Below the pieces are notes generated by a model. That model saw nothing but the letters and a program-made list of their open reading frames with translations. It did not search any database and was not told where the DNA came from. Shown here in pieces: positions 1 through 45,582 of a DNA stretch of 45,582 nucleotides. Source of the stretch: Alphaproteobacteria bacterium (GTDB lineage Bacteria > Pseudomonadota > Alphaproteobacteria > UBA8366 > GCA-2717185). The stretch spans positions 1 to 45,582 of the forward strand of contig JBBDQU010000025.1 in the NCBI GenBank assembly GCA_040905865.1. Reading direction: 5' to 3'. The first letter of the stretch is position 1. Each line of letters begins with the position of its first letter. Both the position numbers and the translations under genes were made by a program.

Positions 1-152
1 GGCATCCCCGGCGGCGAACGGCATTGGCTCAGGGAGGAAAAGCCAGACCGCTTACCGCCAAGACTGTTGTGACCCTCAGCCGGGCGACAGGCGTGGTTCG
101 CGATAATTGCGCGGCACCCATATGAACCTTCCGCCCGGCTTCAGGTTTCGGT

Positions 153-620
153 TCAACGAATACCGTTGTTCGGCGCGCTGCCTGTGGCACCTTGTTCCTG
201 GATTCTTTTCTGCAGTTCCGTTTCGGTAACTTCAAGGTAAACGGCAGGTTTCCCTTCGTCGTTCTGAACCTGCGCCTCTTCGGGTCGAATCATGACTTGC
301 TTTGCGCCCAGTCCCAGAATCCCGCCGATGGACAGGTTGAGCGCGACAATTTCCTGATTGCCGTCGCGCATGATTGTTTCGACTTCGCCGATGTTGTTGC
401 CGTCAACCGTATAGACATCTGCGCCCACCAGGCTTTCATTTATCGTCGTGGCCTGAGGAGTCGGTGCGGTAACGCCTGCGCCCGGCTGCGCCTCCACACC
501 CGGCAGCGCCTCCGCACCCGGCTGTGCCTCCTGGGCAATGGCGGGTGATACCGCCAGCGCCAGCGCGGCAAGGCCGGCTGCCAGTACGTTTTTCGCATCG
601 TTGCGCTTGTTCGTACCCAT
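153..620 (-). CDS. Secreted PRC-barrel domain protein
   Basis: A 155-residue protein with an N-terminal signal peptide (hydrophobic core about residues 12-26, cleavage near the AIAQ at about 29). A Pro/Ala/Glu-rich linker with repeated QPGAE-like units follows, then a PRC-barrel-like domain (about residues 58-130, containing VGADVYTVDGNNIGEVE and a GLGAKQVMI strand). PRC-barrel domains are small beta-barrels found in stress and photosynthetic proteins; exported versions are common in alphaproteobacteria and their role is unclear. I chose the ATG at 620 because AAAGGA lies at a suitable distance upstream and a signal peptide follows directly; a longer frame to 746 has no such features. It is the last gene before the left edge. 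It probably belongs with the stress genes to its right, but I found no EcfG-type promoter with correct spacing. Confidence 0.8.
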   Translation of the reverse strand: MGTNKRNDAKNVLAAGLAALALAVSPAIAQEAQPGAEALPGVEAQPGAGVTAPTPQATTINESLVGADVYTVDGNNIGEVETIMRDGNQEIVALNLSIGGILGLGAKQVMIRPEEAQVQNDEGKPAVYLEVTETELQKRIQEQGATGSAPNNGIR

Positions 621-1059
621 GGTCTGATATCCTTTCAAAGTCGTTTCGACATTCCTGGTAACGCCCCGGCCTCGTCGTTCCTGCCGTATTGCAGCGCAGT
701 CGTTTTGGGGCCGGATTGACCGAAGCAGCAGTCCACTCATCATCACTGACGTCTAGCGGCTTTATTTATTCGCCACCGCAGGATGGAAAATCTCCGGCCA
801 TGGAATAATCACAGCGTGAAACTGCCCGCATTCTGGAATCAACCGTCGCAGCGGTGCCGATAAGAGCCGTTTTAGTCGATACAGGTCAGCCGCGCCTTGC
901 GGTTCTGAATGTCCCAGGAAGAGGGGAAAGTGGTGCGGCGTGTTCGGGGCATGTCAAGAAAATGAGCAAGTAGAGCAGGACCTTAAACAGGCAGCGTTAC
1001 GTGTCCAGATCATCGTCACGGAAGGCGACGTTTCGTGATCTCACAAGGAGACGATAAAA
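621..1059. other. Intergenic region between divergent PRC-barrel and ECF sigma genes
   Basis: This 439-bp stretch separates two divergent genes and should hold both promoters. No open frame in it has a recognisable protein or a good ribosome binding site. A GGAAC and a CGTT occur on the minus strand near 670-690, but only 13 bases apart, too close for an EcfG-type promoter. The sigma-factor gene has a clear AAGGAG at about 1046-1051. I see no terminator or RNA gene. Confidence 0.5.
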
Positions 1060-1572
1060 ATGCTGGACAGGTTTGGCCAACAGTTACCGCGTTACATTCC
1101 TGAAATGCGGCGGTATGCGAGGGTGCTATTGGGGAGTTCGACGGAGGTGGACGATCTCGTCCAGGAAACACTGTGCCATGCCCTGCGAAAGCGCCATGTT
1201 TGGGACAGTGTCCGAAATATCAAGGCATACCTCTTTACAATGCTGCACAACCTTCACCTTGATCGCGCCGGAATGGTGTCGCGGCGCGGACGACAGGTCC
1301 CGATGGAGGACGTGGAATGGCATTTACAGTGTCCGGAACAACAGCCCGATCCGATTGTCTTGCGAGATCTGGAACGCGGCCTGATGGACCTGCGGCAAGA
1401 CCAGCGTCAGGTCGTTATTATGATCGGCGTTGAAGGCATGAGCTACAGGGACGTCGCGAAATCACTCGATATTCCGATTGGAACAGTTATGTCCCGCCTG
1501 TCGCGCGGTCGCGAGGCGTTGCGAAAGAGTATGGAAGGCAGCGTCGACCCGAATATCCATCTGGCCCGCTAG
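1060..1572 (+). CDS. ECF-family RNA polymerase sigma factor
   Basis: A 170-residue protein with the two-domain architecture of group 4 (ECF) sigma factors. Region 2 covers about residues 10-75, with the core-binding DDLVQETLCHAL at 31-42. Region 4 covers about 105-155, with the helix-turn-helix MSYRDVAKSLDIPIGTVMSR at 127-146. There is no region 1.1 or 3. It would direct polymerase to a small set of promoters and is typically held inactive by an anti-sigma factor; an 86-residue anti-sigma-like gene follows 33 bases later. The start has AAGGAG about 8 bases upstream. It resembles the EcfG/ECF15 general-stress type in sequence style, but the NepR and PhyR partners of EcfG are absent here, so assignment to that subgroup is open. 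Confidence 0.92.
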   Translation: MLDRFGQQLPRYIPEMRRYARVLLGSSTEVDDLVQETLCHALRKRHVWDSVRNIKAYLFTMLHNLHLDRAGMVSRRGRQVPMEDVEWHLQCPEQQPDPIVLRDLERGLMDLRQDQRQVVIMIGVEGMSYRDVAKSLDIPIGTVMSRLSRGREALRKSMEGSVDPNIHLAR

Positions 1573-1605
1573 GTTTCTCGCAGGGAGCCAGACTACGGAA
1601 GCCAA

Positions 1606-1866
1606 ATGACACATACGACGTCCAATATAGGTCACATCATTGTAGAGCGTGATATTCACGCCTACGTCGACGACGAGCTGTCTTCCGGCCGGCGAGCCCT
1701 GGCCGAAGCGTATTTGGCGGCGCATCCCGACAGGTTACGCTGCGTCGAGGCATACCGGATGCAAAATGCCCGATTGCGCCTTTTATCAGCGCGAGTTGCG
1801 TCCGACCGCCCTGGCGGTGTTGCAAAACGCATGGCCGGCGGCAAGGCTCCCTTGCCGATCCGGTAA
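1606..1866 (+). CDS. Short anti-sigma-factor-like protein
   Basis: An 86-residue protein whose first 55 residues (ERDIHAYVDDELSSGRR, then an AYLAAHPD segment and an AYRMQNARLRLL helix) match the N-terminal sigma-binding helix bundle of RsiW/ChrR-like anti-sigma factors as I know them. It lacks the HxxxCxxC zinc signature. It also lacks the transmembrane helix and extracytoplasmic domain that normally follow, so it ends just after the sigma-binding part. It lies 33 bases after the ECF sigma gene on the same strand, with GGAAG before the ATG, so it is likely the cognate inhibitor. It may be a naturally soluble minimal anti-sigma factor or a 3'-truncated remnant; no continuation was recognised in the other frames before the convergent gene at 1900. 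Confidence 0.65.
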   Translation: MTHTTSNIGHIIVERDIHAYVDDELSSGRRALAEAYLAAHPDRLRCVEAYRMQNARLRLLSARVASDRPGGVAKRMAGGKAPLPIR

Positions 1867-1899
1867 ATCAATCTTCGATTTCCCGATCGAAAAAGAACG

Positions 1900-2664
1900 C
1901 TACGGACGCACTGCCGTATGCGGCGACTGTTCGACAGGCGCAGGCGATGGCGCGGTATCGGACGCCGCCAAGTCTATTTTTTCAGGTCTGGCTCCGTACA
2001 GTGCTTCAATTCCTGAAATATCGCCCGGTTGCAGGTCACGGAAGGATTCGCGATAGGTGAACGACATCATCTGGCCGGATGCGCCGGCATGATCGAGCCC
2101 AATGGCGTGTCCTATTTCATGAATAAAAGTATAGCGCAGATCATAGACCGTAAGGTCGCCATCGAATCCGACTTTCCATTTTATCAGAGGATTGAGGCAG
2201 ATCAGCGACCTGTGAATTGTGCCGATACCTGCGCCCTGCGCTTCGCTGGAGTCAACATTGGCAAAGGCGAACCGTCGGGGCGTCGATTGGGCTCCAATCT
2301 GTATCTGCGCTGTGGCCTGATCTTCTGTTTCCACAAAAGAAATATTTGCGGCATTTTCCCATGCTGCAAAGGCGGCGTTCACTTCCTCACGTAACACATC
2401 CGCCGAAATACCAGAAGTTGCCAGCAAACCGTCGAGCGAAGTCATCCGGCTGCAGTTTAATGTCGCTGGATGTTCGACAGGTTTTACGACGTATGCATAT
2501 GTGACTTTGGCGCCTGAACCTATCGCCGGATCACCCCATTTGACTTGTTTCCCGAATTTTTCCAACAATCGAAAGTTGTCCAAGGCAAATGCATTCGTTC
2601 CGGGCCACAATGTTGCGGCAATGACGGCGGCCACCAAAATCGTGGTGAAATTATATGCTCTCAC
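1900..2664 (-). CDS. Secreted matrixin-like zinc metalloprotease
   Basis: A 254-residue protein with a signal peptide (residues 1-27, ending GTNAFA). Its central domain carries the metzincin zinc motif HEIGHAIGLDH: His182, catalytic Glu183, His186 and His192. A Met-turn (QMMSF, Met199/200) follows, placing it in the matrixin (M10A) group rather than the thermolysin group. A conserved-looking LQPGDISGIEALYG segment near 211-224 is also typical of matrixins. It is predicted to be exported and to cleave extracellular or envelope proteins. It converges with the anti-sigma-like gene, leaving a 33-bp gap, and has its own upstream region of about 370 bp. The substrate cannot be told from the sequence. 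Confidence 0.87.
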   Translation of the reverse strand: MRAYNFTTILVAAVIAATLWPGTNAFALDNFRLLEKFGKQVKWGDPAIGSGAKVTYAYVVKPVEHPATLNCSRMTSLDGLLATSGISADVLREEVNAAFAAWENAANISFVETEDQATAQIQIGAQSTPRRFAFANVDSSEAQGAGIGTIHRSLICLNPLIKWKVGFDGDLTVYDLRYTFIHEIGHAIGLDHAGASGQMMSFTYRESFRDLQPGDISGIEALYGARPEKIDLAASDTAPSPAPVEQSPHTAVRP

Positions 2665-3033
2665 TGTTTTTCATCCATTTTTCGCATAAAAAAAGGCTCG
2701 GTGGCTGACCCGGACGAAGCCAGCCGGCAAAACCTGTATCAGTTACAATATGCTGATTATTTACGCAATAACGTAGTGTTAACAAACGTATACTTCCCGG
2801 CAGGCCGAGGGGCACGCCACAAAACATGCCACAAGCAGGTCACAATGGGAAGGCGCCGTCGCCGGCGGAAGGAACGCTCCGATTACCCAGGGCGATCAGG
2901 GGATTCATGCCGTTGAAAAGCAGGAGAAAAAATTGGAAGACTGAGTACCGGTTACGGGAACCCCTTCGTGTGGTGCGGACGCCAGGAAAGCACGGAAGGG
3001 GACGGCGGGAAACTGAACGAAATGGACAACCTT
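2665..3033. other. Intergenic region upstream of the metalloprotease gene
   Basis: This 369-bp gap lies between two minus-strand genes. The part nearest the protease (about 2685-2800) is AT-rich, with TTTTTTTATGCG-like and TTAACAAACG-like stretches, and probably contains its promoter; I could not single out a convincing -35/-10 pair. Short open frames on the plus strand read as arginine-rich shadow sequence and are not supported as genes. Confidence 0.4.
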
Positions 3034-3594
3034 TTATGTTTCATCCGCGTCCATTTCATGGACATGAATTTCCGTTCCACCGCAATCTGCTAGGATGTTG
3101 GCGGCCAACTGTTCTTCCTCGGGCGCCCGGATCTTGACCCACAGAAGGATACCGCCCTGCTCGATCTGTTCCTGAAGAAACGCGGCGCGCCCGGATCCGA
3201 CGCGCCATCCCAGTGCTTCGGTAACCGCTGCCGCGCCACCGCCCGCAGCGGCGGCGCCGACAATGGCAGCCAGTGCACCGCCGCCCGTCATGATGGTGGC
3301 GCCGCTGGCAAGGAATGCCGCGGCGACGCCCGCCATCCCGGTCATAAGGGTGCGTCCCTGCCTTACGTCGGTCTCGGATACCGGGGATTGCCGTTCGACT
3401 CCCGAATTTTCGGCAATGTCGTGCGTATCCTCGACGACATGGTCGGGCGACAAAAGCCCTCCCTGCGCGAGCAGACTCAGCTCCGCGTGATCCCAGCCGG
3501 AACTTGTCAGTTTGCTGATCGCCTGTTCCAGATCTTCAGCCTCATGAAACAGGCCGACCAGTTCCCGGTATAGCGATTCATGCTGTCTCGCCAT
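3034..3594 (-). CDS. Hypothetical membrane-inserting protein with Gly/Ala-rich hydrophobic centre
   Basis: A 186-residue protein with three parts. The N-terminal region (1-50) is charged and helix-prone (YRELVGLFHEAEDLEQAISK). A long Gly/Ala-rich hydrophobic stretch at about 82-127 (GALAAIVGAAAAGGGAAAV) resembles glycine-zipper segments. The C-terminal alpha/beta segment (148-180) ends in an acidic tail. This layout is seen in stress-induced proteins of unknown function; I do not recognise a named family. The start at 3594 is set by an AAGGAGGAAT ribosome binding site immediately upstream; longer frames lack one. A GGAAC-N17-CGTT promoter lies about 100 bases upstream, suggesting control by the general stress sigma factor. 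Confidence 0.75.
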   Translation of the reverse strand: MARQHESLYRELVGLFHEAEDLEQAISKLTSSGWDHAELSLLAQGGLLSPDHVVEDTHDIAENSGVERQSPVSETDVRQGRTLMTGMAGVAAAFLASGATIMTGGGALAAIVGAAAAGGGAAAVTEALGWRVGSGRAAFLQEQIEQGGILLWVKIRAPEEEQLAANILADCGGTEIHVHEMDADET

Positions 3595-3692
3595 GATTCC
3601 TCCTTCCACCGTCATCATGATCCTTCCTTCCGCCGTCAGACGGGCCACGGGAATTTCTGCTTTCTGTATATCCTTCAAGCCTTTCATTTTTA

Positions 3693-3718
3693 AACGGGGC
3701 AACGTACCCGCTGGTTCC
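3693..3718 (-). promoter_or_regulatory. EcfG-type (general stress) promoter for gene at 3594
   Basis: Read on the minus strand this is GGAAC, 17 bases, CGTT (GTTCC at 3714-3718 and AACG at 3693-3696 on the plus strand). It matches the alphaproteobacterial general-stress sigma consensus GGAAC-N16/17-CGTT exactly. It lies about 95 bases upstream of the start at 3594 in the correct orientation. Confidence 0.7.
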
Positions 3719-3975
3719 TTCAGGCAGGGGACATCGCCGTCATTGCGTCCCGCTCGCCTCCAGCCAAAAGGCGCCGAGTCGGCCATTGAAAAGCTTCTGG
3801 TTTTGGCTGGAGGCGGCGGATTTCGTTTTCCGGTCCGCTACGGGAGCGGAATTGCAAACGGCACGGGGGTGGCCATCCCGCAGGCTGCGGGCCCCGCCCT
3901 GGCGACTCTGGACGGCAGGCGCTCGACTGCCAGAATCTGCTGCATCGCTTTGCACCAGTTTATTTGCGATTTGTT

Positions 3976-4000
3976 GGAACCTTGGTCGTGTCGCGCTGTT
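3976..4000 (+). promoter_or_regulatory. EcfG-type (general stress) promoter for the hemerythrin operon
   Basis: GGAAC at 3976-3980 and TGTT at 3997-4000, separated by 16 bases, match GGAAC-N16-CGTT with one change in the -10 element. It lies 110 bases upstream of the hemerythrin start in the correct orientation, in the same intergenic region as an exact match on the other strand. Confidence 0.6.
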
Positions 4001-4110
4001 ACTCGTTGTACTGCGGAAGGGCCTCAGGGAACTGCGCCAAAGACCGCATGACTGTTTATGTACAGCTTCCAATGCCGATGCCACCGATAAGCGAAGGAGG
4101 ATTAACCACC

Positions 4111-4569
4111 ATGCCCAACGCCATTGAGCTTCTCGAAGAAGACCACGACAAGGTCCGTGGCCTTCTCAAGAAACTGACTGACAGCGACAACGGAGACCAG
4201 AAGGAACGCGACGAACTTCTGAAGAAAATCAGAAACGAACTGCATATCCACACGCGGCTGGAGGAGGAAATTTTTTATCCTGCCTTCCGGGAAGCCGACG
4301 AGAAAGCCCACGGGGAACTTTATCATGAGTCCATGGAGGAGCATCACATCGTGGAAGACATGGTTATTCCTGACACTGAAGATGCCGACAGGAAAAGCGC
4401 TGAATTTTCCGGTTGTGCAAAAGTTCTGCGGGAACTGGTCGAGCATCACGCAAAGGATGAGGAAGAAGAGATGTTTCCGAAGGCCAAGAAGGCGCTCACA
4501 AAGAAACAACTGGAGGAACTTGGATCCCGTATGGAATCCCGCAAGAAGGAACTGCAGGATTCGCTCTGA
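4111..4569 (+). CDS. Hemerythrin HHE cation-binding domain protein
   Basis: A 152-residue, all-helical, highly charged protein with the iron-ligand pattern of bacterial hemerythrin-like HHE proteins: His12 in LLEEDHDKV, the HIHTRLEEEIFYP helix with His47 and Glu51, EEHHIVEDM, and EHHAKDEEEEMF. Such proteins bind a di-iron centre and are linked to oxygen, NO or oxidative-stress responses. I use the ATG at 4111 because AAGGAGG ends 10 bases before it; the frame extends to 3964 without support. It is the first gene of a five-gene operon with gaps of 32, 13, 18 and 31 bases, behind an EcfG-like promoter, so induction on entry into stress or stationary phase is likely. Confidence 0.88.
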   Translation: MPNAIELLEEDHDKVRGLLKKLTDSDNGDQKERDELLKKIRNELHIHTRLEEEIFYPAFREADEKAHGELYHESMEEHHIVEDMVIPDTEDADRKSAEFSGCAKVLRELVEHHAKDEEEEMFPKAKKALTKKQLEELGSRMESRKKELQDSL

Positions 4570-4601
4570 GGATTTCATGACAACCGGGTGAGGCTGACGC
4601 C

Positions 4602-5261
4602 ATGGCTGACGATAGCAGGATAACCGGTAGGACACATCACAACCGCCGCGGGGGAAAGCTGTGGTTGGGCGTGGGCATCGCGGCCGTTGCGACACTCGCA
4701 GCGGTCGTAGTGCTGGGAGCGAAGGGCGCCCGCGCGGGGCGGCCGCCAGACAGTGCGCCGGGCCGGACGGCAAGGACCGACCGCTTCGGTGGCTTCGCCG
4801 TGGTTGGACGCACGGTAACGATCAACAGGCCACGGAGCGAATTGTACCGTTTCTGGCGCGACTTTAACAACCTGCCGGACTTCATGGAGAATGTCGAATC
4901 CGTGCAGATTGAGGGAGACCTGACGGTGTGGACAATTGCCGCGCCAATGAATCGTACGGTAACCGTCAAGACCCGGATTGTCGACGAACGCGAAAATGAA
5001 CTCATCGCCTGGCGGTCGGTGGAAGGCTCTGAAATCGAAACGGAGGGCCGCGTCACGTTTCGCGAAGCGCCCAATGGCCGCGGAACCCAAACCGAGGCGA
5101 TTATCGCCTACAAGCCGCCCGCAGGCGAACTCGGACGCATTATCTCGGCGCTGTTCCGGCGCGAGCCCGGGATACAGGGGCGGCACGAACTGAAGCGTTT
5201 CAAGATGCTCATGGAAACCGGAGAAGTCGCCCGCTCCGAGAATCGCCGCAAGGCGGCATGA
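4602..5261 (+). CDS. Membrane-anchored SRPBCC-family protein
   Basis: A 219-residue protein with a basic N-terminus and one transmembrane helix at about 20-40. A Pro/Arg-rich linker follows, then a START-like SRPBCC domain (about 64-200; [31 protein letters not shown], later [17 protein letters not shown]). Such membrane-attached proteins with a polyketide-cyclase-like fold are frequent in bacterial stress gene sets; the hydrophobic ligand, if any, is unknown. It is the second gene of the hemerythrin operon, 32 bases after it and 13 before the alcohol dehydrogenase. Confidence 0.82.
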
Positions 5262-5274
5262 AGGAGATTATGAA

Positions 5275-6450
5275 ATGCGTGCACTCACGTGGCACGGAAC
5301 GCACGACGTCAGAGTAGATAACGTTCCCGATCCTGAAATCGTCAATCCGAGAGACGCGATAGTAAAGGTCACGTCGACCGCCATTTGCGGTTCGGACCTG
5401 CACCTCTACAACGGAGTGATACCCGGGATGGTGGCAGGCGATATCCTTGGCCATGAATTCATGGGAGAGGTGGTGGATGTTGGCAGGGATAGCACGCTGG
5501 AGAAAGGGCAGCGCGTTGTCGTGCCGTTCGTTATCGCCTGCGGAAACTGCTTTTTCTGTGACAAACATCAGTATTCGGCTTGCGACAACTCCAACCCGGT
5601 GGACAAGCAGGATGTCACGGAAACATTGTACGGTTATCCCATGAGTGCGCTGTTCGGCTATTCGCATCTGACCGGCGGCTATCCGGGCGGCCAGGCCGAA
5701 CTCGTGCGCGTGCCGTTCTCCGATACAGGACCCATTGTTGTCCCGGACGGCCTTGAGGATGAACAGGTGCTGTTCCTGTCGGATATCCTGCCCACCGGCT
5801 GGATGGCCGCGGAGAATGCCCAGATAGAAGAGGGCGACACAGTCGCCGTCTGGGGCTGCGGACCCGTCGGGCTCTTTACGATTCAGTGCGCCCTGTTCAT
5901 GGGCGCGCATCAGGTGATCGCCATCGACCACTATCCTAACCGGCTTGCACTTGCTCGCCAATTGGGTGCCGAAATTATCGATTTCGTCCAGACCGACGTG
6001 CGCGAGGCGCTGACCGAAATGACCGGTGGAATCGGCCCGGACGCCGTGATCGATGCGGTGGGAACGGAGGCCCACGGATTTTCCCTCGACAACGTCGTGG
6101 ACACGATCAAGCAGAAAGTCGGCATCGGCACCGACCGGGGCCATGCGCTCCGGCAGGCGATCATGTCCTGCCGGAAAGGCGGCCGGATCTCCATGCCGGC
6201 GGTATATGGCGGCATGCTCGACAAGTTTCCGCTCGGCGCGCTGATGGAAAAGGGCCTGCAACTCAGGACAGGCCAAACGCATGTACAGCGCTATAGCGCT
6301 GACCTGCTGCGCCGTATCCAGGAGGGCGAGATCGACACAACCTTCCTGATCAGCCATCGCCTCCCTTTGGAGGAGGCGCCGGAAGGTTATCGCAACTTCA
6401 ATGAAAACCAGGATGAGTGGACCAAGGTGGTTCTCAAGCCTGCCGCATAA
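5275..6450 (+). CDS. Zinc-dependent alcohol dehydrogenase (formaldehyde-dehydrogenase-like MDR)
   Basis: A 391-residue medium-chain dehydrogenase. The catalytic-zinc residues Cys38 (in ICGSDLH) and His60-Glu61 (GHEF) are present. The structural-zinc cysteines are at 89, 92, 95 and 103 (ACGNCFFC then SAC). The nucleotide-binding fold begins at about residue 190 ([14 protein letters not shown]). The length and the long inserted loop after the structural zinc resemble the glutathione-independent formaldehyde dehydrogenase / threonine-dehydrogenase-like branch; the substrate is not certain. AAGGAG lies 8 bases before the ATG; a nearer out-of-frame ATG at 5270 leads nowhere. It is the third gene of the stress operon and likely detoxifies or reduces aldehydes. 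Confidence 0.9.
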
Positions 6451-6468
6451 ATCAGTGGGAGTAGGGAT

Positions 6469-7254
6469 GTGATAGCTTCGACACCTCTCGCCGTCGTAAC
6501 CGGGGCTTCGACCGGAATCGGGTACGAACTTGCACGGTGTTGCGCGGAAGACGGTTACGATCTGATCATCTGCGCGGAAGAGCCCCGAATCGAGTATGCC
6601 GCGAGAAAGTTGCGCGACGCCGGGGCGCGGCAGGTCGAGGCTGTACAGGCAGACCTTGCGACCGAGAACGGTGTGGACAGGCTGTGTGCGTGGATCGGCG
6701 ATCGGGAAGTCGACGCCCTGCTGGCCAATGCCGGCGTCGGGTTGGGCCATGGCTTCCTGGATCAGGATCTGGGTGAGGCAAAGGGCGTTATCGACCTCAA
6801 TATCACCGGGACAATCAGCCTTATCCAAAAGATCGGCCGTGGCATGCGCGACCGGAACAGGGGACGCATTCTTGTCACGGGGTCGATCGCCGGCTTTGTG
6901 CCGGGCAGTTTCCAGGCAGTCTATAACGGAACGAAAGCCTTCCTCGACAGTTTTTCCTATGCACTCGGTAACGAACTGAAGGACAGCAACGTCACCGTTA
7001 CATGTCTGATGCCCGGCCCCACGGAGACCGAGTTTTTTGATCGGGCCCACATGGAAGACACGCGCGTCGGCCAGGACGACGACAAGACAGATCCTGCGAA
7101 AGTGGCCAGAGATGGCTATGAGGCGATGAAAAACGGCGAATCGGGCATCGTCAGCGGCTTCATGAACAAGGTCGAGACGACCTTCGCAGGCCTCGTGCCC
7201 GAGACTGTCCTGGCGCAGTTGCATCGGCGCAGGGCGGAGCCTGGCCGAAAATAG
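6469..7254 (+). CDS. Short-chain dehydrogenase/reductase (SDR), GTG start
   Basis: A 261-residue classical SDR. The NAD(P)-binding motif TGASTGIG is at 11-18, NAG at 87-89, catalytic Ser139 in VTGSIAG, and Tyr152/Lys156 in YNGTK. The GTG start at 6469 follows GGGAGTAGGGAT and lies 18 bases after the alcohol dehydrogenase stop. The C-terminus is longer than minimal SDRs and contains a DPAKVARDGYEAM segment common in DltE/YqjQ-like SDRs. It is the fourth gene of the stress operon; the substrate is unknown. Confidence 0.88.
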   Translation: MIASTPLAVVTGASTGIGYELARCCAEDGYDLIICAEEPRIEYAARKLRDAGARQVEAVQADLATENGVDRLCAWIGDREVDALLANAGVGLGHGFLDQDLGEAKGVIDLNITGTISLIQKIGRGMRDRNRGRILVTGSIAGFVPGSFQAVYNGTKAFLDSFSYALGNELKDSNVTVTCLMPGPTETEFFDRAHMEDTRVGQDDDKTDPAKVARDGYEAMKNGESGIVSGFMNKVETTFAGLVPETVLAQLHRRRAEPGRK

Positions 7255-7285
7255 GGATGGCTGGGATACAGGAGGAATCGTCGAT

Positions 7286-8158
7286 ATGCCAAGAGACCCT
7301 CGCAATCGTTATCCAAGACCGCCGCAGCCCCCGCAACATCAGCCCATGCCGGGATTTACGGCGAAGATGGAAGATGAGCCGGACCACGGCGAAGAAAGTT
7401 ACCAGGGCAGTGGGAAACTGAAAGATTGCGCCGCGATCATCACCGGGGCGGATTCCGGCATCGGTCGCGCCGTAGCAATTGCATATGCACGCGAAGGCGC
7501 CGACGTACTGGTGGCGTATTATTCAGAAGACGAAGACGCCGAAGAAACCAAGAAATGGGTTGAAAAGGCGGGGCGGCGAGCCGTTCTGGTGAAGTGCGAT
7601 ATTAAAGAGGAATCGCAGTGCAAAAGTATAGTCACGCGCGCCCTGGATGAGTTCGGGAAGGTGGACATCCTCGTAAATAACGCCGCGCATCAGGCCACAT
7701 TCGACAGCATAGAGGATATCACCGCCGAAGAATGGGATATTACGCTGCGAACTAACCTGTCGGGCATGTTCTTTCTGTGCAAGGCGGCGATTCCACACAT
7801 GAAGCCGGGCAGCTCCATCATCAACACATCGTCGATCAATGCCACCGATCCGAGCCCGGGACTGCTTCCCTATGCGATGACAAAGGGAGCAATCGCCAAC
7901 TTTTCCGGCGGGCTGTCGGGTCTGCTGGCCGACAAGGGCATTCGCGTGAACGCCGTCGCTCCGGGTCCCATCTGGACTCCTCTCATTCCTTCCACCATGC
8001 CGGAGGAAAAGGTTGAGAATTTCGGGAAGTCGACACCGCTCGGACGCGCCGGTCAACCGGCCGAACTGGCGGCAGCCTATGTCTATCTCGCTTCAGACGA
8101 TGCGAGTTACGTGACAGGCGCGCTGCTCCCGGTAACAGGCGGGCGGCTGATGCTGTGA
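7286..8158 (+). CDS. SDR oxidoreductase of the YghA/YhdF (general stress) type
   Basis: A 290-residue SDR with the roughly 45-residue Pro-rich N-terminal extension (NRYPRPPQPPQHQPMPG) typical of the YghA/YhdF/glucose-dehydrogenase-like group, often annotated as general-stress proteins. TGADSGIG is at 53-60, NNAA at 131-134, catalytic Ser183, and Tyr196/Lys200 in YAMTK. AGGAGG lies about 10 bases before the ATG. It is the last gene of the hemerythrin operon and converges with the flavodoxin-type gene after about 50 bases. A probable role is aldehyde or ketone reduction under stress. Confidence 0.9.
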   Translation: MPRDPRNRYPRPPQPPQHQPMPGFTAKMEDEPDHGEESYQGSGKLKDCAAIITGADSGIGRAVAIAYAREGADVLVAYYSEDEDAEETKKWVEKAGRRAVLVKCDIKEESQCKSIVTRALDEFGKVDILVNNAAHQATFDSIEDITAEEWDITLRTNLSGMFFLCKAAIPHMKPGSSIINTSSINATDPSPGLLPYAMTKGAIANFSGGLSGLLADKGIRVNAVAPGPIWTPLIPSTMPEEKVENFGKSTPLGRAGQPAELAAAYVYLASDDASYVTGALLPVTGGRLML

Positions 8159-8207
8159 GCGGAGTAACGCCGGAACGCACAACGGCGGCAAATTTTTGTG
8201 CAGCCTT

Positions 8208-8822
8208 TTATTCGGGCAATCCGGGGTACTGGTCGGCTTTCAGCATTCCGGCCAGATGGACGGCATTGCGCACCAGCATGGCAGTTGCGCTGGCGACCTG
8301 CTTCGGCGTTTTTTCCAGGTCCTTGTAATCGGTCCCACCCATTGCTTCGCCGACCCAGTAGCTTACGGCATTTGCGGGAATAGTGAATCCGACGTCGTTC
8401 AAGGCCTGATAGAGTTCCGCCGAAACATGATGGGCGCCGTCTTCGTTCCCGACGACGGCAACACAGGCGATCTTGCCGTATGACGGCATCCTGTGACGCG
8501 CATCTGTTTCGCCCAAAAAGGCATCCAGCCGTTCCAGGACTTTCTGGCAGATGCTGGATGGTTTACCGAGCCATATCGGGGTGCCAACGACCAGTATGTC
8601 GGAGGCAACGATGCCGCGTCTCACGCCGGGCCATTCATCTCCATCGCCTTCATCGGAGCTGACCCCCGGCTTTATATCGAGATCGGCTACCCTGACGATT
8701 TTGCAGCTGGACCCGAATTTCCTGAACTCCTTGGCGATCTGCGCCAGAAGCAGACCGGTAGAAGACTCTTTGTCGGAACCTTTCAGCGAACAGTTCAATG
8801 CGATTACTTTCAGATTCGCCAT
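8208..8822 (-). CDS. Flavodoxin-family NAD(P)H-dependent FMN reductase
   Basis: A 204-residue protein of the flavodoxin-like / NADPH-dependent FMN reductase fold. The FMN phosphate-binding segment is near residues 10-20 (NCSLKGSDKESSTGLLL) and SDILVVGTPIWLGKPSS, typical of this family, is at about 75. It is the last gene of the long minus-strand glycan operon; its start overlaps the end of the methyltransferase gene by 13 bases and has AAGGA 8 bases upstream. It could supply reducing equivalents to the radical SAM enzyme of the operon or act separately in quinone/flavin reduction; the first is only inference from co-transcription. Confidence 0.85.
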   Translation of the reverse strand: MANLKVIALNCSLKGSDKESSTGLLLAQIAKEFRKFGSSCKIVRVADLDIKPGVSSDEGDGDEWPGVRRGIVASDILVVGTPIWLGKPSSICQKVLERLDAFLGETDARHRMPSYGKIACVAVVGNEDGAHHVSAELYQALNDVGFTIPANAVSYWVGEAMGGTDYKDLEKTPKQVASATAMLVRNAVHLAGMLKADQYPGLPE

Positions 8823-9607
8823 GATTCAGTCCTTTTTGCCGTAGCCGATTGGTATTGCCGAAGGTTGGCGGCATGCAAAGAGAAGGCGCTGTCGCGGCGA
8901 CAAACGTATATTTCGTGACCGGGGCGGGCGGTTACCCTGTAACCGACAGCGCGCAGCAGGGCGCAGACCGCCGCATGGTTCGGCGCCCACCAGTTGGTTG
9001 GGTCACCGGCGAAATCGCCTTCTATGAACGCCATGAAGGGCCAGTCGCGCTCGGTTAATTGTTTGCGATTGTCAAAGTCCAGCGGTTGCTTGGGGTCGGC
9101 GCCAATGTCGCCGACGTCCGCCGTCAGGGTCTGGAATATCAGCATATCCGGCCGCAATCCGGCGATGATGTCGAGGGCGAGGAGAGGATACCGGAGATGA
9201 TAGAAGACCCCCATGAAGACAACGACATCGAAGTGTTCTGTTGTCCGCGCGAGGTCATAAACCTGTTGCCGCCGGAATCTGACCCTTTCGGCCCCGATAT
9301 GGTTCCGTGCCCACTCGGCCTGGCGCAGGTAATGCGGATCGTCATCTATGCCGACGACGGAAGCGCCCATTTTCGCGAGCGCGAATGTGTAGAATCCGGC
9401 ATTGCAGCCGATATCCAGAACCCGTCGACCGTCCAGCGACTCGGGCAGATATGGCTTCAATTCCTGCCATTTGCAGTGCGGAAAATCCCCGAAGCGGTGA
9501 TCGGGCGCCGTGCGCAGCCCGTTCGGAAGATGCAGATTGTGAAACCAGGGGCCCAGGGCGGCGATCTCCCTGACCGCATCGTCCTGTTGCTGTTGCGTTA
9601 GGGACAT
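8810..9607 (-). CDS. SAM-dependent methyltransferase (TIGR04290-like)
   Basis: A 265-residue class I methyltransferase. The SAM-binding motif I is VLDIGCNAGFYTFAL at 63-77, the acidic motif II follows (VVGIDDD), and VVFMGVFYHLRYP is the catalytic-face segment. The N-terminal PWFHNLHLPNG and the WWAPNHAAVCALLR near the C-terminus match what I recall of the TIGR04290 (Rta_06860) family found in glycan clusters. AGGAAGG abuts the start. It lies 5 bases downstream of the glycosyltransferase gene in the same operon, so the likely substrate is a sugar of the cluster's product. The exact position methylated is unknown. Confidence 0.85.
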   Translation of the reverse strand: MSLTQQQQDDAVREIAALGPWFHNLHLPNGLRTAPDHRFGDFPHCKWQELKPYLPESLDGRRVLDIGCNAGFYTFALAKMGASVVGIDDDPHYLRQAEWARNHIGAERVRFRRQQVYDLARTTEHFDVVVFMGVFYHLRYPLLALDIIAGLRPDMLIFQTLTADVGDIGADPKQPLDFDNRKQLTERDWPFMAFIEGDFAGDPTNWWAPNHAAVCALLRAVGYRVTARPGHEIYVCRRDSAFSLHAANLRQYQSATAKRTESWRI

Positions 9608-9612
9608 CCTTC

Positions 9613-10689
9613 CTACCCGGTTCTGACGTTAGTGAGAATCTGTTCCAGTTGCCCGGCGCGCACTTCCGCGCGGTGCTGCTCCAATACAATGTCGCGCGCC
9701 ATTTCCCCGATCCCGCGCCTTTGCGTCTCATCCATGTCGAGATAGTCGCGCACATCGTCCGTCGTGTCGGCCACCAGGACGGCTTCCCCGATCGGGAACA
9801 ACTCGTCCAGGCCATTCCATCGATCGGAAATTACCGGCGTAGCGCATGCAGCGGCCTCGAACAGCCGCACGCTCGGCGACCAGCCCGCCGCAATCATATC
9901 GGCGCGCGTCACGTTCAACGTGAGCGATTGGGCATTGTAGAAGGACGGATGCTTCGCCGGCGGCAGGTGTTCCACCCGCGCCACGTTACGGGGCCAGTTT
10001 ATTTCTTCCGGGTACTGCGGTCCGGCGACGATGAATTGCGCATCGCGTCTGGCTGCAGCCGTATCCAGGAGCAATCGCTGAACGGAAGGCTGGCGGTCGT
10101 CGCTGTAGGTTCCGAGATAACCGAGCGCCCACTCGGCGGGATTGCCCTTGTCCGGCCGGTAGCGGTCGGCATCCACCGTGCAATAAAATGCATACGGCCG
10201 CCGCGCTCCGTAGCTTCGGCGAAGGACGTCGAGGGTTGGGCCGCCGGCAAATGACAGATATGCCGCAAAATGCCGTATCTGCCGCTGTGCCAGGTATGAC
10301 TCTTCATTTCGCTTCAGGCGCGACAGTGTTAACGGTGTGTCAATGTCGTAGAACACGACCGGCCCGGTTGCGGTTTCCAGCACCCAGTCGATCACCTTTA
10401 CGCCGTCGGAGACGAAAGAGCCGACGAGCACGGCGTCCGCGTTGCGTACCGGGCCGGTGAACCGTGATCTCAGATCGCAGACGTCGGAATAGAATTCCAG
10501 CGTTGCAAACTCCGGAGAGGGCAAATCACGATTATCGCGATACCAGGGCGCTTCCTGTTCCAGGAACGTAACGCTGCTTCCTCGGGCCGACAGTCCCCTT
10601 AACAACGCCCGATAGGTCGTCGCATGTCCATTTCCCCAGGAGGAGGAAAGCGTAAGGCCGACAACGACGAGGTTCAAGCCGTCCATCAT
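9613..10689 (-). CDS. CgeB-like glycosyltransferase, copy 1
   Basis: A 358-residue GT-B-type glycosyltransferase. The N-terminal acceptor domain opens with LTLSSSWGNGHATTYRALL. The C-terminal donor domain contains the signature WSPSVRLFEAAACATPVISD followed by ELFPIGEAVLVAD, typical of CgeB/GT1-like enzymes, where the Glu contacts the sugar nucleotide. It is one of three tandem paralogues sharing both segments. Its start overlaps the stop of copy 2 by 4 bases (ATGA), indicating translational coupling. It probably transfers a sugar to a lipid- or protein-linked or small-molecule acceptor; donor and acceptor are unknown. Confidence 0.82.
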   Translation of the reverse strand: MMDGLNLVVVGLTLSSSWGNGHATTYRALLRGLSARGSSVTFLEQEAPWYRDNRDLPSPEFATLEFYSDVCDLRSRFTGPVRNADAVLVGSFVSDGVKVIDWVLETATGPVVFYDIDTPLTLSRLKRNEESYLAQRQIRHFAAYLSFAGGPTLDVLRRSYGARRPYAFYCTVDADRYRPDKGNPAEWALGYLGTYSDDRQPSVQRLLLDTAAARRDAQFIVAGPQYPEEINWPRNVARVEHLPPAKHPSFYNAQSLTLNVTRADMIAAGWSPSVRLFEAAACATPVISDRWNGLDELFPIGEAVLVADTTDDVRDYLDMDETQRRGIGEMARDIVLEQHRAEVRAGQLEQILTNVRTG

Positions 10690-11771
10690 GCGACCTGCCG
10701 CGCCGCATAGGCTGAAACGAGCAGTTTCTCAACAGTCTCCGCCCTTTTGTCGTAGGTATGGTCGGCGAGGACCCGCCGAAGCGCCGCCTGACCGATTTCA
10801 TGGGCGCGCTCCGCCGTCAGGTGGCGGACGATTTCGGCAACGTCTTGACCATCCCGTGCAAGCAGTACTTCTTCTTCCGGCTTGAGGAACAGTTCCATGC
10901 CGTCCCATTGGTCGCTGACAAGGCACGCGCCCGCACCGGCCGCCTCGAAGACACGCGTGGCCGGGGAGTAGCCGACGAGCGCCATGCTCTCACGGGCAAT
11001 ATTGAGCACGGCGCGCGGCGTGGCATTGAATACATTGTGATCCCGGGTCGAAACATGTCCGATCCAGCGCACATTCGGCGGAACGGACTTGCCGTTCCAG
11101 CCGGAACCTCCGATCAGAAAATTTTTTTCCGGTGCGGAGCGGGCCGCATCGAAGAAAAACGCGTCCACTCGCGCTTCCCGATCCGGTAACCGATTGCCGA
11201 GGAATGAGAGGTCCGCTGCAAAGGCTTGTGCCGGAGCGGCCGGATGATGGGTTTCGGGATCGAGCCCGTTATAAATGGCATTACAACGGCAGGCGCCAAA
11301 TTCTCGATACCGCCTTTCAACGGGGGGACCGCCGCCATAGGTCACGACCATGTCCAGCTTGGGCAGAATCCGGCGCAACGGGTGGTCCTGCTCATTCGCT
11401 ATTTCAGCCTGCGTGGCTGGCGCGTCCACGTCCCAGAATATATAGAGCGCATGCGGCGCGATGCCTCGTTGCAGCCCTTCCAGCAGTTCGGTGTCCAGCA
11501 CACCGACGCCACTTGTCTTGACCACGACGTCGAAGCAACGCGCTTTCGCCAGAACGTGGCGCAATCCGTCGGAATCCGGCTCATAGACAACGACCTCGCA
11601 CCACTCCGGCGGCTCCATGTCGGCGTTTAGCTGTCGATCGAATGCGCGCGGCTCGAAAAATGCCAGGTCATGCCCCCGACAGGCCAGCGCCCGAATGAGG
11701 CCACGGTAGTAAGTCGCAGCGCCGTTCCAGTACGACGACAAAAGGCTGGACCCGTAGAATGCTATTTTCAC
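10686..11771 (-). CDS. CgeB-like glycosyltransferase, copy 2
   Basis: A 361-residue paralogue of its two neighbours. The N-terminal LLSSYWNGAATYYRGLIRAL corresponds to copy 1's SSSWGNGHATTYRALL, and the C-terminal GYSPATRVFEAAGAGACLVS with a downstream Glu-rich LKPEEEVLLARD forms the donor-binding site. It overlaps both neighbouring genes by 4 bases. The triplicate arrangement suggests successive addition of different sugars by duplicated enzymes. Which sugar this copy adds cannot be read from the sequence. Confidence 0.82.
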   Translation of the reverse strand: MKIAFYGSSLLSSYWNGAATYYRGLIRALACRGHDLAFFEPRAFDRQLNADMEPPEWCEVVVYEPDSDGLRHVLAKARCFDVVVKTSGVGVLDTELLEGLQRGIAPHALYIFWDVDAPATQAEIANEQDHPLRRILPKLDMVVTYGGGPPVERRYREFGACRCNAIYNGLDPETHHPAAPAQAFAADLSFLGNRLPDREARVDAFFFDAARSAPEKNFLIGGSGWNGKSVPPNVRWIGHVSTRDHNVFNATPRAVLNIARESMALVGYSPATRVFEAAGAGACLVSDQWDGMELFLKPEEEVLLARDGQDVAEIVRHLTAERAHEIGQAALRRVLADHTYDKRAETVEKLLVSAYAARQVA

Positions 11772-12880
11772 AAGGACATCTCCGGTCTTCGTGCCGAAGG
11801 AACATCAAGTTCATGCAGGATCGCCACGAGTTCATCGACTCTGTGGGCGACCGTGTGGCGCTTTGCAATTGTCTCAAGGCCCCGGGCCGCGTAGGATCGG
11901 GCAGCGGCGGGCTCGTTCCTGAAAAGCAGCATTTGCCGTTCGGCGTCCGCCCGGTTGCGAACCATGGCGAAATCGCGACCAGGGCGAAACAAGGATTCGC
12001 AATCGTCCCATGGGGCGCAAATGAGGGGAATGCCACAGGCAAGCGCCTCAAAGACGCGGATCGTCGGTACCCCGGGCAGCATATCCACGTAGAAGCGGCG
12101 CGGCACATGCACCGTCATGCGATGACGCGCAAAAATTTCCGGGACACGGGCGTTCGGCAACCACCCGTGGTAGCGCGCCCCCGAGCGGTCCAGGCGTTTC
12201 AAGGCCTCCTTGGGGTAGCGGACCCCGTATACATCCGGCGACTGCCCTGTTGCGGCTGAGGGTTCAAACAGGAATTCGTCGAGTTCTCCGGTGCGTTCGC
12301 CGTCGCCCCAGTTGCCGATCCAGACAATTTCGCTGTCCGGTTCGATCTCCGGCATCGGATGGAAAAGGTGCGTGTCCGCCGCTTCGTGCCACGTCCAGAC
12401 ACGACGGCCCCAGCCCTGCAACAGATACGCTTCACGTAACGCGGCGCCGAAGGCGAGCACGCCATCGAAGGAAGAAAGGTCGAGACGTATCATTTCGTCC
12501 GGCGCCGAGACCATTCGATGATGGGTATCGTGAAAAAGCAGGGTGAAGGGTGAATATCTTCTGCGGCGCCCGATGTGGGACACGACCTTCGGATCCGTCC
12601 ATTCATGGACAATGACGACATCCATGCCGCACAGCGCGGCGTCGATATCCTCCACCGAGCCGTAGAGCCGCGATCGCAGGGATGGAAAACGGATCCTGAA
12701 ATCCGCTTCCGCGCGCGGCGATTCGTTTCGAAGATGGCTTCGACTCCAGCTGTCTTTCGGCTCCCACGCCGTCGCCTCGTGGCCGCGGGCGGCCAGTTCA
12801 CGAAGAATGCCACGAAGGAAGTGCGCGTTGCCATGGTTCCAGTCGGAGACGAGGGAATGGGTGAAGTATGCGAAGCGCAT
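11768..12880 (-). CDS. CgeB-like glycosyltransferase, copy 3
   Basis: A 370-residue GT-B enzyme beginning FAYFTHSLVSDWNHGNAHFL, with donor-site segment GVPTIRVFEALACGIPLICA. It is more diverged than copies 1 and 2: the ISD/VSD after the donor motif is replaced by ICAPWDD. The start at 12880 shares one base with the stop of the upstream GT4 gene (TGATG). The frame extends much further upstream, but that part overlaps the GT4 gene and reads as shadow sequence, so it is excluded. Confidence 0.82.
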   Translation of the reverse strand: MRFAYFTHSLVSDWNHGNAHFLRGILRELAARGHEATAWEPKDSWSRSHLRNESPRAEADFRIRFPSLRSRLYGSVEDIDAALCGMDVVIVHEWTDPKVVSHIGRRRRYSPFTLLFHDTHHRMVSAPDEMIRLDLSSFDGVLAFGAALREAYLLQGWGRRVWTWHEAADTHLFHPMPEIEPDSEIVWIGNWGDGERTGELDEFLFEPSAATGQSPDVYGVRYPKEALKRLDRSGARYHGWLPNARVPEIFARHRMTVHVPRRFYVDMLPGVPTIRVFEALACGIPLICAPWDDCESLFRPGRDFAMVRNRADAERQMLLFRNEPAAARSYAARGLETIAKRHTVAHRVDELVAILHELDVPSARRPEMSL

Positions 12881-13971
12881 CACGCCGGCACCTTTTCGGG
12901 GTGGCGGCCGGCGAGTATGCAGCGATACAGCGCGTGCATCTCGTTCGCCGTCCTGTCGATGGTGTATTGTTCGACGCGCTGTCGGGCCGCCCTCGACTGG
13001 CGCGCAAGCAAGGCTTCGTCGCGGATCAGCCTGTTCGTCTGCCGCGCGGCGTCGGCAGGATTCCCGGGATCGAAAAACAACGCCGCATCGGACCAGAGTT
13101 CGCGGAATGTCGCGATATCGGAAAGAACGAGCGCCGCTCCGGCGTGCGCCGCTTCCGCAATGGCGAGACCGAAAGGTTCGTATAGCGAGGGCGAAATAAA
13201 AATCGGTGCAATCGCATACTCCCGCGCCATTGCCATGCTGCCCAGTTCGCCCAGGCACCGGACGTTGTTGAATTGGGCTTGCCAGCCGTCCTCGGGGCGA
13301 ATTCGCGCACCGGCAACATATACAGGCCAGTCTATAAGCGGGGCCGCCCTGTCCAGTAGCGCCAGATTTTTCGACTCGTCCCATGCGCGTCCGGCAGAAA
13401 GAACATGCGGTTGTTTGATACCTCGATAACGAGGCTTCCGAACGCCATTGCGGATCACCTGTGGCGATTTCGGCAGCCCGTAGGTCTTCTGTAAATGCGC
13501 GGCGAAAGCCGCACTGGGGGCGACCGTGGCATCGGCCCCGCGCAACCCGTTACGGACAGCGTTACGGTGCCATGACCAGTTGTCAGGCGCAGGCGCGCCT
13601 TTAGTCTCCCGCCACCACGTTTCGACGCAACTGTGCGCCATGGCTATGGACGGTATGGAATACCGCTCTCCGGCGAATGCCGGCTGGTTGATCTGTATGA
13701 GGTCGGCGCCCCATTCGGCCGCGCTGGCCCGGATTTCACGGCGGGTGGCAGCCAGTGAAGCCTCGCTACCCGCCAGCCAGTCGAATGGCGCGTTGACCGG
13801 GACGCTGTCGATATTCTCAAGCGCGGAAAGTTCCGCGATCTGTATGGGAGAGGGAGCTCGGCCGATGACGCCAAGACGCACGGCGGCCCCGCAAGCCGTT
13901 AACTGTTCCGCAAGCATCACCGAATAATGCCAAACGCCGCCAATAGAATCTGTCGTCAGGAACAGGCGCAC
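12880..13971 (-). CDS. GT4-family glycosyltransferase
   Basis: A 363-residue GT-B enzyme of family 4 type. The N-terminal TTDSIGGVWHYSVMLAEQL is the acceptor-domain Gly-rich loop. The donor-domain EPFGLAIAEAAHAGAALVLS carries the retaining E-x7-E motif, with both glutamates present. I prefer the GTG at 13971 because GAGGTGG lies just upstream and it follows the previous stop by two bases. An ATG at 13992 is possible but lacks a binding site and would overlap the radical SAM gene by 19 bases. It is the fourth gene of the operon. Confidence 0.83.
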   Translation of the reverse strand: MRLFLTTDSIGGVWHYSVMLAEQLTACGAAVRLGVIGRAPSPIQIAELSALENIDSVPVNAPFDWLAGSEASLAATRREIRASAAEWGADLIQINQPAFAGERYSIPSIAMAHSCVETWWRETKGAPAPDNWSWHRNAVRNGLRGADATVAPSAAFAAHLQKTYGLPKSPQVIRNGVRKPRYRGIKQPHVLSAGRAWDESKNLALLDRAAPLIDWPVYVAGARIRPEDGWQAQFNNVRCLGELGSMAMAREYAIAPIFISPSLYEPFGLAIAEAAHAGAALVLSDIATFRELWSDAALFFDPGNPADAARQTNRLIRDEALLARQSRAARQRVEQYTIDRTANEMHALYRCILAGRHPEKVPA

Positions 13972-13973
13972 CG

Positions 13974-15263
13974 CTATGCCACCTCGTCGCATTCGAGCAT
14001 TTCAAGCGGAAGCGGCCGTTCGTCCTGTACGTCGCTGAGCTGCGAAAATTGAGCAAGGTAATGAGCATGCGCCCTTTCCCAGGCATGATCATCCGGCGTT
14101 CCCCACAGCTTTCCGTAGTCGGGAGAACTGGGGTAGGGATAAAGCGGTACCGGATCGTTTGCCCAGATTCCCGCGTCTCGCATAAGGTCGCGCCAGCGTT
14201 CGACCTCTTCCGTGTCGTCGGTAACGACTTCGATCAGGTTCGCCTGGACGAACGGCACGTGACGTTTCGTATGGAGCAACCGCTCGGTCAGTTGGGATGT
14301 TGTCATCCGGCAGCGCTTGTTTAACGATTCACGGCCTGACTCCGTGATGCTCTCGACTCCGGCCTCCACGGAAACGCAACCCGCGCGGCCCAGCAATTCG
14401 ATCATGTCCGGCTTCCACAGGTCTATGCGGGTCTGTATGCCAAACTCGACCTTTCGCCGTTCGAGCAGTTCGAGCAGTTCCTTCCAGGGCAGAAAAATTT
14501 CATCGATAAAATACAGGTACGTCACATCCTGCTGCAAAAGCCGGTCTATCTCCTCGGCGAGGATTGCCAAATCACGTCGTCTGTATGCATCGCGGAAATC
14601 CAGCTTGGCGCAAAAGCTGCAGGCGTACGGGCAACCGCGGGATGCCTCAATTTCCGCGCCGGGGCCCGTCGGCTCCTGGTCGAAACGGTGGTGATGGTGG
14701 CGGTGGTTCCGGAGCCACCGGTTCGGCCAGTGCAGCGCCGGTAAGTCCGTGAAGCGGGTTTTCAGCGGCGGCCCGGTTACAATGACATCGCCGTCCGCCC
14801 GGACAGCGAGGCCCGGAATCTCGAGGGGTGGCCGGCCGTCCGCCAGCGTCACGATGGCTTCTTCGCTTTCGCCGCAGACGAGCACGTCGCAGCCGAGTTT
14901 CCGGAGGGCCGCCCGCGGCGTAGCAGAGCCATGCGGACCGATGGCGACGGTCCGGCCGCCGCCTTCCCCGAGCAGATGCAGGAAACGGCGCGGGACCGTG
15001 ACTTCCGGTTGCGTACATCGCCAGAACAGATAAGTAGGGGCAGTGGTCACGACGGTCAGGTCCGGACCATAGGCCGCAATGGCCTCGACGATTGCGGGCA
15101 TGTCCATGCCGTCGAGCGCCCCGTCGAACATTTGCGCTTCATGACAGGCTGCCTCGAGGAGGACTTGCGCGGCGCCCAGTTCGATAGGCAGATGCGGTTC
15201 CCTGCAGCCAAAATAGATGCTGCCGTCAAATGTCCAGGGCGGATTGACGAGCGCGACTCTCAT
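13974..15263 (-). CDS. B12-binding-domain radical SAM protein
   Basis: A 429-residue protein with an N-terminal cobalamin-binding-like Rossmann domain (about 1-145: MRVALVNPPW, then YGPDLTVVTTAP) and a radical SAM domain. The cluster motif CPYACSFC (Cys211, Cys215, Cys218) lies in SRGCPYACSFC. Segments such as FIDEIFLP and GVESITESGRESLNKR follow, as in the B12-rSAM family. Such enzymes perform radical methylations or rearrangements on unactivated carbons. It overlaps the upstream gene by 4 bases. By position and length it matches my memory of TIGR04295, the 'rhizo-twelve' B12-rSAM. The target is presumably a sugar or lipid of the cluster; unproven. Confidence 0.85.
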   Translation of the reverse strand: MRVALVNPPWTFDGSIYFGCREPHLPIELGAAQVLLEAACHEAQMFDGALDGMDMPAIVEAIAAYGPDLTVVTTAPTYLFWRCTQPEVTVPRRFLHLLGEGGGRTVAIGPHGSATPRAALRKLGCDVLVCGESEEAIVTLADGRPPLEIPGLAVRADGDVIVTGPPLKTRFTDLPALHWPNRWLRNHRHHHHRFDQEPTGPGAEIEASRGCPYACSFCAKLDFRDAYRRRDLAILAEEIDRLLQQDVTYLYFIDEIFLPWKELLELLERRKVEFGIQTRIDLWKPDMIELLGRAGCVSVEAGVESITESGRESLNKRCRMTTSQLTERLLHTKRHVPFVQANLIEVVTDDTEEVERWRDLMRDAGIWANDPVPLYPYPSSPDYGKLWGTPDDHAWERAHAHYLAQFSQLSDVQDERPLPLEMLECDEVA

Positions 15264-17275
15264 GCGACCCTCGCTTTATGCCGGCCCGCAGTCGGCAACG
15301 CGGTCTCGTTCAACCAGGCGTCCAGGTTCCGCAGGCCGTCACGCCAGCGGACCTGTGCTTTCCAGCCTGTGGCCGCGATGAACGCGGAAGTATCGCTGAC
15401 ATAATAAAGCTGATCACCTGTCCGCTCCGCGCTGAACGCGATCCTGACGGGTCTGCCGAGCAGGCTTTCCATCTCATCGAGAACCTGGAGCAGGCTTACG
15501 GCATTGGCCGCCCCCCCGCCCAGGTTGAAGGGCTGCCCCCGCAGCGTATCGATGTTCGTCAGCGCCTTGCGATATGCGGTGACGGCGTCGGCGACGTGGA
15601 GCACATCTCTTACCTGCCGCCCATCGCCGAAAATAGTCAGCGCCTCATCGGCCCGCGCGCGTATCAGGAAATGTGCGATCCATCCCTGATCCTCGGTGCC
15701 GAACTGCCGGGGACCGTAAATGCAGCTCATACGCAGTACTGTCGCGGGAATATCGAAAGTCTGCGCATAATCCAGAACGTACTGATCGGCAGCACCTTTC
15801 GAGCAGCCATACGGCGTGCAGAAATCGAGTGGCTGCGCCTCGGAGACGCCATGCGTGCGCGTGGCGGTATCGACCGGCCCCCATCGGCCATCGACCAGGA
15901 TGAATTCATGCCGGGACAGGTCGCCATACACCTTGTTCGTGCTTGCAAAAATGACCGGTGGCGGGGCCGGCCGATTGCGCACGGCTTCGAGCACGTTTAA
16001 CGTGCCCTTCGCATTAATATCGAAGTCACTTTCCGGCAACGAGAGACTGGTCGTCACGGCAACCTGCGCGGCAAAATGATACACCGCGCTTGCCGAACCG
16101 ACTGCCGCATCGACAGCAGTCTTGTCCCGCACGTCCGCGATGGCGGCGGCGACTTTCCGCGGATGGCGACGCCGGAGCCATTCAAGGTTTTCTTCGACGC
16201 CGGGGCGGGAAAGTGCATCGAACACGAGCACGTCCTGGCCATCCGCGGCCAGCGAATCGGCGAGATTGCTGCCGATAAATCCGGCGCCGCCTGTGATCAC
16301 GACCGGCCGGGTTTTGCCCACGATGGCGGGGGCGCTCATAAGCCGCTTCACATCCTTCACGGCTTCCAGCCCGTCTTTCTCCAACAGGCGGGCGGTAAGT
16401 TTAGGTACGCCGTCGGCGTCATACAGACCGAAATGATAATGACGCGGATCGAAGCGGAGTCCGTCCTGGGTCGGTACGGCCGGATGAATGTCCTCCAGCA
16501 TGTACCAGTAGACTCTGGTTACGGGCGCTTCCATGGCGTCAAGAAAACAATGGGCGTACGGGGCCGGGTCGTTGCGCCAGGAGGAATAGCCGACTTCGGT
16601 GAGCCAGATTTCCGCCTGAATGTCCAGATCCTGCAACAGGGCGCGAACGGCGGTTACCTGCTCGCGCCACGGCTGCCAAAGTGTTTCCGCCGATTCCCAT
16701 GTTCCGGGAAAGCCGTGTAATCCGATGGCGTCGCACTTTGCGAGGACACCACGTTCCCCGATCGTCTTTAGCCAATTGAGGTCTGTCGGGCAGGGGCCGC
16801 CGAGCAACGTCTTCCATCCGCGCTGCTGCGCCCAATGGGCCGCCGCGCCGATCATCTGGCAATAAATGTTCCAGTCGGGATCCGCCCGCCAGTCCCAGTC
16901 GTTCAGATTATTCGGTTCGTTCCAGAGTTCGATCCATTCGAAATACTGTCCGTAGCGGTCGAGGACCAGGTCAATAAAGTCGGCGTAATCGAGCGGACGG
17001 CGTGGCGGTCCCGACGTACGTCCTGTCCGGGAAAGGCTCGGCGGCGTGTAGTGGATACAGGGAAGAACGTCGGCCTTTGCGGCAACATGCGGTATCAGCC
17101 AGTCATACCAGTCACCGTTTTCTGTGTGGAAATCCGCCCAGGAAAGATGCGTCCGCAGACGCCGGATGCCGATCCGCTGCATCCTTTCGATTGACTGGTC
17201 CACGCGATCCCTGTCGCCGACACGGAACCATTCGACAACGCCTAGCGGCTCACCGCTCCCACTGTGGACCGTCAC
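15260..17275 (-). CDS. Fusion: clan GH-A-like glycoside hydrolase domain plus NAD-dependent sugar epimerase
   Basis: A 671-residue two-domain protein. Residues 1-310 form a TIM-barrel glycosidase-like domain with a probable acid/base Glu120 in ELWNEPNN and a nucleophile Glu227 in WLTEVGY, the spacing expected of clan GH-A enzymes such as GH5/GH39. Residues 325-671 are an extended SDR: TGGAGFIG at 328-335, STNKVYG, catalytic Tyr489 and Lys493 in YGCSK, and MSCIYGPRQFG. This second part resembles CDP-paratose 2-epimerase/RfbE-like enzymes. No stop or frameshift separates the domains. It overlaps both neighbours by 4 bases. The fusion of a cleavage or transfer domain with a nucleotide-sugar epimerase is unusual; a predicted signal peptide is absent, so both act in the cytoplasm. 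Confidence 0.82.
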   Translation of the reverse strand: MTVHSGSGEPLGVVEWFRVGDRDRVDQSIERMQRIGIRRLRTHLSWADFHTENGDWYDWLIPHVAAKADVLPCIHYTPPSLSRTGRTSGPPRRPLDYADFIDLVLDRYGQYFEWIELWNEPNNLNDWDWRADPDWNIYCQMIGAAAHWAQQRGWKTLLGGPCPTDLNWLKTIGERGVLAKCDAIGLHGFPGTWESAETLWQPWREQVTAVRALLQDLDIQAEIWLTEVGYSSWRNDPAPYAHCFLDAMEAPVTRVYWYMLEDIHPAVPTQDGLRFDPRHYHFGLYDADGVPKLTARLLEKDGLEAVKDVKRLMSAPAIVGKTRPVVITGGAGFIGSNLADSLAADGQDVLVFDALSRPGVEENLEWLRRRHPRKVAAAIADVRDKTAVDAAVGSASAVYHFAAQVAVTTSLSLPESDFDINAKGTLNVLEAVRNRPAPPPVIFASTNKVYGDLSRHEFILVDGRWGPVDTATRTHGVSEAQPLDFCTPYGCSKGAADQYVLDYAQTFDIPATVLRMSCIYGPRQFGTEDQGWIAHFLIRARADEALTIFGDGRQVRDVLHVADAVTAYRKALTNIDTLRGQPFNLGGGAANAVSLLQVLDEMESLLGRPVRIAFSAERTGDQLYYVSDTSAFIAATGWKAQVRWRDGLRNLDAWLNETALPTAGRHKARVA

Positions 17276-18378
17276 GAAACCAGCCCCCGGACTTCGAGTT
17301 CGGCACGGGCGGCATCAACGCCATCAAATGCCTCCTGAGTCGCGACCCAGTCCGCCAGTTCAGGCAGAGATTCACTGAAACCGCGCTGTGCCTTAAAATC
17401 CAGAAGGCGTGCGGCTTTGGATGTATCGGCAAAGCAATGGCGGATATCGCCCTGCCTGGACTTGTTTGTAATTAGCGGGCGGATATCTGTGCGCCCCATC
17501 GCCGCCGCCAGTTGCTCTGCGGTTTCCGTGATGGAGATTGAGCGGCCGCTTCCGATGTTAATCACTTCTCCGTTTGCTTCCGGCTTTTCCATGGCAAGCC
17601 TGAATGCGTGCGCCACGTCCTTCACATGGACGAAATCCCGGCGCTGGTGGCCGTCTTCGAATACCATCGGTCGCTGGCCGTTCAACAGCCGCGATGCGAA
17701 GATGGCCAGCACGCCGGTGTAGGGATTGGAAAGCGCCTGGCCGGGACCGTAAACATTAAACAGGCGTAACGCGCAACTTTCCATGTAATACGTTTCACAA
17801 AGCATCAGCGTCATGCGTTCCTGGACGTATTTGTTCAGCGCGTAGACAGACGCCAGTTGTGGCGGTTTGGTCTCCGGTGTAGGCACGGCCCGAAGGCGGT
17901 TTCCGGCGTCGTCAACGGGATCCCATCCTTCTCGTGCGCGCCCCCTTGATACGGCGGGACGGCCGTCGCTGGTTTCGTAAAGCCCCTCACCGTAGATGCT
18001 CATCGACGACGCCACGACGACCCTTTTGACAGGCCTTTCGATCAGTTGCTGGAAAAGAACAGCGGTCCCGAGGTCGTTGACGGATGTATAGCGGTCGACC
18101 TGATACATACTTTGGCCGACGCCGACTTCAGCTGCCAGATGAAACACGCCGTCGACCTGTGACAGGGCCTTCTGCACGACGGTCGCATCACGCACATCGC
18201 CGCGGATGAATTCCACCCCGTCCAGCGGTCGGGACAGTGAGACTGGTCCGCGGCCGTGTACCTGTTCCAGCAGGCTGTCCAGAACTCGGACTTCGGCGCC
18301 GGATGCGAGGAGTTCGCCAGCCAGGTGCCGGCCGATGAAACCGGCGCCGCCGGTAATGAGATAGCGCGGTCCCGTCAT
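17272..18378 (-). CDS. NAD-dependent epimerase/dehydratase (dTDP-L-rhamnose 4-epimerase-like)
   Basis: A 368-residue extended SDR. TGGAGFIG is at 9-16, VGVGQSMYQ follows the NAD-binding core, SSMSIYGEGLYE is at 124-135, and the catalytic Tyr179/Lys183 are in YALNK. The overall pattern resembles enzymes annotated as dTDP-L-rhamnose 4-epimerase, but specificity is uncertain. I start at 18378 because AGAGGA lies upstream and the Rossmann motif follows directly; the frame continues to 18633 across the promoter. It is the first gene of the nine-gene minus-strand operon, behind an EcfG-type promoter. Confidence 0.85.
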   Translation of the reverse strand: MTGPRYLITGGAGFIGRHLAGELLASGAEVRVLDSLLEQVHGRGPVSLSRPLDGVEFIRGDVRDATVVQKALSQVDGVFHLAAEVGVGQSMYQVDRYTSVNDLGTAVLFQQLIERPVKRVVVASSMSIYGEGLYETSDGRPAVSRGRAREGWDPVDDAGNRLRAVPTPETKPPQLASVYALNKYVQERMTLMLCETYYMESCALRLFNVYGPGQALSNPYTGVLAIFASRLLNGQRPMVFEDGHQRRDFVHVKDVAHAFRLAMEKPEANGEVINIGSGRSISITETAEQLAAAMGRTDIRPLITNKSRQGDIRHCFADTSKAARLLDFKAQRGFSESLPELADWVATQEAFDGVDAARAELEVRGLVS

Positions 18379-18449
18379 CCCGAAATATCCTCTCACAACG
18401 TTGCACAAGACAACGGACGCTAATGCCGACTGCGTCGGTCCCTTGCTGA

Positions 18450-18475
18450 AACGGGATGTAACCGCAAAAGGTTCC
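18450..18475 (-). promoter_or_regulatory. EcfG-type promoter for the minus-strand glycan operon
   Basis: On the minus strand: GGAAC (18471-18475), 17 bases, CGTT (18450-18453). It is an exact match to the alphaproteobacterial general-stress consensus, about 70 bases upstream of the first gene's start at 18378. Confidence 0.75.
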
Positions 18476-18647
18476 ACGAAATTTCGGATTGCAGGGTTGC
18501 CGCTTTCGAATGGCCGATGGCAAGTCGTGAAGAATGAAATTTCGCCGCGCCAGACGCGCTGGTTACCATTCGCGACACGTGCGGTCGGATTTTCCGGTCC
18601 CGATTCCTTCTGCGCCAATGCCGACTGCATCAACGCCTTCAGCAGCA

Positions 18648-18672
18648 GGAACCTTTTCGAAATTCGCTCGTT
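18648..18672 (+). promoter_or_regulatory. EcfG-type promoter for the UDP-glucuronate decarboxylase gene
   Basis: GGAAC at 18648-18652, 16 bases, CGTT at 18669-18672: an exact consensus match, about 90 bases upstream of the ATG at 18762 in the correct orientation. Confidence 0.75.
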
Positions 18673-18761
18673 ATCAACGAAACACGATCAGAAAAACCCG
18701 TTCAGAAAGTATCCAATCGAAAATAATTGTGCCTTCATCTGAAAACCAGGGAGAGTGAGGA

Positions 18762-19757
18762 ATGAAATCTCGTGTTCTTGTAACAGGTGGCGCCGGGTTT
18801 CTTGGTTCCCACTTATGCGAATTCCTGCTGGCGCAGGGCAATGAAGTCATTTGCGTCGACAATTATTTTACGGGTTCGAAAGAAAATATAGCGCATCTGC
18901 TATCAAATCCTTTCTTCGAGGTGATTCGTCATGACGTGACATTTCCACTCTATGTCGAGGTCGACAAAATATATAATCTCGCCTGCCCGGCTTCTCCCGT
19001 CCATTACCAGCGCGACCCGGTACAGACGACAAAAACCAGCGTAAATGGCGCGATTAATATTCTCGGACTGGCAAAGCGTTTGAAGGTGCCGGTCCTTCAG
19101 GCATCGACCAGCGAAGTGTACGGAGACCCTGAAATGCATCCCCAGTCGGAACAATACTGGGGACATGTCAATCCGATCGGCATTCGATCCTGCTACGACG
19201 AAGGCAAGCGCTGTGCCGAAACCCTGTTTTTCGATTATCGGCGGCAGCACGGCCTTGATGTCCGGGTCGCGCGGATATTCAATACCTATGGACCGCGCAT
19301 GGATCCTGACGACGGGCGCGTAGTTTCCAATTTTATATTGCAGGCGCTTCGTGGAGAGCCAATTACCATCTTTGGCAGCGGCAGTCAGACCAGATCGTTT
19401 TGCTATGTGGATGATTTGATAGAAGGCCTGGTGAAATTCATGGAGACGCCCGGCGCTGGTCCCGGACCGCTGAACCTGGGCAGTCCTTTCGAAAACACCG
19501 TCCTGGAACTGGCGGAAAAAGTGATCGAAATAACCGGCTCCCGTTCAACGATCGAATTCCTGCCGCTTCCGGAAGACGATCCCTGCCGGCGTCGCCCGAA
19601 TGTCGACTTGGCACGTGAAAGGTTGACATGGGGCGCATCGATAAGTTTGGACATCGGACTGGAGAAAACGATCGACTATTTCCGGAAAGTGCTCGGGTCT
19701 CCTTCGATCGTACCGTTGGCGAGGAACCCGGAGACACCCAGGATTATGGCATCATAG
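18762..19757 (+). CDS. uxs: UDP-glucuronate decarboxylase (UDP-xylose synthase)
   Basis: A 331-residue extended SDR with the characteristic UXS sequence pattern: [16 protein letters not shown] at 8-23, [14 protein letters not shown] at 33-46, [15 protein letters not shown] at 75-89, STSEVYGDP at 115-123, and catalytic Tyr145/Lys149 in SCYDEGKR. It oxidises, decarboxylates and re-reduces UDP-glucuronic acid to UDP-xylose, using tightly bound NAD in the cytoplasm. GGGAG lies a few bases before the ATG. Its divergent neighbours are glycosyltransferases and epimerases, so it likely supplies UDP-xylose, or the 4-keto intermediate, to them. Confidence 0.92.
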
Positions 19758-19813
19758 GCAGGAACAGACCTGGGTTCTTTGGCCGTTTCCAGGGGCGAAA
19801 AGGCCTAACGTCC

Positions 19814-19848
19814 GGGCTTTCCGCTGCCGGTATCGCAGCGGCAGGCCC
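19814..19848. terminator. Hairpin between convergent genes (possible bidirectional terminator)
   Basis: CCGCTGC (19821-19827) pairs with GCAGCGG (19835-19841) around a 7-base loop. An outer GGGC/GCCC pair lies across 3-base internal gaps. It lies between the stops of two convergent genes, which suits a bidirectional terminator, but there is no run of T on either side, so Rho-independent termination is uncertain. Confidence 0.4.
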
Positions 19849-19851
19849 GAC

Positions 19852-21249
19852 CTAATTCAGCCATTCCGGCGCATCACCCCCCAGCACCGGCGTCGGCCGT
19901 TCCCAATAGGGCTGGGTTTCGGAGAGTTGCAGCACCGGACGCAGGTGCTTCACCGGGCCCTGCTTCGGTTCGGACCTTGTCCGCAATCCATCCAGCTCTT
20001 CGGGGGATAGGTCCATGTCGGGCCGGTCGAAATCAACCTTGCCCTGGCGGTAGATGAACATGCCCGACTGGCACAGCGAGACGCGGACATGGTAGCTGCC
20101 GCCCTCGCGCGCGCGGCGGGCCAGCGCCAGCAGCACGCCATAGGCGCCGAGATAGCCGGTGGTGTAGTCGTTCGCCGCCGCCGGCAGCAGCTTCGGCCGT
20201 TCCGGCGATCCTTCCATGCAGATTCCGGTCACGGTCTGCGCGACCTGTTCCCAGCCCGCGCGGTGGCTGAACGGGCCATCCGCGCCAAAGCAGCTCGCCG
20301 ACATGCAGACGATGCCGGGCCGCCGTTCCGCCAGCTCTTCGGGCGAGAAGCCGAATTTCGCCATCACGCCGGGGCGGTAGCCCTGTGAAAACACGTCCGC
20401 CTGGCCGGCCAGTTGCTTCAGCTTTGCATTCTCGTCCGGATCGTTCAGGTCCAGGAAACAGCTGCGCTTGCCGTGGCTGGTATCCAGCACGTGTTCCGGC
20501 ACCTGGGGCAGGTGCCCGGCCGCGACCATCAGCACATCTGCGCCATTTTCCGCCAGGGTCCGCCCGGCGATCGGGCCGGCCAGGATGCGGGTCAGGTCCA
20601 GCGCCCGGATGCCGGAAAGGGGCCGGCCGCCCTCCGGGAAAGGTTCCGGGTCGCTGTCGCCGATCCTGATGATTTCGACGATGGGTTTGCCGGTCAGCAC
20701 CCTGCCGTGGTCGCAATCGAGCCATTCCGCGTTGCTGCGCACCATGCCGCCGCAGGCGCGGGCCTCGTCGATGGCGGCTTCCAGGTCCATCGCATCCCAG
20801 GTCCGGACGGCGGCGGCGACGGATTCCGGCGTCAGTTCGCAACCCAGCACAGCCTGCACCCGGTCGCGCAGGTGCGGCAGGTTGAAATGCGGCAGGAAGT
20901 GGCGGCCGTCCTTCGTTTCCCAGGGCTGGGTGATGGACGCCATATGGATCATGGAGGGGCTGTTCAGTGCGGTCCAACTGCCGTCGTCCTGCTGCCTGAC
21001 GAGGTTGTGCGAGCTGCGCAGCGAGGCGGCGGCGTGGCGGGTGTCAACCGTCGCCTTCTGCCGCCGCCCGGTCTTCAGCTCCCAGATATCGTTCACCGCG
21101 ACGCCGACCCCGGCGACGACATTGGCGCAGGTTTCGCCGATCCTGAACCTGGTGGAATAGACCGGGTCCGCCCCCGTAATTTCGACCTCGCCGCTTTCCG
21201 GCATGCCGAGGCCGCGCACGGCCATGATTTCGTCAAATGCAGCACCCAT
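19852..21249 (-). CDS. Family III CoA-transferase (CaiB/BaiF)
   Basis: A 465-residue protein of the CaiB/BaiF CoA-transferase family. The segments IRALDLTRILAGPIAGRTLA, ENGADVLMV, and KRSCFLDLNDPDENAKLKQL, plus a DVFSQGYRPGVMAKFGFSPE region, are hallmarks of this fold; they begin near residue 225. The first 220 residues form the partner lobe that in many relatives comes later, as if circularly rearranged or a half-duplicated form. Family III enzymes move CoA between carboxylic acids. GGGAGA lies before the ATG. A 96-residue unknown gene lies upstream in the same direction. It is part of a catabolic region, with a TctCBA transporter further on. Confidence 0.83.
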   Translation of the reverse strand: MGAAFDEIMAVRGLGMPESGEVEITGADPVYSTRFRIGETCANVVAGVGVAVNDIWELKTGRRQKATVDTRHAAASLRSSHNLVRQQDDGSWTALNSPSMIHMASITQPWETKDGRHFLPHFNLPHLRDRVQAVLGCELTPESVAAAVRTWDAMDLEAAIDEARACGGMVRSNAEWLDCDHGRVLTGKPIVEIIRIGDSDPEPFPEGGRPLSGIRALDLTRILAGPIAGRTLAENGADVLMVAAGHLPQVPEHVLDTSHGKRSCFLDLNDPDENAKLKQLAGQADVFSQGYRPGVMAKFGFSPEELAERRPGIVCMSASCFGADGPFSHRAGWEQVAQTVTGICMEGSPERPKLLPAAANDYTTGYLGAYGVLLALARRAREGGSYHVRVSLCQSGMFIYRQGKVDFDRPDMDLSPEELDGLRTRSEPKQGPVKHLRPVLQLSETQPYWERPTPVLGGDAPEWLN

Positions 21250-21316
21250 ATGTCCGTCTCCCGATGAAAGTCAGCCATAAGGGAGCCCGGCGGGACGCGG
21301 CTTGTCAATCCGGTAG

Positions 21317-21607
21317 TCAGTATTCGCCGCTGAGGCAGGCGCCGAGCGCCGGCGACAGGCTGTGCCTGTGGCGGATGGTGGCCTTCAGGGCCGCGGTCGC
21401 CCGGCGCGCGGTCGACATGTCGGGGGTTTCGATCTGGATGACGCTGCTTTCCGGGGGACGCACGCCCCAGGCAGCGCGCTGCGGGTCGCCGAACCCGTCG
21501 AATTCGACCCAGACCTTGAAGGTATCCGTTGATCCGTCGATGAATGCCATGATGCCTGTATCCCGTGCGAAGTGGTTCTTGTCGCGGGGATAAAGCCACC
21601 GGCGCAT
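21317..21607 (-). CDS. Small hypothetical protein
   Basis: A 96-residue protein with balanced composition (WLYPRDKNHFARDTGIMAFI, later FKVWVEFDGFGDPQRAAWGV, then a SSVIQIETPDMSTARRA helix). I do not recognise a family. I start at the ATG at 21607; a TTG at 21634 would add nine residues. It precedes the CoA-transferase gene by about 67 bases on the same strand, so they may be co-transcribed. The opposite-strand frame reads as low-complexity shadow. Confidence 0.55.
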   Translation of the reverse strand: MRRWLYPRDKNHFARDTGIMAFIDGSTDTFKVWVEFDGFGDPQRAAWGVRPPESSVIQIETPDMSTARRATAALKATIRHRHSLSPALGACLSGEY

Positions 21608-22062
21608 GAAACCGCCGTGACCGGAGGATGACAATTCAGTGATTCCGGACGGAAAAACCCCCGGCGCGATATATCAGGAGAGGGGAGTTGATGGCGCGCC
21701 GGGGCAGGAGACAGGAGAGAGCAGAATCATTTCAATGGAGGAGGAAATAACAAGTAAATATTACAATGCATATAAGTAACGTCAACAAATATCGTATATA
21801 ATTACTTATTTAATTGAATAAACATATTAAAAAACTTGAATATAAATTATGTAAAATCCTACCAACCGGTAAGGAGTCTCGCCCGTCGCCACCGGTCCGG
21901 CGGAGCTTGCCGCTCGGCGCCGCCCGTTCCATGATGCCGGAGAATCGCGCCGGAACCACTTGGCGAGATCCCCTTCCGGCACATGATGTGCGCGATCCCG
22001 GGCGGGGTTGAGGGTCGAATTCATCGCGCCCGGCACAGCGGCGCAATAGGGGGGACGAAGCG
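21608..22062. other. AT-rich divergent intergenic region
   Basis: These 455 bases lie between divergent genes. About 21740-21865 is sharply AT-rich compared with the GC-rich surroundings and contains several TATAAT-like and TTGAAT-like stretches, plus AAGTAA/TTACTT inverted half-sites (about 21751 and 21801). Promoters for both directions probably lie here. No gene is supported. Confidence 0.5.
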
Positions 22063-22863
22063 ATGCTGACGGGCAGACATGCGCTGGTGACGGGATCGAC
22101 CCGCGGGCTGGGCCAGGCGATTGCCCGGGCGCTGGCCGGCGAAGGCTGCGACGTGATGCTGAACGGGTTCGGCGATGCGGCCGAAATCGAACGCGACCGC
22201 GCGGCGCTGGAAGCGGCGACGGGCGTCCGGGTGCGCTATCACGGCGCCGACCTGTCGCGGGAGGACGAGGTCGATGCGCTGGCTGACGCAACGCTGGCGG
22301 CATTCGGTTCGGTCGATATCCTGGTCAACAATGCGGTGATCCGGCACTTTCATACGGCGGTGGATTTTCCGCGCGACGAATGGCGCAAGGCGCTGGCGGT
22401 CAACCTTACCGCGCCGTTCTACCTGATCCAGCGGGTTCTGCCCGGCATGCGCGCCGGCGGCTGGGGCCGGATCGTCAACATCGCGTCGGTGATGGGGCTG
22501 GCCGCGCGGTCCGGCCGGGCGGATTACGTTACGGCCAAGACCGGGCTGATCGGGCTGACCCGCGCCATTGCCGCCGAAACCCGGCTGGACCGGAATGTCA
22601 CCTGCAATGCGATCTGCCCCGGCTCCGTGCTGACCCCCAATACGGAAATCAAGATCGCCGAATTCATCGCGGAATCGGGCCTGCCCCGCGAGGAAGCCGT
22701 CACGGAATTCCTGCGCATGCGGGGCCAGACGATGGGATTCATCGAACCGGATCGGGTGGCGAAACTGGCGGTATTCCTGTGCCAGGATTCGTCCTTCGAC
22801 ATGACCGGCGCGGTGATGCCGATCGATCAGGGCCGGTCGGCGACGTGGCTGGAACAGGACTGA
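22063..22863 (+). CDS. SDR, 3-hydroxybutyrate dehydrogenase-like
   Basis: A 266-residue classical SDR. TGSTRGLG is at 10-17, NNAVIRHFHTAVDFPRDEW at 89-107 and the VNLTAPFYLIQRVLPGM helix closely resemble D-3-hydroxybutyrate dehydrogenases. Catalytic Ser142, Tyr155 and Lys159 (YVTAK) are present, with the late CPGSVLTPNTEIKI segment. It would interconvert a 3-hydroxyacid and a ketoacid with NAD. It heads a short plus-strand pair with the dioxygenase. The true substrate may be another hydroxyacid handled by the neighbouring CoA-transferase. Confidence 0.85.
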   Translation: MLTGRHALVTGSTRGLGQAIARALAGEGCDVMLNGFGDAAEIERDRAALEAATGVRVRYHGADLSREDEVDALADATLAAFGSVDILVNNAVIRHFHTAVDFPRDEWRKALAVNLTAPFYLIQRVLPGMRAGGWGRIVNIASVMGLAARSGRADYVTAKTGLIGLTRAIAAETRLDRNVTCNAICPGSVLTPNTEIKIAEFIAESGLPREEAVTEFLRMRGQTMGFIEPDRVAKLAVFLCQDSSFDMTGAVMPIDQGRSATWLEQD

Positions 22864-22945
22864 TCCGGTCTTGCGGACGGCGCCGCGGAATGCTTGACTT
22901 GATCCGTCGGGATCACGGGAAAGCGACGGGGGAGCGCGCGATATC

Positions 22946-23830
22946 ATGAGTGTGACCATTCGGCCATTGCATCCGGTCCTGGGCGGCGAAGTCGACGGCG
23001 TCGACCTGCGCCGGCCGCTATCAGCCGAAGACGTGGCGGCGATCGAGGCGGGCATGGACAGATACGCCGTGCTGGTCTTTCACGGGCAGGACATTACCGA
23101 CGAACAGCAGCAGGCGTTCAGCCGTAATTTCGGCCCCCTGGAGCGGCCGGATTCGGTCAGCAACATTGCCGACGGGCTCGGCCGGCTGGGGCCGGAAATT
23201 GCCGACATCTCGAACCTCGACAGGCAAAACCGGGTGCGGGCGGCGGATGACCGGCGGCGCCTGTTCGCCCTCGGCAACATGCTGTGGCATTCGGACAGCT
23301 CGTTCCGCGTGGTGCCGGCGAAGTACTCGCTGCTGTCGGCGCGGGTCATCCCCGCGACCGGCGGCAACACCGAGTTCGCCGACATGCGCGCGGCCTACGA
23401 CGCGCTGGACGACGACATGAAGGCGCTGATCGAGGATCTGGTCTGCGAGCACTCGCTGCTGTACTCGCGCGGGTCGCTCGGCTTCGACGAATTGAGCGAG
23501 CAGGAAAAGGCCGGGTTCCGTCCGGCCCGCCAGCGGCTCGTCCGGACCCATCCCGTGACCGGCCGCAAGTCCATTTACCTGTCCGCCCATGCGGGCGCGA
23601 TCGTCGGCTGGCCGACGCCGGAGGCGCGTATCCTGCTGCGCGACCTGAACGAGGATGCGACCCGGCGCGAATTCGTCTTCAGCCACAAATGGCGGCAGTT
23701 CGACCTGGTGATGTGGGACAACCGGCAGGTCATGCACCGCGCGCGGCGCTACAACGACACGACCGAGGTGCGGGACATGCGGCGCACCACCATCGCCGGC
23801 GACTCGCAAACCGTCGAACAGGCGGCATAG
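22946..23830 (+). CDS. TauD/TfdA-family Fe(II)/2-oxoglutarate dioxygenase
   Basis: A 294-residue protein with the facial triad of the TauD/TfdA family: His115 and Asp117 (WHSDSSF) and distal His264 (VMHRARRYND), with arginines just after for 2-oxoglutarate binding. The N-terminal GGEVDGVDLRRPLS is also typical. It hydroxylates or oxidatively cleaves a carboxylated substrate, as in TfdA (2,4-D) or TauD (taurine). GGGGGAG precedes the ATG. It follows the SDR by 82 bases and converges on the ketopantoate-reductase-like gene. Confidence 0.9.
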   Translation: MSVTIRPLHPVLGGEVDGVDLRRPLSAEDVAAIEAGMDRYAVLVFHGQDITDEQQQAFSRNFGPLERPDSVSNIADGLGRLGPEIADISNLDRQNRVRAADDRRRLFALGNMLWHSDSSFRVVPAKYSLLSARVIPATGGNTEFADMRAAYDALDDDMKALIEDLVCEHSLLYSRGSLGFDELSEQEKAGFRPARQRLVRTHPVTGRKSIYLSAHAGAIVGWPTPEARILLRDLNEDATRREFVFSHKWRQFDLVMWDNRQVMHRARRYNDTTEVRDMRRTTIAGDSQTVEQAA

Positions 23831-23874
23831 CCGCGCCACCCGCGTTCATGCTCGCGGGCGACCGCGGCCGCCGG

Positions 23875-24867
23875 TCAGGCCGGTTTCGGGTACAGCCCCT
23901 TGTCCTGCGCCTGCAGTACGGCGAGCGCCGTAATCGTATCGAGGCAGGGCGTGTCCAGGCCGGCGACGCGGGCAAACTGCATCGGTATCAGCAGTATGGC
24001 GTCCAGTTCCATCGGACGGCCGAGATCGTAGTCCTGGCGGATCGACGGGGTATGGTCCGGCGAATTCTCGATGAATGTGTCCGGATTGAACGTCCCGCTG
24101 AGATCGACGCCGTGGGCGCCGGCGATGGATTTGGCCTCCTCGGCCAGACGACGGAAAACCTCGCCGATGGCCGGTTGCTTGCGCACGACGCTGACCTGGT
24201 GACCGGTGAGCAGCGACAGGATCGAACCGGTCATGTTGAGCATCAGCTTCGACCATAGTTCGAACCGCAGGTCCGGCACCACCGGCGACCCGATCCTTGC
24301 CCCTTCCAGCACGCCGCGCAATTCGGCCAGCCGGTCGGTCTGGCGGTTGTCGACTTCGCCGAGCAGCAGGGCGTTGCGCTTCGGATTCGTGTGGACGATG
24401 ACGCCCGGCTCGACCATTTCGTTCGGCGAATTGATGACCGCGCCGATGATCCGTTCGCGCGCCACCGCCTTGTGCAGCGCGCCGCCGGGGTCCAGGCTGC
24501 CGAGGTCGGGCGGCGTCAGCCGATCGCCGGGCAGGCCCATATCGTACCACCAGGGAATCCCGTTCTGGGCGAAAATGACCGGCGTGTCCGGCCCCAGCAG
24601 GGGACCGATTCCGGCCGCGAGGCTGCCCAGCGAATTCGCCTTCAGGGTCGATATCACGACATCCTGGGCGCCCAGGTCGGCCGGGTTGTCCGATGCCCGC
24701 ACCGGGCCGCTGAGGACGTCGTCGCCGCTGCGCAGCACGACGTCGTTCTTTTTGATCTTTTCGAGGTTCGCGCCGCGCGCCACGGCGGAGACGTCATGAC
24801 CGGCCGCGGCCAGTTTGGCGGCATAATGCCCGCCGACGGCGCCCATGCCGAAAATGCAGATTTTCAT
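23875..24867 (-). CDS. Ketopantoate reductase family (2-dehydropantoate 2-reductase) protein
   Basis: A 330-residue protein with an N-terminal Rossmann fold (ICIFGMGAVGGHYAAKL, GxGxxG at 7-12) and the C-terminal helical ApbA/PanE domain containing ELWSKLMLNM with the conserved Lys and Asn. The family reduces 2-dehydropantoate with NADPH, but many homologues in catabolic clusters act on other 2-oxoacids. AGGAG lies 10 bases before the ATG at 24867. It follows the tctA gene on the same strand after 144 bases, so a catabolic role is more likely than pantothenate synthesis; hence no gene symbol. Confidence 0.85.
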   Translation of the reverse strand: MKICIFGMGAVGGHYAAKLAAAGHDVSAVARGANLEKIKKNDVVLRSGDDVLSGPVRASDNPADLGAQDVVISTLKANSLGSLAAGIGPLLGPDTPVIFAQNGIPWWYDMGLPGDRLTPPDLGSLDPGGALHKAVARERIIGAVINSPNEMVEPGVIVHTNPKRNALLLGEVDNRQTDRLAELRGVLEGARIGSPVVPDLRFELWSKLMLNMTGSILSLLTGHQVSVVRKQPAIGEVFRRLAEEAKSIAGAHGVDLSGTFNPDTFIENSPDHTPSIRQDYDLGRPMELDAILLIPMQFARVAGLDTPCLDTITALAVLQAQDKGLYPKPA

Positions 24868-25011
24868 GGTTCGGTTGCTCCTGTCGCGTTTGCTGAACTT
24901 GTTGAGTGCTGCATACGCCACCGGTCGGGTGTCATCGGGAGGTAATGTGCCTCAGAACGCGGCTTTGCCATTCCGGGCGGACAGTATGGCGGAATACTTC
25001 CTTGTGACAAA

Positions 25012-26514
25012 TTACGCGTCGCCGCGGCGCTCCCGACGCAGCCGGCGCAGCCAGACGAAGAACGGAAACAGGACGGCGGCCAACGCGAACGCCAGGATCG
25101 TGGCGCTGATCGGCCGGGTCACGAATATATCCAGTTCGCCCAGCGACATCTGCAACGATTGCCGCATCGCTCTTTCAAGCATCGGTCCAAGCACCAGCGC
25201 AAGGACCAGCGGCGCGGGCGGATAGCCGTACAGGCGCATGACGAAACCAATACCGCCGAAGACGATCGTCACGCCCACGTTGAAGAGACTGTTCTCCACG
25301 CTGTAGACGCCGAACAGTGCAATGCCGATGATGATGGGAATCAGAATGCTGTAGGGAACCCGAAGGATACTGGCGAACATCGGGGCCAGCGGCAGGTTCA
25401 GGATCAGCAACATCACGTTGCCGATATACATGCTGGCGACAAGCCCCCAGAACACGTCGGGATGGGTGCTCATCAGCAGCGGTCCGGGCTGCATGCCGTA
25501 TAATGTAAGCGCACCCAGCATTACCGCGGTCGTGCCGGACCCGGGAATGCCGAGCGCCATCAGGGGGATCAGCGCGCCGGTGGATGCCGCGTTGTTCGCG
25601 GATTCCGGCGCGGCGACGCCTTCTATGACGCCGGTACCGAACTTCTCGGGCCGTTTGGAAACCCGCTTTTCGGTAGCATAGGCAAGGAACGAGGAGATTG
25701 TAGCGCCCGCGCCCGGCAGCATGCCCACGAAGAAACCGATAGCCGTGCCGCGGGTAATAGCGCCGCTTGAATCGCGCCAGTCCTGCCGCGTGGGGAGCAA
25801 CCCGCTTAATTTCGCCTTGATCGGCTTTGAACGGATCGGACGATAAATATTGAAGAGAAGTTCGCCCACGGCGAAAAGCCCGACGGCGACCGGGAGAAAA
25901 TCAAGCCCGTCCAGAAGGTTTACGTTGTCGAAGGTAAAACGGGGGGCGCCGATCATAAGGTCGATGCCGATCGTACCGAGAGTCAGTCCGACGACCGCCA
26001 TGAGCAGGCCCTTGATCATGGACCCGCCTGTCAGGCTCGCGAGCGTCGTAAGTCCGAGCAGCATGAGTGCAAAATACTCCGGTGGACCGAAGGTGATTGC
26101 AAACTCGGCAAGGGGCGGCGCCGCAATCATCAGCAGAACCACGCCTACGGTGCCGGCAATGAACGAACCGATCGCGGCCATCCCAAGGGCTGCACCGGCG
26201 CGTCCTTTCAGCGCCATCTGATACCCGTCCAGTGTGGTCATCACCGACGCCGATTCACCGGGCGTGTTGATCAGGACGGACGTTATGGTGCCCCCGTACA
26301 TTGCGCCGTAATAGATGCCGGCCAGCATGATCATTGCGGTGACAGGTGGCATGCCGAACGTCACCGGCAGCAGCACCGCAACGCCGGCAGACGGGCCGAT
26401 TCCGGGCAGGGCGCCGATCAGGGTGCCCAAAAAAACGCCGGCGAAGGCGAACATCAGGTTGGTCGGCGTAAACGCAATAGAAAAGCCGAGAAACAGATCG
26501 TTAAACAAATCCAT
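25012..26514 (-). CDS. tctA: Tripartite tricarboxylate transporter large permease, TctA family
   Basis: A 500-residue polytopic membrane protein with the TctA hallmark segments GTLIGALPGIGPSAGVAVLL near the N-terminus and GMLPGAGATISSFLAYATE in the middle, plus ALGIPGSGTTAVMLGAL. It is the large permease of a TTT uptake system, driven by the ion gradient and fed by the periplasmic TctC. Its order after tctC and tctB, all on the minus strand, is the usual one. The stop is 144 bases before the ketopantoate-reductase-like gene. Confidence 0.93.
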   Translation of the reverse strand: MDLFNDLFLGFSIAFTPTNLMFAFAGVFLGTLIGALPGIGPSAGVAVLLPVTFGMPPVTAMIMLAGIYYGAMYGGTITSVLINTPGESASVMTTLDGYQMALKGRAGAALGMAAIGSFIAGTVGVVLLMIAAPPLAEFAITFGPPEYFALMLLGLTTLASLTGGSMIKGLLMAVVGLTLGTIGIDLMIGAPRFTFDNVNLLDGLDFLPVAVGLFAVGELLFNIYRPIRSKPIKAKLSGLLPTRQDWRDSSGAITRGTAIGFFVGMLPGAGATISSFLAYATEKRVSKRPEKFGTGVIEGVAAPESANNAASTGALIPLMALGIPGSGTTAVMLGALTLYGMQPGPLLMSTHPDVFWGLVASMYIGNVMLLILNLPLAPMFASILRVPYSILIPIIIGIALFGVYSVENSLFNVGVTIVFGGIGFVMRLYGYPPAPLVLALVLGPMLERAMRQSLQMSLGELDIFVTRPISATILAFALAAVLFPFFVWLRRLRRERRGDA

Positions 26515-26538
26515 GGCGAATTCCAGCTTCCCGGTGGT

Positions 26539-27012
26539 TTAAAAGCCCAGGGGGCCGCTCGGCACAGGCACGTCCAGAAACAGGACGAATACCAGATAAA
26601 CGAAGCAGACCGTGGCCGCGCTTGTTCCGATTGCCGCGGTGTAGGACAGCCGTTGTACGCCGAGCGTAAGGAATAACAGAAAGAAGAAGAGTGCTATCGC
26701 GAGACCGACCCAGGGCACGAGGATCAGGAATCCGACAAGGCCGACCAGAGCCAACGCCACGCGCAACAGGCCATGCGGTTCAAGCGCATCCGGATTTTCC
26801 CCTTCATCCGCCGGCTGTGGTTTCCGCGCGCTGGTCAACGCAACGCCCACCATCAGTGCGGTAAGGATCAGGCCGATGACGCTGAGCCATATCGGCGCGA
26901 AGCCGGGCCCGGGCGCGAACTCGGTACCGTACTGGAAGCTGCTTGCCTCCCAAATGACGGCACTGAATCCGAGCCCGAGCAGGAGGCCGGCAATGACGTC
27001 GGCGCGAGTCAT
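26539..27012 (-). CDS. tctB: Tripartite tricarboxylate transporter small permease, TctB family
   Basis: A 157-residue membrane protein with about four hydrophobic helices (for example VIAGLLLGLGFSAVIWEASS at the N-terminus and GLAIALFFFLLFLTLGVQRL later) and the YGTEFAPGPGFAPIWLSV loop seen in TctB proteins. I start at the ATG at 27012; the frame extends to 27222, but that overlaps tctC and reads as shadow. It is 24 bases before tctA. Confidence 0.87.
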   Translation of the reverse strand: MTRADVIAGLLLGLGFSAVIWEASSFQYGTEFAPGPGFAPIWLSVIGLILTALMVGVALTSARKPQPADEGENPDALEPHGLLRVALALVGLVGFLILVPWVGLAIALFFFLLFLTLGVQRLSYTAAIGTSAATVCFVYLVFVLFLDVPVPSGPLGF

Positions 27013-27055
27013 GAACGTATGCCCGCGCCGCGCGCCCTGTGCTGTGACATTTTGC

Positions 27056-28066
27056 CTACTGCTTCTTGGCGATGCCGAGTTCCGTGAGAATCTCGGTATA
27101 ATACTGGTGCTGATTGGCGATATACTTTTCGGCATCCTCGCCGATCCGCAACAGCGGGCGCAGACCATTATCGTCCATGTATTTTTTGAAACCTTCGGAT
27201 TTGAACAGGCCGACCATGACATTCTGCCAGAACAGCGATTGCTGGTCTGTCAGACCCGCCGGAAGGATCGCGCCGCGATGCTGTTCCAGCGTTACATCGT
27301 AACCCTGTTCGCGGGCCGTCGGCACATCGGGCCAGTTCTCCAGCCGTTCCGGTGACAGCATGGCCAGCGGCCGCAGCCTTCCGGCGGCAACCAACTGCGC
27401 GGCCTCGCTGGGATTCGGGCCTGCCATGTCGACGCTGCCGCCCAGCAGGGCCGCGTTCGCTTCGCCGCCGCTGTTGAATACGATATAGTTGAGCTGAATT
27501 CCCGCGGCCTTTTCCAGGCGATTTTCGATGATATTGTCGGATGAACCGACGCTGCTGCCGCCGATGCGGATGCCGTTCGGTTTCTGCTTCGCCGCTTCAA
27601 CGAGATCCTTCAGCGTCTTGTAGGGAGACTCGGTGCGCACGACAGCCACGTAATCCTCGACGCACAGGACAGCGACGTTGATGAAATCCTTGTAACTGAC
27701 CGGCGAATGTCCCTGGATGGGAGTCGTGAGGTAGGAACTAGTCGCGGTCGCAATGACATGCGGATCGCCCTTCTTGGTATTCACATACGAATAAGCGACC
27801 GCGCCGCTGCCGCCCGGTTTGTTGACGACATTGATCGGTACATCGACCAGACCTTCCTTTGCCAAGATGCTGGCCATGGTGCGGGCGAACAGATCGCTGC
27901 CGCCGCCAGGCGCTGCCTGGACGACAAATTCCACGGCGCGATCAGGCTTCCAGGTCGACTTGGGCAAGTCCGGAATGGCATTGCCGCTTTGCGCGAAGGT
28001 TGCAGTCACCGGTAAAGCGGCGATTGCAACGGTTGCGAATACGAAACGAAGAACCGGCTTGAGCAT
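27056..28066 (-). CDS. tctC: Tripartite tricarboxylate transporter periplasmic substrate-binding protein, TctC/Bug family
   Basis: A 336-residue protein with a signal peptide (1-26, ending TATFAQ) and the Bug/TctC pattern: PDRAVEFVVQAAPGGGSDLF, then VNKPGGSGAVAYSYV, and a late LRPLAMLSPERLENWPDVPT. I start at 28066 because GGGGGAG lies 8 bases upstream; an ATG at 28090 is less likely. It heads the tctCBA operon. The ligand is probably a carboxylate degraded by the neighbouring enzymes, but cannot be named. Confidence 0.9.
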   Translation of the reverse strand: MLKPVLRFVFATVAIAALPVTATFAQSGNAIPDLPKSTWKPDRAVEFVVQAAPGGGSDLFARTMASILAKEGLVDVPINVVNKPGGSGAVAYSYVNTKKGDPHVIATATSSYLTTPIQGHSPVSYKDFINVAVLCVEDYVAVVRTESPYKTLKDLVEAAKQKPNGIRIGGSSVGSSDNIIENRLEKAAGIQLNYIVFNSGGEANAALLGGSVDMAGPNPSEAAQLVAAGRLRPLAMLSPERLENWPDVPTAREQGYDVTLEQHRGAILPAGLTDQQSLFWQNVMVGLFKSEGFKKYMDDNGLRPLLRIGEDAEKYIANQHQYYTEILTELGIAKKQ

Positions 28067-28378
28067 CTCAGTTACTCCCCCAAGTATCATGCTGCGTTCA
28101 GACTGCAGGCTTCTAAAAGCTGTCCATCCTGCCGTTAATACGGGAAGACTGCCCCGGTTTCGGGCATCGTGTCAATCGAAGTCAAACGGAACCAGAAAGT
28201 GTCTGGTATAAGCGTCGACCTCGGGCGCGCTCCGGGTGCCGATGGGGCGGCAGGGAACACCTACGGCAGGTATTTCAGCAAAAACCGGGCGGCTTTTTTC
28301 CGGAGACGGGGCGCCTTTGTGGTTGGCAAGCGATTTTGCCGCGTGACTGTTTCGATATAACGCAATAAAACCAGCGGT
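28067..28378. other. Intergenic region between tctC and the selenocysteine tRNA
   Basis: This 312-bp stretch should hold the tctCBA promoter and the tRNA promoter. A small palindrome CCAGA-aagtg-TCTGG lies near 28192. Just before the tRNA, 28349-28372 is AT-richer (TTTCGATATAACGCAATAAAA) and may be the tRNA promoter -10 region. No gene is supported; the minus-strand frame crossing this area and the tRNA is spurious. Confidence 0.4.
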
Positions 28379-28474
28379 GGAGGAGCATCGTTCCCCGGTG
28401 GGGCGCTCGGTCTTCAAAACCGTTGAGGGGCGTTCAACGTGCCTGGTGGGTTCGACTCCCACGCTCTTCCGCCA
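28379..28474 (+). tRNA. selC: tRNA-Sec (anticodon TCA)
   Basis: A 96-base tRNA with selenocysteine-tRNA features. An 8-bp acceptor stem (GGAGGAGC with GCTCTTCC, one G-U) is followed by G and an encoded CCA. There is a long D stem (TCCCC/GGGG), and the anticodon loop CTTCAAA has TCA at 28414-28416. A long variable arm and a T stem-loop GTGGG-TTCGACT-CCCAC complete it. The TCA anticodon reads UGA as selenocysteine with SelB. It lies 3 bases from the stop of the convergent LysR gene and 2.2 kb from a selenoprotein gene. selA, selB and selD are not in this window. Confidence 0.95.
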
Positions 28475-28476
28475 AT

Positions 28477-29385
28477 TCATTTTCCCGCGAAGGCGGGCCG
28501 CAGCAGGTCCAGGAATCCCTGCGCGGCCGGCGACAGGGCGCGGTCCCGGCTGGTCAGCAGGCCCACCCGCCGGGTGATTCCGGGCTCGGCCAGCGGCGCG
28601 GCGCCCAGCGCCGGGTCGTCCGCCGCCGGGGCCGCGCCGGCCGGGACGATGGCGACTCCCAGCCCCTCGCGGATGAAACGGTACAGCGTCGCGAACTGGT
28701 TGACCGTGATATCATAGGCGGTGGACACCTCGGCCGCGACCGCGGCGGTATCGATTATCCGCCGAATGCCCGCCTCCGGGGTCAGCGATATCACCGTTTC
28801 GCCGCGCAACTGCGCCATGGCGATGCTTTTCCGACCGGACAACCGGTGATTCCGGGGCATGACGACGGTAAAGGTTTCGCTGCGCAGCAACTCCCCGGCG
28901 ACAGCGCCGTGCAGGGTATCGACATCGCCGATGCCGAAATCCGCGATTCCGGTCCGGACGTCCTCATGCACCAGCGCCTGGACGTTTTCGCGCAGCTGGA
29001 TCTGGATGGCGGGATAGCGTGTCCGGTAGGCGGCGATGACCGGCGGCAGCACGCTGTAGGCGACCGACATCAGCGATGCGACGATCAACTGGCCGCGCTG
29101 CCGCCCCGCCAGGTCCTGCATGTTGCGGATGCCCAGGGTCAGGTCGCCGAGCAGGCGTTCGGCGACGGGGACGAATTCCCGCCCCGCGGCCGTCAGCGCC
29201 ACATGGCGGGTCGTGCGGGCGAACAGGTCGACCCCCAGCGCCGCCTCGACCTGTTTGATCGTCCGCGTCAGCGCGGGTTGCGATATGTCCAGATGGCTGG
29301 CCGCCGCCACGAAACTGCCGAACTGCGCCAGGGTGGTGACGGCGCGCAACTGGCGGGTGCCGAGTTCCGGGGGGCCTGAGTCCAT
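28477..29385 (-). CDS. LysR-family transcriptional regulator
   Basis: A 302-residue LysR regulator with an N-terminal winged helix-turn-helix (about 10-70; FVAAASHLDISQPALTRTIK) and a C-terminal periplasmic-binding-like effector domain (GQLIVASLMSVAYSVLPPVI onward). I start at 29385; a longer frame to 29478 begins with an unlikely Tyr/Ile-rich stretch over the promoter. It is divergent from the operon with the selenoprotein, the classical LysR layout, and is likely to control that operon. The effector is unknown. Confidence 0.9.
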   Translation of the reverse strand: MDSGPPELGTRQLRAVTTLAQFGSFVAAASHLDISQPALTRTIKQVEAALGVDLFARTTRHVALTAAGREFVPVAERLLGDLTLGIRNMQDLAGRQRGQLIVASLMSVAYSVLPPVIAAYRTRYPAIQIQLRENVQALVHEDVRTGIADFGIGDVDTLHGAVAGELLRSETFTVVMPRNHRLSGRKSIAMAQLRGETVISLTPEAGIRRIIDTAAVAAEVSTAYDITVNQFATLYRFIREGLGVAIVPAGAAPAADDPALGAAPLAEPGITRRVGLLTSRDRALSPAAQGFLDLLRPAFAGK

Positions 29386-29516
29386 GTGACGGCTCCGATG
29401 GAAATTAAGATTAATAACAATTATGGAATAATAATCGTTATACATAAAGTATTGATAATAAGATATCCCGTGACGCATACTGCGCCCTCGGATTTTACCA
29501 GACCAACCGGCCGGGG
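29386..29516. promoter_or_regulatory. AT-rich LysR-type divergent control region
   Basis: This 131-bp AT-rich gap lies between the LysR gene and the selenoprotein operon. It contains the palindrome ATTAT-GGA-ATAAT at 29420-29432 and flanking ATAAC (29414-29418) and GTTAT (29437-29441). These fit LysR T-N11-A style sites, so this is the likely operator. Confidence 0.5.
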
Positions 29517-30653
29517 ATGGAAGTCATGAGCAGCGATGCGGCAGTCACCACACAGGCGTTTCCGTCGAACGGGCGCGTCGCCGACGATACCGACCTGGTT
29601 GAATGGTATTATGCGCAGGGTTTTTCCGACGGGTTTCCCGTCGTGCCGCCGACGCCGGACAAGGTCGAGGCGATGCTGGAAGCGCTGGGCGGCGATCCCG
29701 ACTACCTGGAATGCCGGGTGCCGCCGCGCTGGGGCGGGCTGACCCGGCAGGTGCTGGCGGTCAATATGGTGATGGCCGGCTGCCTGCCGTCCTATGCGCC
29801 GGTGGTGCGCGCGGCGATGCTGGCGCTGACTTCGCAGGCGTTCAACCTGCACGGGGTGCAGGCGACGACCCATATGGCGGCGCCGCTGCTGGTGGTGAAC
29901 GGCCCGATCCGCAATGCAATCGGCATGAATTCGGGCCATAACGTCTTCGGTTCGGGCAACCGCGCCAATGCGACCATCGGCCGGGCGATCCGAATGATCC
30001 TGCTGAATGCCGGCGGCGGTTGGCCGGGTGAACTGGACAAGAGCACCCTGGGTCATCCCGGCAAATACACTTACTGCATCGCCGAGAACGAGGAGGTAGG
30101 CTGCATCGCGCCCTATCACGTCGACAAGGGGTTCGAGGAAACGGATTCAACCGTCTTCGTGATGCCGGCGGAACCGCCGCACAGTGTCACCAACCATGTC
30201 GCCAACGATCCCGAGGGCATCCTCGACAGCATCGTTTCGGCGATGAGCACCATCGCGCACAACAACGCGGTCAGTTCCGGCCATTGCGCCGTCGTGCTGG
30301 GACCGGAACATGCCCGGGTGATGGCGAAATACGAATGGAAACGCCACGATATCCGGCATTATCTGTGGTACCAGGCGCATAACAAATTCGGCGATGTCGC
30401 GTTCCAGCACCGCTACGGCAAGGTCTATAACCGGAGCCTGCCGAAATGGTACAGCCGCCGCGATGGCGACCGGATTCCGGTGGTGCCGACGCCGGATCAC
30501 ATCCATCTCTTCTGCGCCGGCGGCGAAGCCGGGCGGTTTTCCGCCTTCATTCCCGGCTGGGGCCATATGGCCAGCCCGGTGCTGCGTGAAATCAACGGCA
30601 AGTCGCCGCCGGGCGGCGGACCGCAATGCGTTGACGGAACCTGTTACCTGTAA
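29517..30653 (+). CDS. Protein of unknown function, operon partner of a UGSC selenoprotein
   Basis: A 378-residue soluble protein I do not recognise with confidence. Visible features: YYAQGFSDGFPVVPPTPDKV near residue 31, many conserved-looking Gly/Asn motifs (GMNSGHNVFGSGNRANATIG), no signal peptide or membrane helices, and a C-terminal Cys pair in CVDGTCYL (six residues apart), which could form a redox disulfide. The start could be the ATG at 29517 or at 29526. It lies 19 bases before the selenoprotein gene, is divergent from a LysR regulator, and forms a conserved-looking redox unit. It could be a substrate-binding or catalytic subunit whose disulfide is reduced by the selenoprotein; that is inference. 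Confidence 0.7.
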   Translation: MEVMSSDAAVTTQAFPSNGRVADDTDLVEWYYAQGFSDGFPVVPPTPDKVEAMLEALGGDPDYLECRVPPRWGGLTRQVLAVNMVMAGCLPSYAPVVRAAMLALTSQAFNLHGVQATTHMAAPLLVVNGPIRNAIGMNSGHNVFGSGNRANATIGRAIRMILLNAGGGWPGELDKSTLGHPGKYTYCIAENEEVGCIAPYHVDKGFEETDSTVFVMPAEPPHSVTNHVANDPEGILDSIVSAMSTIAHNNAVSSGHCAVVLGPEHARVMAKYEWKRHDIRHYLWYQAHNKFGDVAFQHRYGKVYNRSLPKWYSRRDGDRIPVVPTPDHIHLFCAGGEAGRFSAFIPGWGHMASPVLREINGKSPPGGGPQCVDGTCYL

Positions 30654-30672
30654 CGATCAGACGGGAGATACC

Positions 30673-31230
30673 ATGCCACTCGATACCCCCAACAGCGGTA
30701 TTGCCGTGTTCGACCCGCGCGGCGTGGTCGAGGCGGAGGCGATTCCGATCGGCCGCCGCCACAATACCCTGGCCGGCTTGCGGCTCGGCGTGCTGAGCAA
30801 TCGCAAATGGAACGGCAACAAACTGCTGCGCGCGACCGTGAAGGCGCTGGAAGCCGATACGGAATTCGCCAGCGTCACCTTCTACGAGAAGGAAAGCTTC
30901 TCGAAGAACGCCGACCCGCACCTGCTCGGGGAGATCATAGCGGACAGCGATATTGTGCTGACCGCCATCGGCGACTGAGGCTCCTGTACGTCGTGCTGTA
31001 TGCATGACGCCATCAGCCTCGAAGGCCAGGACCGGGCGACCGCGGTGGTCGTGACGACCGAATTCAAACATGAAGCCGAAGTCCAGCGCGCCGCGCTGGG
31101 CATGGAGGGTCTCGTGCCGGTCGTGATCCAGCATCCGCTCAGCACCCTGTCGGATGAGGAAATCTCGGACCGCGGCGCGGATGCGGCGGCGCAGGCGGTC
31201 CGGATCTGGCTGGGACAGGCCGCCGGTTGA
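30673..31230 (+). CDS. UGSC-motif selenoprotein (UGA at codon 102 = selenocysteine)
   Basis: This is a 185-residue selenoprotein if the in-frame TGA at 30976-30978 is read as Sec102. The flanks read VLTAIGD-U-GSCTSCCMHD, so Sec starts the motif U-G-S-C that names this (seleno)protein family. Reading continues in the same frame for 83 more well-composed residues (AISLEGQDRATAVVVTTEF, HPLSTLSDEEISDRGADAAA) to a stop at 31228. A SECIS-like hairpin follows the UGA directly and a tRNA-Sec gene is nearby. The N-terminal half (WNGNKLLRATVKAL) looks like a Rossmann-type domain. GGGAG precedes the ATG. Ordinary gene calling would truncate it at 30978 or split it in two. The reaction is unknown; a redox role at a UxxC pair is likely. 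Confidence 0.9.
30976..31020 (+). promoter_or_regulatory. Bacterial SECIS element directly after the Sec UGA
   Basis: The mRNA folds just after UGA. The outer stem GAGGCT (30977-30982) pairs with AGCCTC (31015-31020). The apical stem GTCGTGC (30990-30996) pairs with GCATGAC (31002-31008), seven pairs with one G-U. The loop is UGUAU (30997-31001). A G in the first two loop bases, at about 18-20 bases from the UGA, is the known bacterial SECIS rule, and it is met. SelB with Sec-tRNA would bind the loop. All of it lies within coding sequence. Confidence 0.85.
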
Positions 31231-31435
31231 CGCAGACCCTCCTGGTTCTGGCGGCGGCCGTTGCGGTCCTTGCCTTTGCCTTCTGGCGGGCCGGCAGCCG
31301 AAGGAAGACGGCGTCATACGATGGGTGCCCTATACGGGCATCCATTTCGCCGCGATGCTCGCCATTTTCCTGGCGCTGGCGCATCCGGTGACGCTGTGGA
31401 CGGGGGCGCCGCTGATCGGGCGGTTCTCGCGGTAA
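31227..31435 (+). pseudogene. Frameshifted small two-helix membrane protein
   Basis: A TTG at 31227, overlapping the selenoprotein stop (TTGA), opens TQTLLVLAAAVAVLAFAFWR, a good transmembrane helix. After the Arg/Lys-rich GSRR, sense continues only in another frame as EDGVIRWVPYTGIHFAAMLA and ends ...LWTGAPLIGRFSR, a second helix. One missing G near 31303 (AAGGAA for AAGGGAA) would join them into a protein of about 69 residues with RREDGVIRW at the joint. Either a true inactivating deletion or a sequencing error is possible. It is probably translationally coupled to the selenoprotein. Confidence 0.6.
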
Positions 31436-31458
31436 CGCGGGCGGCAGGGATCAGTAGA

Positions 31459-32472
31459 TCAGTAGACGAGTTCGTCTTCGTCGTTGCTCTCGCTGAGGAT
31501 GAGTTCGCCCTGTTCGGCAAGCTGTTTGGCGGCATTGACGATCTCCAGCTGAGCCTCGTCGACATCCGACAGCCGGACCGGGCCCATCGCGGCCATGTCC
31601 TCGCGCATGATCTTGGCCGCACGCTCCGACATGTTGGAGAAGAACAGGTCCTTGAGCGAATCCGATGCGCCCTTCAGGGCGATGCCCAGCTTGTCCTTGT
31701 CGACGGCGCGCAACAGCGTCTGAACGCCGCCCGGGTCGAGCCGCGCCAGATCCTCGAAGGTAAACATCAGCGCCTTGATCTTCTCCGCCGAATCCCGGTT
31801 GCGCTCCTCCAGCAGGGTCATGAAGCGGTTCTCCGTCGGCCGGTCCAGGCTGTTGAAGATTTCCGCCATCATCTCATGACTGTCCGCCTGCGAGGTCGCG
31901 GACAGGTTGGCCATGAATTCGTTGCGCAGGGTGCGTTCGATATCGTCGATGACTTCGCGCTGCACCGATTCCATGCGCAGCATCCGCATGACGACTTCCA
32001 TGGCGAAGGATTCCGGCAATGCGCCCAGCACGCGCGACGCATGCTCATGGCGGATCTTCGTCAGCACCACTGCGACGGTTTGCGGGTATTCGTTCTTCAG
32101 GTAGTTGGCCAGGACGGATTCGTTCACATTGCCCAGCTTGTCCCACATCGTGCGGCCGGCGGGGCCGCGGATTTCCTCCATGATGCCCTTGACCTTGTCT
32201 TCAGGCAGGATCGAGGTCAGCAGCCGTTCGGTGCTGTCATAGGAGCCGTGCAGCGATCCCGTGGAGGACAGGCTCTCGGTGAACTCGACGAAGATCTGTT
32301 CGACCGTATTGGATTCAATGGTGCCGAGCGTGACCATGGCCTGGCTGAGGTCGCGGATTTCCTCGCTGTCGAGCCGCTCCAGCAGCGGACCGGCGCGTTC
32401 CTCGCCCAGGGCAAGCATCATGACAGCGGCTTTTTCCGGACCGCTCAGGCTTCTGTTTGTACTGCGCGCCAT
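31459..32472 (-). CDS. fliG: Flagellar motor switch protein FliG
   Basis: A 337-residue protein with full-length FliG architecture: an N-terminal [20 protein letters not shown] domain (FliF-binding), a middle ARMM domain ([14 protein letters not shown], the EYPQ-type motif near residue 128), and a C-terminal torque domain with charged residues ([20 protein letters not shown], then [18 protein letters not shown]). It forms the rotor ring of the flagellar C-ring, working with MotA and FliM. It stands alone: no other flagellar gene is in the window, which is unusual because fliG normally sits with fliF/fliH. It converges with the small membrane gene; an AT-rich region lies upstream. Confidence 0.93.
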
Positions 32473-32873
32473 GCCAAACCTCTGACTCTAGCCGCCTTTT
32501 AGTCTAGTCGACGTATATTACTATAATCGTAATTCAACATGAATGCACGAATAACAGTAATGGTAAATAAACTTGCCGCTTTTTTTGCTGTGCGGATCGG
32601 ATGTTGACGGCGCCGCATCAGTCGAACATGACAACTTTCCGTGGTTCCCGGCGGACGGGTCCCGGAAACGGCCGCAGGACGCACCGGCGATCCGGGCCGA
32701 AAAAATCGGACGACCGAATGTAATTCCGGTCATCTTCGATTACCGCAACGATCGATTGTAGGTGTCTTCGGCCGCTTGATTGTATAAAAAGCAGGCAAAA
32801 AACTTTAATGGTTAAAAACTATGCAATTTTTATTTGCTATTTCAATCAATGCTTTACGTTCCCGTTTGGCGCA

Positions 32874-32900
32874 GCACATAAAATGTGCGGTGGCGCACAT
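32874..32900 (+). promoter_or_regulatory. Tandem NtrC-like binding sites
   Basis: GCAC-N7-GTGC at 32874-32888 (GCACATAAAATGTGC) matches the core of the NtrC consensus GCACC-N5-GGTGC. A third half-site, GCACAT at 32895-32900, lies 21 bases, or two helical turns, from the first and forms another palindrome with the second (ATGTGCG/CGCACAT). The centre is about 130-150 bases upstream of the sigma54 promoter, a usual enhancer distance. Confidence 0.65.
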
Positions 32901-33012
32901 GTCTGTTTTTTAGGCAGACATGAAGGTTTTGAGGATTGCCAAATCAATTTTGGTCATAAAATAGTATTTGTAAACAATACGTTACTTTAAAATTTGAACC
33001 GGGCCCGTTGCT

Positions 33013-33028
33013 TGGCACGAGCGTTGCT
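33013..33028 (+). promoter_or_regulatory. Sigma54 promoter of the urt-ure operon
   Basis: TGGCACGAGCGTTGCT matches the consensus TGGCACG-N4-TTGCA/T. The GG at 33014-33015 and GC at 33026-33027 are separated by exactly 10 bases, as sigma54 requires. Transcription would start near 33039, 30 bases before urtA and its TTTGGAGGA ribosome binding site. Confidence 0.85.
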
Positions 33029-33068
33029 ACCCTGTGCTCCGTGAATATAACCTTTGGAGGATTAAGCA

Positions 33069-34364
33069 ATGGGGAAAATCAGCCGGTATATCAAGGGAGC
33101 CACAATTGCGGGCGCCCTGGCCGGAGTAACGCTTGCGGCGCCCGCGCAGGCGCAGGACACGATCAAGGTTGGCGTCCTGCACTCGCTTTCGGGAACCATG
33201 GCGATCAGTGAAACGACCCTGAAGGACACCGTCCTGATGCTCGTCGACGACCTCAACAAGAATGGCGGGCTGCTCGGCAAGAAGGTCGAGGCGGTTGTCG
33301 TCGATCCCGCATCCAACTGGCCGCTGTTCGCCGAGAAGGCGCGCGAACTGATCGAAAAGGAGAAGGTCCAGGCGGTTTTCGGCTGCTGGACATCCGTGTC
33401 CCGCAAATCCGTGCTGCCGGTGTTCGAGGAACTGAACAGCATGCTGTTTTATCCGGTGCAGTATGAAGGCGAGGAAAGTTCGCGCAACGTGTTCTATACC
33501 GGCGCGGCGCCGAACCAGCAGGCCATCCCGGCCGTGGAATACCTGATGGGCGAGGAAGGCGGCGCCGCCAAGCGCTGGGTCCTGCTCGGCACGGATTACG
33601 TCTACCCGCGCACGACCAACAAGATCCTGCGGGCATTCCTGCATTCCAAGGGCGTCAGCGATGACGACATCATGGAAAACTACACCCCGTTCGGTCATTC
33701 CGACTGGCAGACCATCGTCGCCGATGTGAAGAAATTCGCGTCCGCCGGCAAGAAGACCGCCGTCGTATCGACTATCAATGGCGATGCCAACGTGCCGTTC
33801 TACAAGGAACTGGGCAACCAGGGCATCAAGGCCGAGGATATCCCGGTCGTCGCCTTCTCGGTCGGTGAGGAAGAACTCGCCGGTCTCGACACGGGCCCGC
33901 TGGTCGGCCATCTCGCCGCCTGGAACTACTTCATGAGCGTCGAAGGCGAAGCCAATTCGGCCTTCATCAAGAAATGGCACGCCTTCATCAAGGATCCGAA
34001 GCGCGTGACCAACGATCCGATGGAAGCGACCTATATCGGCTTCCAGATGTGGGTGCAGGCGGTCAAGCAGGCCGGCACCACCGATGTGGATGCGGTTCGC
34101 CAGGCCATGTACGGCCAGACGGTCCCCAACCTGACCGGCGGCGTCGCGGTGATGAACACCAACCACCACCTGTCCAAGCCGGTGCTGATCGGCGAGATCC
34201 AGGACAATGGCCAATTCGATACGGTCTGGAAGACCGATGGCGAAGTCATTGGCGACGCCTGGTCGGATTTCATTCCGGAAAGCGCGAAACTGACCGCCGA
34301 CTGGACCTATCCCTGGGTCTGCGGCAACTGCGAGAAGCCGAAATACGGCATGATGATGCAGTAG
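33069..34364 (+). CDS. urtA: Urea ABC transporter substrate-binding protein
   Basis: A 431-residue exported protein. The signal peptide is at 1-28 (APAQAQ cleavage) and a periplasmic-binding type I fold follows: IKVGVLHSLSGTMAISETTL, FGCWTSVSRKSVLPVFEELN, and LFYPVQYEGEESSRNVFYTG are the characteristic UrtA segments. The C-terminal WVCGNCEKPKYGMMMQ is also typical. It binds urea in the periplasm and delivers it to UrtBC. TTTGGAGGA precedes the ATG. It is the first gene of the twelve-gene operon and is probably produced in excess, given the stable hairpin that follows. Confidence 0.96.
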   Translation: MGKISRYIKGATIAGALAGVTLAAPAQAQDTIKVGVLHSLSGTMAISETTLKDTVLMLVDDLNKNGGLLGKKVEAVVVDPASNWPLFAEKARELIEKEKVQAVFGCWTSVSRKSVLPVFEELNSMLFYPVQYEGEESSRNVFYTGAAPNQQAIPAVEYLMGEEGGAAKRWVLLGTDYVYPRTTNKILRAFLHSKGVSDDDIMENYTPFGHSDWQTIVADVKKFASAGKKTAVVSTINGDANVPFYKELGNQGIKAEDIPVVAFSVGEEELAGLDTGPLVGHLAAWNYFMSVEGEANSAFIKKWHAFIKDPKRVTNDPMEATYIGFQMWVQAVKQAGTTDVDAVRQAMYGQTVPNLTGGVAVMNTNHHLSKPVLIGEIQDNGQFDTVWKTDGEVIGDAWSDFIPESAKLTADWTYPWVCGNCEKPKYGMMMQ

Positions 34365-34380
34365 GGCTGATCCGTCATCA

Positions 34381-34416
34381 TCCGCCGGGTCACGACAAGG
34401 CCCGTGACCCGGCGGA
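34381..34416 (+). promoter_or_regulatory. Intercistronic 14-bp hairpin between urtA and urtB
   Basis: TCCGCCGGGTCACG (34381-34394) pairs perfectly with CGTGACCCGGCGGA (34403-34416) around an 8-base loop. It starts 17 bases after the urtA stop. There is no T-run, so it is more likely a 3'-end stabiliser, processing site or partial terminator that raises urtA over urtB. Confidence 0.75.
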
Positions 34417-34496
34417 CGATACGGCGCTGTTTGAAGTACTTTCCCGTACCGAGTTCTGACTTCCTCATCCACGGAAGCAATCCTGGCGGCATAAAA

Positions 34497-36155
34497 ATGA
34501 TCACGTACCTTGGGAGGCTCAGGATATGCCTTGTCCTGTCGATGCTCCTTTCCGGATTTGGCGGGTTGCCGGCGCTGGCGGCCGATGAGGCGACGCTGGA
34601 AAAGACTGTCGCCGGGCTGGCGGCGAATGGCTTCGACGACAAGATATCCGCGATCGAGGCGCTGGGCGCCAGCGGCGACAAGCGCGCCGGACCGGTCCTG
34701 GAGGCAATGGTCGAGGGTAATCTCTATACCGTCAAATCCGATAATTCCGTCGTCATTGGCGAGCGCAAGGGCAATGTCTATATCCTGCGGGCGCCGCTGA
34801 CGCTGGCGCCGGTGGCCGAAGTGTCGTCGCAGGACATTACCAAAATCCGGGTCAACAACCGGCTGCGCGGCATCATCCGCGGCGCGCTTGGCGGGCTGGT
34901 GCTGATGAGCGACGACCCTGCGGCCCGGCGGCGGGCGGCTGACGATGTCTTCAAGGCGCGGACCATGGAAATGGGGCCAATGCTCGACAAGGCCCTGGCG
35001 CGGGAAAGCGACGCCACTGTCCGGACCGCGATGGAACGGGCGCTCGCGGCGGTCAACCTGACCCATGCCACGGATTCCGCCGTGCGGATCGACGCGGTGA
35101 AAACGCTGGCGCTGGACGCCGGTCCCGATACGCGCGCGCTGTTGAGCCAGATTGCCGCCGTCGATGGCGACGGCAAACCGGTCGAGGCCGACGCGGCGGT
35201 TCGCGAGGCTGTCGTGGAAGCGCTGGACGAACTCGAAAGCCGGCTCGCCTTCCTGCATGGCGTCGAGGGCATCTTCCAGGGAATCAGCCTCGGTTCGGTG
35301 CTGCTGCTGGCGGCCGTCGGGCTGGCGATCACGTTCGGCGTCATGGGGGTCATCAACATGGCGCATGGCGAACTGGTCATGCTCGGCGCCTATACGACCT
35401 TCGCGGTGCAGGAAGTCTTCCGCAACAGTTTCCCTGGCCTGTTCGACTATTCGCTGCTCGTCGCAATTCCCGCCGCCTTCCTGGTGTCGGCGCTGGCGGG
35501 GGTTGGAATCGAACGCGGCGTCATCCGCTATCTCTATGGCCGGCCGCTGGAAACCCTGCTCGCCACATGGGGGATCAGCCTGGTCCTGCAACAGACGGTG
35601 CGGACGATTTTCGGTCCGACCAACCGCGAGGTCGGCAATCCGTCATGGATGAGCGGCTCGCTCGAAATCACCAACGGGCTGCTGCTGACCTATAACCGGA
35701 TATGGATCATCGTCTTCAGCCTGCTGGTGCTGGGGCTTATCGCCCTGCTGCTCAAGCGCACGACCTTCGGGCTGCGTATCCGCGCGGTGACGCAGAACCG
35801 CGAGATGGCTGCCTCCATGGGCATCCGCACCGGCATGACCGACGCCATGACCTTCGGGCTTGGCTCCGGCATCGCGGGCATGGCCGGGGTGGCGCTCAGC
35901 CAGATCGACAATGTCAGCCCCAACCTGGGGCAGGCTTACATCATCGACTCCTTCATGGTCGTTGTCTTCGGCGGTGTCGGGAACCTTTGGGGCACGCTGG
36001 TCGGCGCCTTCACGCTGGGCATCGTCAACAAGCTGCTCGAACCCGAAGTGGGCGCGGTGCTGGCCAAGATCCTGGTGCTGGTCGCCATCATCCTCTTCAT
36101 CCAGAAACGACCGCGCGGGCTGTTCGCGCTGCGTGGCCGGGCGATTGAATCATGA
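34497..36155 (+). CDS. urtB: Urea ABC transporter permease UrtB
   Basis: A 552-residue permease with a signal-like N-terminus (LVLSMLLSGFGGLPALA). An extracytoplasmic domain of about 220 residues, with HEAT-like repeats (KISAIEALGASGDKRAGPVL), follows. Then comes a LivH-like permease core from about residue 260: MAHGELVMLGAYTTFAVQEV, RAVTQNREMAASMGIRT, and SFMVVVFGGVGNLWGTLVGA. The extra N-terminal domain distinguishes UrtB from LivH. The ATG at 34497 lacks a strong binding site, perhaps because of the upstream hairpin. The stop overlaps urtC (ATGA). Confidence 0.94.
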   Translation: MITYLGRLRICLVLSMLLSGFGGLPALAADEATLEKTVAGLAANGFDDKISAIEALGASGDKRAGPVLEAMVEGNLYTVKSDNSVVIGERKGNVYILRAPLTLAPVAEVSSQDITKIRVNNRLRGIIRGALGGLVLMSDDPAARRRAADDVFKARTMEMGPMLDKALARESDATVRTAMERALAAVNLTHATDSAVRIDAVKTLALDAGPDTRALLSQIAAVDGDGKPVEADAAVREAVVEALDELESRLAFLHGVEGIFQGISLGSVLLLAAVGLAITFGVMGVINMAHGELVMLGAYTTFAVQEVFRNSFPGLFDYSLLVAIPAAFLVSALAGVGIERGVIRYLYGRPLETLLATWGISLVLQQTVRTIFGPTNREVGNPSWMSGSLEITNGLLLTYNRIWIIVFSLLVLGLIALLLKRTTFGLRIRAVTQNREMAASMGIRTGMTDAMTFGLGSGIAGMAGVALSQIDNVSPNLGQAYIIDSFMVVVFGGVGNLWGTLVGAFTLGIVNKLLEPEVGAVLAKILVLVAIILFIQKRPRGLFALRGRAIES

Positions 36156-37291
36156 TGCGCAACGATACGCCATTCGGCTTTATCCGCGGCGATCGCGGCG
36201 GACAGATCATGCTGGCCCTGCTTGTCGTCGCCGCCGTCGCGGTGCCGTTGCTGAACACCATGACCGATCCAGGGTCGGCGGTGCATGTGCCGACTTATAT
36301 CGTCAGCCTGCTCGGCAAATACATGACCTTCGCGCTGCTGGCGCTCAGCGTCGACCTGATCTGGGGCTATTGCGGCATTCTCAGCCTCGGCCATGGCGCG
36401 TTCTTCGCGCTGGGCGGTTATGCCATGGGCATGCACATGATGCGGGAAATCGGCGACCGGGGAAATTACGGCAACGCGGAACTGCCGGATTTCATGGTCT
36501 TCCTGAACTGGAAGGAGCTGCCCTGGTACTGGTACGGCTTCGACAGTTTCGCCTTCGCCGCGATCATGGCGATGGTGGTGCCGGGTCTGCTGGCGCTGCT
36601 GTTCGGCTGGTTTGCCTTCCGTTCCCGGGTGACCGGCGTGTACCTCTCGATCATCACCCAGGCGATGACCTATGCGCTGCTGCTGGCGTTCTTCCGCAAC
36701 GACATGGGATTCGGCGGCAATAACGGGCTGACCGACTTCAAGGACGTGCTCGGCTTCGACCTGCAGGCGGACAGCACGCGGCTGTGGCTGTTCGTCATGT
36801 CGGCGATGGCGGTCGCCGGCGCCTACCTGATCTGCCGTTTCATCATCTGTTCGCGCACCGGGCGCGTGCTGGTTGCGATCCGCGATGCGGAAAGCCGGGT
36901 CCGCTTCCTCGGCTACAGGGTCGAATACTACAAGCTGTTCGTCTTTACCGTGTCGGCGATGCTGGCGGGGGTCGCAGGCGCGCTCTACGTGCCCCAGGTC
37001 GGGATCATCAACCCCAGCGAATTTTCCCCGGCCAATTCGATTGAGATCGTCATCTGGGTCGCGGTCGGCGGGCGCGGCTCGCTGTATGGCGCGGTGCTTG
37101 GCGCGATCCTGATCAATTATGCCCGGACCTATTTCACCGGCGCGCTGCCCGAACTGTGGCTGTTCATGCTGGGCGGCATCTTCATTCTCTCGACGCTGTT
37201 CCTGCCGAAGGGGCTGGTGGGCGCGTTGCCCAGCTTCAAACTGCCGGGCCGCGTCGCGCGGGATTCCCGCATCGAGGAGAAAACGGCATGA
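36152..37291 (+). CDS. urtC: Urea ABC transporter permease UrtC
   Basis: A 379-residue LivM-type membrane protein with many hydrophobic helices, GYCGILSLGHGAFFALGGYA in the N-terminal third, and the late VAVGGRGSLYGAVLGAILIN typical of this family. It pairs with UrtB to form the membrane channel. It overlaps both urtB and urtD by 4 bases, so the three are translationally coupled. Confidence 0.95.
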   Translation: MMRNDTPFGFIRGDRGGQIMLALLVVAAVAVPLLNTMTDPGSAVHVPTYIVSLLGKYMTFALLALSVDLIWGYCGILSLGHGAFFALGGYAMGMHMMREIGDRGNYGNAELPDFMVFLNWKELPWYWYGFDSFAFAAIMAMVVPGLLALLFGWFAFRSRVTGVYLSIITQAMTYALLLAFFRNDMGFGGNNGLTDFKDVLGFDLQADSTRLWLFVMSAMAVAGAYLICRFIICSRTGRVLVAIRDAESRVRFLGYRVEYYKLFVFTVSAMLAGVAGALYVPQVGIINPSEFSPANSIEIVIWVAVGGRGSLYGAVLGAILINYARTYFTGALPELWLFMLGGIFILSTLFLPKGLVGALPSFKLPGRVARDSRIEEKTA

Positions 37292-38052
37292 ATCCTGTCG
37301 CGGATATTTCCCGATCCGATACCGTCCTCTACCTGGACGGCGTGTCGGTCAGCTTCGACGGGTTCAAGGCGCTGAACAGCCTCAGCTTCTATGTCGATAC
37401 CGGCGAATTGCGCGCCATCATCGGCCCGAACGGCGCGGGCAAGACGACGATGATGGATGTGGTCACCGGCAAGACCCGGCCCGATGAGGGGCAGGTGTTT
37501 TTCCGCGGCAATATCGACCTGACCCGGATGGACGAAGCCAGGATCGCCAATCTGGGGATCGGCCGGAAGTTCCAGAAGCCGACCGTCTTTGAACGCCAGA
37601 GCGTCTTCGATAACCTGGAACTGGCGCTGGCGGGCAATCGCAGGGTGCTGGCCTCGCTGCTGTTCAGGCTGAACGGCGAACAGCGCGACCGGATCGACGC
37701 GGTGCTGGAAACCATCATGCTGATCGAACAGCGGGACATGATCGCGGGGAACCTGTCGCACGGCCAGAAGCAATGGCTCGAAATCGGCATGCTGCTGATG
37801 CAGGAACCGGAACTGCTGCTGGTCGACGAACCGGCCGCCGGCATGACCGACGCGGAAACCGAGCAGACGGCGATCCTGCTGCAGAATATCGCCGGCGACC
37901 GGTCGGTCGTCGTGGTCGAGCACGACATGGAATTCGTGCGCGCGCTGGACTGCCGGGTTACGGTGCTGCATGAAGGGACGGTGCTGGCCGAAGGCTCGCT
38001 GGCCAGCGTGCAGAAGGATGAACGGGTTGTCGAAGTGTATCTGGGGCGCTGA
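37288..38052 (+). CDS. urtD: Urea ABC transporter ATPase UrtD
   Basis: A 254-residue LivG-type ATPase. Walker A is GPNGAGKTT (about 45-53), the signature LSHGQKQ, Walker B LLLVDEPAAGM, and a final VVEHDMEFVR H-loop. GAGGAGA precedes the ATG at 37288, which overlaps the urtC stop. A frame from 37156 is a spurious extension into urtC. It powers urea import together with UrtE. Confidence 0.95.
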   Translation: MNPVADISRSDTVLYLDGVSVSFDGFKALNSLSFYVDTGELRAIIGPNGAGKTTMMDVVTGKTRPDEGQVFFRGNIDLTRMDEARIANLGIGRKFQKPTVFERQSVFDNLELALAGNRRVLASLLFRLNGEQRDRIDAVLETIMLIEQRDMIAGNLSHGQKQWLEIGMLLMQEPELLLVDEPAAGMTDAETEQTAILLQNIAGDRSVVVVEHDMEFVRALDCRVTVLHEGTVLAEGSLASVQKDERVVEVYLGR

Positions 38053-38055
38053 GCG

Positions 38056-38751
38056 ATGTTGCAGGTAACCGGGCTGGATCTCTTCTACGGCGCCAGCCAG
38101 GCGCTGCGCAGTGTCGACCTGACGGCGGAAAAGGGCGCTGTCACCTGCGTCATGGGTCGCAACGGCGTCGGCAAGACCAGCCTGCTGCGCGCCATCGCCG
38201 GGCAGCAGGGCGTCGCCGGCGGGTCGATGGTCTGGGAGGAATCCGACGTGACGACGCTGGCGCCCTATGACCGCGCCGCCCGTGGCATCGCCTATGTGCC
38301 GCAGGGCCGGGAAATCTTCCCGCTGCTGACGGTCGAGGAAAACCTGGAAACCGGCTATGCCGCCGTGCCGCGCGCCCTGCGCCACGTCCCCGACGATATC
38401 TACCAGCTGTTCCCGGTGCTGCGCGACATGCTGGGCCGCCGTGGCGGGGACCTGTCCGGCGGCCAGCAGCAGCAGCTTGCCATCGCGCGGGCGCTGGTGA
38501 CCCGGCCGCGCCTGTTGCTGCTGGACGAGCCGACCGAAGGCATCCAGCCGTCGATCATCAAGGATATCGAACGCATCATCCGCCTTCTCGCCGATCAGGG
38601 CGAAATGGCCATCGTGCTGGTCGAGCAGTATTTCGAATTCGCGCGCGATCTCGCCGACGCCTTCGTCGTCATGGATCGTGGCGAGGTCGTGCTGTCGGGC
38701 AGGAAGGACGACATGGTGGAAGCGGATGTCCGTCGCTACCTTACGGTCTGA
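38056..38751 (+). CDS. urtE: Urea ABC transporter ATPase UrtE
   Basis: A 231-residue LivF-type ATPase with Walker A GRNGVGKTSLLRAI, signature LSGGQQQQLAIARAL, Walker B LLLLDEPTEGIQPSI and an EQYFEFARDLAD H-loop region. It starts 3 bases after urtD. Its 3' end overlaps the ureD start by 26 bases, joining transport and urease genes in one transcript. Confidence 0.95.
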   Translation: MLQVTGLDLFYGASQALRSVDLTAEKGAVTCVMGRNGVGKTSLLRAIAGQQGVAGGSMVWEESDVTTLAPYDRAARGIAYVPQGREIFPLLTVEENLETGYAAVPRALRHVPDDIYQLFPVLRDMLGRRGGDLSGGQQQQLAIARALVTRPRLLLLDEPTEGIQPSIIKDIERIIRLLADQGEMAIVLVEQYFEFARDLADAFVVMDRGEVVLSGRKDDMVEADVRRYLTV

Positions 38752-39580
38752 TCCCGTCAACCTGTCGCATGGCGCGGCGCGGATCGCCTTCCGCCATGAC
38801 GGTCGCGTGACGCGCCTTGCCGATCTTTACCACCATGACCCGCTGCGGGTCGTCTTTCCGAACCCGGCGCCGGGGGAGCCGCCACTGGCGGTGCTGGTGA
38901 CCACGTCGGGCGGGCTGGTCGGCGGCGACCGGCTGGATGTGGACGTAACGCTGGAAGCGGACGCGCTGGCGATGGTGCTCGGCCAGGCGGCGGAGAAGGT
39001 TTACCGCTCCGCCGGGACGGATTGCCGGATCGAGGTCGCGCTGCGCGCGGATGCGGGGTCCTGGCTGGAATACCTGCCGCAGGAAACCATCCTGTTCGAG
39101 GGCACGCGGATGCGCCGGCGGACGCGGATCGATACCGTAACGGGCGCGCGGGTGCTGGCCGGGGAAATGCTGGTCTTCGGCCGGATCGCGCGCGGCGAAA
39201 CCGTCACCGGCGGGCTGGTCCGCGACGTCTGGGAAATCCGCCGCGACGGCAGGCTGGTCTGGGCCGATGCGCTGCACATGCAAACCCCGCTGGCGGCGGT
39301 GCTGGCGCATCCGGCCGGGTTCGACGGTGCAATCGCCTGCGCGACGGTGGTATACGCCGGCGATGACGCCGCCGAACGGCTCGAATTCGCCCGCGCGGCG
39401 CTGGGCGCGGAAGGCGACAGCCTGCGCGGCGGCGCGACGCTGGTGAACGGGGTATTGATTATGCGCTGGCTGGGCCGGGATGCGTTCACATTGCGCCGCG
39501 CATTCGGTAATTTCTGGTCAGCCTTCCGGCAGGAAACGGCGGGACTGCCCGCCGCCCTGCCGCGCCTCTGGCATATGTAA
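38726..39580 (+). CDS. ureD: Urease accessory protein UreD
   Basis: A 284-residue UreD/UreH protein: GAARIAFRHDGRVTRLADLY near the N-terminus, VLVTTSGGLVGGDRLDVDV, QAAEKVYRSAG, and EYLPQETILFEGTRMRRRTR are the family hallmarks. It binds apo-urease with UreF and UreG and helps deliver nickel. I start at the ATG 38726 within the urtE end; a frame from 38678 reads an out-of-frame Trp/Arg-rich stretch and is not used. Confidence 0.93.
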   Translation: MSVATLRSDPVNLSHGAARIAFRHDGRVTRLADLYHHDPLRVVFPNPAPGEPPLAVLVTTSGGLVGGDRLDVDVTLEADALAMVLGQAAEKVYRSAGTDCRIEVALRADAGSWLEYLPQETILFEGTRMRRRTRIDTVTGARVLAGEMLVFGRIARGETVTGGLVRDVWEIRRDGRLVWADALHMQTPLAAVLAHPAGFDGAIACATVVYAGDDAAERLEFARAALGAEGDSLRGGATLVNGVLIMRWLGRDAFTLRRAFGNFWSAFRQETAGLPAALPRLWHM

Positions 39581-39601
39581 CCGATAGGGGAGGATGAAGC
39601 C

Positions 39602-39904
39602 GTGCATCTGACGCCACGAGAAAAGGACAAGCTGCTGGTCGCGACCGCCGCGATGGTCGCGCGCCGCCGGCTGGAACGCGGGGTCAAGCTGAACTACCCC
39701 GAAGCCATCGCGCTGATCAGCGATTTCGTGGTCGAGGGCGCGCGCGACGGCCGCTCCGTCGCAGAACTGATGCAGGCGGGCGGCACCGTGCTGACCCGCG
39801 ACCAGGTGATGGACGGCATCGCCGAGATGATCCACGACATCCAGGTCGAGGCGACCTTCCCCGACGGGACCAAGCTGGTCACCGTCCATGACCCGATCCG
39901 CTGA
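39602..39904 (+). CDS. ureA: Urease gamma subunit
   Basis: A 100-residue protein with the complete gamma-subunit sequence pattern ([40 protein letters not shown], and a final [10 protein letters not shown]). It starts with GTG at 39602, preceded by GGGGAGG. It forms part of the (alpha-beta-gamma)3 urease. It lies 21 bases after ureD and 12 before ureB. Confidence 0.97.
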
Positions 39905-39916
39905 GAAAGGCCTGAC

Positions 39917-40228
39917 ATGATCCCCGGAGAAATCATCACCGCCGTTGGCGAGATCGAACTGAACGCGGGCCGCCCGGTCACCACCCTGAAAGTAGCCAAT
40001 ACCGGCGACCGGCCGGTGCAGGTCGGCTCGCACTACCATTTCTTCGAAGTCAACGGCGCGCTGGAATTCGACCGGGCCGCGGCGCGCGGCCAGCGGCTCG
40101 ATATCCCGGCGGGCACGGCGGTGCGGTTCGAGCCGGGCCAGACGCGTGAGGTGTCGCTGATCCCCTATGGCGGCGACCGGATCGTATACGGGTTCAACGC
40201 CGCCGTTCAGGGCAGGCTGGAAGGATAG
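39917..40228 (+). CDS. ureB: Urease beta subunit
   Basis: A 103-residue protein with beta-subunit hallmarks: [20 protein letters not shown] at the start, [19 protein letters not shown] (about 40-58), and [18 protein letters not shown]. It lies 12 bases after ureA and 4 before ureC. Confidence 0.97.
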
Positions 40229-40232
40229 GACG

Positions 40233-41942
<1,710 letters not shown>

Positions 41943-41944
41943 CC

Positions 41945-42487
41945 ATGCGCCGGGCGGTCGAAAAACTGGCGGCGGGGCAGTGGTCGCGGGACGACGCGGT
42001 GGCGAGTGTCACGCTGGATTTCGACGACCGCTACCGCCGCCGCATCCGCCTGACCGACGATGCCGGCGCGCCCTTCCTGCTCGACTTGGCGGATGCGACG
42101 CGGCTGGACGACGGCGACGGGCTGCGGATCGAGGGTGGCGGCATCATCGCGGTGCGCGCCGCCGACGAACCGGTCGCCGACGCCCGCGGCGACACCCCGG
42201 CGCAGACGGCGCGCATCGCCTGGCATCTCGGCAACCGGCACACGCCGATCCAGGTGCTGCCCGACGGGCGGGTGCGGATCCGGCGCGACCATGTGCTGGT
42301 CGCCATGCTGCGCGGCATCGGCGCGACGGTGACGGAACGGGACGGGCCCTTCACGCCCGAACCCGGCGCCTATGAATCCCCCGGCGGGCATGGCCATCAC
42401 GACCACGACCACGATCACGCCGATGACCATGACCACGATCACGATCATGGCCATTCCCACAGCCACGATCACCCCCATGACCGCTGA
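41945..42487 (+). CDS. ureE: Urease accessory nickel metallochaperone UreE, His-rich tail
   Basis: A 180-residue UreE with an N-terminal peptide-binding domain (LDFDDRYRRRIRLTDDAG), a metal-binding domain (AWHLGNRHTPIQVLPDGRVR), and a C-terminal His/Asp-rich tail of about 30 residues from about 148 to the end, with repeated HD and GHSH units. It binds nickel for urease maturation. It starts 2 bases after ureC. The tail-coding DNA overlaps possible upstream starts of ureF, whose alternative frame there is Thr/Met/Ile-rich. Confidence 0.94.
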   Translation: MRRAVEKLAAGQWSRDDAVASVTLDFDDRYRRRIRLTDDAGAPFLLDLADATRLDDGDGLRIEGGGIIAVRAADEPVADARGDTPAQTARIAWHLGNRHTPIQVLPDGRVRIRRDHVLVAMLRGIGATVTERDGPFTPEPGAYESPGGHGHHDHDHDHADDHDHDHDHGHSHSHDHPHDR

Positions 42488-43174
42488 CGGCGCGCTCGGC
42501 GAATCCGGCCTGTACCGGCTGATGACCTGGCTGTCGCCGGGCTTCCCGGTCGGTGCGTTCGGCTATTCCCACGGCGTCGAATACGCCATCGAAGCCGGGC
42601 TCGTCGCCGACGGCGCGGGGCTGCGGCGCTGGATCGAGGGCATCGTCGGCCATGGCGCGGGACGCATCGATGCCGACCTGTTCCGCGACACCTGGCGGGC
42701 GGTCGCCGGCGCGGGCGATCTGGCGCCGACCGTCGAACGGGCGAACGCCACGCGCGGCAGCCGGGAGATGGCGCTGGAAAGCACGGCGCAGGGCACGGCC
42801 TTCCTCGACACGGTGCTGGGCACGGCGGCGGATCCCGCCGTGCTGGACGCCATGCGGCACCTGTCCGCCATCGACCGCAGGCCGGCCTACGCGGTGGCCG
42901 TCGCGGTCGCGGCGGCGTCGATCCGCGTGCCGCTGCGCCCGGCGCTGACCGCCTTCCTGCACGCGCTGGCGGCGAACCTGGTTTCGGCGGCGGTGCGGAT
43001 CGTGCCGCTGGGGCAGAGCGACGGGCAGCGCGCGCTGGCCGGTCTGGAGCCCGCCATCATTGCCGCCGTTGCGGCATCGCTTTCCCGCGACCCGGACGAT
43101 TTCGGCGCCGCCGCGCCGATGGTCGACTGGTGTTCCATGCAACACGAAACCCAATATACGAGGTTGTTCCGATC

Positions 43175-43178
<4 letters not shown>
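42477..43178 (+). CDS. ureF: Urease accessory protein UreF
   Basis: A 233-residue Ure[21 protein letters not shown] near residues 14-33 is the family signature, and a Met/Gln-rich [11 protein letters not shown] end is typical. It acts with UreD and UreG in the activation complex. The ATG at 42477 overlaps the end of ureE by 11 bases. Earlier ATGs (42372, 42447) would add Thr-rich residues read from the ureE His tail and are less likely. Confidence 0.92.
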
Positions 43179-43798
<620 letters not shown>

Positions 43799-43845
43799 GA
43801 GGTTCGTCTCTGTGTTTGACGGTGGCGAGGCGGCAAGGGCAGCCA

Positions 43846-43969
43846 CCTCCTCACCTCGATCCTCTCCTCCTGAAGGAAGAGAGGAAGGGCGGGGGGCCGA
43901 CGCCGCGATATGCTCCCAAGAAGATTATGCCCCTTCTCCTCCAGGGAGGAGAAGGTCGGGATGAGGAGG
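43846..43969. mobile_element. MITE-like element with 25-bp terminal inverted repeats
   Basis: The left end (43846-43870, CCTCCTCACCTCGATCCTCT...) and the reverse complement of the right end (43945-43969, CCTCCTCATCCCGACCTTCT...) agree at 21 of 25 positions. Inside, a perfect 11-bp palindrome CCTTCTCCTCC/GGAGGAGAAGG lies at 43932-43955. The 124-bp element has no coding capacity and resembles rhizobial-type intergenic palindromes. It lies just after ureG and may also act as a transcription stop. No clear target duplication is seen. Confidence 0.65.
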
Positions 43970-44016
43970 GACGGCGGGACGCTTGAAAAGTGAGCGCCAA
44001 TCGCAGTCCAGCCCAT

Positions 44017-44247
44017 TCACGGTGTCCGCGTGAACAGCGCGCGGAACAGGTCCTCGGCGCGTTGCCGCCCCGCTTCGGTGCGCAGAACCGACTTCGCCTT
44101 CCCGGCCGGATTGCCGATCATGCCCTTGCGGTGCAGGCGGTCCAGCGCGTCCCAGTCGAACCCCTTCCACGCGCGATTGCCGTCATGCAGGGTCAGCCAC
44201 AGCAACGCCAGTATCGCCTCGTCGATCTTGTCGGTGTCGATGTCCAT
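44017..44247 (-). CDS. DUF6429-like small protein
   Basis: A 76-residue protein (MDIDTDKIDEAILALLWL, HDGNRAWKGFDWDALDRLHR, GKAKSVLRTEAGRQRAEDLF) that matches my memory of DUF6429, often found next to transposon-related sequence. Its winged-helix-like pattern (short helix, then a KGMIG turn, then a Ser-Val strand) might bind nucleic acid, but the function is unknown. The start at 44247 has GCAGGA upstream; a frame to 44433 runs over repeats. It is on the strand opposite ureG. Confidence 0.7.
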   Translation of the reverse strand: MDIDTDKIDEAILALLWLTLHDGNRAWKGFDWDALDRLHRKGMIGNPAGKAKSVLRTEAGRQRAEDLFRALFTRTP

Positions 44248-44368
44248 GGGACAATCCTGCCATGCGGAAAGTGATATCGCAGCGGCTTTCCTTGGCGCCG
44301 CGTTCCGAATCCAGGTTGCGCCATCGCACCGAAACTCAATGCCCAGCCTTGATCTCCGTTCAGTGCCA

Positions 44369-44416
44369 CGCACAAAAAAAGACCTGACCCCGGATATTGG
44401 TGACCCCGGATATTGG
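44369..44416. repeat. Repeat block: 19-bp unit and tandem 16-bp duplication
   Basis: CGCACAAAAAAAGACCTGA (44369-44387) recurs exactly at 45518-45536. TGACCCCGGATATTGG is present twice in direct succession at 44385-44400 and 44401-44416. The composition (A7 then GACCTGACCCC) is typical of dispersed sequences near small transposons. Confidence 0.75.
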
Positions 44417-44442
44417 CTTCTCCCATCGTTCACTCCCCTAAC

Positions 44443-44973
44443 CTAACTGAAGGCTGCGACCACGGTTTCGATGGACAGGAACAGCGTCCGGCTGTCCTCG
44501 GGATATTCGATGAACTCCGCGCAGTGCAGATAGAAGCGCTTCGCCGCATCGTCCCTGGCATGGATCAGAACCGCACCGATGCCGATGCTCTGCGACGCCA
44601 TCGCGATCCGGCGCAGCGCATCCGAAAGCAGGTCCGCGCCGAGCCCCTTGCCCGCATGGTCGCGGCTGACCGCCAGTCTCCCGATCACCGATACCGGGAT
44701 CGTGTCGGGCGCATTGCGCCGCATTCTGCCGGGCGCCGCCGCACGGTCCACCGCGCCGGCCGAGATGCAGAAATAGGCGACGACCCGATTGCCCGCGCAT
44801 ACGACGTAGGTGCGCGAAAACCGGCTTTCATTCTTCAGGGCCCGAAGGCGCAACCAGTCGTTCAGCACGGGGTCGCCGCAGTCGAAAACGGAAAGGTCAT
44901 GCTCGGCCGTGAGGGGGGCGGGGTCCGACAGGCGCGGTTCGCGACGATCCGGTGCGTCGTCTATTTCCGCCAT
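44443..44973 (-). CDS. tacT: TacT-like GNAT acetyltransferase toxin
   Basis: A 176-residue GNAT protein with the TacT/AtaT-like pattern: LSVFDCGDPVLNDWLRLRAL near residue 27, FSRTYVVCAGNRVVAYFCIS, the acetyl-CoA motif RLAVSRDHAGKGLGADLLSD (about 99-118), and a final FIEYPEDSRTLFLSI. Such toxins acetylate the amino group of charged tRNAs and block translation. It overlaps its DUF1778 partner by 13 bases, the usual antitoxin-first order. Toxin activity itself is inferred from family and pairing. Confidence 0.88.
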   Translation of the reverse strand: MAEIDDAPDRREPRLSDPAPLTAEHDLSVFDCGDPVLNDWLRLRALKNESRFSRTYVVCAGNRVVAYFCISAGAVDRAAAPGRMRRNAPDTIPVSVIGRLAVSRDHAGKGLGADLLSDALRRIAMASQSIGIGAVLIHARDDAAKRFYLHCAEFIEYPEDSRTLFLSIETVVAAFS

Positions 44974-45272
44974 GCCGGGGTCCGGCGCAGCAGCGACCTG
45001 AGCTTCGGTCCCGGCGCGGGCGGATTGTCGAGCGCTTGCAGGAACGCGTCGTAGCGCCCGGAATCGAGCACGAACAGCCGTTGATCCAGCAGCACATCGA
45101 CCGCCTGCCGCCGGGCGCTCTCGACCATGAACTCCGTGCGCGTCTTGCCCAGAACCGCCGCTGCATCGTCGATGAGCTGGCGGGTGCCGGTCTCGATCCG
45201 CAGGTTGATGCTGCCCTTCGCCCCAGTCGCGGAGCGGGTGGTTTCGGGTGTGGCATCGTGAGTCTTGATCAT
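44961..45272 (-). CDS. tacA: TacA-like DUF1778 antitoxin
   Basis: A 103-residue protein with an N-terminal ribbon-helix-helix (SINLRIETGTRQLIDDAAAV, then GKTRTEFMVESARRQA) and a C-terminal toxin-neutralising helix (LDSGRYDAFLQALDNPPAPG), as in DUF1778/TacA antitoxins. It would bind its own promoter and the TacT toxin. The start ATG at 45272 has no ribosome binding site and lies at the predicted transcription start. Confidence 0.88.
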   Translation of the reverse strand: MIKTHDATPETTRSATGAKGSINLRIETGTRQLIDDAAAVLGKTRTEFMVESARRQAVDVLLDQRLFVLDSGRYDAFLQALDNPPAPGPKLRSLLRRTPAWRK

Positions 45273-45278
45273 ACCGAA

Positions 45279-45307
45279 AGTATGAATTAATGTATATACA
45301 ATGTCAA
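45279..45307 (-). promoter_or_regulatory. Promoter and palindromic operator of tacAT
   Basis: On the minus strand TTGACA (45302-45307), 17 bases, CATACT (45279-45284): a near-consensus sigma70 promoter. The spacer contains the perfect palindrome TGTATATACA (45291-45300), a likely operator for the ribbon-helix-helix antitoxin. The predicted transcription start falls at the ATG at 45272, so the mRNA is probably leaderless. Confidence 0.75.
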
Positions 45308-45341
45308 TACAATTTGGGCAGTGGAGAACCGGCGTTGCCCC

Positions 45342-45504
45342 TCAACCCCCCATCACCTCCCGCACCCCCGCCACAATCCGGTTGCGCTCCGGAAACACGT
45401 GATCCTCGAGCCCTGGGCTGTAGGGGATCGGGATCTGTAGGGCGCAGGCGCGTTTCGGTGGGGCCTTGAATCTGATACAGTCGTACGGACGTGTTCACAG
45501 GGTG
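45342..45504 (-). pseudogene. C-terminal remnant of a 2-oxoacid dehydrogenase E1 beta-like gene
   Basis: Read on the minus strand, an open frame ends ...KAPPKRACALQIPIPYSPG, then LEDHVFPERNRIVAGVREVM and a stop at 45342-45344. This resembles the last 45 residues of pyruvate/2-oxoacid dehydrogenase E1 beta subunits (transketolase C-terminal domain), which end in P-x-PYSPxLED-type sequences. Upstream, the coding likeness stops near 45504, next to the repeat, so the rest is missing. Low complexity makes this tentative. Confidence 0.42.
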
Positions 45505-45517
45505 TCTTCCGTCCTTG

Positions 45518-45536
45518 CGCACAAAAAAAGACCTGA
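45518..45536. repeat. Second copy of the 19-bp repeat
   Basis: CGCACAAAAAAAGACCTGA, identical to 44369-44387 and in the same orientation. The two copies bracket the tacAT operon and the 2-oxoacid dehydrogenase remnant. Confidence 0.8.
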
Positions 45537-45582
45537 GCTACCCCGGGTTTGACGGACACCTTAGAAAGGGGACACTCCCCGA

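What the first reader, a model, noticed from the sequence alone, without database searches (positions are those of the whole stretch)
29517..30653. Unrecognised partner of the selenoprotein with a C-terminal Cys pair
The 378-residue protein precedes the selenoprotein by 19 bases and ends CVDGTCYL. A terminal redox-active Cys pair in a partner of a selenoprotein suggests electron transfer between the two. It may define a two-component selenoenzyme of unknown reaction, regulated by the divergent LysR protein.
Basis: inference. Interest (0 to 1): 0.7.

Follow-up and report, generated by a model that had tools for sequence, protein, structure and literature searches.

The report
Partner subunit of a UGSC selenoenzyme
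The gene before the selenoprotein encodes its obligate partner, whose flexible tail ends in a redox pair that some Bacillus-group relatives appear to build with selenocysteine, so the two proteins look like a thioredoxin-driven selenium reductase whose substrate is still unknown.

Summary
The 378-aa ORF at 29517-30653 is real, ends CVDGTCYL and lies 19 nt before a UGSC-family selenoprotein (PF24696). It matches nothing in Pfam, NCBIfam, PHROGs or PDB sequences, but belongs to a large family that almost always sits beside, or is fused to, a UGSC domain. In 398 genomes of the phylum, exactly the same five hold both. The C-x4-C-x2-end tail is kept in all 30 orthologs examined, whether UGSC uses Sec or Cys, and is absent from most paralogs; the family-wide cysteines are C89 and C187. 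New evidence that the tail is redox-active: in seven Bacillus-group genomes the homolog ends in an in-frame TGA at the second-Cys position (CTDGG-U-QL; U-QC, U-ADC or U-HEC where the first Cys is lost), followed by a covarying SECIS-like hairpin. UGSC is a distant relative of the Sec domain of glycine reductase GrdB (UGSCTSC vs UGTCTRC). Relatives carry trxB/trxA in the operon or a thioredoxin-like domain fused to the partner. Best reading: a thioredoxin-dependent, GrdB-like two-subunit reductase in which the tail relays electrons to the active site, as the C-terminal Cys pair of ribonucleotide reductase does. Substrate unknown, probably a small carboxylic acid.

The parts
29517..30653 (+). 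Partner protein, 378 aa; no family in Pfam, NCBIfam, PHROGs or PDB
   Evidence: AF2 model pLDDT 89.6, pTM 0.89
30627..30650 (+). C-terminal tail CVDGTCYL, Cys pair C371/C376 (C-x4-C-x2-end), predicted disordered
   Evidence: conserved in 30 of 30 orthologs examined; pLDDT under 50 at residues 366-378; predicted Sec at the second position in Bacillus-group homologs
29781..29783 (+). Core cysteine C89 (MAGC), conserved family-wide
   Evidence: 123 of 127 rows; the exceptions are UGSC-partner fusions with MAGG
30075..30077 (+). Core cysteine C187 (KYTYC), nearly conserved family-wide
   Evidence: 115 of 127 rows
30673..31230 (+). UGSC-family selenoprotein, 185 aa
   Evidence: PF24696 E 5.2e-50, NF041046 above cut-off
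30976..30978 (+). Sec codon TGA in GD-U-GSCTSC
30976..31021 (+). Bacterial SECIS-like hairpin after the Sec codon
   Evidence: MFE -24.1 kcal/mol, z -4.77, 0 of 200 shuffles as low
28379..28474 (+). selC, tRNA-Sec (anticodon TCA)
   Evidence: ARAGORN, Rfam RF01852 68.3 bits; also beside 9 orthologous operons
28480..29478 (-). LysR-type regulator, divergent (probable true start near 29385)
   Evidence: Pfam HTH_1 and LysR_substrate; same neighbour in other orthologous loci
25012..28090 (-). Tripartite tricarboxylate transporter genes by sequence look (TctA 25012-26514, TctB 26539-27222, TctC-like 27056-28090), possible uptake system; link by neighbourhood only
   Evidence: ORFs; TctC/TctA-like genes lie between a partner and a UGSC gene at L022 in the same genome and TctC next to others

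Best explanation
The protein is the larger subunit of a two-subunit (seleno)enzyme; the UGSC protein is the Sec-bearing subunit. UGSC is a distant relative of the Sec domain of glycine reductase GrdB (and so of D-proline reductase PrdB). The likely chemistry is the same in kind: the selenolate of U-G-S-C-T-S-C attacks or reductively opens a bond in a small organic acid held by the partner, leaving a Se-S bond. Electrons come from NADPH through thioredoxin reductase and thioredoxin. In this subfamily thioredoxin reduces the Cys pair on the partner's flexible C-terminal tail (C371/C376). The tail then swings in and reduces the active site (the Se-S bond of UGSC and/or a C89/C187 disulfide), as the C-terminal Cys pair of ribonucleotide reductase does. 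Other subfamilies use a thioredoxin-like domain fused to the partner, separate trxA/trxB genes, or a tail with Sec. Shown by computation: obligate pairing, fusions, conserved tail and core cysteines, homology of UGSC to GrdB, Trx genes in relatives, predicted Sec tails with SECIS-like hairpins. Inferred: complex formation in the cell, direction of electron flow, reductive cleavage, substrate class.
For: Pairing: the same 5 of 398 genomes hold both families, with the genes adjacent (about 1e-11 by chance); neighbours in nearly every locus read; fused as UGSC-partner and partner-UGSC. Complex: read-through AF2 model of partner, linker and UGSC has pTM 0.85 with 61 residues under pLDDT 50, near the ceiling, which implies a defined mutual placement (inference from how pTM is defined). 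UGSC-GrdB: hhalign score 54.5, E 1.9e-7, Sec aligned with Sec; best of 120 other proteins 23.7, of 60 shuffled GrdB 20.5. Thioredoxin: Roseovarius LysR-partner-UGSC-trxB (a tail-bearing ortholog), Arthrobacter trxB-trxA-partner-UGSC, Variovorax trxB, TrxB-like neighbours with CxxCD motifs at other loci, AhpC/Redoxin-like domain fused to partners. Glycine reductase is itself fed by NADPH, TrxR and Trx (PMC3091704), and GrdB has a UxxCxxC motif (PMC13188914). Tail: 30 of 30 orthologs; same geometry in distant fusions L116 CGSQECKI and L197 CKDGICGI; Sec tail in seven Bacillus-group genomes with complementary Cys, synonymous codons after the TGA, hairpin 98.2% paired with 5 of 8 pairs compensatory, SelB in all seven. 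RNR precedent for a C-terminal Cys pair and for fused redoxins: PMC5704485, PMC6187632 (abstract).
Against: No biochemical data. Within the tail-bearing orthologs only Roseovarius has trxB in the operon. The partner shows no similarity to GrdB or to GrdE, and no pyruvoyl-type subunit was seen in this operon. UGSC-GrdB similarity covers only about 66 residues around and after the Sec. The link between tail/Trx modules and a third Cys in UGSC (UGSCTSC vs UGSCTSW) is clade-bound and has no independent support. Most paralogs have neither tail nor fused Trx, so the tail cannot be essential to the basic reaction.
Confidence: 0.65

Rival explanations
1. The pair is a peroxidase or thiol-stress defence enzyme: Sec of UGSC reduces peroxides or disulfides, the partner is a scaffold, and the tail passes thioredoxin electrons on. 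No carbon substrate is cleaved.
For: Many selenoproteins are peroxidases; a GrdB peroxidase activity is on record (title cited in PMC3091704); trxB/trxA neighbours.
Against: Neighbours are catabolic, not stress-related: CaiB/BaiF CoA-transferases, acyl-CoA dehydrogenase, TctC/TRAP transporters, LysR. Many paralogous pairs per genome suggest substrate diversity. The partner has a set of conserved polar residues (D38, N138, N151, R156, E190) that suggests a binding site.
Confidence: 0.2
2. The tail Cys pair is a metal-binding or structural site, not a redox relay.
For: C-x4-C pairs can bind metals; the tail is short and disordered in the model.
Against: Predicted Sec in the tail of Bacillus-group homologs with a covarying hairpin points to redox use. 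A Cys shifts to the other side of the Sec when the first is lost, which keeps a redox pair rather than a fixed metal geometry. Same geometry as RNR C-terminal pairs.
Confidence: 0.1
3. The partner is a hydro-lyase-like enzyme (class I fumarase-like fold) and UGSC is an accessory repair selenoprotein.
For: The best PDB matches are class I fumarases (Foldseek E 9.6e-4 for 7xky_A; second look Z 5.4 over 183 residues, rmsd 5.4).
Against: TM-score 0.24 and Z under 8 are within the range of chance arrangements (notes). The core has only two conserved Cys. Fusion and strict pairing suggest a subunit rather than a repair factor.
Confidence: 0.08

Closest known systems
UGSC-containing selenoprotein family (PF24696 / NF041046)
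   Different: The partner itself is not in any family library. The 2008 guess of a Trx-like fold for UGSC is not borne out by the model, which looks flavodoxin-like (Foldseek probability 0.99 to flavodoxin 5lji, low TM).
Glycine/betaine/D-proline reductase selenoprotein B (GrdB, PF07355; PrdB)
   Same: Sec motif UGSCTSC vs UGTCTRC, downstream ...E..G.PT....T......P..HPL... block, hhalign E 1.9e-7; thioredoxin-reductase electron supply.
   Different: UGSC does not hit PF07355; the partner resembles neither GrdB nor the pyruvoyl precursor GrdE; found in aerobic lineages (Mycobacterium, Rhodococcus, Roseovarius).
C-terminal redox tail of ribonucleotide reductase (class I NrdA, monomeric NrdJ)
   Same: Flexible C-terminal Cys pair next to the end, expected to be reduced by thioredoxin; in E. 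coli NrdA the tail is CESGACKI (from memory), the same C-x4-C-x2-end geometry; fused redoxin domains occur in both.
   Different: No sequence homology of the enzymes; the tail here is sometimes built with Sec.
Mammalian thioredoxin reductase C-terminal GCUG (from memory)
   Same: Sec next to the C-terminus on a mobile tail paired with a Cys, as in the Bacillus-group homologs.
   Different: Unrelated protein; here it lies in a partner of another selenoprotein.

Membership tests
UGSC family (downstream gene) | Match to PF24696/NF041046 above cut-off with [UC]GSC motif | tested here: met
UGSC family (partner) | Match of the partner itself to PF24696 | tested here: not met
   no Pfam family at E up to 1; 54 relatives scanned, none matches it
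GrdB/PrdB glycine-proline reductase family (UGSC subunit) | UxxCxxC Sec motif in the GrdB-type context | tested here: met
   UGSCTSC; hhalign E 1.9e-7 with Sec aligned, controls far lower
GrdB/PrdB glycine-proline reductase family (UGSC subunit) | Match to the GRDB Pfam domain PF07355 | tested here: not met
   not among hits at E up to 1
GrdB/PrdB glycine-proline reductase family (partner) | Partner homologous to GrdB or the pyruvoyl precursor GrdE | tested here: not met
   hhalign probability 0.4 against each
GrdB/PrdB glycine-proline reductase family (system) | Electrons from thioredoxin reductase/thioredoxin | tested here: inconclusive
   trxB/trxA in operons of relatives and fused Trx-like domains, none next to the window's operon
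GrdB/PrdB glycine-proline reductase family (system) | Reductive cleavage of a C-N or like bond | not testable with these tools
   needs enzymology
RNR-type C-terminal redox tail (works like) | Conserved Cys pair within the last residues on a flexible tail | tested here: met
RNR-type C-terminal redox tail (works like) | Tail reduced by thioredoxin and re-reduces the active site | not testable with these tools
   needs enzymology; predicted Sec in the tail of relatives supports redox use
Class I fumarase-like fold (partner) | Shared fold | tested here: inconclusive
   Foldseek E 9.6e-4, TM 0.24; Z 5.4

The most novel reading that the evidence does not exclude
A large, unnamed class of thioredoxin-coupled (seleno)reductases built from a GrdB-type Sec subunit and a new partner fold, in which the partner carries its own mobile redox tail, and in Bacillus-group bacteria that tail is itself a selenocysteine tail: a second, unrecognised selenoprotein family in which two selenoproteins work as one enzyme.
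Probability: 0.55. Interest if true: 0.85.

Novelty: new variant of a known kind. Interest (0 to 1): 0.72.

Why it matters
[quoted passage not shown] Naming its obligate partner, its likely electron donor and its relation to glycine reductase turns that open question into a directly testable one. The predicted Sec tail, if shown by mass spectrometry, would add a new selenoprotein family that annotation pipelines would truncate by a few residues, and a rare case of selenocysteine at a mobile C-terminus in bacteria.

Tried and rejected
Pfam, NCBIfam, PHROGs and PDB sequence searches with the partner: no hit. Homology of the partner to GrdB or GrdE: none. Link between tail/Trx modules and a third Cys in UGSC: strong by counts (Fisher p 2e-11) but only about three independent contrasts on the tree, so rejected as independent evidence. 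Viral contigs: no relatives. A first fusion alignment put the UGSC rows on the partner, so it was not used. PDB fold matches: weak, inconclusive; chorismate-mutase, tubulin and encapsulin rows are partial. The possible Sec tail of L158 (KIDC-TGA-TAG) has no convincing hairpin, left open. Single-sequence folding of the L069 tail hairpin was not significant (z -0.7); only the seven-genome comparison made the case.

Full report
Observation. The ORF 29517-30653 is present as described (378 aa, ends CVDGTCYL) and precedes the next ATG by 19 bases. The next gene is a UGSC-family protein with an in-frame TGA in GD-U-GSCTSC (PF24696 E 5e-50, NF041046 above cut-off) and a strong hairpin directly after it (z -4.8). 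selC lies at 28379-28474, and selA and selB are elsewhere in the genome, so Sec decoding is available. The partner matches nothing in Pfam, NCBIfam, PHROGs or PDB sequences.

A family of partners. The partner has orthologs at 61-91% identity and many paralogs at 30-48%, with several copies per genome in the window's family. They occur in Pseudomonadota, Acidobacteriota, Chloroflexota, Actinomycetota, Bacillota, Natrialba and others. Nearly every copy examined has a UGSC gene next to it, usually with TGA, sometimes with a Cys codon. A search of 398 genomes of the phylum with each family independently gave exactly the same five genomes (about 1e-11 by chance if independent). The two are also fused: UGSC-partner with an internal Sec (L024, L088, L091, L104, L116, L120) and partner-UGSC (L088 6959-8596).

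Which cysteines matter. Across 127 partner sequences C89 (MAGC) is kept in 123 and C187 (KYTYC) in 115. The tail pair is a subfamily trait: 30 of 30 orthologs keep C-x4-C-x2-end, and most paralogs lack it. On the tree the tail needs two changes. It persists when UGSC switches between Sec and Cys (2 switches among tail rows), so it does not depend on selenium in UGSC. The same geometry recurs in distant fusions: CGSQECKI in L116 and CKDGICGI in L197.

Selenocysteine in the tail of relatives. The Bacillus piscicola homolog (L069) ends ...SCTDGG-TGA-QL-TAA, i.e. C-x4-U-x2-end. All seven Bacillus-group genomes with this homolog (its own and six relatives) have a TGA at this place followed by two or three codons and a stop: CTDGG-U-QL, CTGGG-U-QL, CTGDG-U-QL, TGFT-U-QC (twice), TGFT-U-ADC, TGFT-U-HEC. 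Where the upstream Cys is lost, a Cys appears after the TGA. QL is encoded by CAA TTG in two and CAG CTT in one, with different stops, which is a coding signature. A hairpin follows: 8 pairs, 98.2% of cells paired, 5 of 8 pairs with changes on both sides, covariation score 0.70 against 0.26 in shuffles (0 of 500), and no slid register comes near. It resembles the hairpin after the UGSC TGA of the same genomes in place and 3-nt loop. All seven genomes have SelB above cut-off. On its own the L069 hairpin is not significant; the comparison carries the claim. The partner is therefore probably itself a selenoprotein there, and the tail is a redox device.

UGSC and glycine reductase. A true GrdB from a related genome (L121) reads ...LTSTUGTCTRCGATIVKELERAGLPTAHIC...IVPSVAIPHPLGDP. 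The UGSC profile aligns to it with Sec on Sec, E 1.9e-7, score 54.5; 120 unrelated proteins reach at most 23.7 and 60 shuffles of GrdB at most 20.5. Published work notes the UxxCxxC motif of GrdB (PMC13188914). The modelled UGSC domain is flavodoxin-like rather than thioredoxin-like (low TM). The partner is not related to GrdB or GrdE by sequence.

Electron donor. In Roseovarius sp. THAF8 the order is LysR, partner (62% identity, tail CADGVCAL), UGSC, trxB; in Arthrobacter sp. ERGS1:01 trxB, trxA, partner, UGSC; in Variovorax sp. SRS16 trxB is near. Of 104 loci, 14 have a TrxB-like gene close by; the twelve read in full carry a CxxCD motif, and the one in Rhodococcus scores above the curated TrxR cut-off and is followed by a thioredoxin. 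Some partners carry an N-terminal thioredoxin-like domain (AhpC-TSA 56.5 bits in L086, 28.8 in L114; others below cut-off). Glycine reductase is fed the same way (PMC3091704). The C-terminal Cys pair of ribonucleotide reductase, on a flexible tail, is reduced by thioredoxin or glutaredoxin and re-reduces the active site (PMC5704485), and a glutaredoxin domain fused to an RNR subunit can act as the reductant (PMC6187632, abstract). The same two solutions, tail or fused redoxin, are seen here.

Structure. The partner is modelled with pLDDT 89.6 and pTM 0.89; residues 366-378 are disordered. No solved fold matches clearly: class I fumarases are best but weak. To look at the pair, the natural read-through of the Minwuiaceae locus L043 (partner, intergenic linker, UGSC; stops read as residues only for modelling) was folded: pLDDT 86.7 and pTM 0.85 although 61 residues are under pLDDT 50. 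If the two domains were placed at random the pTM would be near 0.6; 0.85 is close to the ceiling (inference from the definition of pTM), so a defined interface is predicted. Coordinates are not given by the tool, so the Sec to C89/C187/tail distances remain untested.

Context. The LysR gene is a divergent or adjacent neighbour in about a third of the orthologous loci, also in the Roseovarius operon. selC is beside the operon in nine orthologous loci, and selB-like and selA-like genes (judged by sequence) in seven and five. CaiB/BaiF CoA-transferase genes follow or flank several, with acyl-CoA dehydrogenase, TctC or TRAP genes. In the window's own genome, TctC- and TctA-like genes lie between a partner and its UGSC gene (L022). 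This points to uptake and breakdown of carboxylic acids (inference).

Mechanism. Shown by computation: pairing, fusion, conserved cysteines, GrdB-type Sec domain, thioredoxin genes, predicted Sec tails. Inferred: NADPH -> TrxB -> TrxA -> tail C371/C376 -> Se-S or C89/C187 -> reductive cleavage of a substrate bound between the subunits. Confidence: obligate complex 0.95, thioredoxin-driven reductase with GrdB-like chemistry 0.7, tail as mobile relay 0.75, carboxylic acid substrate 0.45.

Novelty. UGSC and a UGSC fusion with an unnamed domain were known (PMC2398784). I found no report of the partner family, its thioredoxin operons, its tail or the Sec tail in the papers that could be searched; most subscription papers are not held. 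I rate it a new variant of a known kind, the Sec-dependent, thioredoxin-coupled reductases.

Noticed in passing
L163-L169 (e.g. L069, TGA near 8005): Probable unrecognised selenoprotein: Bacillus-group partner homologs with a C-terminal Sec and a covarying SECIS-like hairpin; ordinary gene calls would stop a few residues early.
   Followed up: yes
window 28379-28474 and nine orthologous loci (L025-L030, L043, L044, L061): selC sits beside the partner-UGSC operon, with selA/selB-like genes near in several: the operon keeps company with the Sec machinery.
   Followed up: partly
G000 contigs C8, C25, C37, C40, C85: The window's genome holds five UGSC genes, all with TGA, each with a partner relative, one as a UGSC-partner fusion (C40).
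   Followed up: yes
L122-L130: Large expansion of roughly 400-aa proteins matching the C-terminal half of PF07355 with a TGA in the motif PV-U-PNCTRAV, several per genome, in the same families of bacteria; function unknown.
   Followed up: no
L121 (G009:C421): A glycine/betaine-type reductase operon (GrdE-like, GrdB with Sec) in a genome of the same family as the window's.
   Followed up: no
window 40388-40672 (-): Rfam 5_ureB_sRNA match (84.5 bits), a family described from Helicobacter (from memory), downstream of urea/amide ABC transporter-like genes.
   Followed up: no
L155 (G196): A paralog with a different C-terminal Cys pair (GVCIDCEPPKA), UGSCSSC and a LysR about 45-50% identical to the window's.
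   Followed up: no
L197 (G1033): A partner homolog in Bacillota with an N-terminal extension, ending CKDGICGI: the same tail geometry far from the main clade.
   Followed up: partly
L158 (G368): Partner ends KIDC-TGA-TAG, a possible C-terminal Cys-Sec; no convincing hairpin.
   Followed up: partly

Follow-up and report, generated by a model that had tools for sequence, protein, structure and literature searches.

A UGA-recoded UGSC-family gene and its near-obligate partner: a putative thioredoxin-fed selenoenzyme with GrdB/PrdB kinship

The window, a stretch of 45,582 nucleotides of alphaproteobacterial DNA, carries on its forward strand a UGSC family selenoprotein gene (30673..31230, stop codon included) encoding 185 residues with selenocysteine at position 102. 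Its reading frame starts with the ATG at 30673, and its sole interruption is the TGA at 30976..30978 (+), codon 102 of 185. The initial annotation had proposed that this TGA interrupts a 185-residue frame at the U of a UGSC motif followed by further cysteines, and that the product belongs to the UGSC family. Coordinates, UGA position and motif are all as claimed, the motif reading UGSCTSCC, and the readthrough product scores above the cut-offs of both NCBIfam NF041046 (128.7 bits; cut-off 125) and Pfam PF24696 (170.4 bits; cut-off 25), the latter being matched by all 71 aligned UGSC members. As a gene, it is a further member of a known family, whose function was unassigned in a 2026 review (PMC13188914). 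Family membership is already-known biology; new are the partner, the GrdB/PrdB kinship, the thioredoxin link and the gene surroundings. The expectation that automatic annotation truncates such genes is true of the one Sec-type RefSeq plasmid copy seen, from Acidovorax sp. T1, whose CDS stops within the UGSC match and is named hypothetical; most Cys copies in RefSeq already bear the name 'UGSC family (seleno)protein'.

The window's own genome holds five UGSC genes. All of them have exactly one stop inside, and in every case it is TGA, which is more than expected by chance. At related loci, collected via the neighbouring partner gene and not via UGSC, the same codon is TGA in 70 UGSC genes and TGC (Cys) in 13, so that the alignment around Sec102 proposed at the outset does yield Cys homologues. 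Hosts of the Cys form are Achromobacter, Cupriavidus, Parapusillimonas, Candidimonas, Mycobacterium, Roseicella, and Rhodococcus. On the UGSC tree, the Sec/Cys label switches just twice, and eleven Cys forms group within the Sec clade of the window with moderate support. Compared with 12 Sec orthologues, pN/pS is 0.26-0.51 downstream of the UGA and 0.49-0.70 upstream; by these ratios both halves of the gene are under purifying selection, and the low values downstream indicate that the downstream half is translated protein.

The bacterial SECIS hairpin postulated after the UGA is present at 30976..31021 (+), with a predicted folding energy of -23.9 kcal/mol (z -3.6). Its core stem (30989-30996/31002-31009, +) encloses an apical loop UGUAU with G as second base (30997-31001, +). 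Core-stem pairing is kept in 94% of cells in 69 distinct Sec genes but drops to 62% in the 13 Cys genes, while slid registers in the Sec genes, taken as control, pair in 10-54%. By this measure, Sec forms preserve the hairpin, whereas it has decayed in Cys forms. The tRNA-Sec gene, likewise part of the initial annotation, is identified at 28379..28474 (+) by ARAGORN and by Rfam RF01852 (68.3 bits). Within the genome of 4.37 Mb, selA and selB lie adjacent on one contig and selD on another, all above cut-offs. Neither of the computable outcomes named beforehand as speaking against recoding, a lack of Cys or Sec homologues and the absence of selA/selB/selD, thus occurred. Among the Sec-form genomes, selA exceeds its cut-off in 12 of 14 and is fragmentary in a further one; it is missing from 6 of the 12 Cys-form genomes. 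That the UGA is a true stop or the gene decayed, with a product of just the 101-residue fragment, has nothing in its favour except the codon itself; given a TGA shared by 70 relatives with TGC in 13 others, purifying selection 3' of the UGA, the SECIS element and complete Sec machinery, we regard this as practically negligible. On comparative sequence evidence, the frame 30673-31230 is a single, UGA-recoded gene.

Directly upstream, 29517..30653 (+) encodes a 378-residue partner protein (AlphaFold2 pLDDT 90.1), which has no match in Pfam or NCBIfam. A UGSC gene lies within 2.5 kb on the same strand of 81 of the 91 partner genes, which stem from 80 contigs of many phyla, at a median gap of 91 bases. 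The other four UGSC genes of the window's genome each have their own partner copy: two have it directly upstream, the one on contig C8 has it upstream across tctC/tctA, and the one on contig C40 is fused in the order UGSC-partner. Moreover, in an independent collection of plasmid loci, searched with UGSC alone, the partner adjoins in all eight examined, haloarchaea and actinobacteria included. As judged by gene order, the partner gene is an almost obligate associate of UGSC. This suggests that the two proteins work together, probably as a physical complex. The partner may be the domain 'Unknown_1', whose fusion to UGSC was noted in 2008 (PMC2398784). A fold search with its model returned no solved structure with Z >= 8 and no clear PDB match. 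The residues D38, G39, C89, G129, G155-R156 and E190 make up a conserved pocket of the partner.

The fusion in C40 (9903-11672, L026) is a single chain of a divergent UGSC domain (UGACATAC) and the partner, with one TGA read through. A Variovorax plasmid shows a similar UGSC-partner arrangement in the Cys form, annotated as one hypothetical protein of 545 residues. A count of frequent UGSC-partner fusions was dropped because six-frame reading runs through TGA stops; the C40 fusion stands. Two deviating arrangements occur further afield. Poribacterial partner homologues (L059, L062, L070, L072, L073, L075, L076) are shorter, about 313-320 residues, with no UGSC gene recognised nearby, and possibly form a partner branch serving something else. 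On the haloarchaeal plasmids L142 and L146, a Cys-form UGSC gene stands between two different partner paralogues, which suggests a three-gene complex in haloarchaea.

Three genomic features make the electron supply of the pair look thioredoxin-based. Thioredoxin reductase genes adjoin it in 8 contigs; those of the Achromobacter/Cupriavidus/Candidimonas type carry a CATC motif, and in RefSeq the Roseovarius operon includes an annotated trxB, while trxB-trxA is annotated immediately before the partner in Arthrobacter. No dedicated thioredoxin reductase gene stands beside the pair within the window. Further, a thioredoxin-like domain with CPTC and VPT motifs opens 14 of 96 partner frames, including three from the window's own genome; its profile finds solved thioredoxins in the PDB at E 5e-7; a PDB sequence search with the partner alignment gave weak thioredoxin matches only, and these come from this fused domain. 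Finally, the window partner ends in CVDGTCYL, encoded at 30627..30650 (+), in which C371 and C376 form a C-x4-C pair. The ending C-x-x-G-x-C-x-[LIV], after a variable linker, is found in 29 of 29 complete partners of the window clade, in Sec and Cys hosts alike, versus 2 of 1183 other proteins of the same loci, and its residues are disordered in the AlphaFold2 model (pLDDT <50). The tail is absent from all 14 thioredoxin-fused partners, and 52 of the 96 have neither tail nor domain. The nominal P of 0.003 for the mutual exclusion of tail and domain overstates it, since the pattern is set by clades and the 96 frames are not independent events. By these associations, a redox supply that looks thioredoxin-based is well supported at the level of genomics. 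In class I ribonucleotide reductases, a disordered double-cysteine tail reduces the active site (PMC9669993).

The UGSC protein itself is predicted with high confidence (71 sequences; pLDDT 91.7, pTM 0.85) as five strands alternating with helices, and Sec102 is placed directly before helix 103-118. The closest structures in a fold search are generic Rossmann/flavodoxin-like ones (best Z 10.6), from which no function can be inferred, and no thioredoxin is among the matches listed; searching the PDB directly with the UGSC sequence gave no match. The model thus looks Rossmann/flavodoxin-like, unlike the thioredoxin fold considered likely in 2008 (PMC2398784), although a thioredoxin fold may still apply.

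Profile comparison leads to the selenoprotein B subunits GrdB and PrdB. Aligned by hhalign with 21 short PF07355-type proteins, UGSC reaches a probability of 94.8% (E 5e-8) with Sec placed on Sec over a span of about 70 residues. The value is still 92.4% with every Cys masked, and unrelated neighbour families and the partner reach at most 2.3%. Run on the six frames of the loci, the PF07355-type profile finds, besides one true PF07355 protein, nearly always UGSC (best E 2e-9). In a Pfam scan of the 71 UGSC members (E up to 1, HMMER filters on), PF07355 is not listed for the window protein, nor is it among the 25 commonest families listed for the 71; the other weak matches are scattered and were put down to chance. 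With no PF07355 match listed, the relationship is one of distant homology and not of family membership. At the level of profiles, UGSC and the catalytic part of GrdB/PrdB are remote homologues, with common ancestry of the Sec-containing part. A GrdE/PrdA-type protein (PF09338) was found neither in the window's genome nor in 180 others of its class, in a search that had no positive control; the pyruvoyl chemistry of GrdB complexes may thus be absent.

Three short genes of the PF07355 (GrdB/PrdB) type are present in the window's genome as well (C10:29187-29609, C5:150129-150566, C36:69599-70051; L138, L139, L140), with no UGSC partner gene beside them. The C10 frame reads across a TGA that falls at a UPNC motif; the gene on C5 adjoins a CoA-transferase-like gene.

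On the upstream side of the window, a LysR-family regulator (28477..29478, -; Pfam HTH_1, LysR_substrate) diverges from the partner gene; it is followed by the genes of a tripartite tricarboxylate transporter, the TctC/Bug solute-binding protein (27056..28090, -; PF03401), the small membrane subunit TctB (26539..27222, -; PF07331; start codon uncertain, overlapping tctC) and the large membrane subunit TctA (25012..26514, -; PF01970). With the window counted, LysR occurs near the pair at 8 loci and TctC at 12, and TRAP transporters recur there as well. TctABC is likely to take up the substrate of the pair. Further off lie a CoA-transferase family III protein (19852..21249, -; PF02515), a TauD-type dioxygenase, an SDR and a PanE-type reductase. 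Family III CoA-transferases stand near the pair in 17 of 80 contigs and 4 of 8 plasmid loci, a recurrence that suggests a functional link to UGSC. Since neighbourhoods differ among paralogues, CoA-transferase and transporter may serve different pathways.

Individual loci add to this picture of surroundings. A groundwater betaproteobacterial MAG (L089) has four UGSC genes in 21 kb with TctC-type genes nearby, suggestive of paralogues for different substrates. The UGSC pair on contig C37 of the window's genome (L025) diverges from putrescine-utilisation-like genes (glutamine synthetase-like, DAO, GATase, ornithine decarboxylase-like). The Sec-type gene of Acidovorax sp. T1 resides on the IncP conjugative plasmid p2-T1 (L144) near IS1071, alongside PEP-mutase-family and FAD oxidoreductase genes, which suggests a mobile catabolic trait. 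Elsewhere in the window, Rfam 5_ureB_sRNA matches 40388-40672 (-) with 84.5 bits, antisense to the urease gene of a urea transport/urease cluster.

In clostridial glycine reduction, electrons pass from NADPH via thioredoxin reductase and thioredoxin to GrdA and GrdB (PMC3091704), and a GrdB-like operon has been tied to fluoroacetate reduction (PMC10838667). Together with the gene context, these precedents lead us to propose that UGSC and its partner form a thioredoxin-fed selenoenzyme that cleaves a small carboxylic acid or CoA ester reductively, a reading we favour, though well short of certainty. UGSC would be a compact alpha/beta protein sharing descent with the catalytic part of GrdB/PrdB, with Sec102 at the predicted helix start and Cys105 as putative resolving thiol. 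The selenolate would attack the carbon bearing the leaving group on the small carboxylic acid or CoA ester, in the manner of glycine, betaine and proline reductase. Upon release of the reduced product, the remaining selenenylsulfide would be reduced by thioredoxin, itself charged from NADPH through thioredoxin reductase. Electrons would arrive via the flexible C-terminal CxxxxC tail of the partner in the window clade, as in class I ribonucleotide reductase, and via the thioredoxin domain fused to the partner in other clades. The substrate would probably enter via TctABC, with CoA-transferase chemistry alongside. Complex formation, direction of electron flow, reaction and substrate class are all presumptive in this scheme.

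The thioredoxin association of UGSC loci and the UxxC motif would also suit a general thiol/selenol antioxidant, a peroxidase or disulfide reductase of thioredoxin-like fold with incidental neighbours, as suggested in 2008, when a thioredoxin fold was called likely (PMC2398784). However, strands and helices take turns along the confident model, Sec stands where a helix begins, Rossmann/flavodoxin-like structures are closest, and profile homology points to GrdB; the near-obligate partner, the CoA and transporter context and the five paralogues in one genome fit substrate-specific catabolism better, so that we hold an antioxidant role to be improbable. A shade less probable still is that the pair acts on acyl-CoA or dicarboxylic acids without reducing them, by thiol/selenol chemistry of the lyase, hydratase or acyl-transfer type in which the dithiol systems only keep the selenol reduced. 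Neighbouring genes for CoA-transferases, a CoA ester lyase, an HMG-CoA lyase and PEP-mutase-family proteins are compatible with it, as is a Foldseek likeness of the partner to class I fumarase, although that match is weak (TM-score about 0.25), and dedicated trxB/trxA genes, the thioredoxin fusion and the ribonucleotide reductase-like tail suggest that electrons are consumed in stoichiometric amounts. As a UxxC selenoprotein, UGSC might also detoxify metals, arsenicals or organometals, a role that comes to mind because some other prokaryotic selenoproteins are discussed with heavy metals (PMC13188914); the annotated recurring neighbours comprise no mer, ars or metal-transport families and instead include catabolic genes, which makes this role very unlikely.

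For UGSC, a common environmental protein, the reading as a two-gene reductive-cleavage enzyme provides a first concrete, testable mechanism. The near-obligate partner, the GrdB/PrdB homology, the thioredoxin route and cultivable Cys-form hosts (Achromobacter, Cupriavidus, Roseovarius, Arthrobacter) make its function experimentally tractable. If true, chemistry of the glycine/proline-reductase type would reach well beyond anaerobic amino-acid fermenters, and soil and water would harbour a new enzyme class for carbon-heteroatom cleavage. More tentatively, and with somewhat less than even confidence, we suggest that UGSC and its partner stand for a widespread enzyme class that has so far gone unrecognised: two-subunit, thioredoxin-fed enzymes of reductive cleavage sharing ancestry with GrdB/PrdB, in which a different partner replaces the pyruvoyl subunit and a swinging dithiol tail like that of ribonucleotide reductase, or a built-in thioredoxin, delivers electrons; in haloarchaea and in bacteria of soil, freshwater and the sea, paralogues would each be specialised for a carboxylic acid of their own.

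Among known systems, the NF041046/PF24696 family is the one to which the protein belongs, with both cut-offs passed, the U/C-G-S-C motif and Sec or Cys at its first position; in the protein itself there is no difference. The likeness to class I ribonucleotide reductase NrdA concerns the tail alone: both have a disordered C-x-x-G-x-C-x-[LIV] ending after a variable linker (E. coli NrdA ends in CESGACKI), which we take as convergence and not as membership. The fluoroacetate reductase operon farACEB (PMC10838667) similarly couples a GrdB-related selenoprotein pair to a transporter for the proposed reductive cleavage of a substituted acetate; in contrast to the UGSC loci, its components are of GrdE/GrdB type, its host is an anaerobe, it carries a radical SAM gene, and no CoA-transferase is among its four genes. 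Closest are GrdB and PrdB, the selenoprotein B of glycine, betaine and D-proline reductase. UGSC differs from them in having about half the length of GrdB, in the lack of a listed PF07355 match for single sequences, in a partner that is not a recognised GrdE/PrdA and in its occurrence in Pseudomonadota, Actinomycetota, Chloroflexota and haloarchaea; it is the missing PF07355 profile match and the unfound pyruvoyl partner (PF09338) that keep the system from being counted as a member. It shares with them profile homology with aligned Sec residues, UxxC, a following helix with E..GIPT, a terminal HP/PLG motif and nearby thioredoxin and thioredoxin reductase genes. The UGSC system is therefore best described as a variant of the GrdB/PrdB kind which, on present evidence, works like them.
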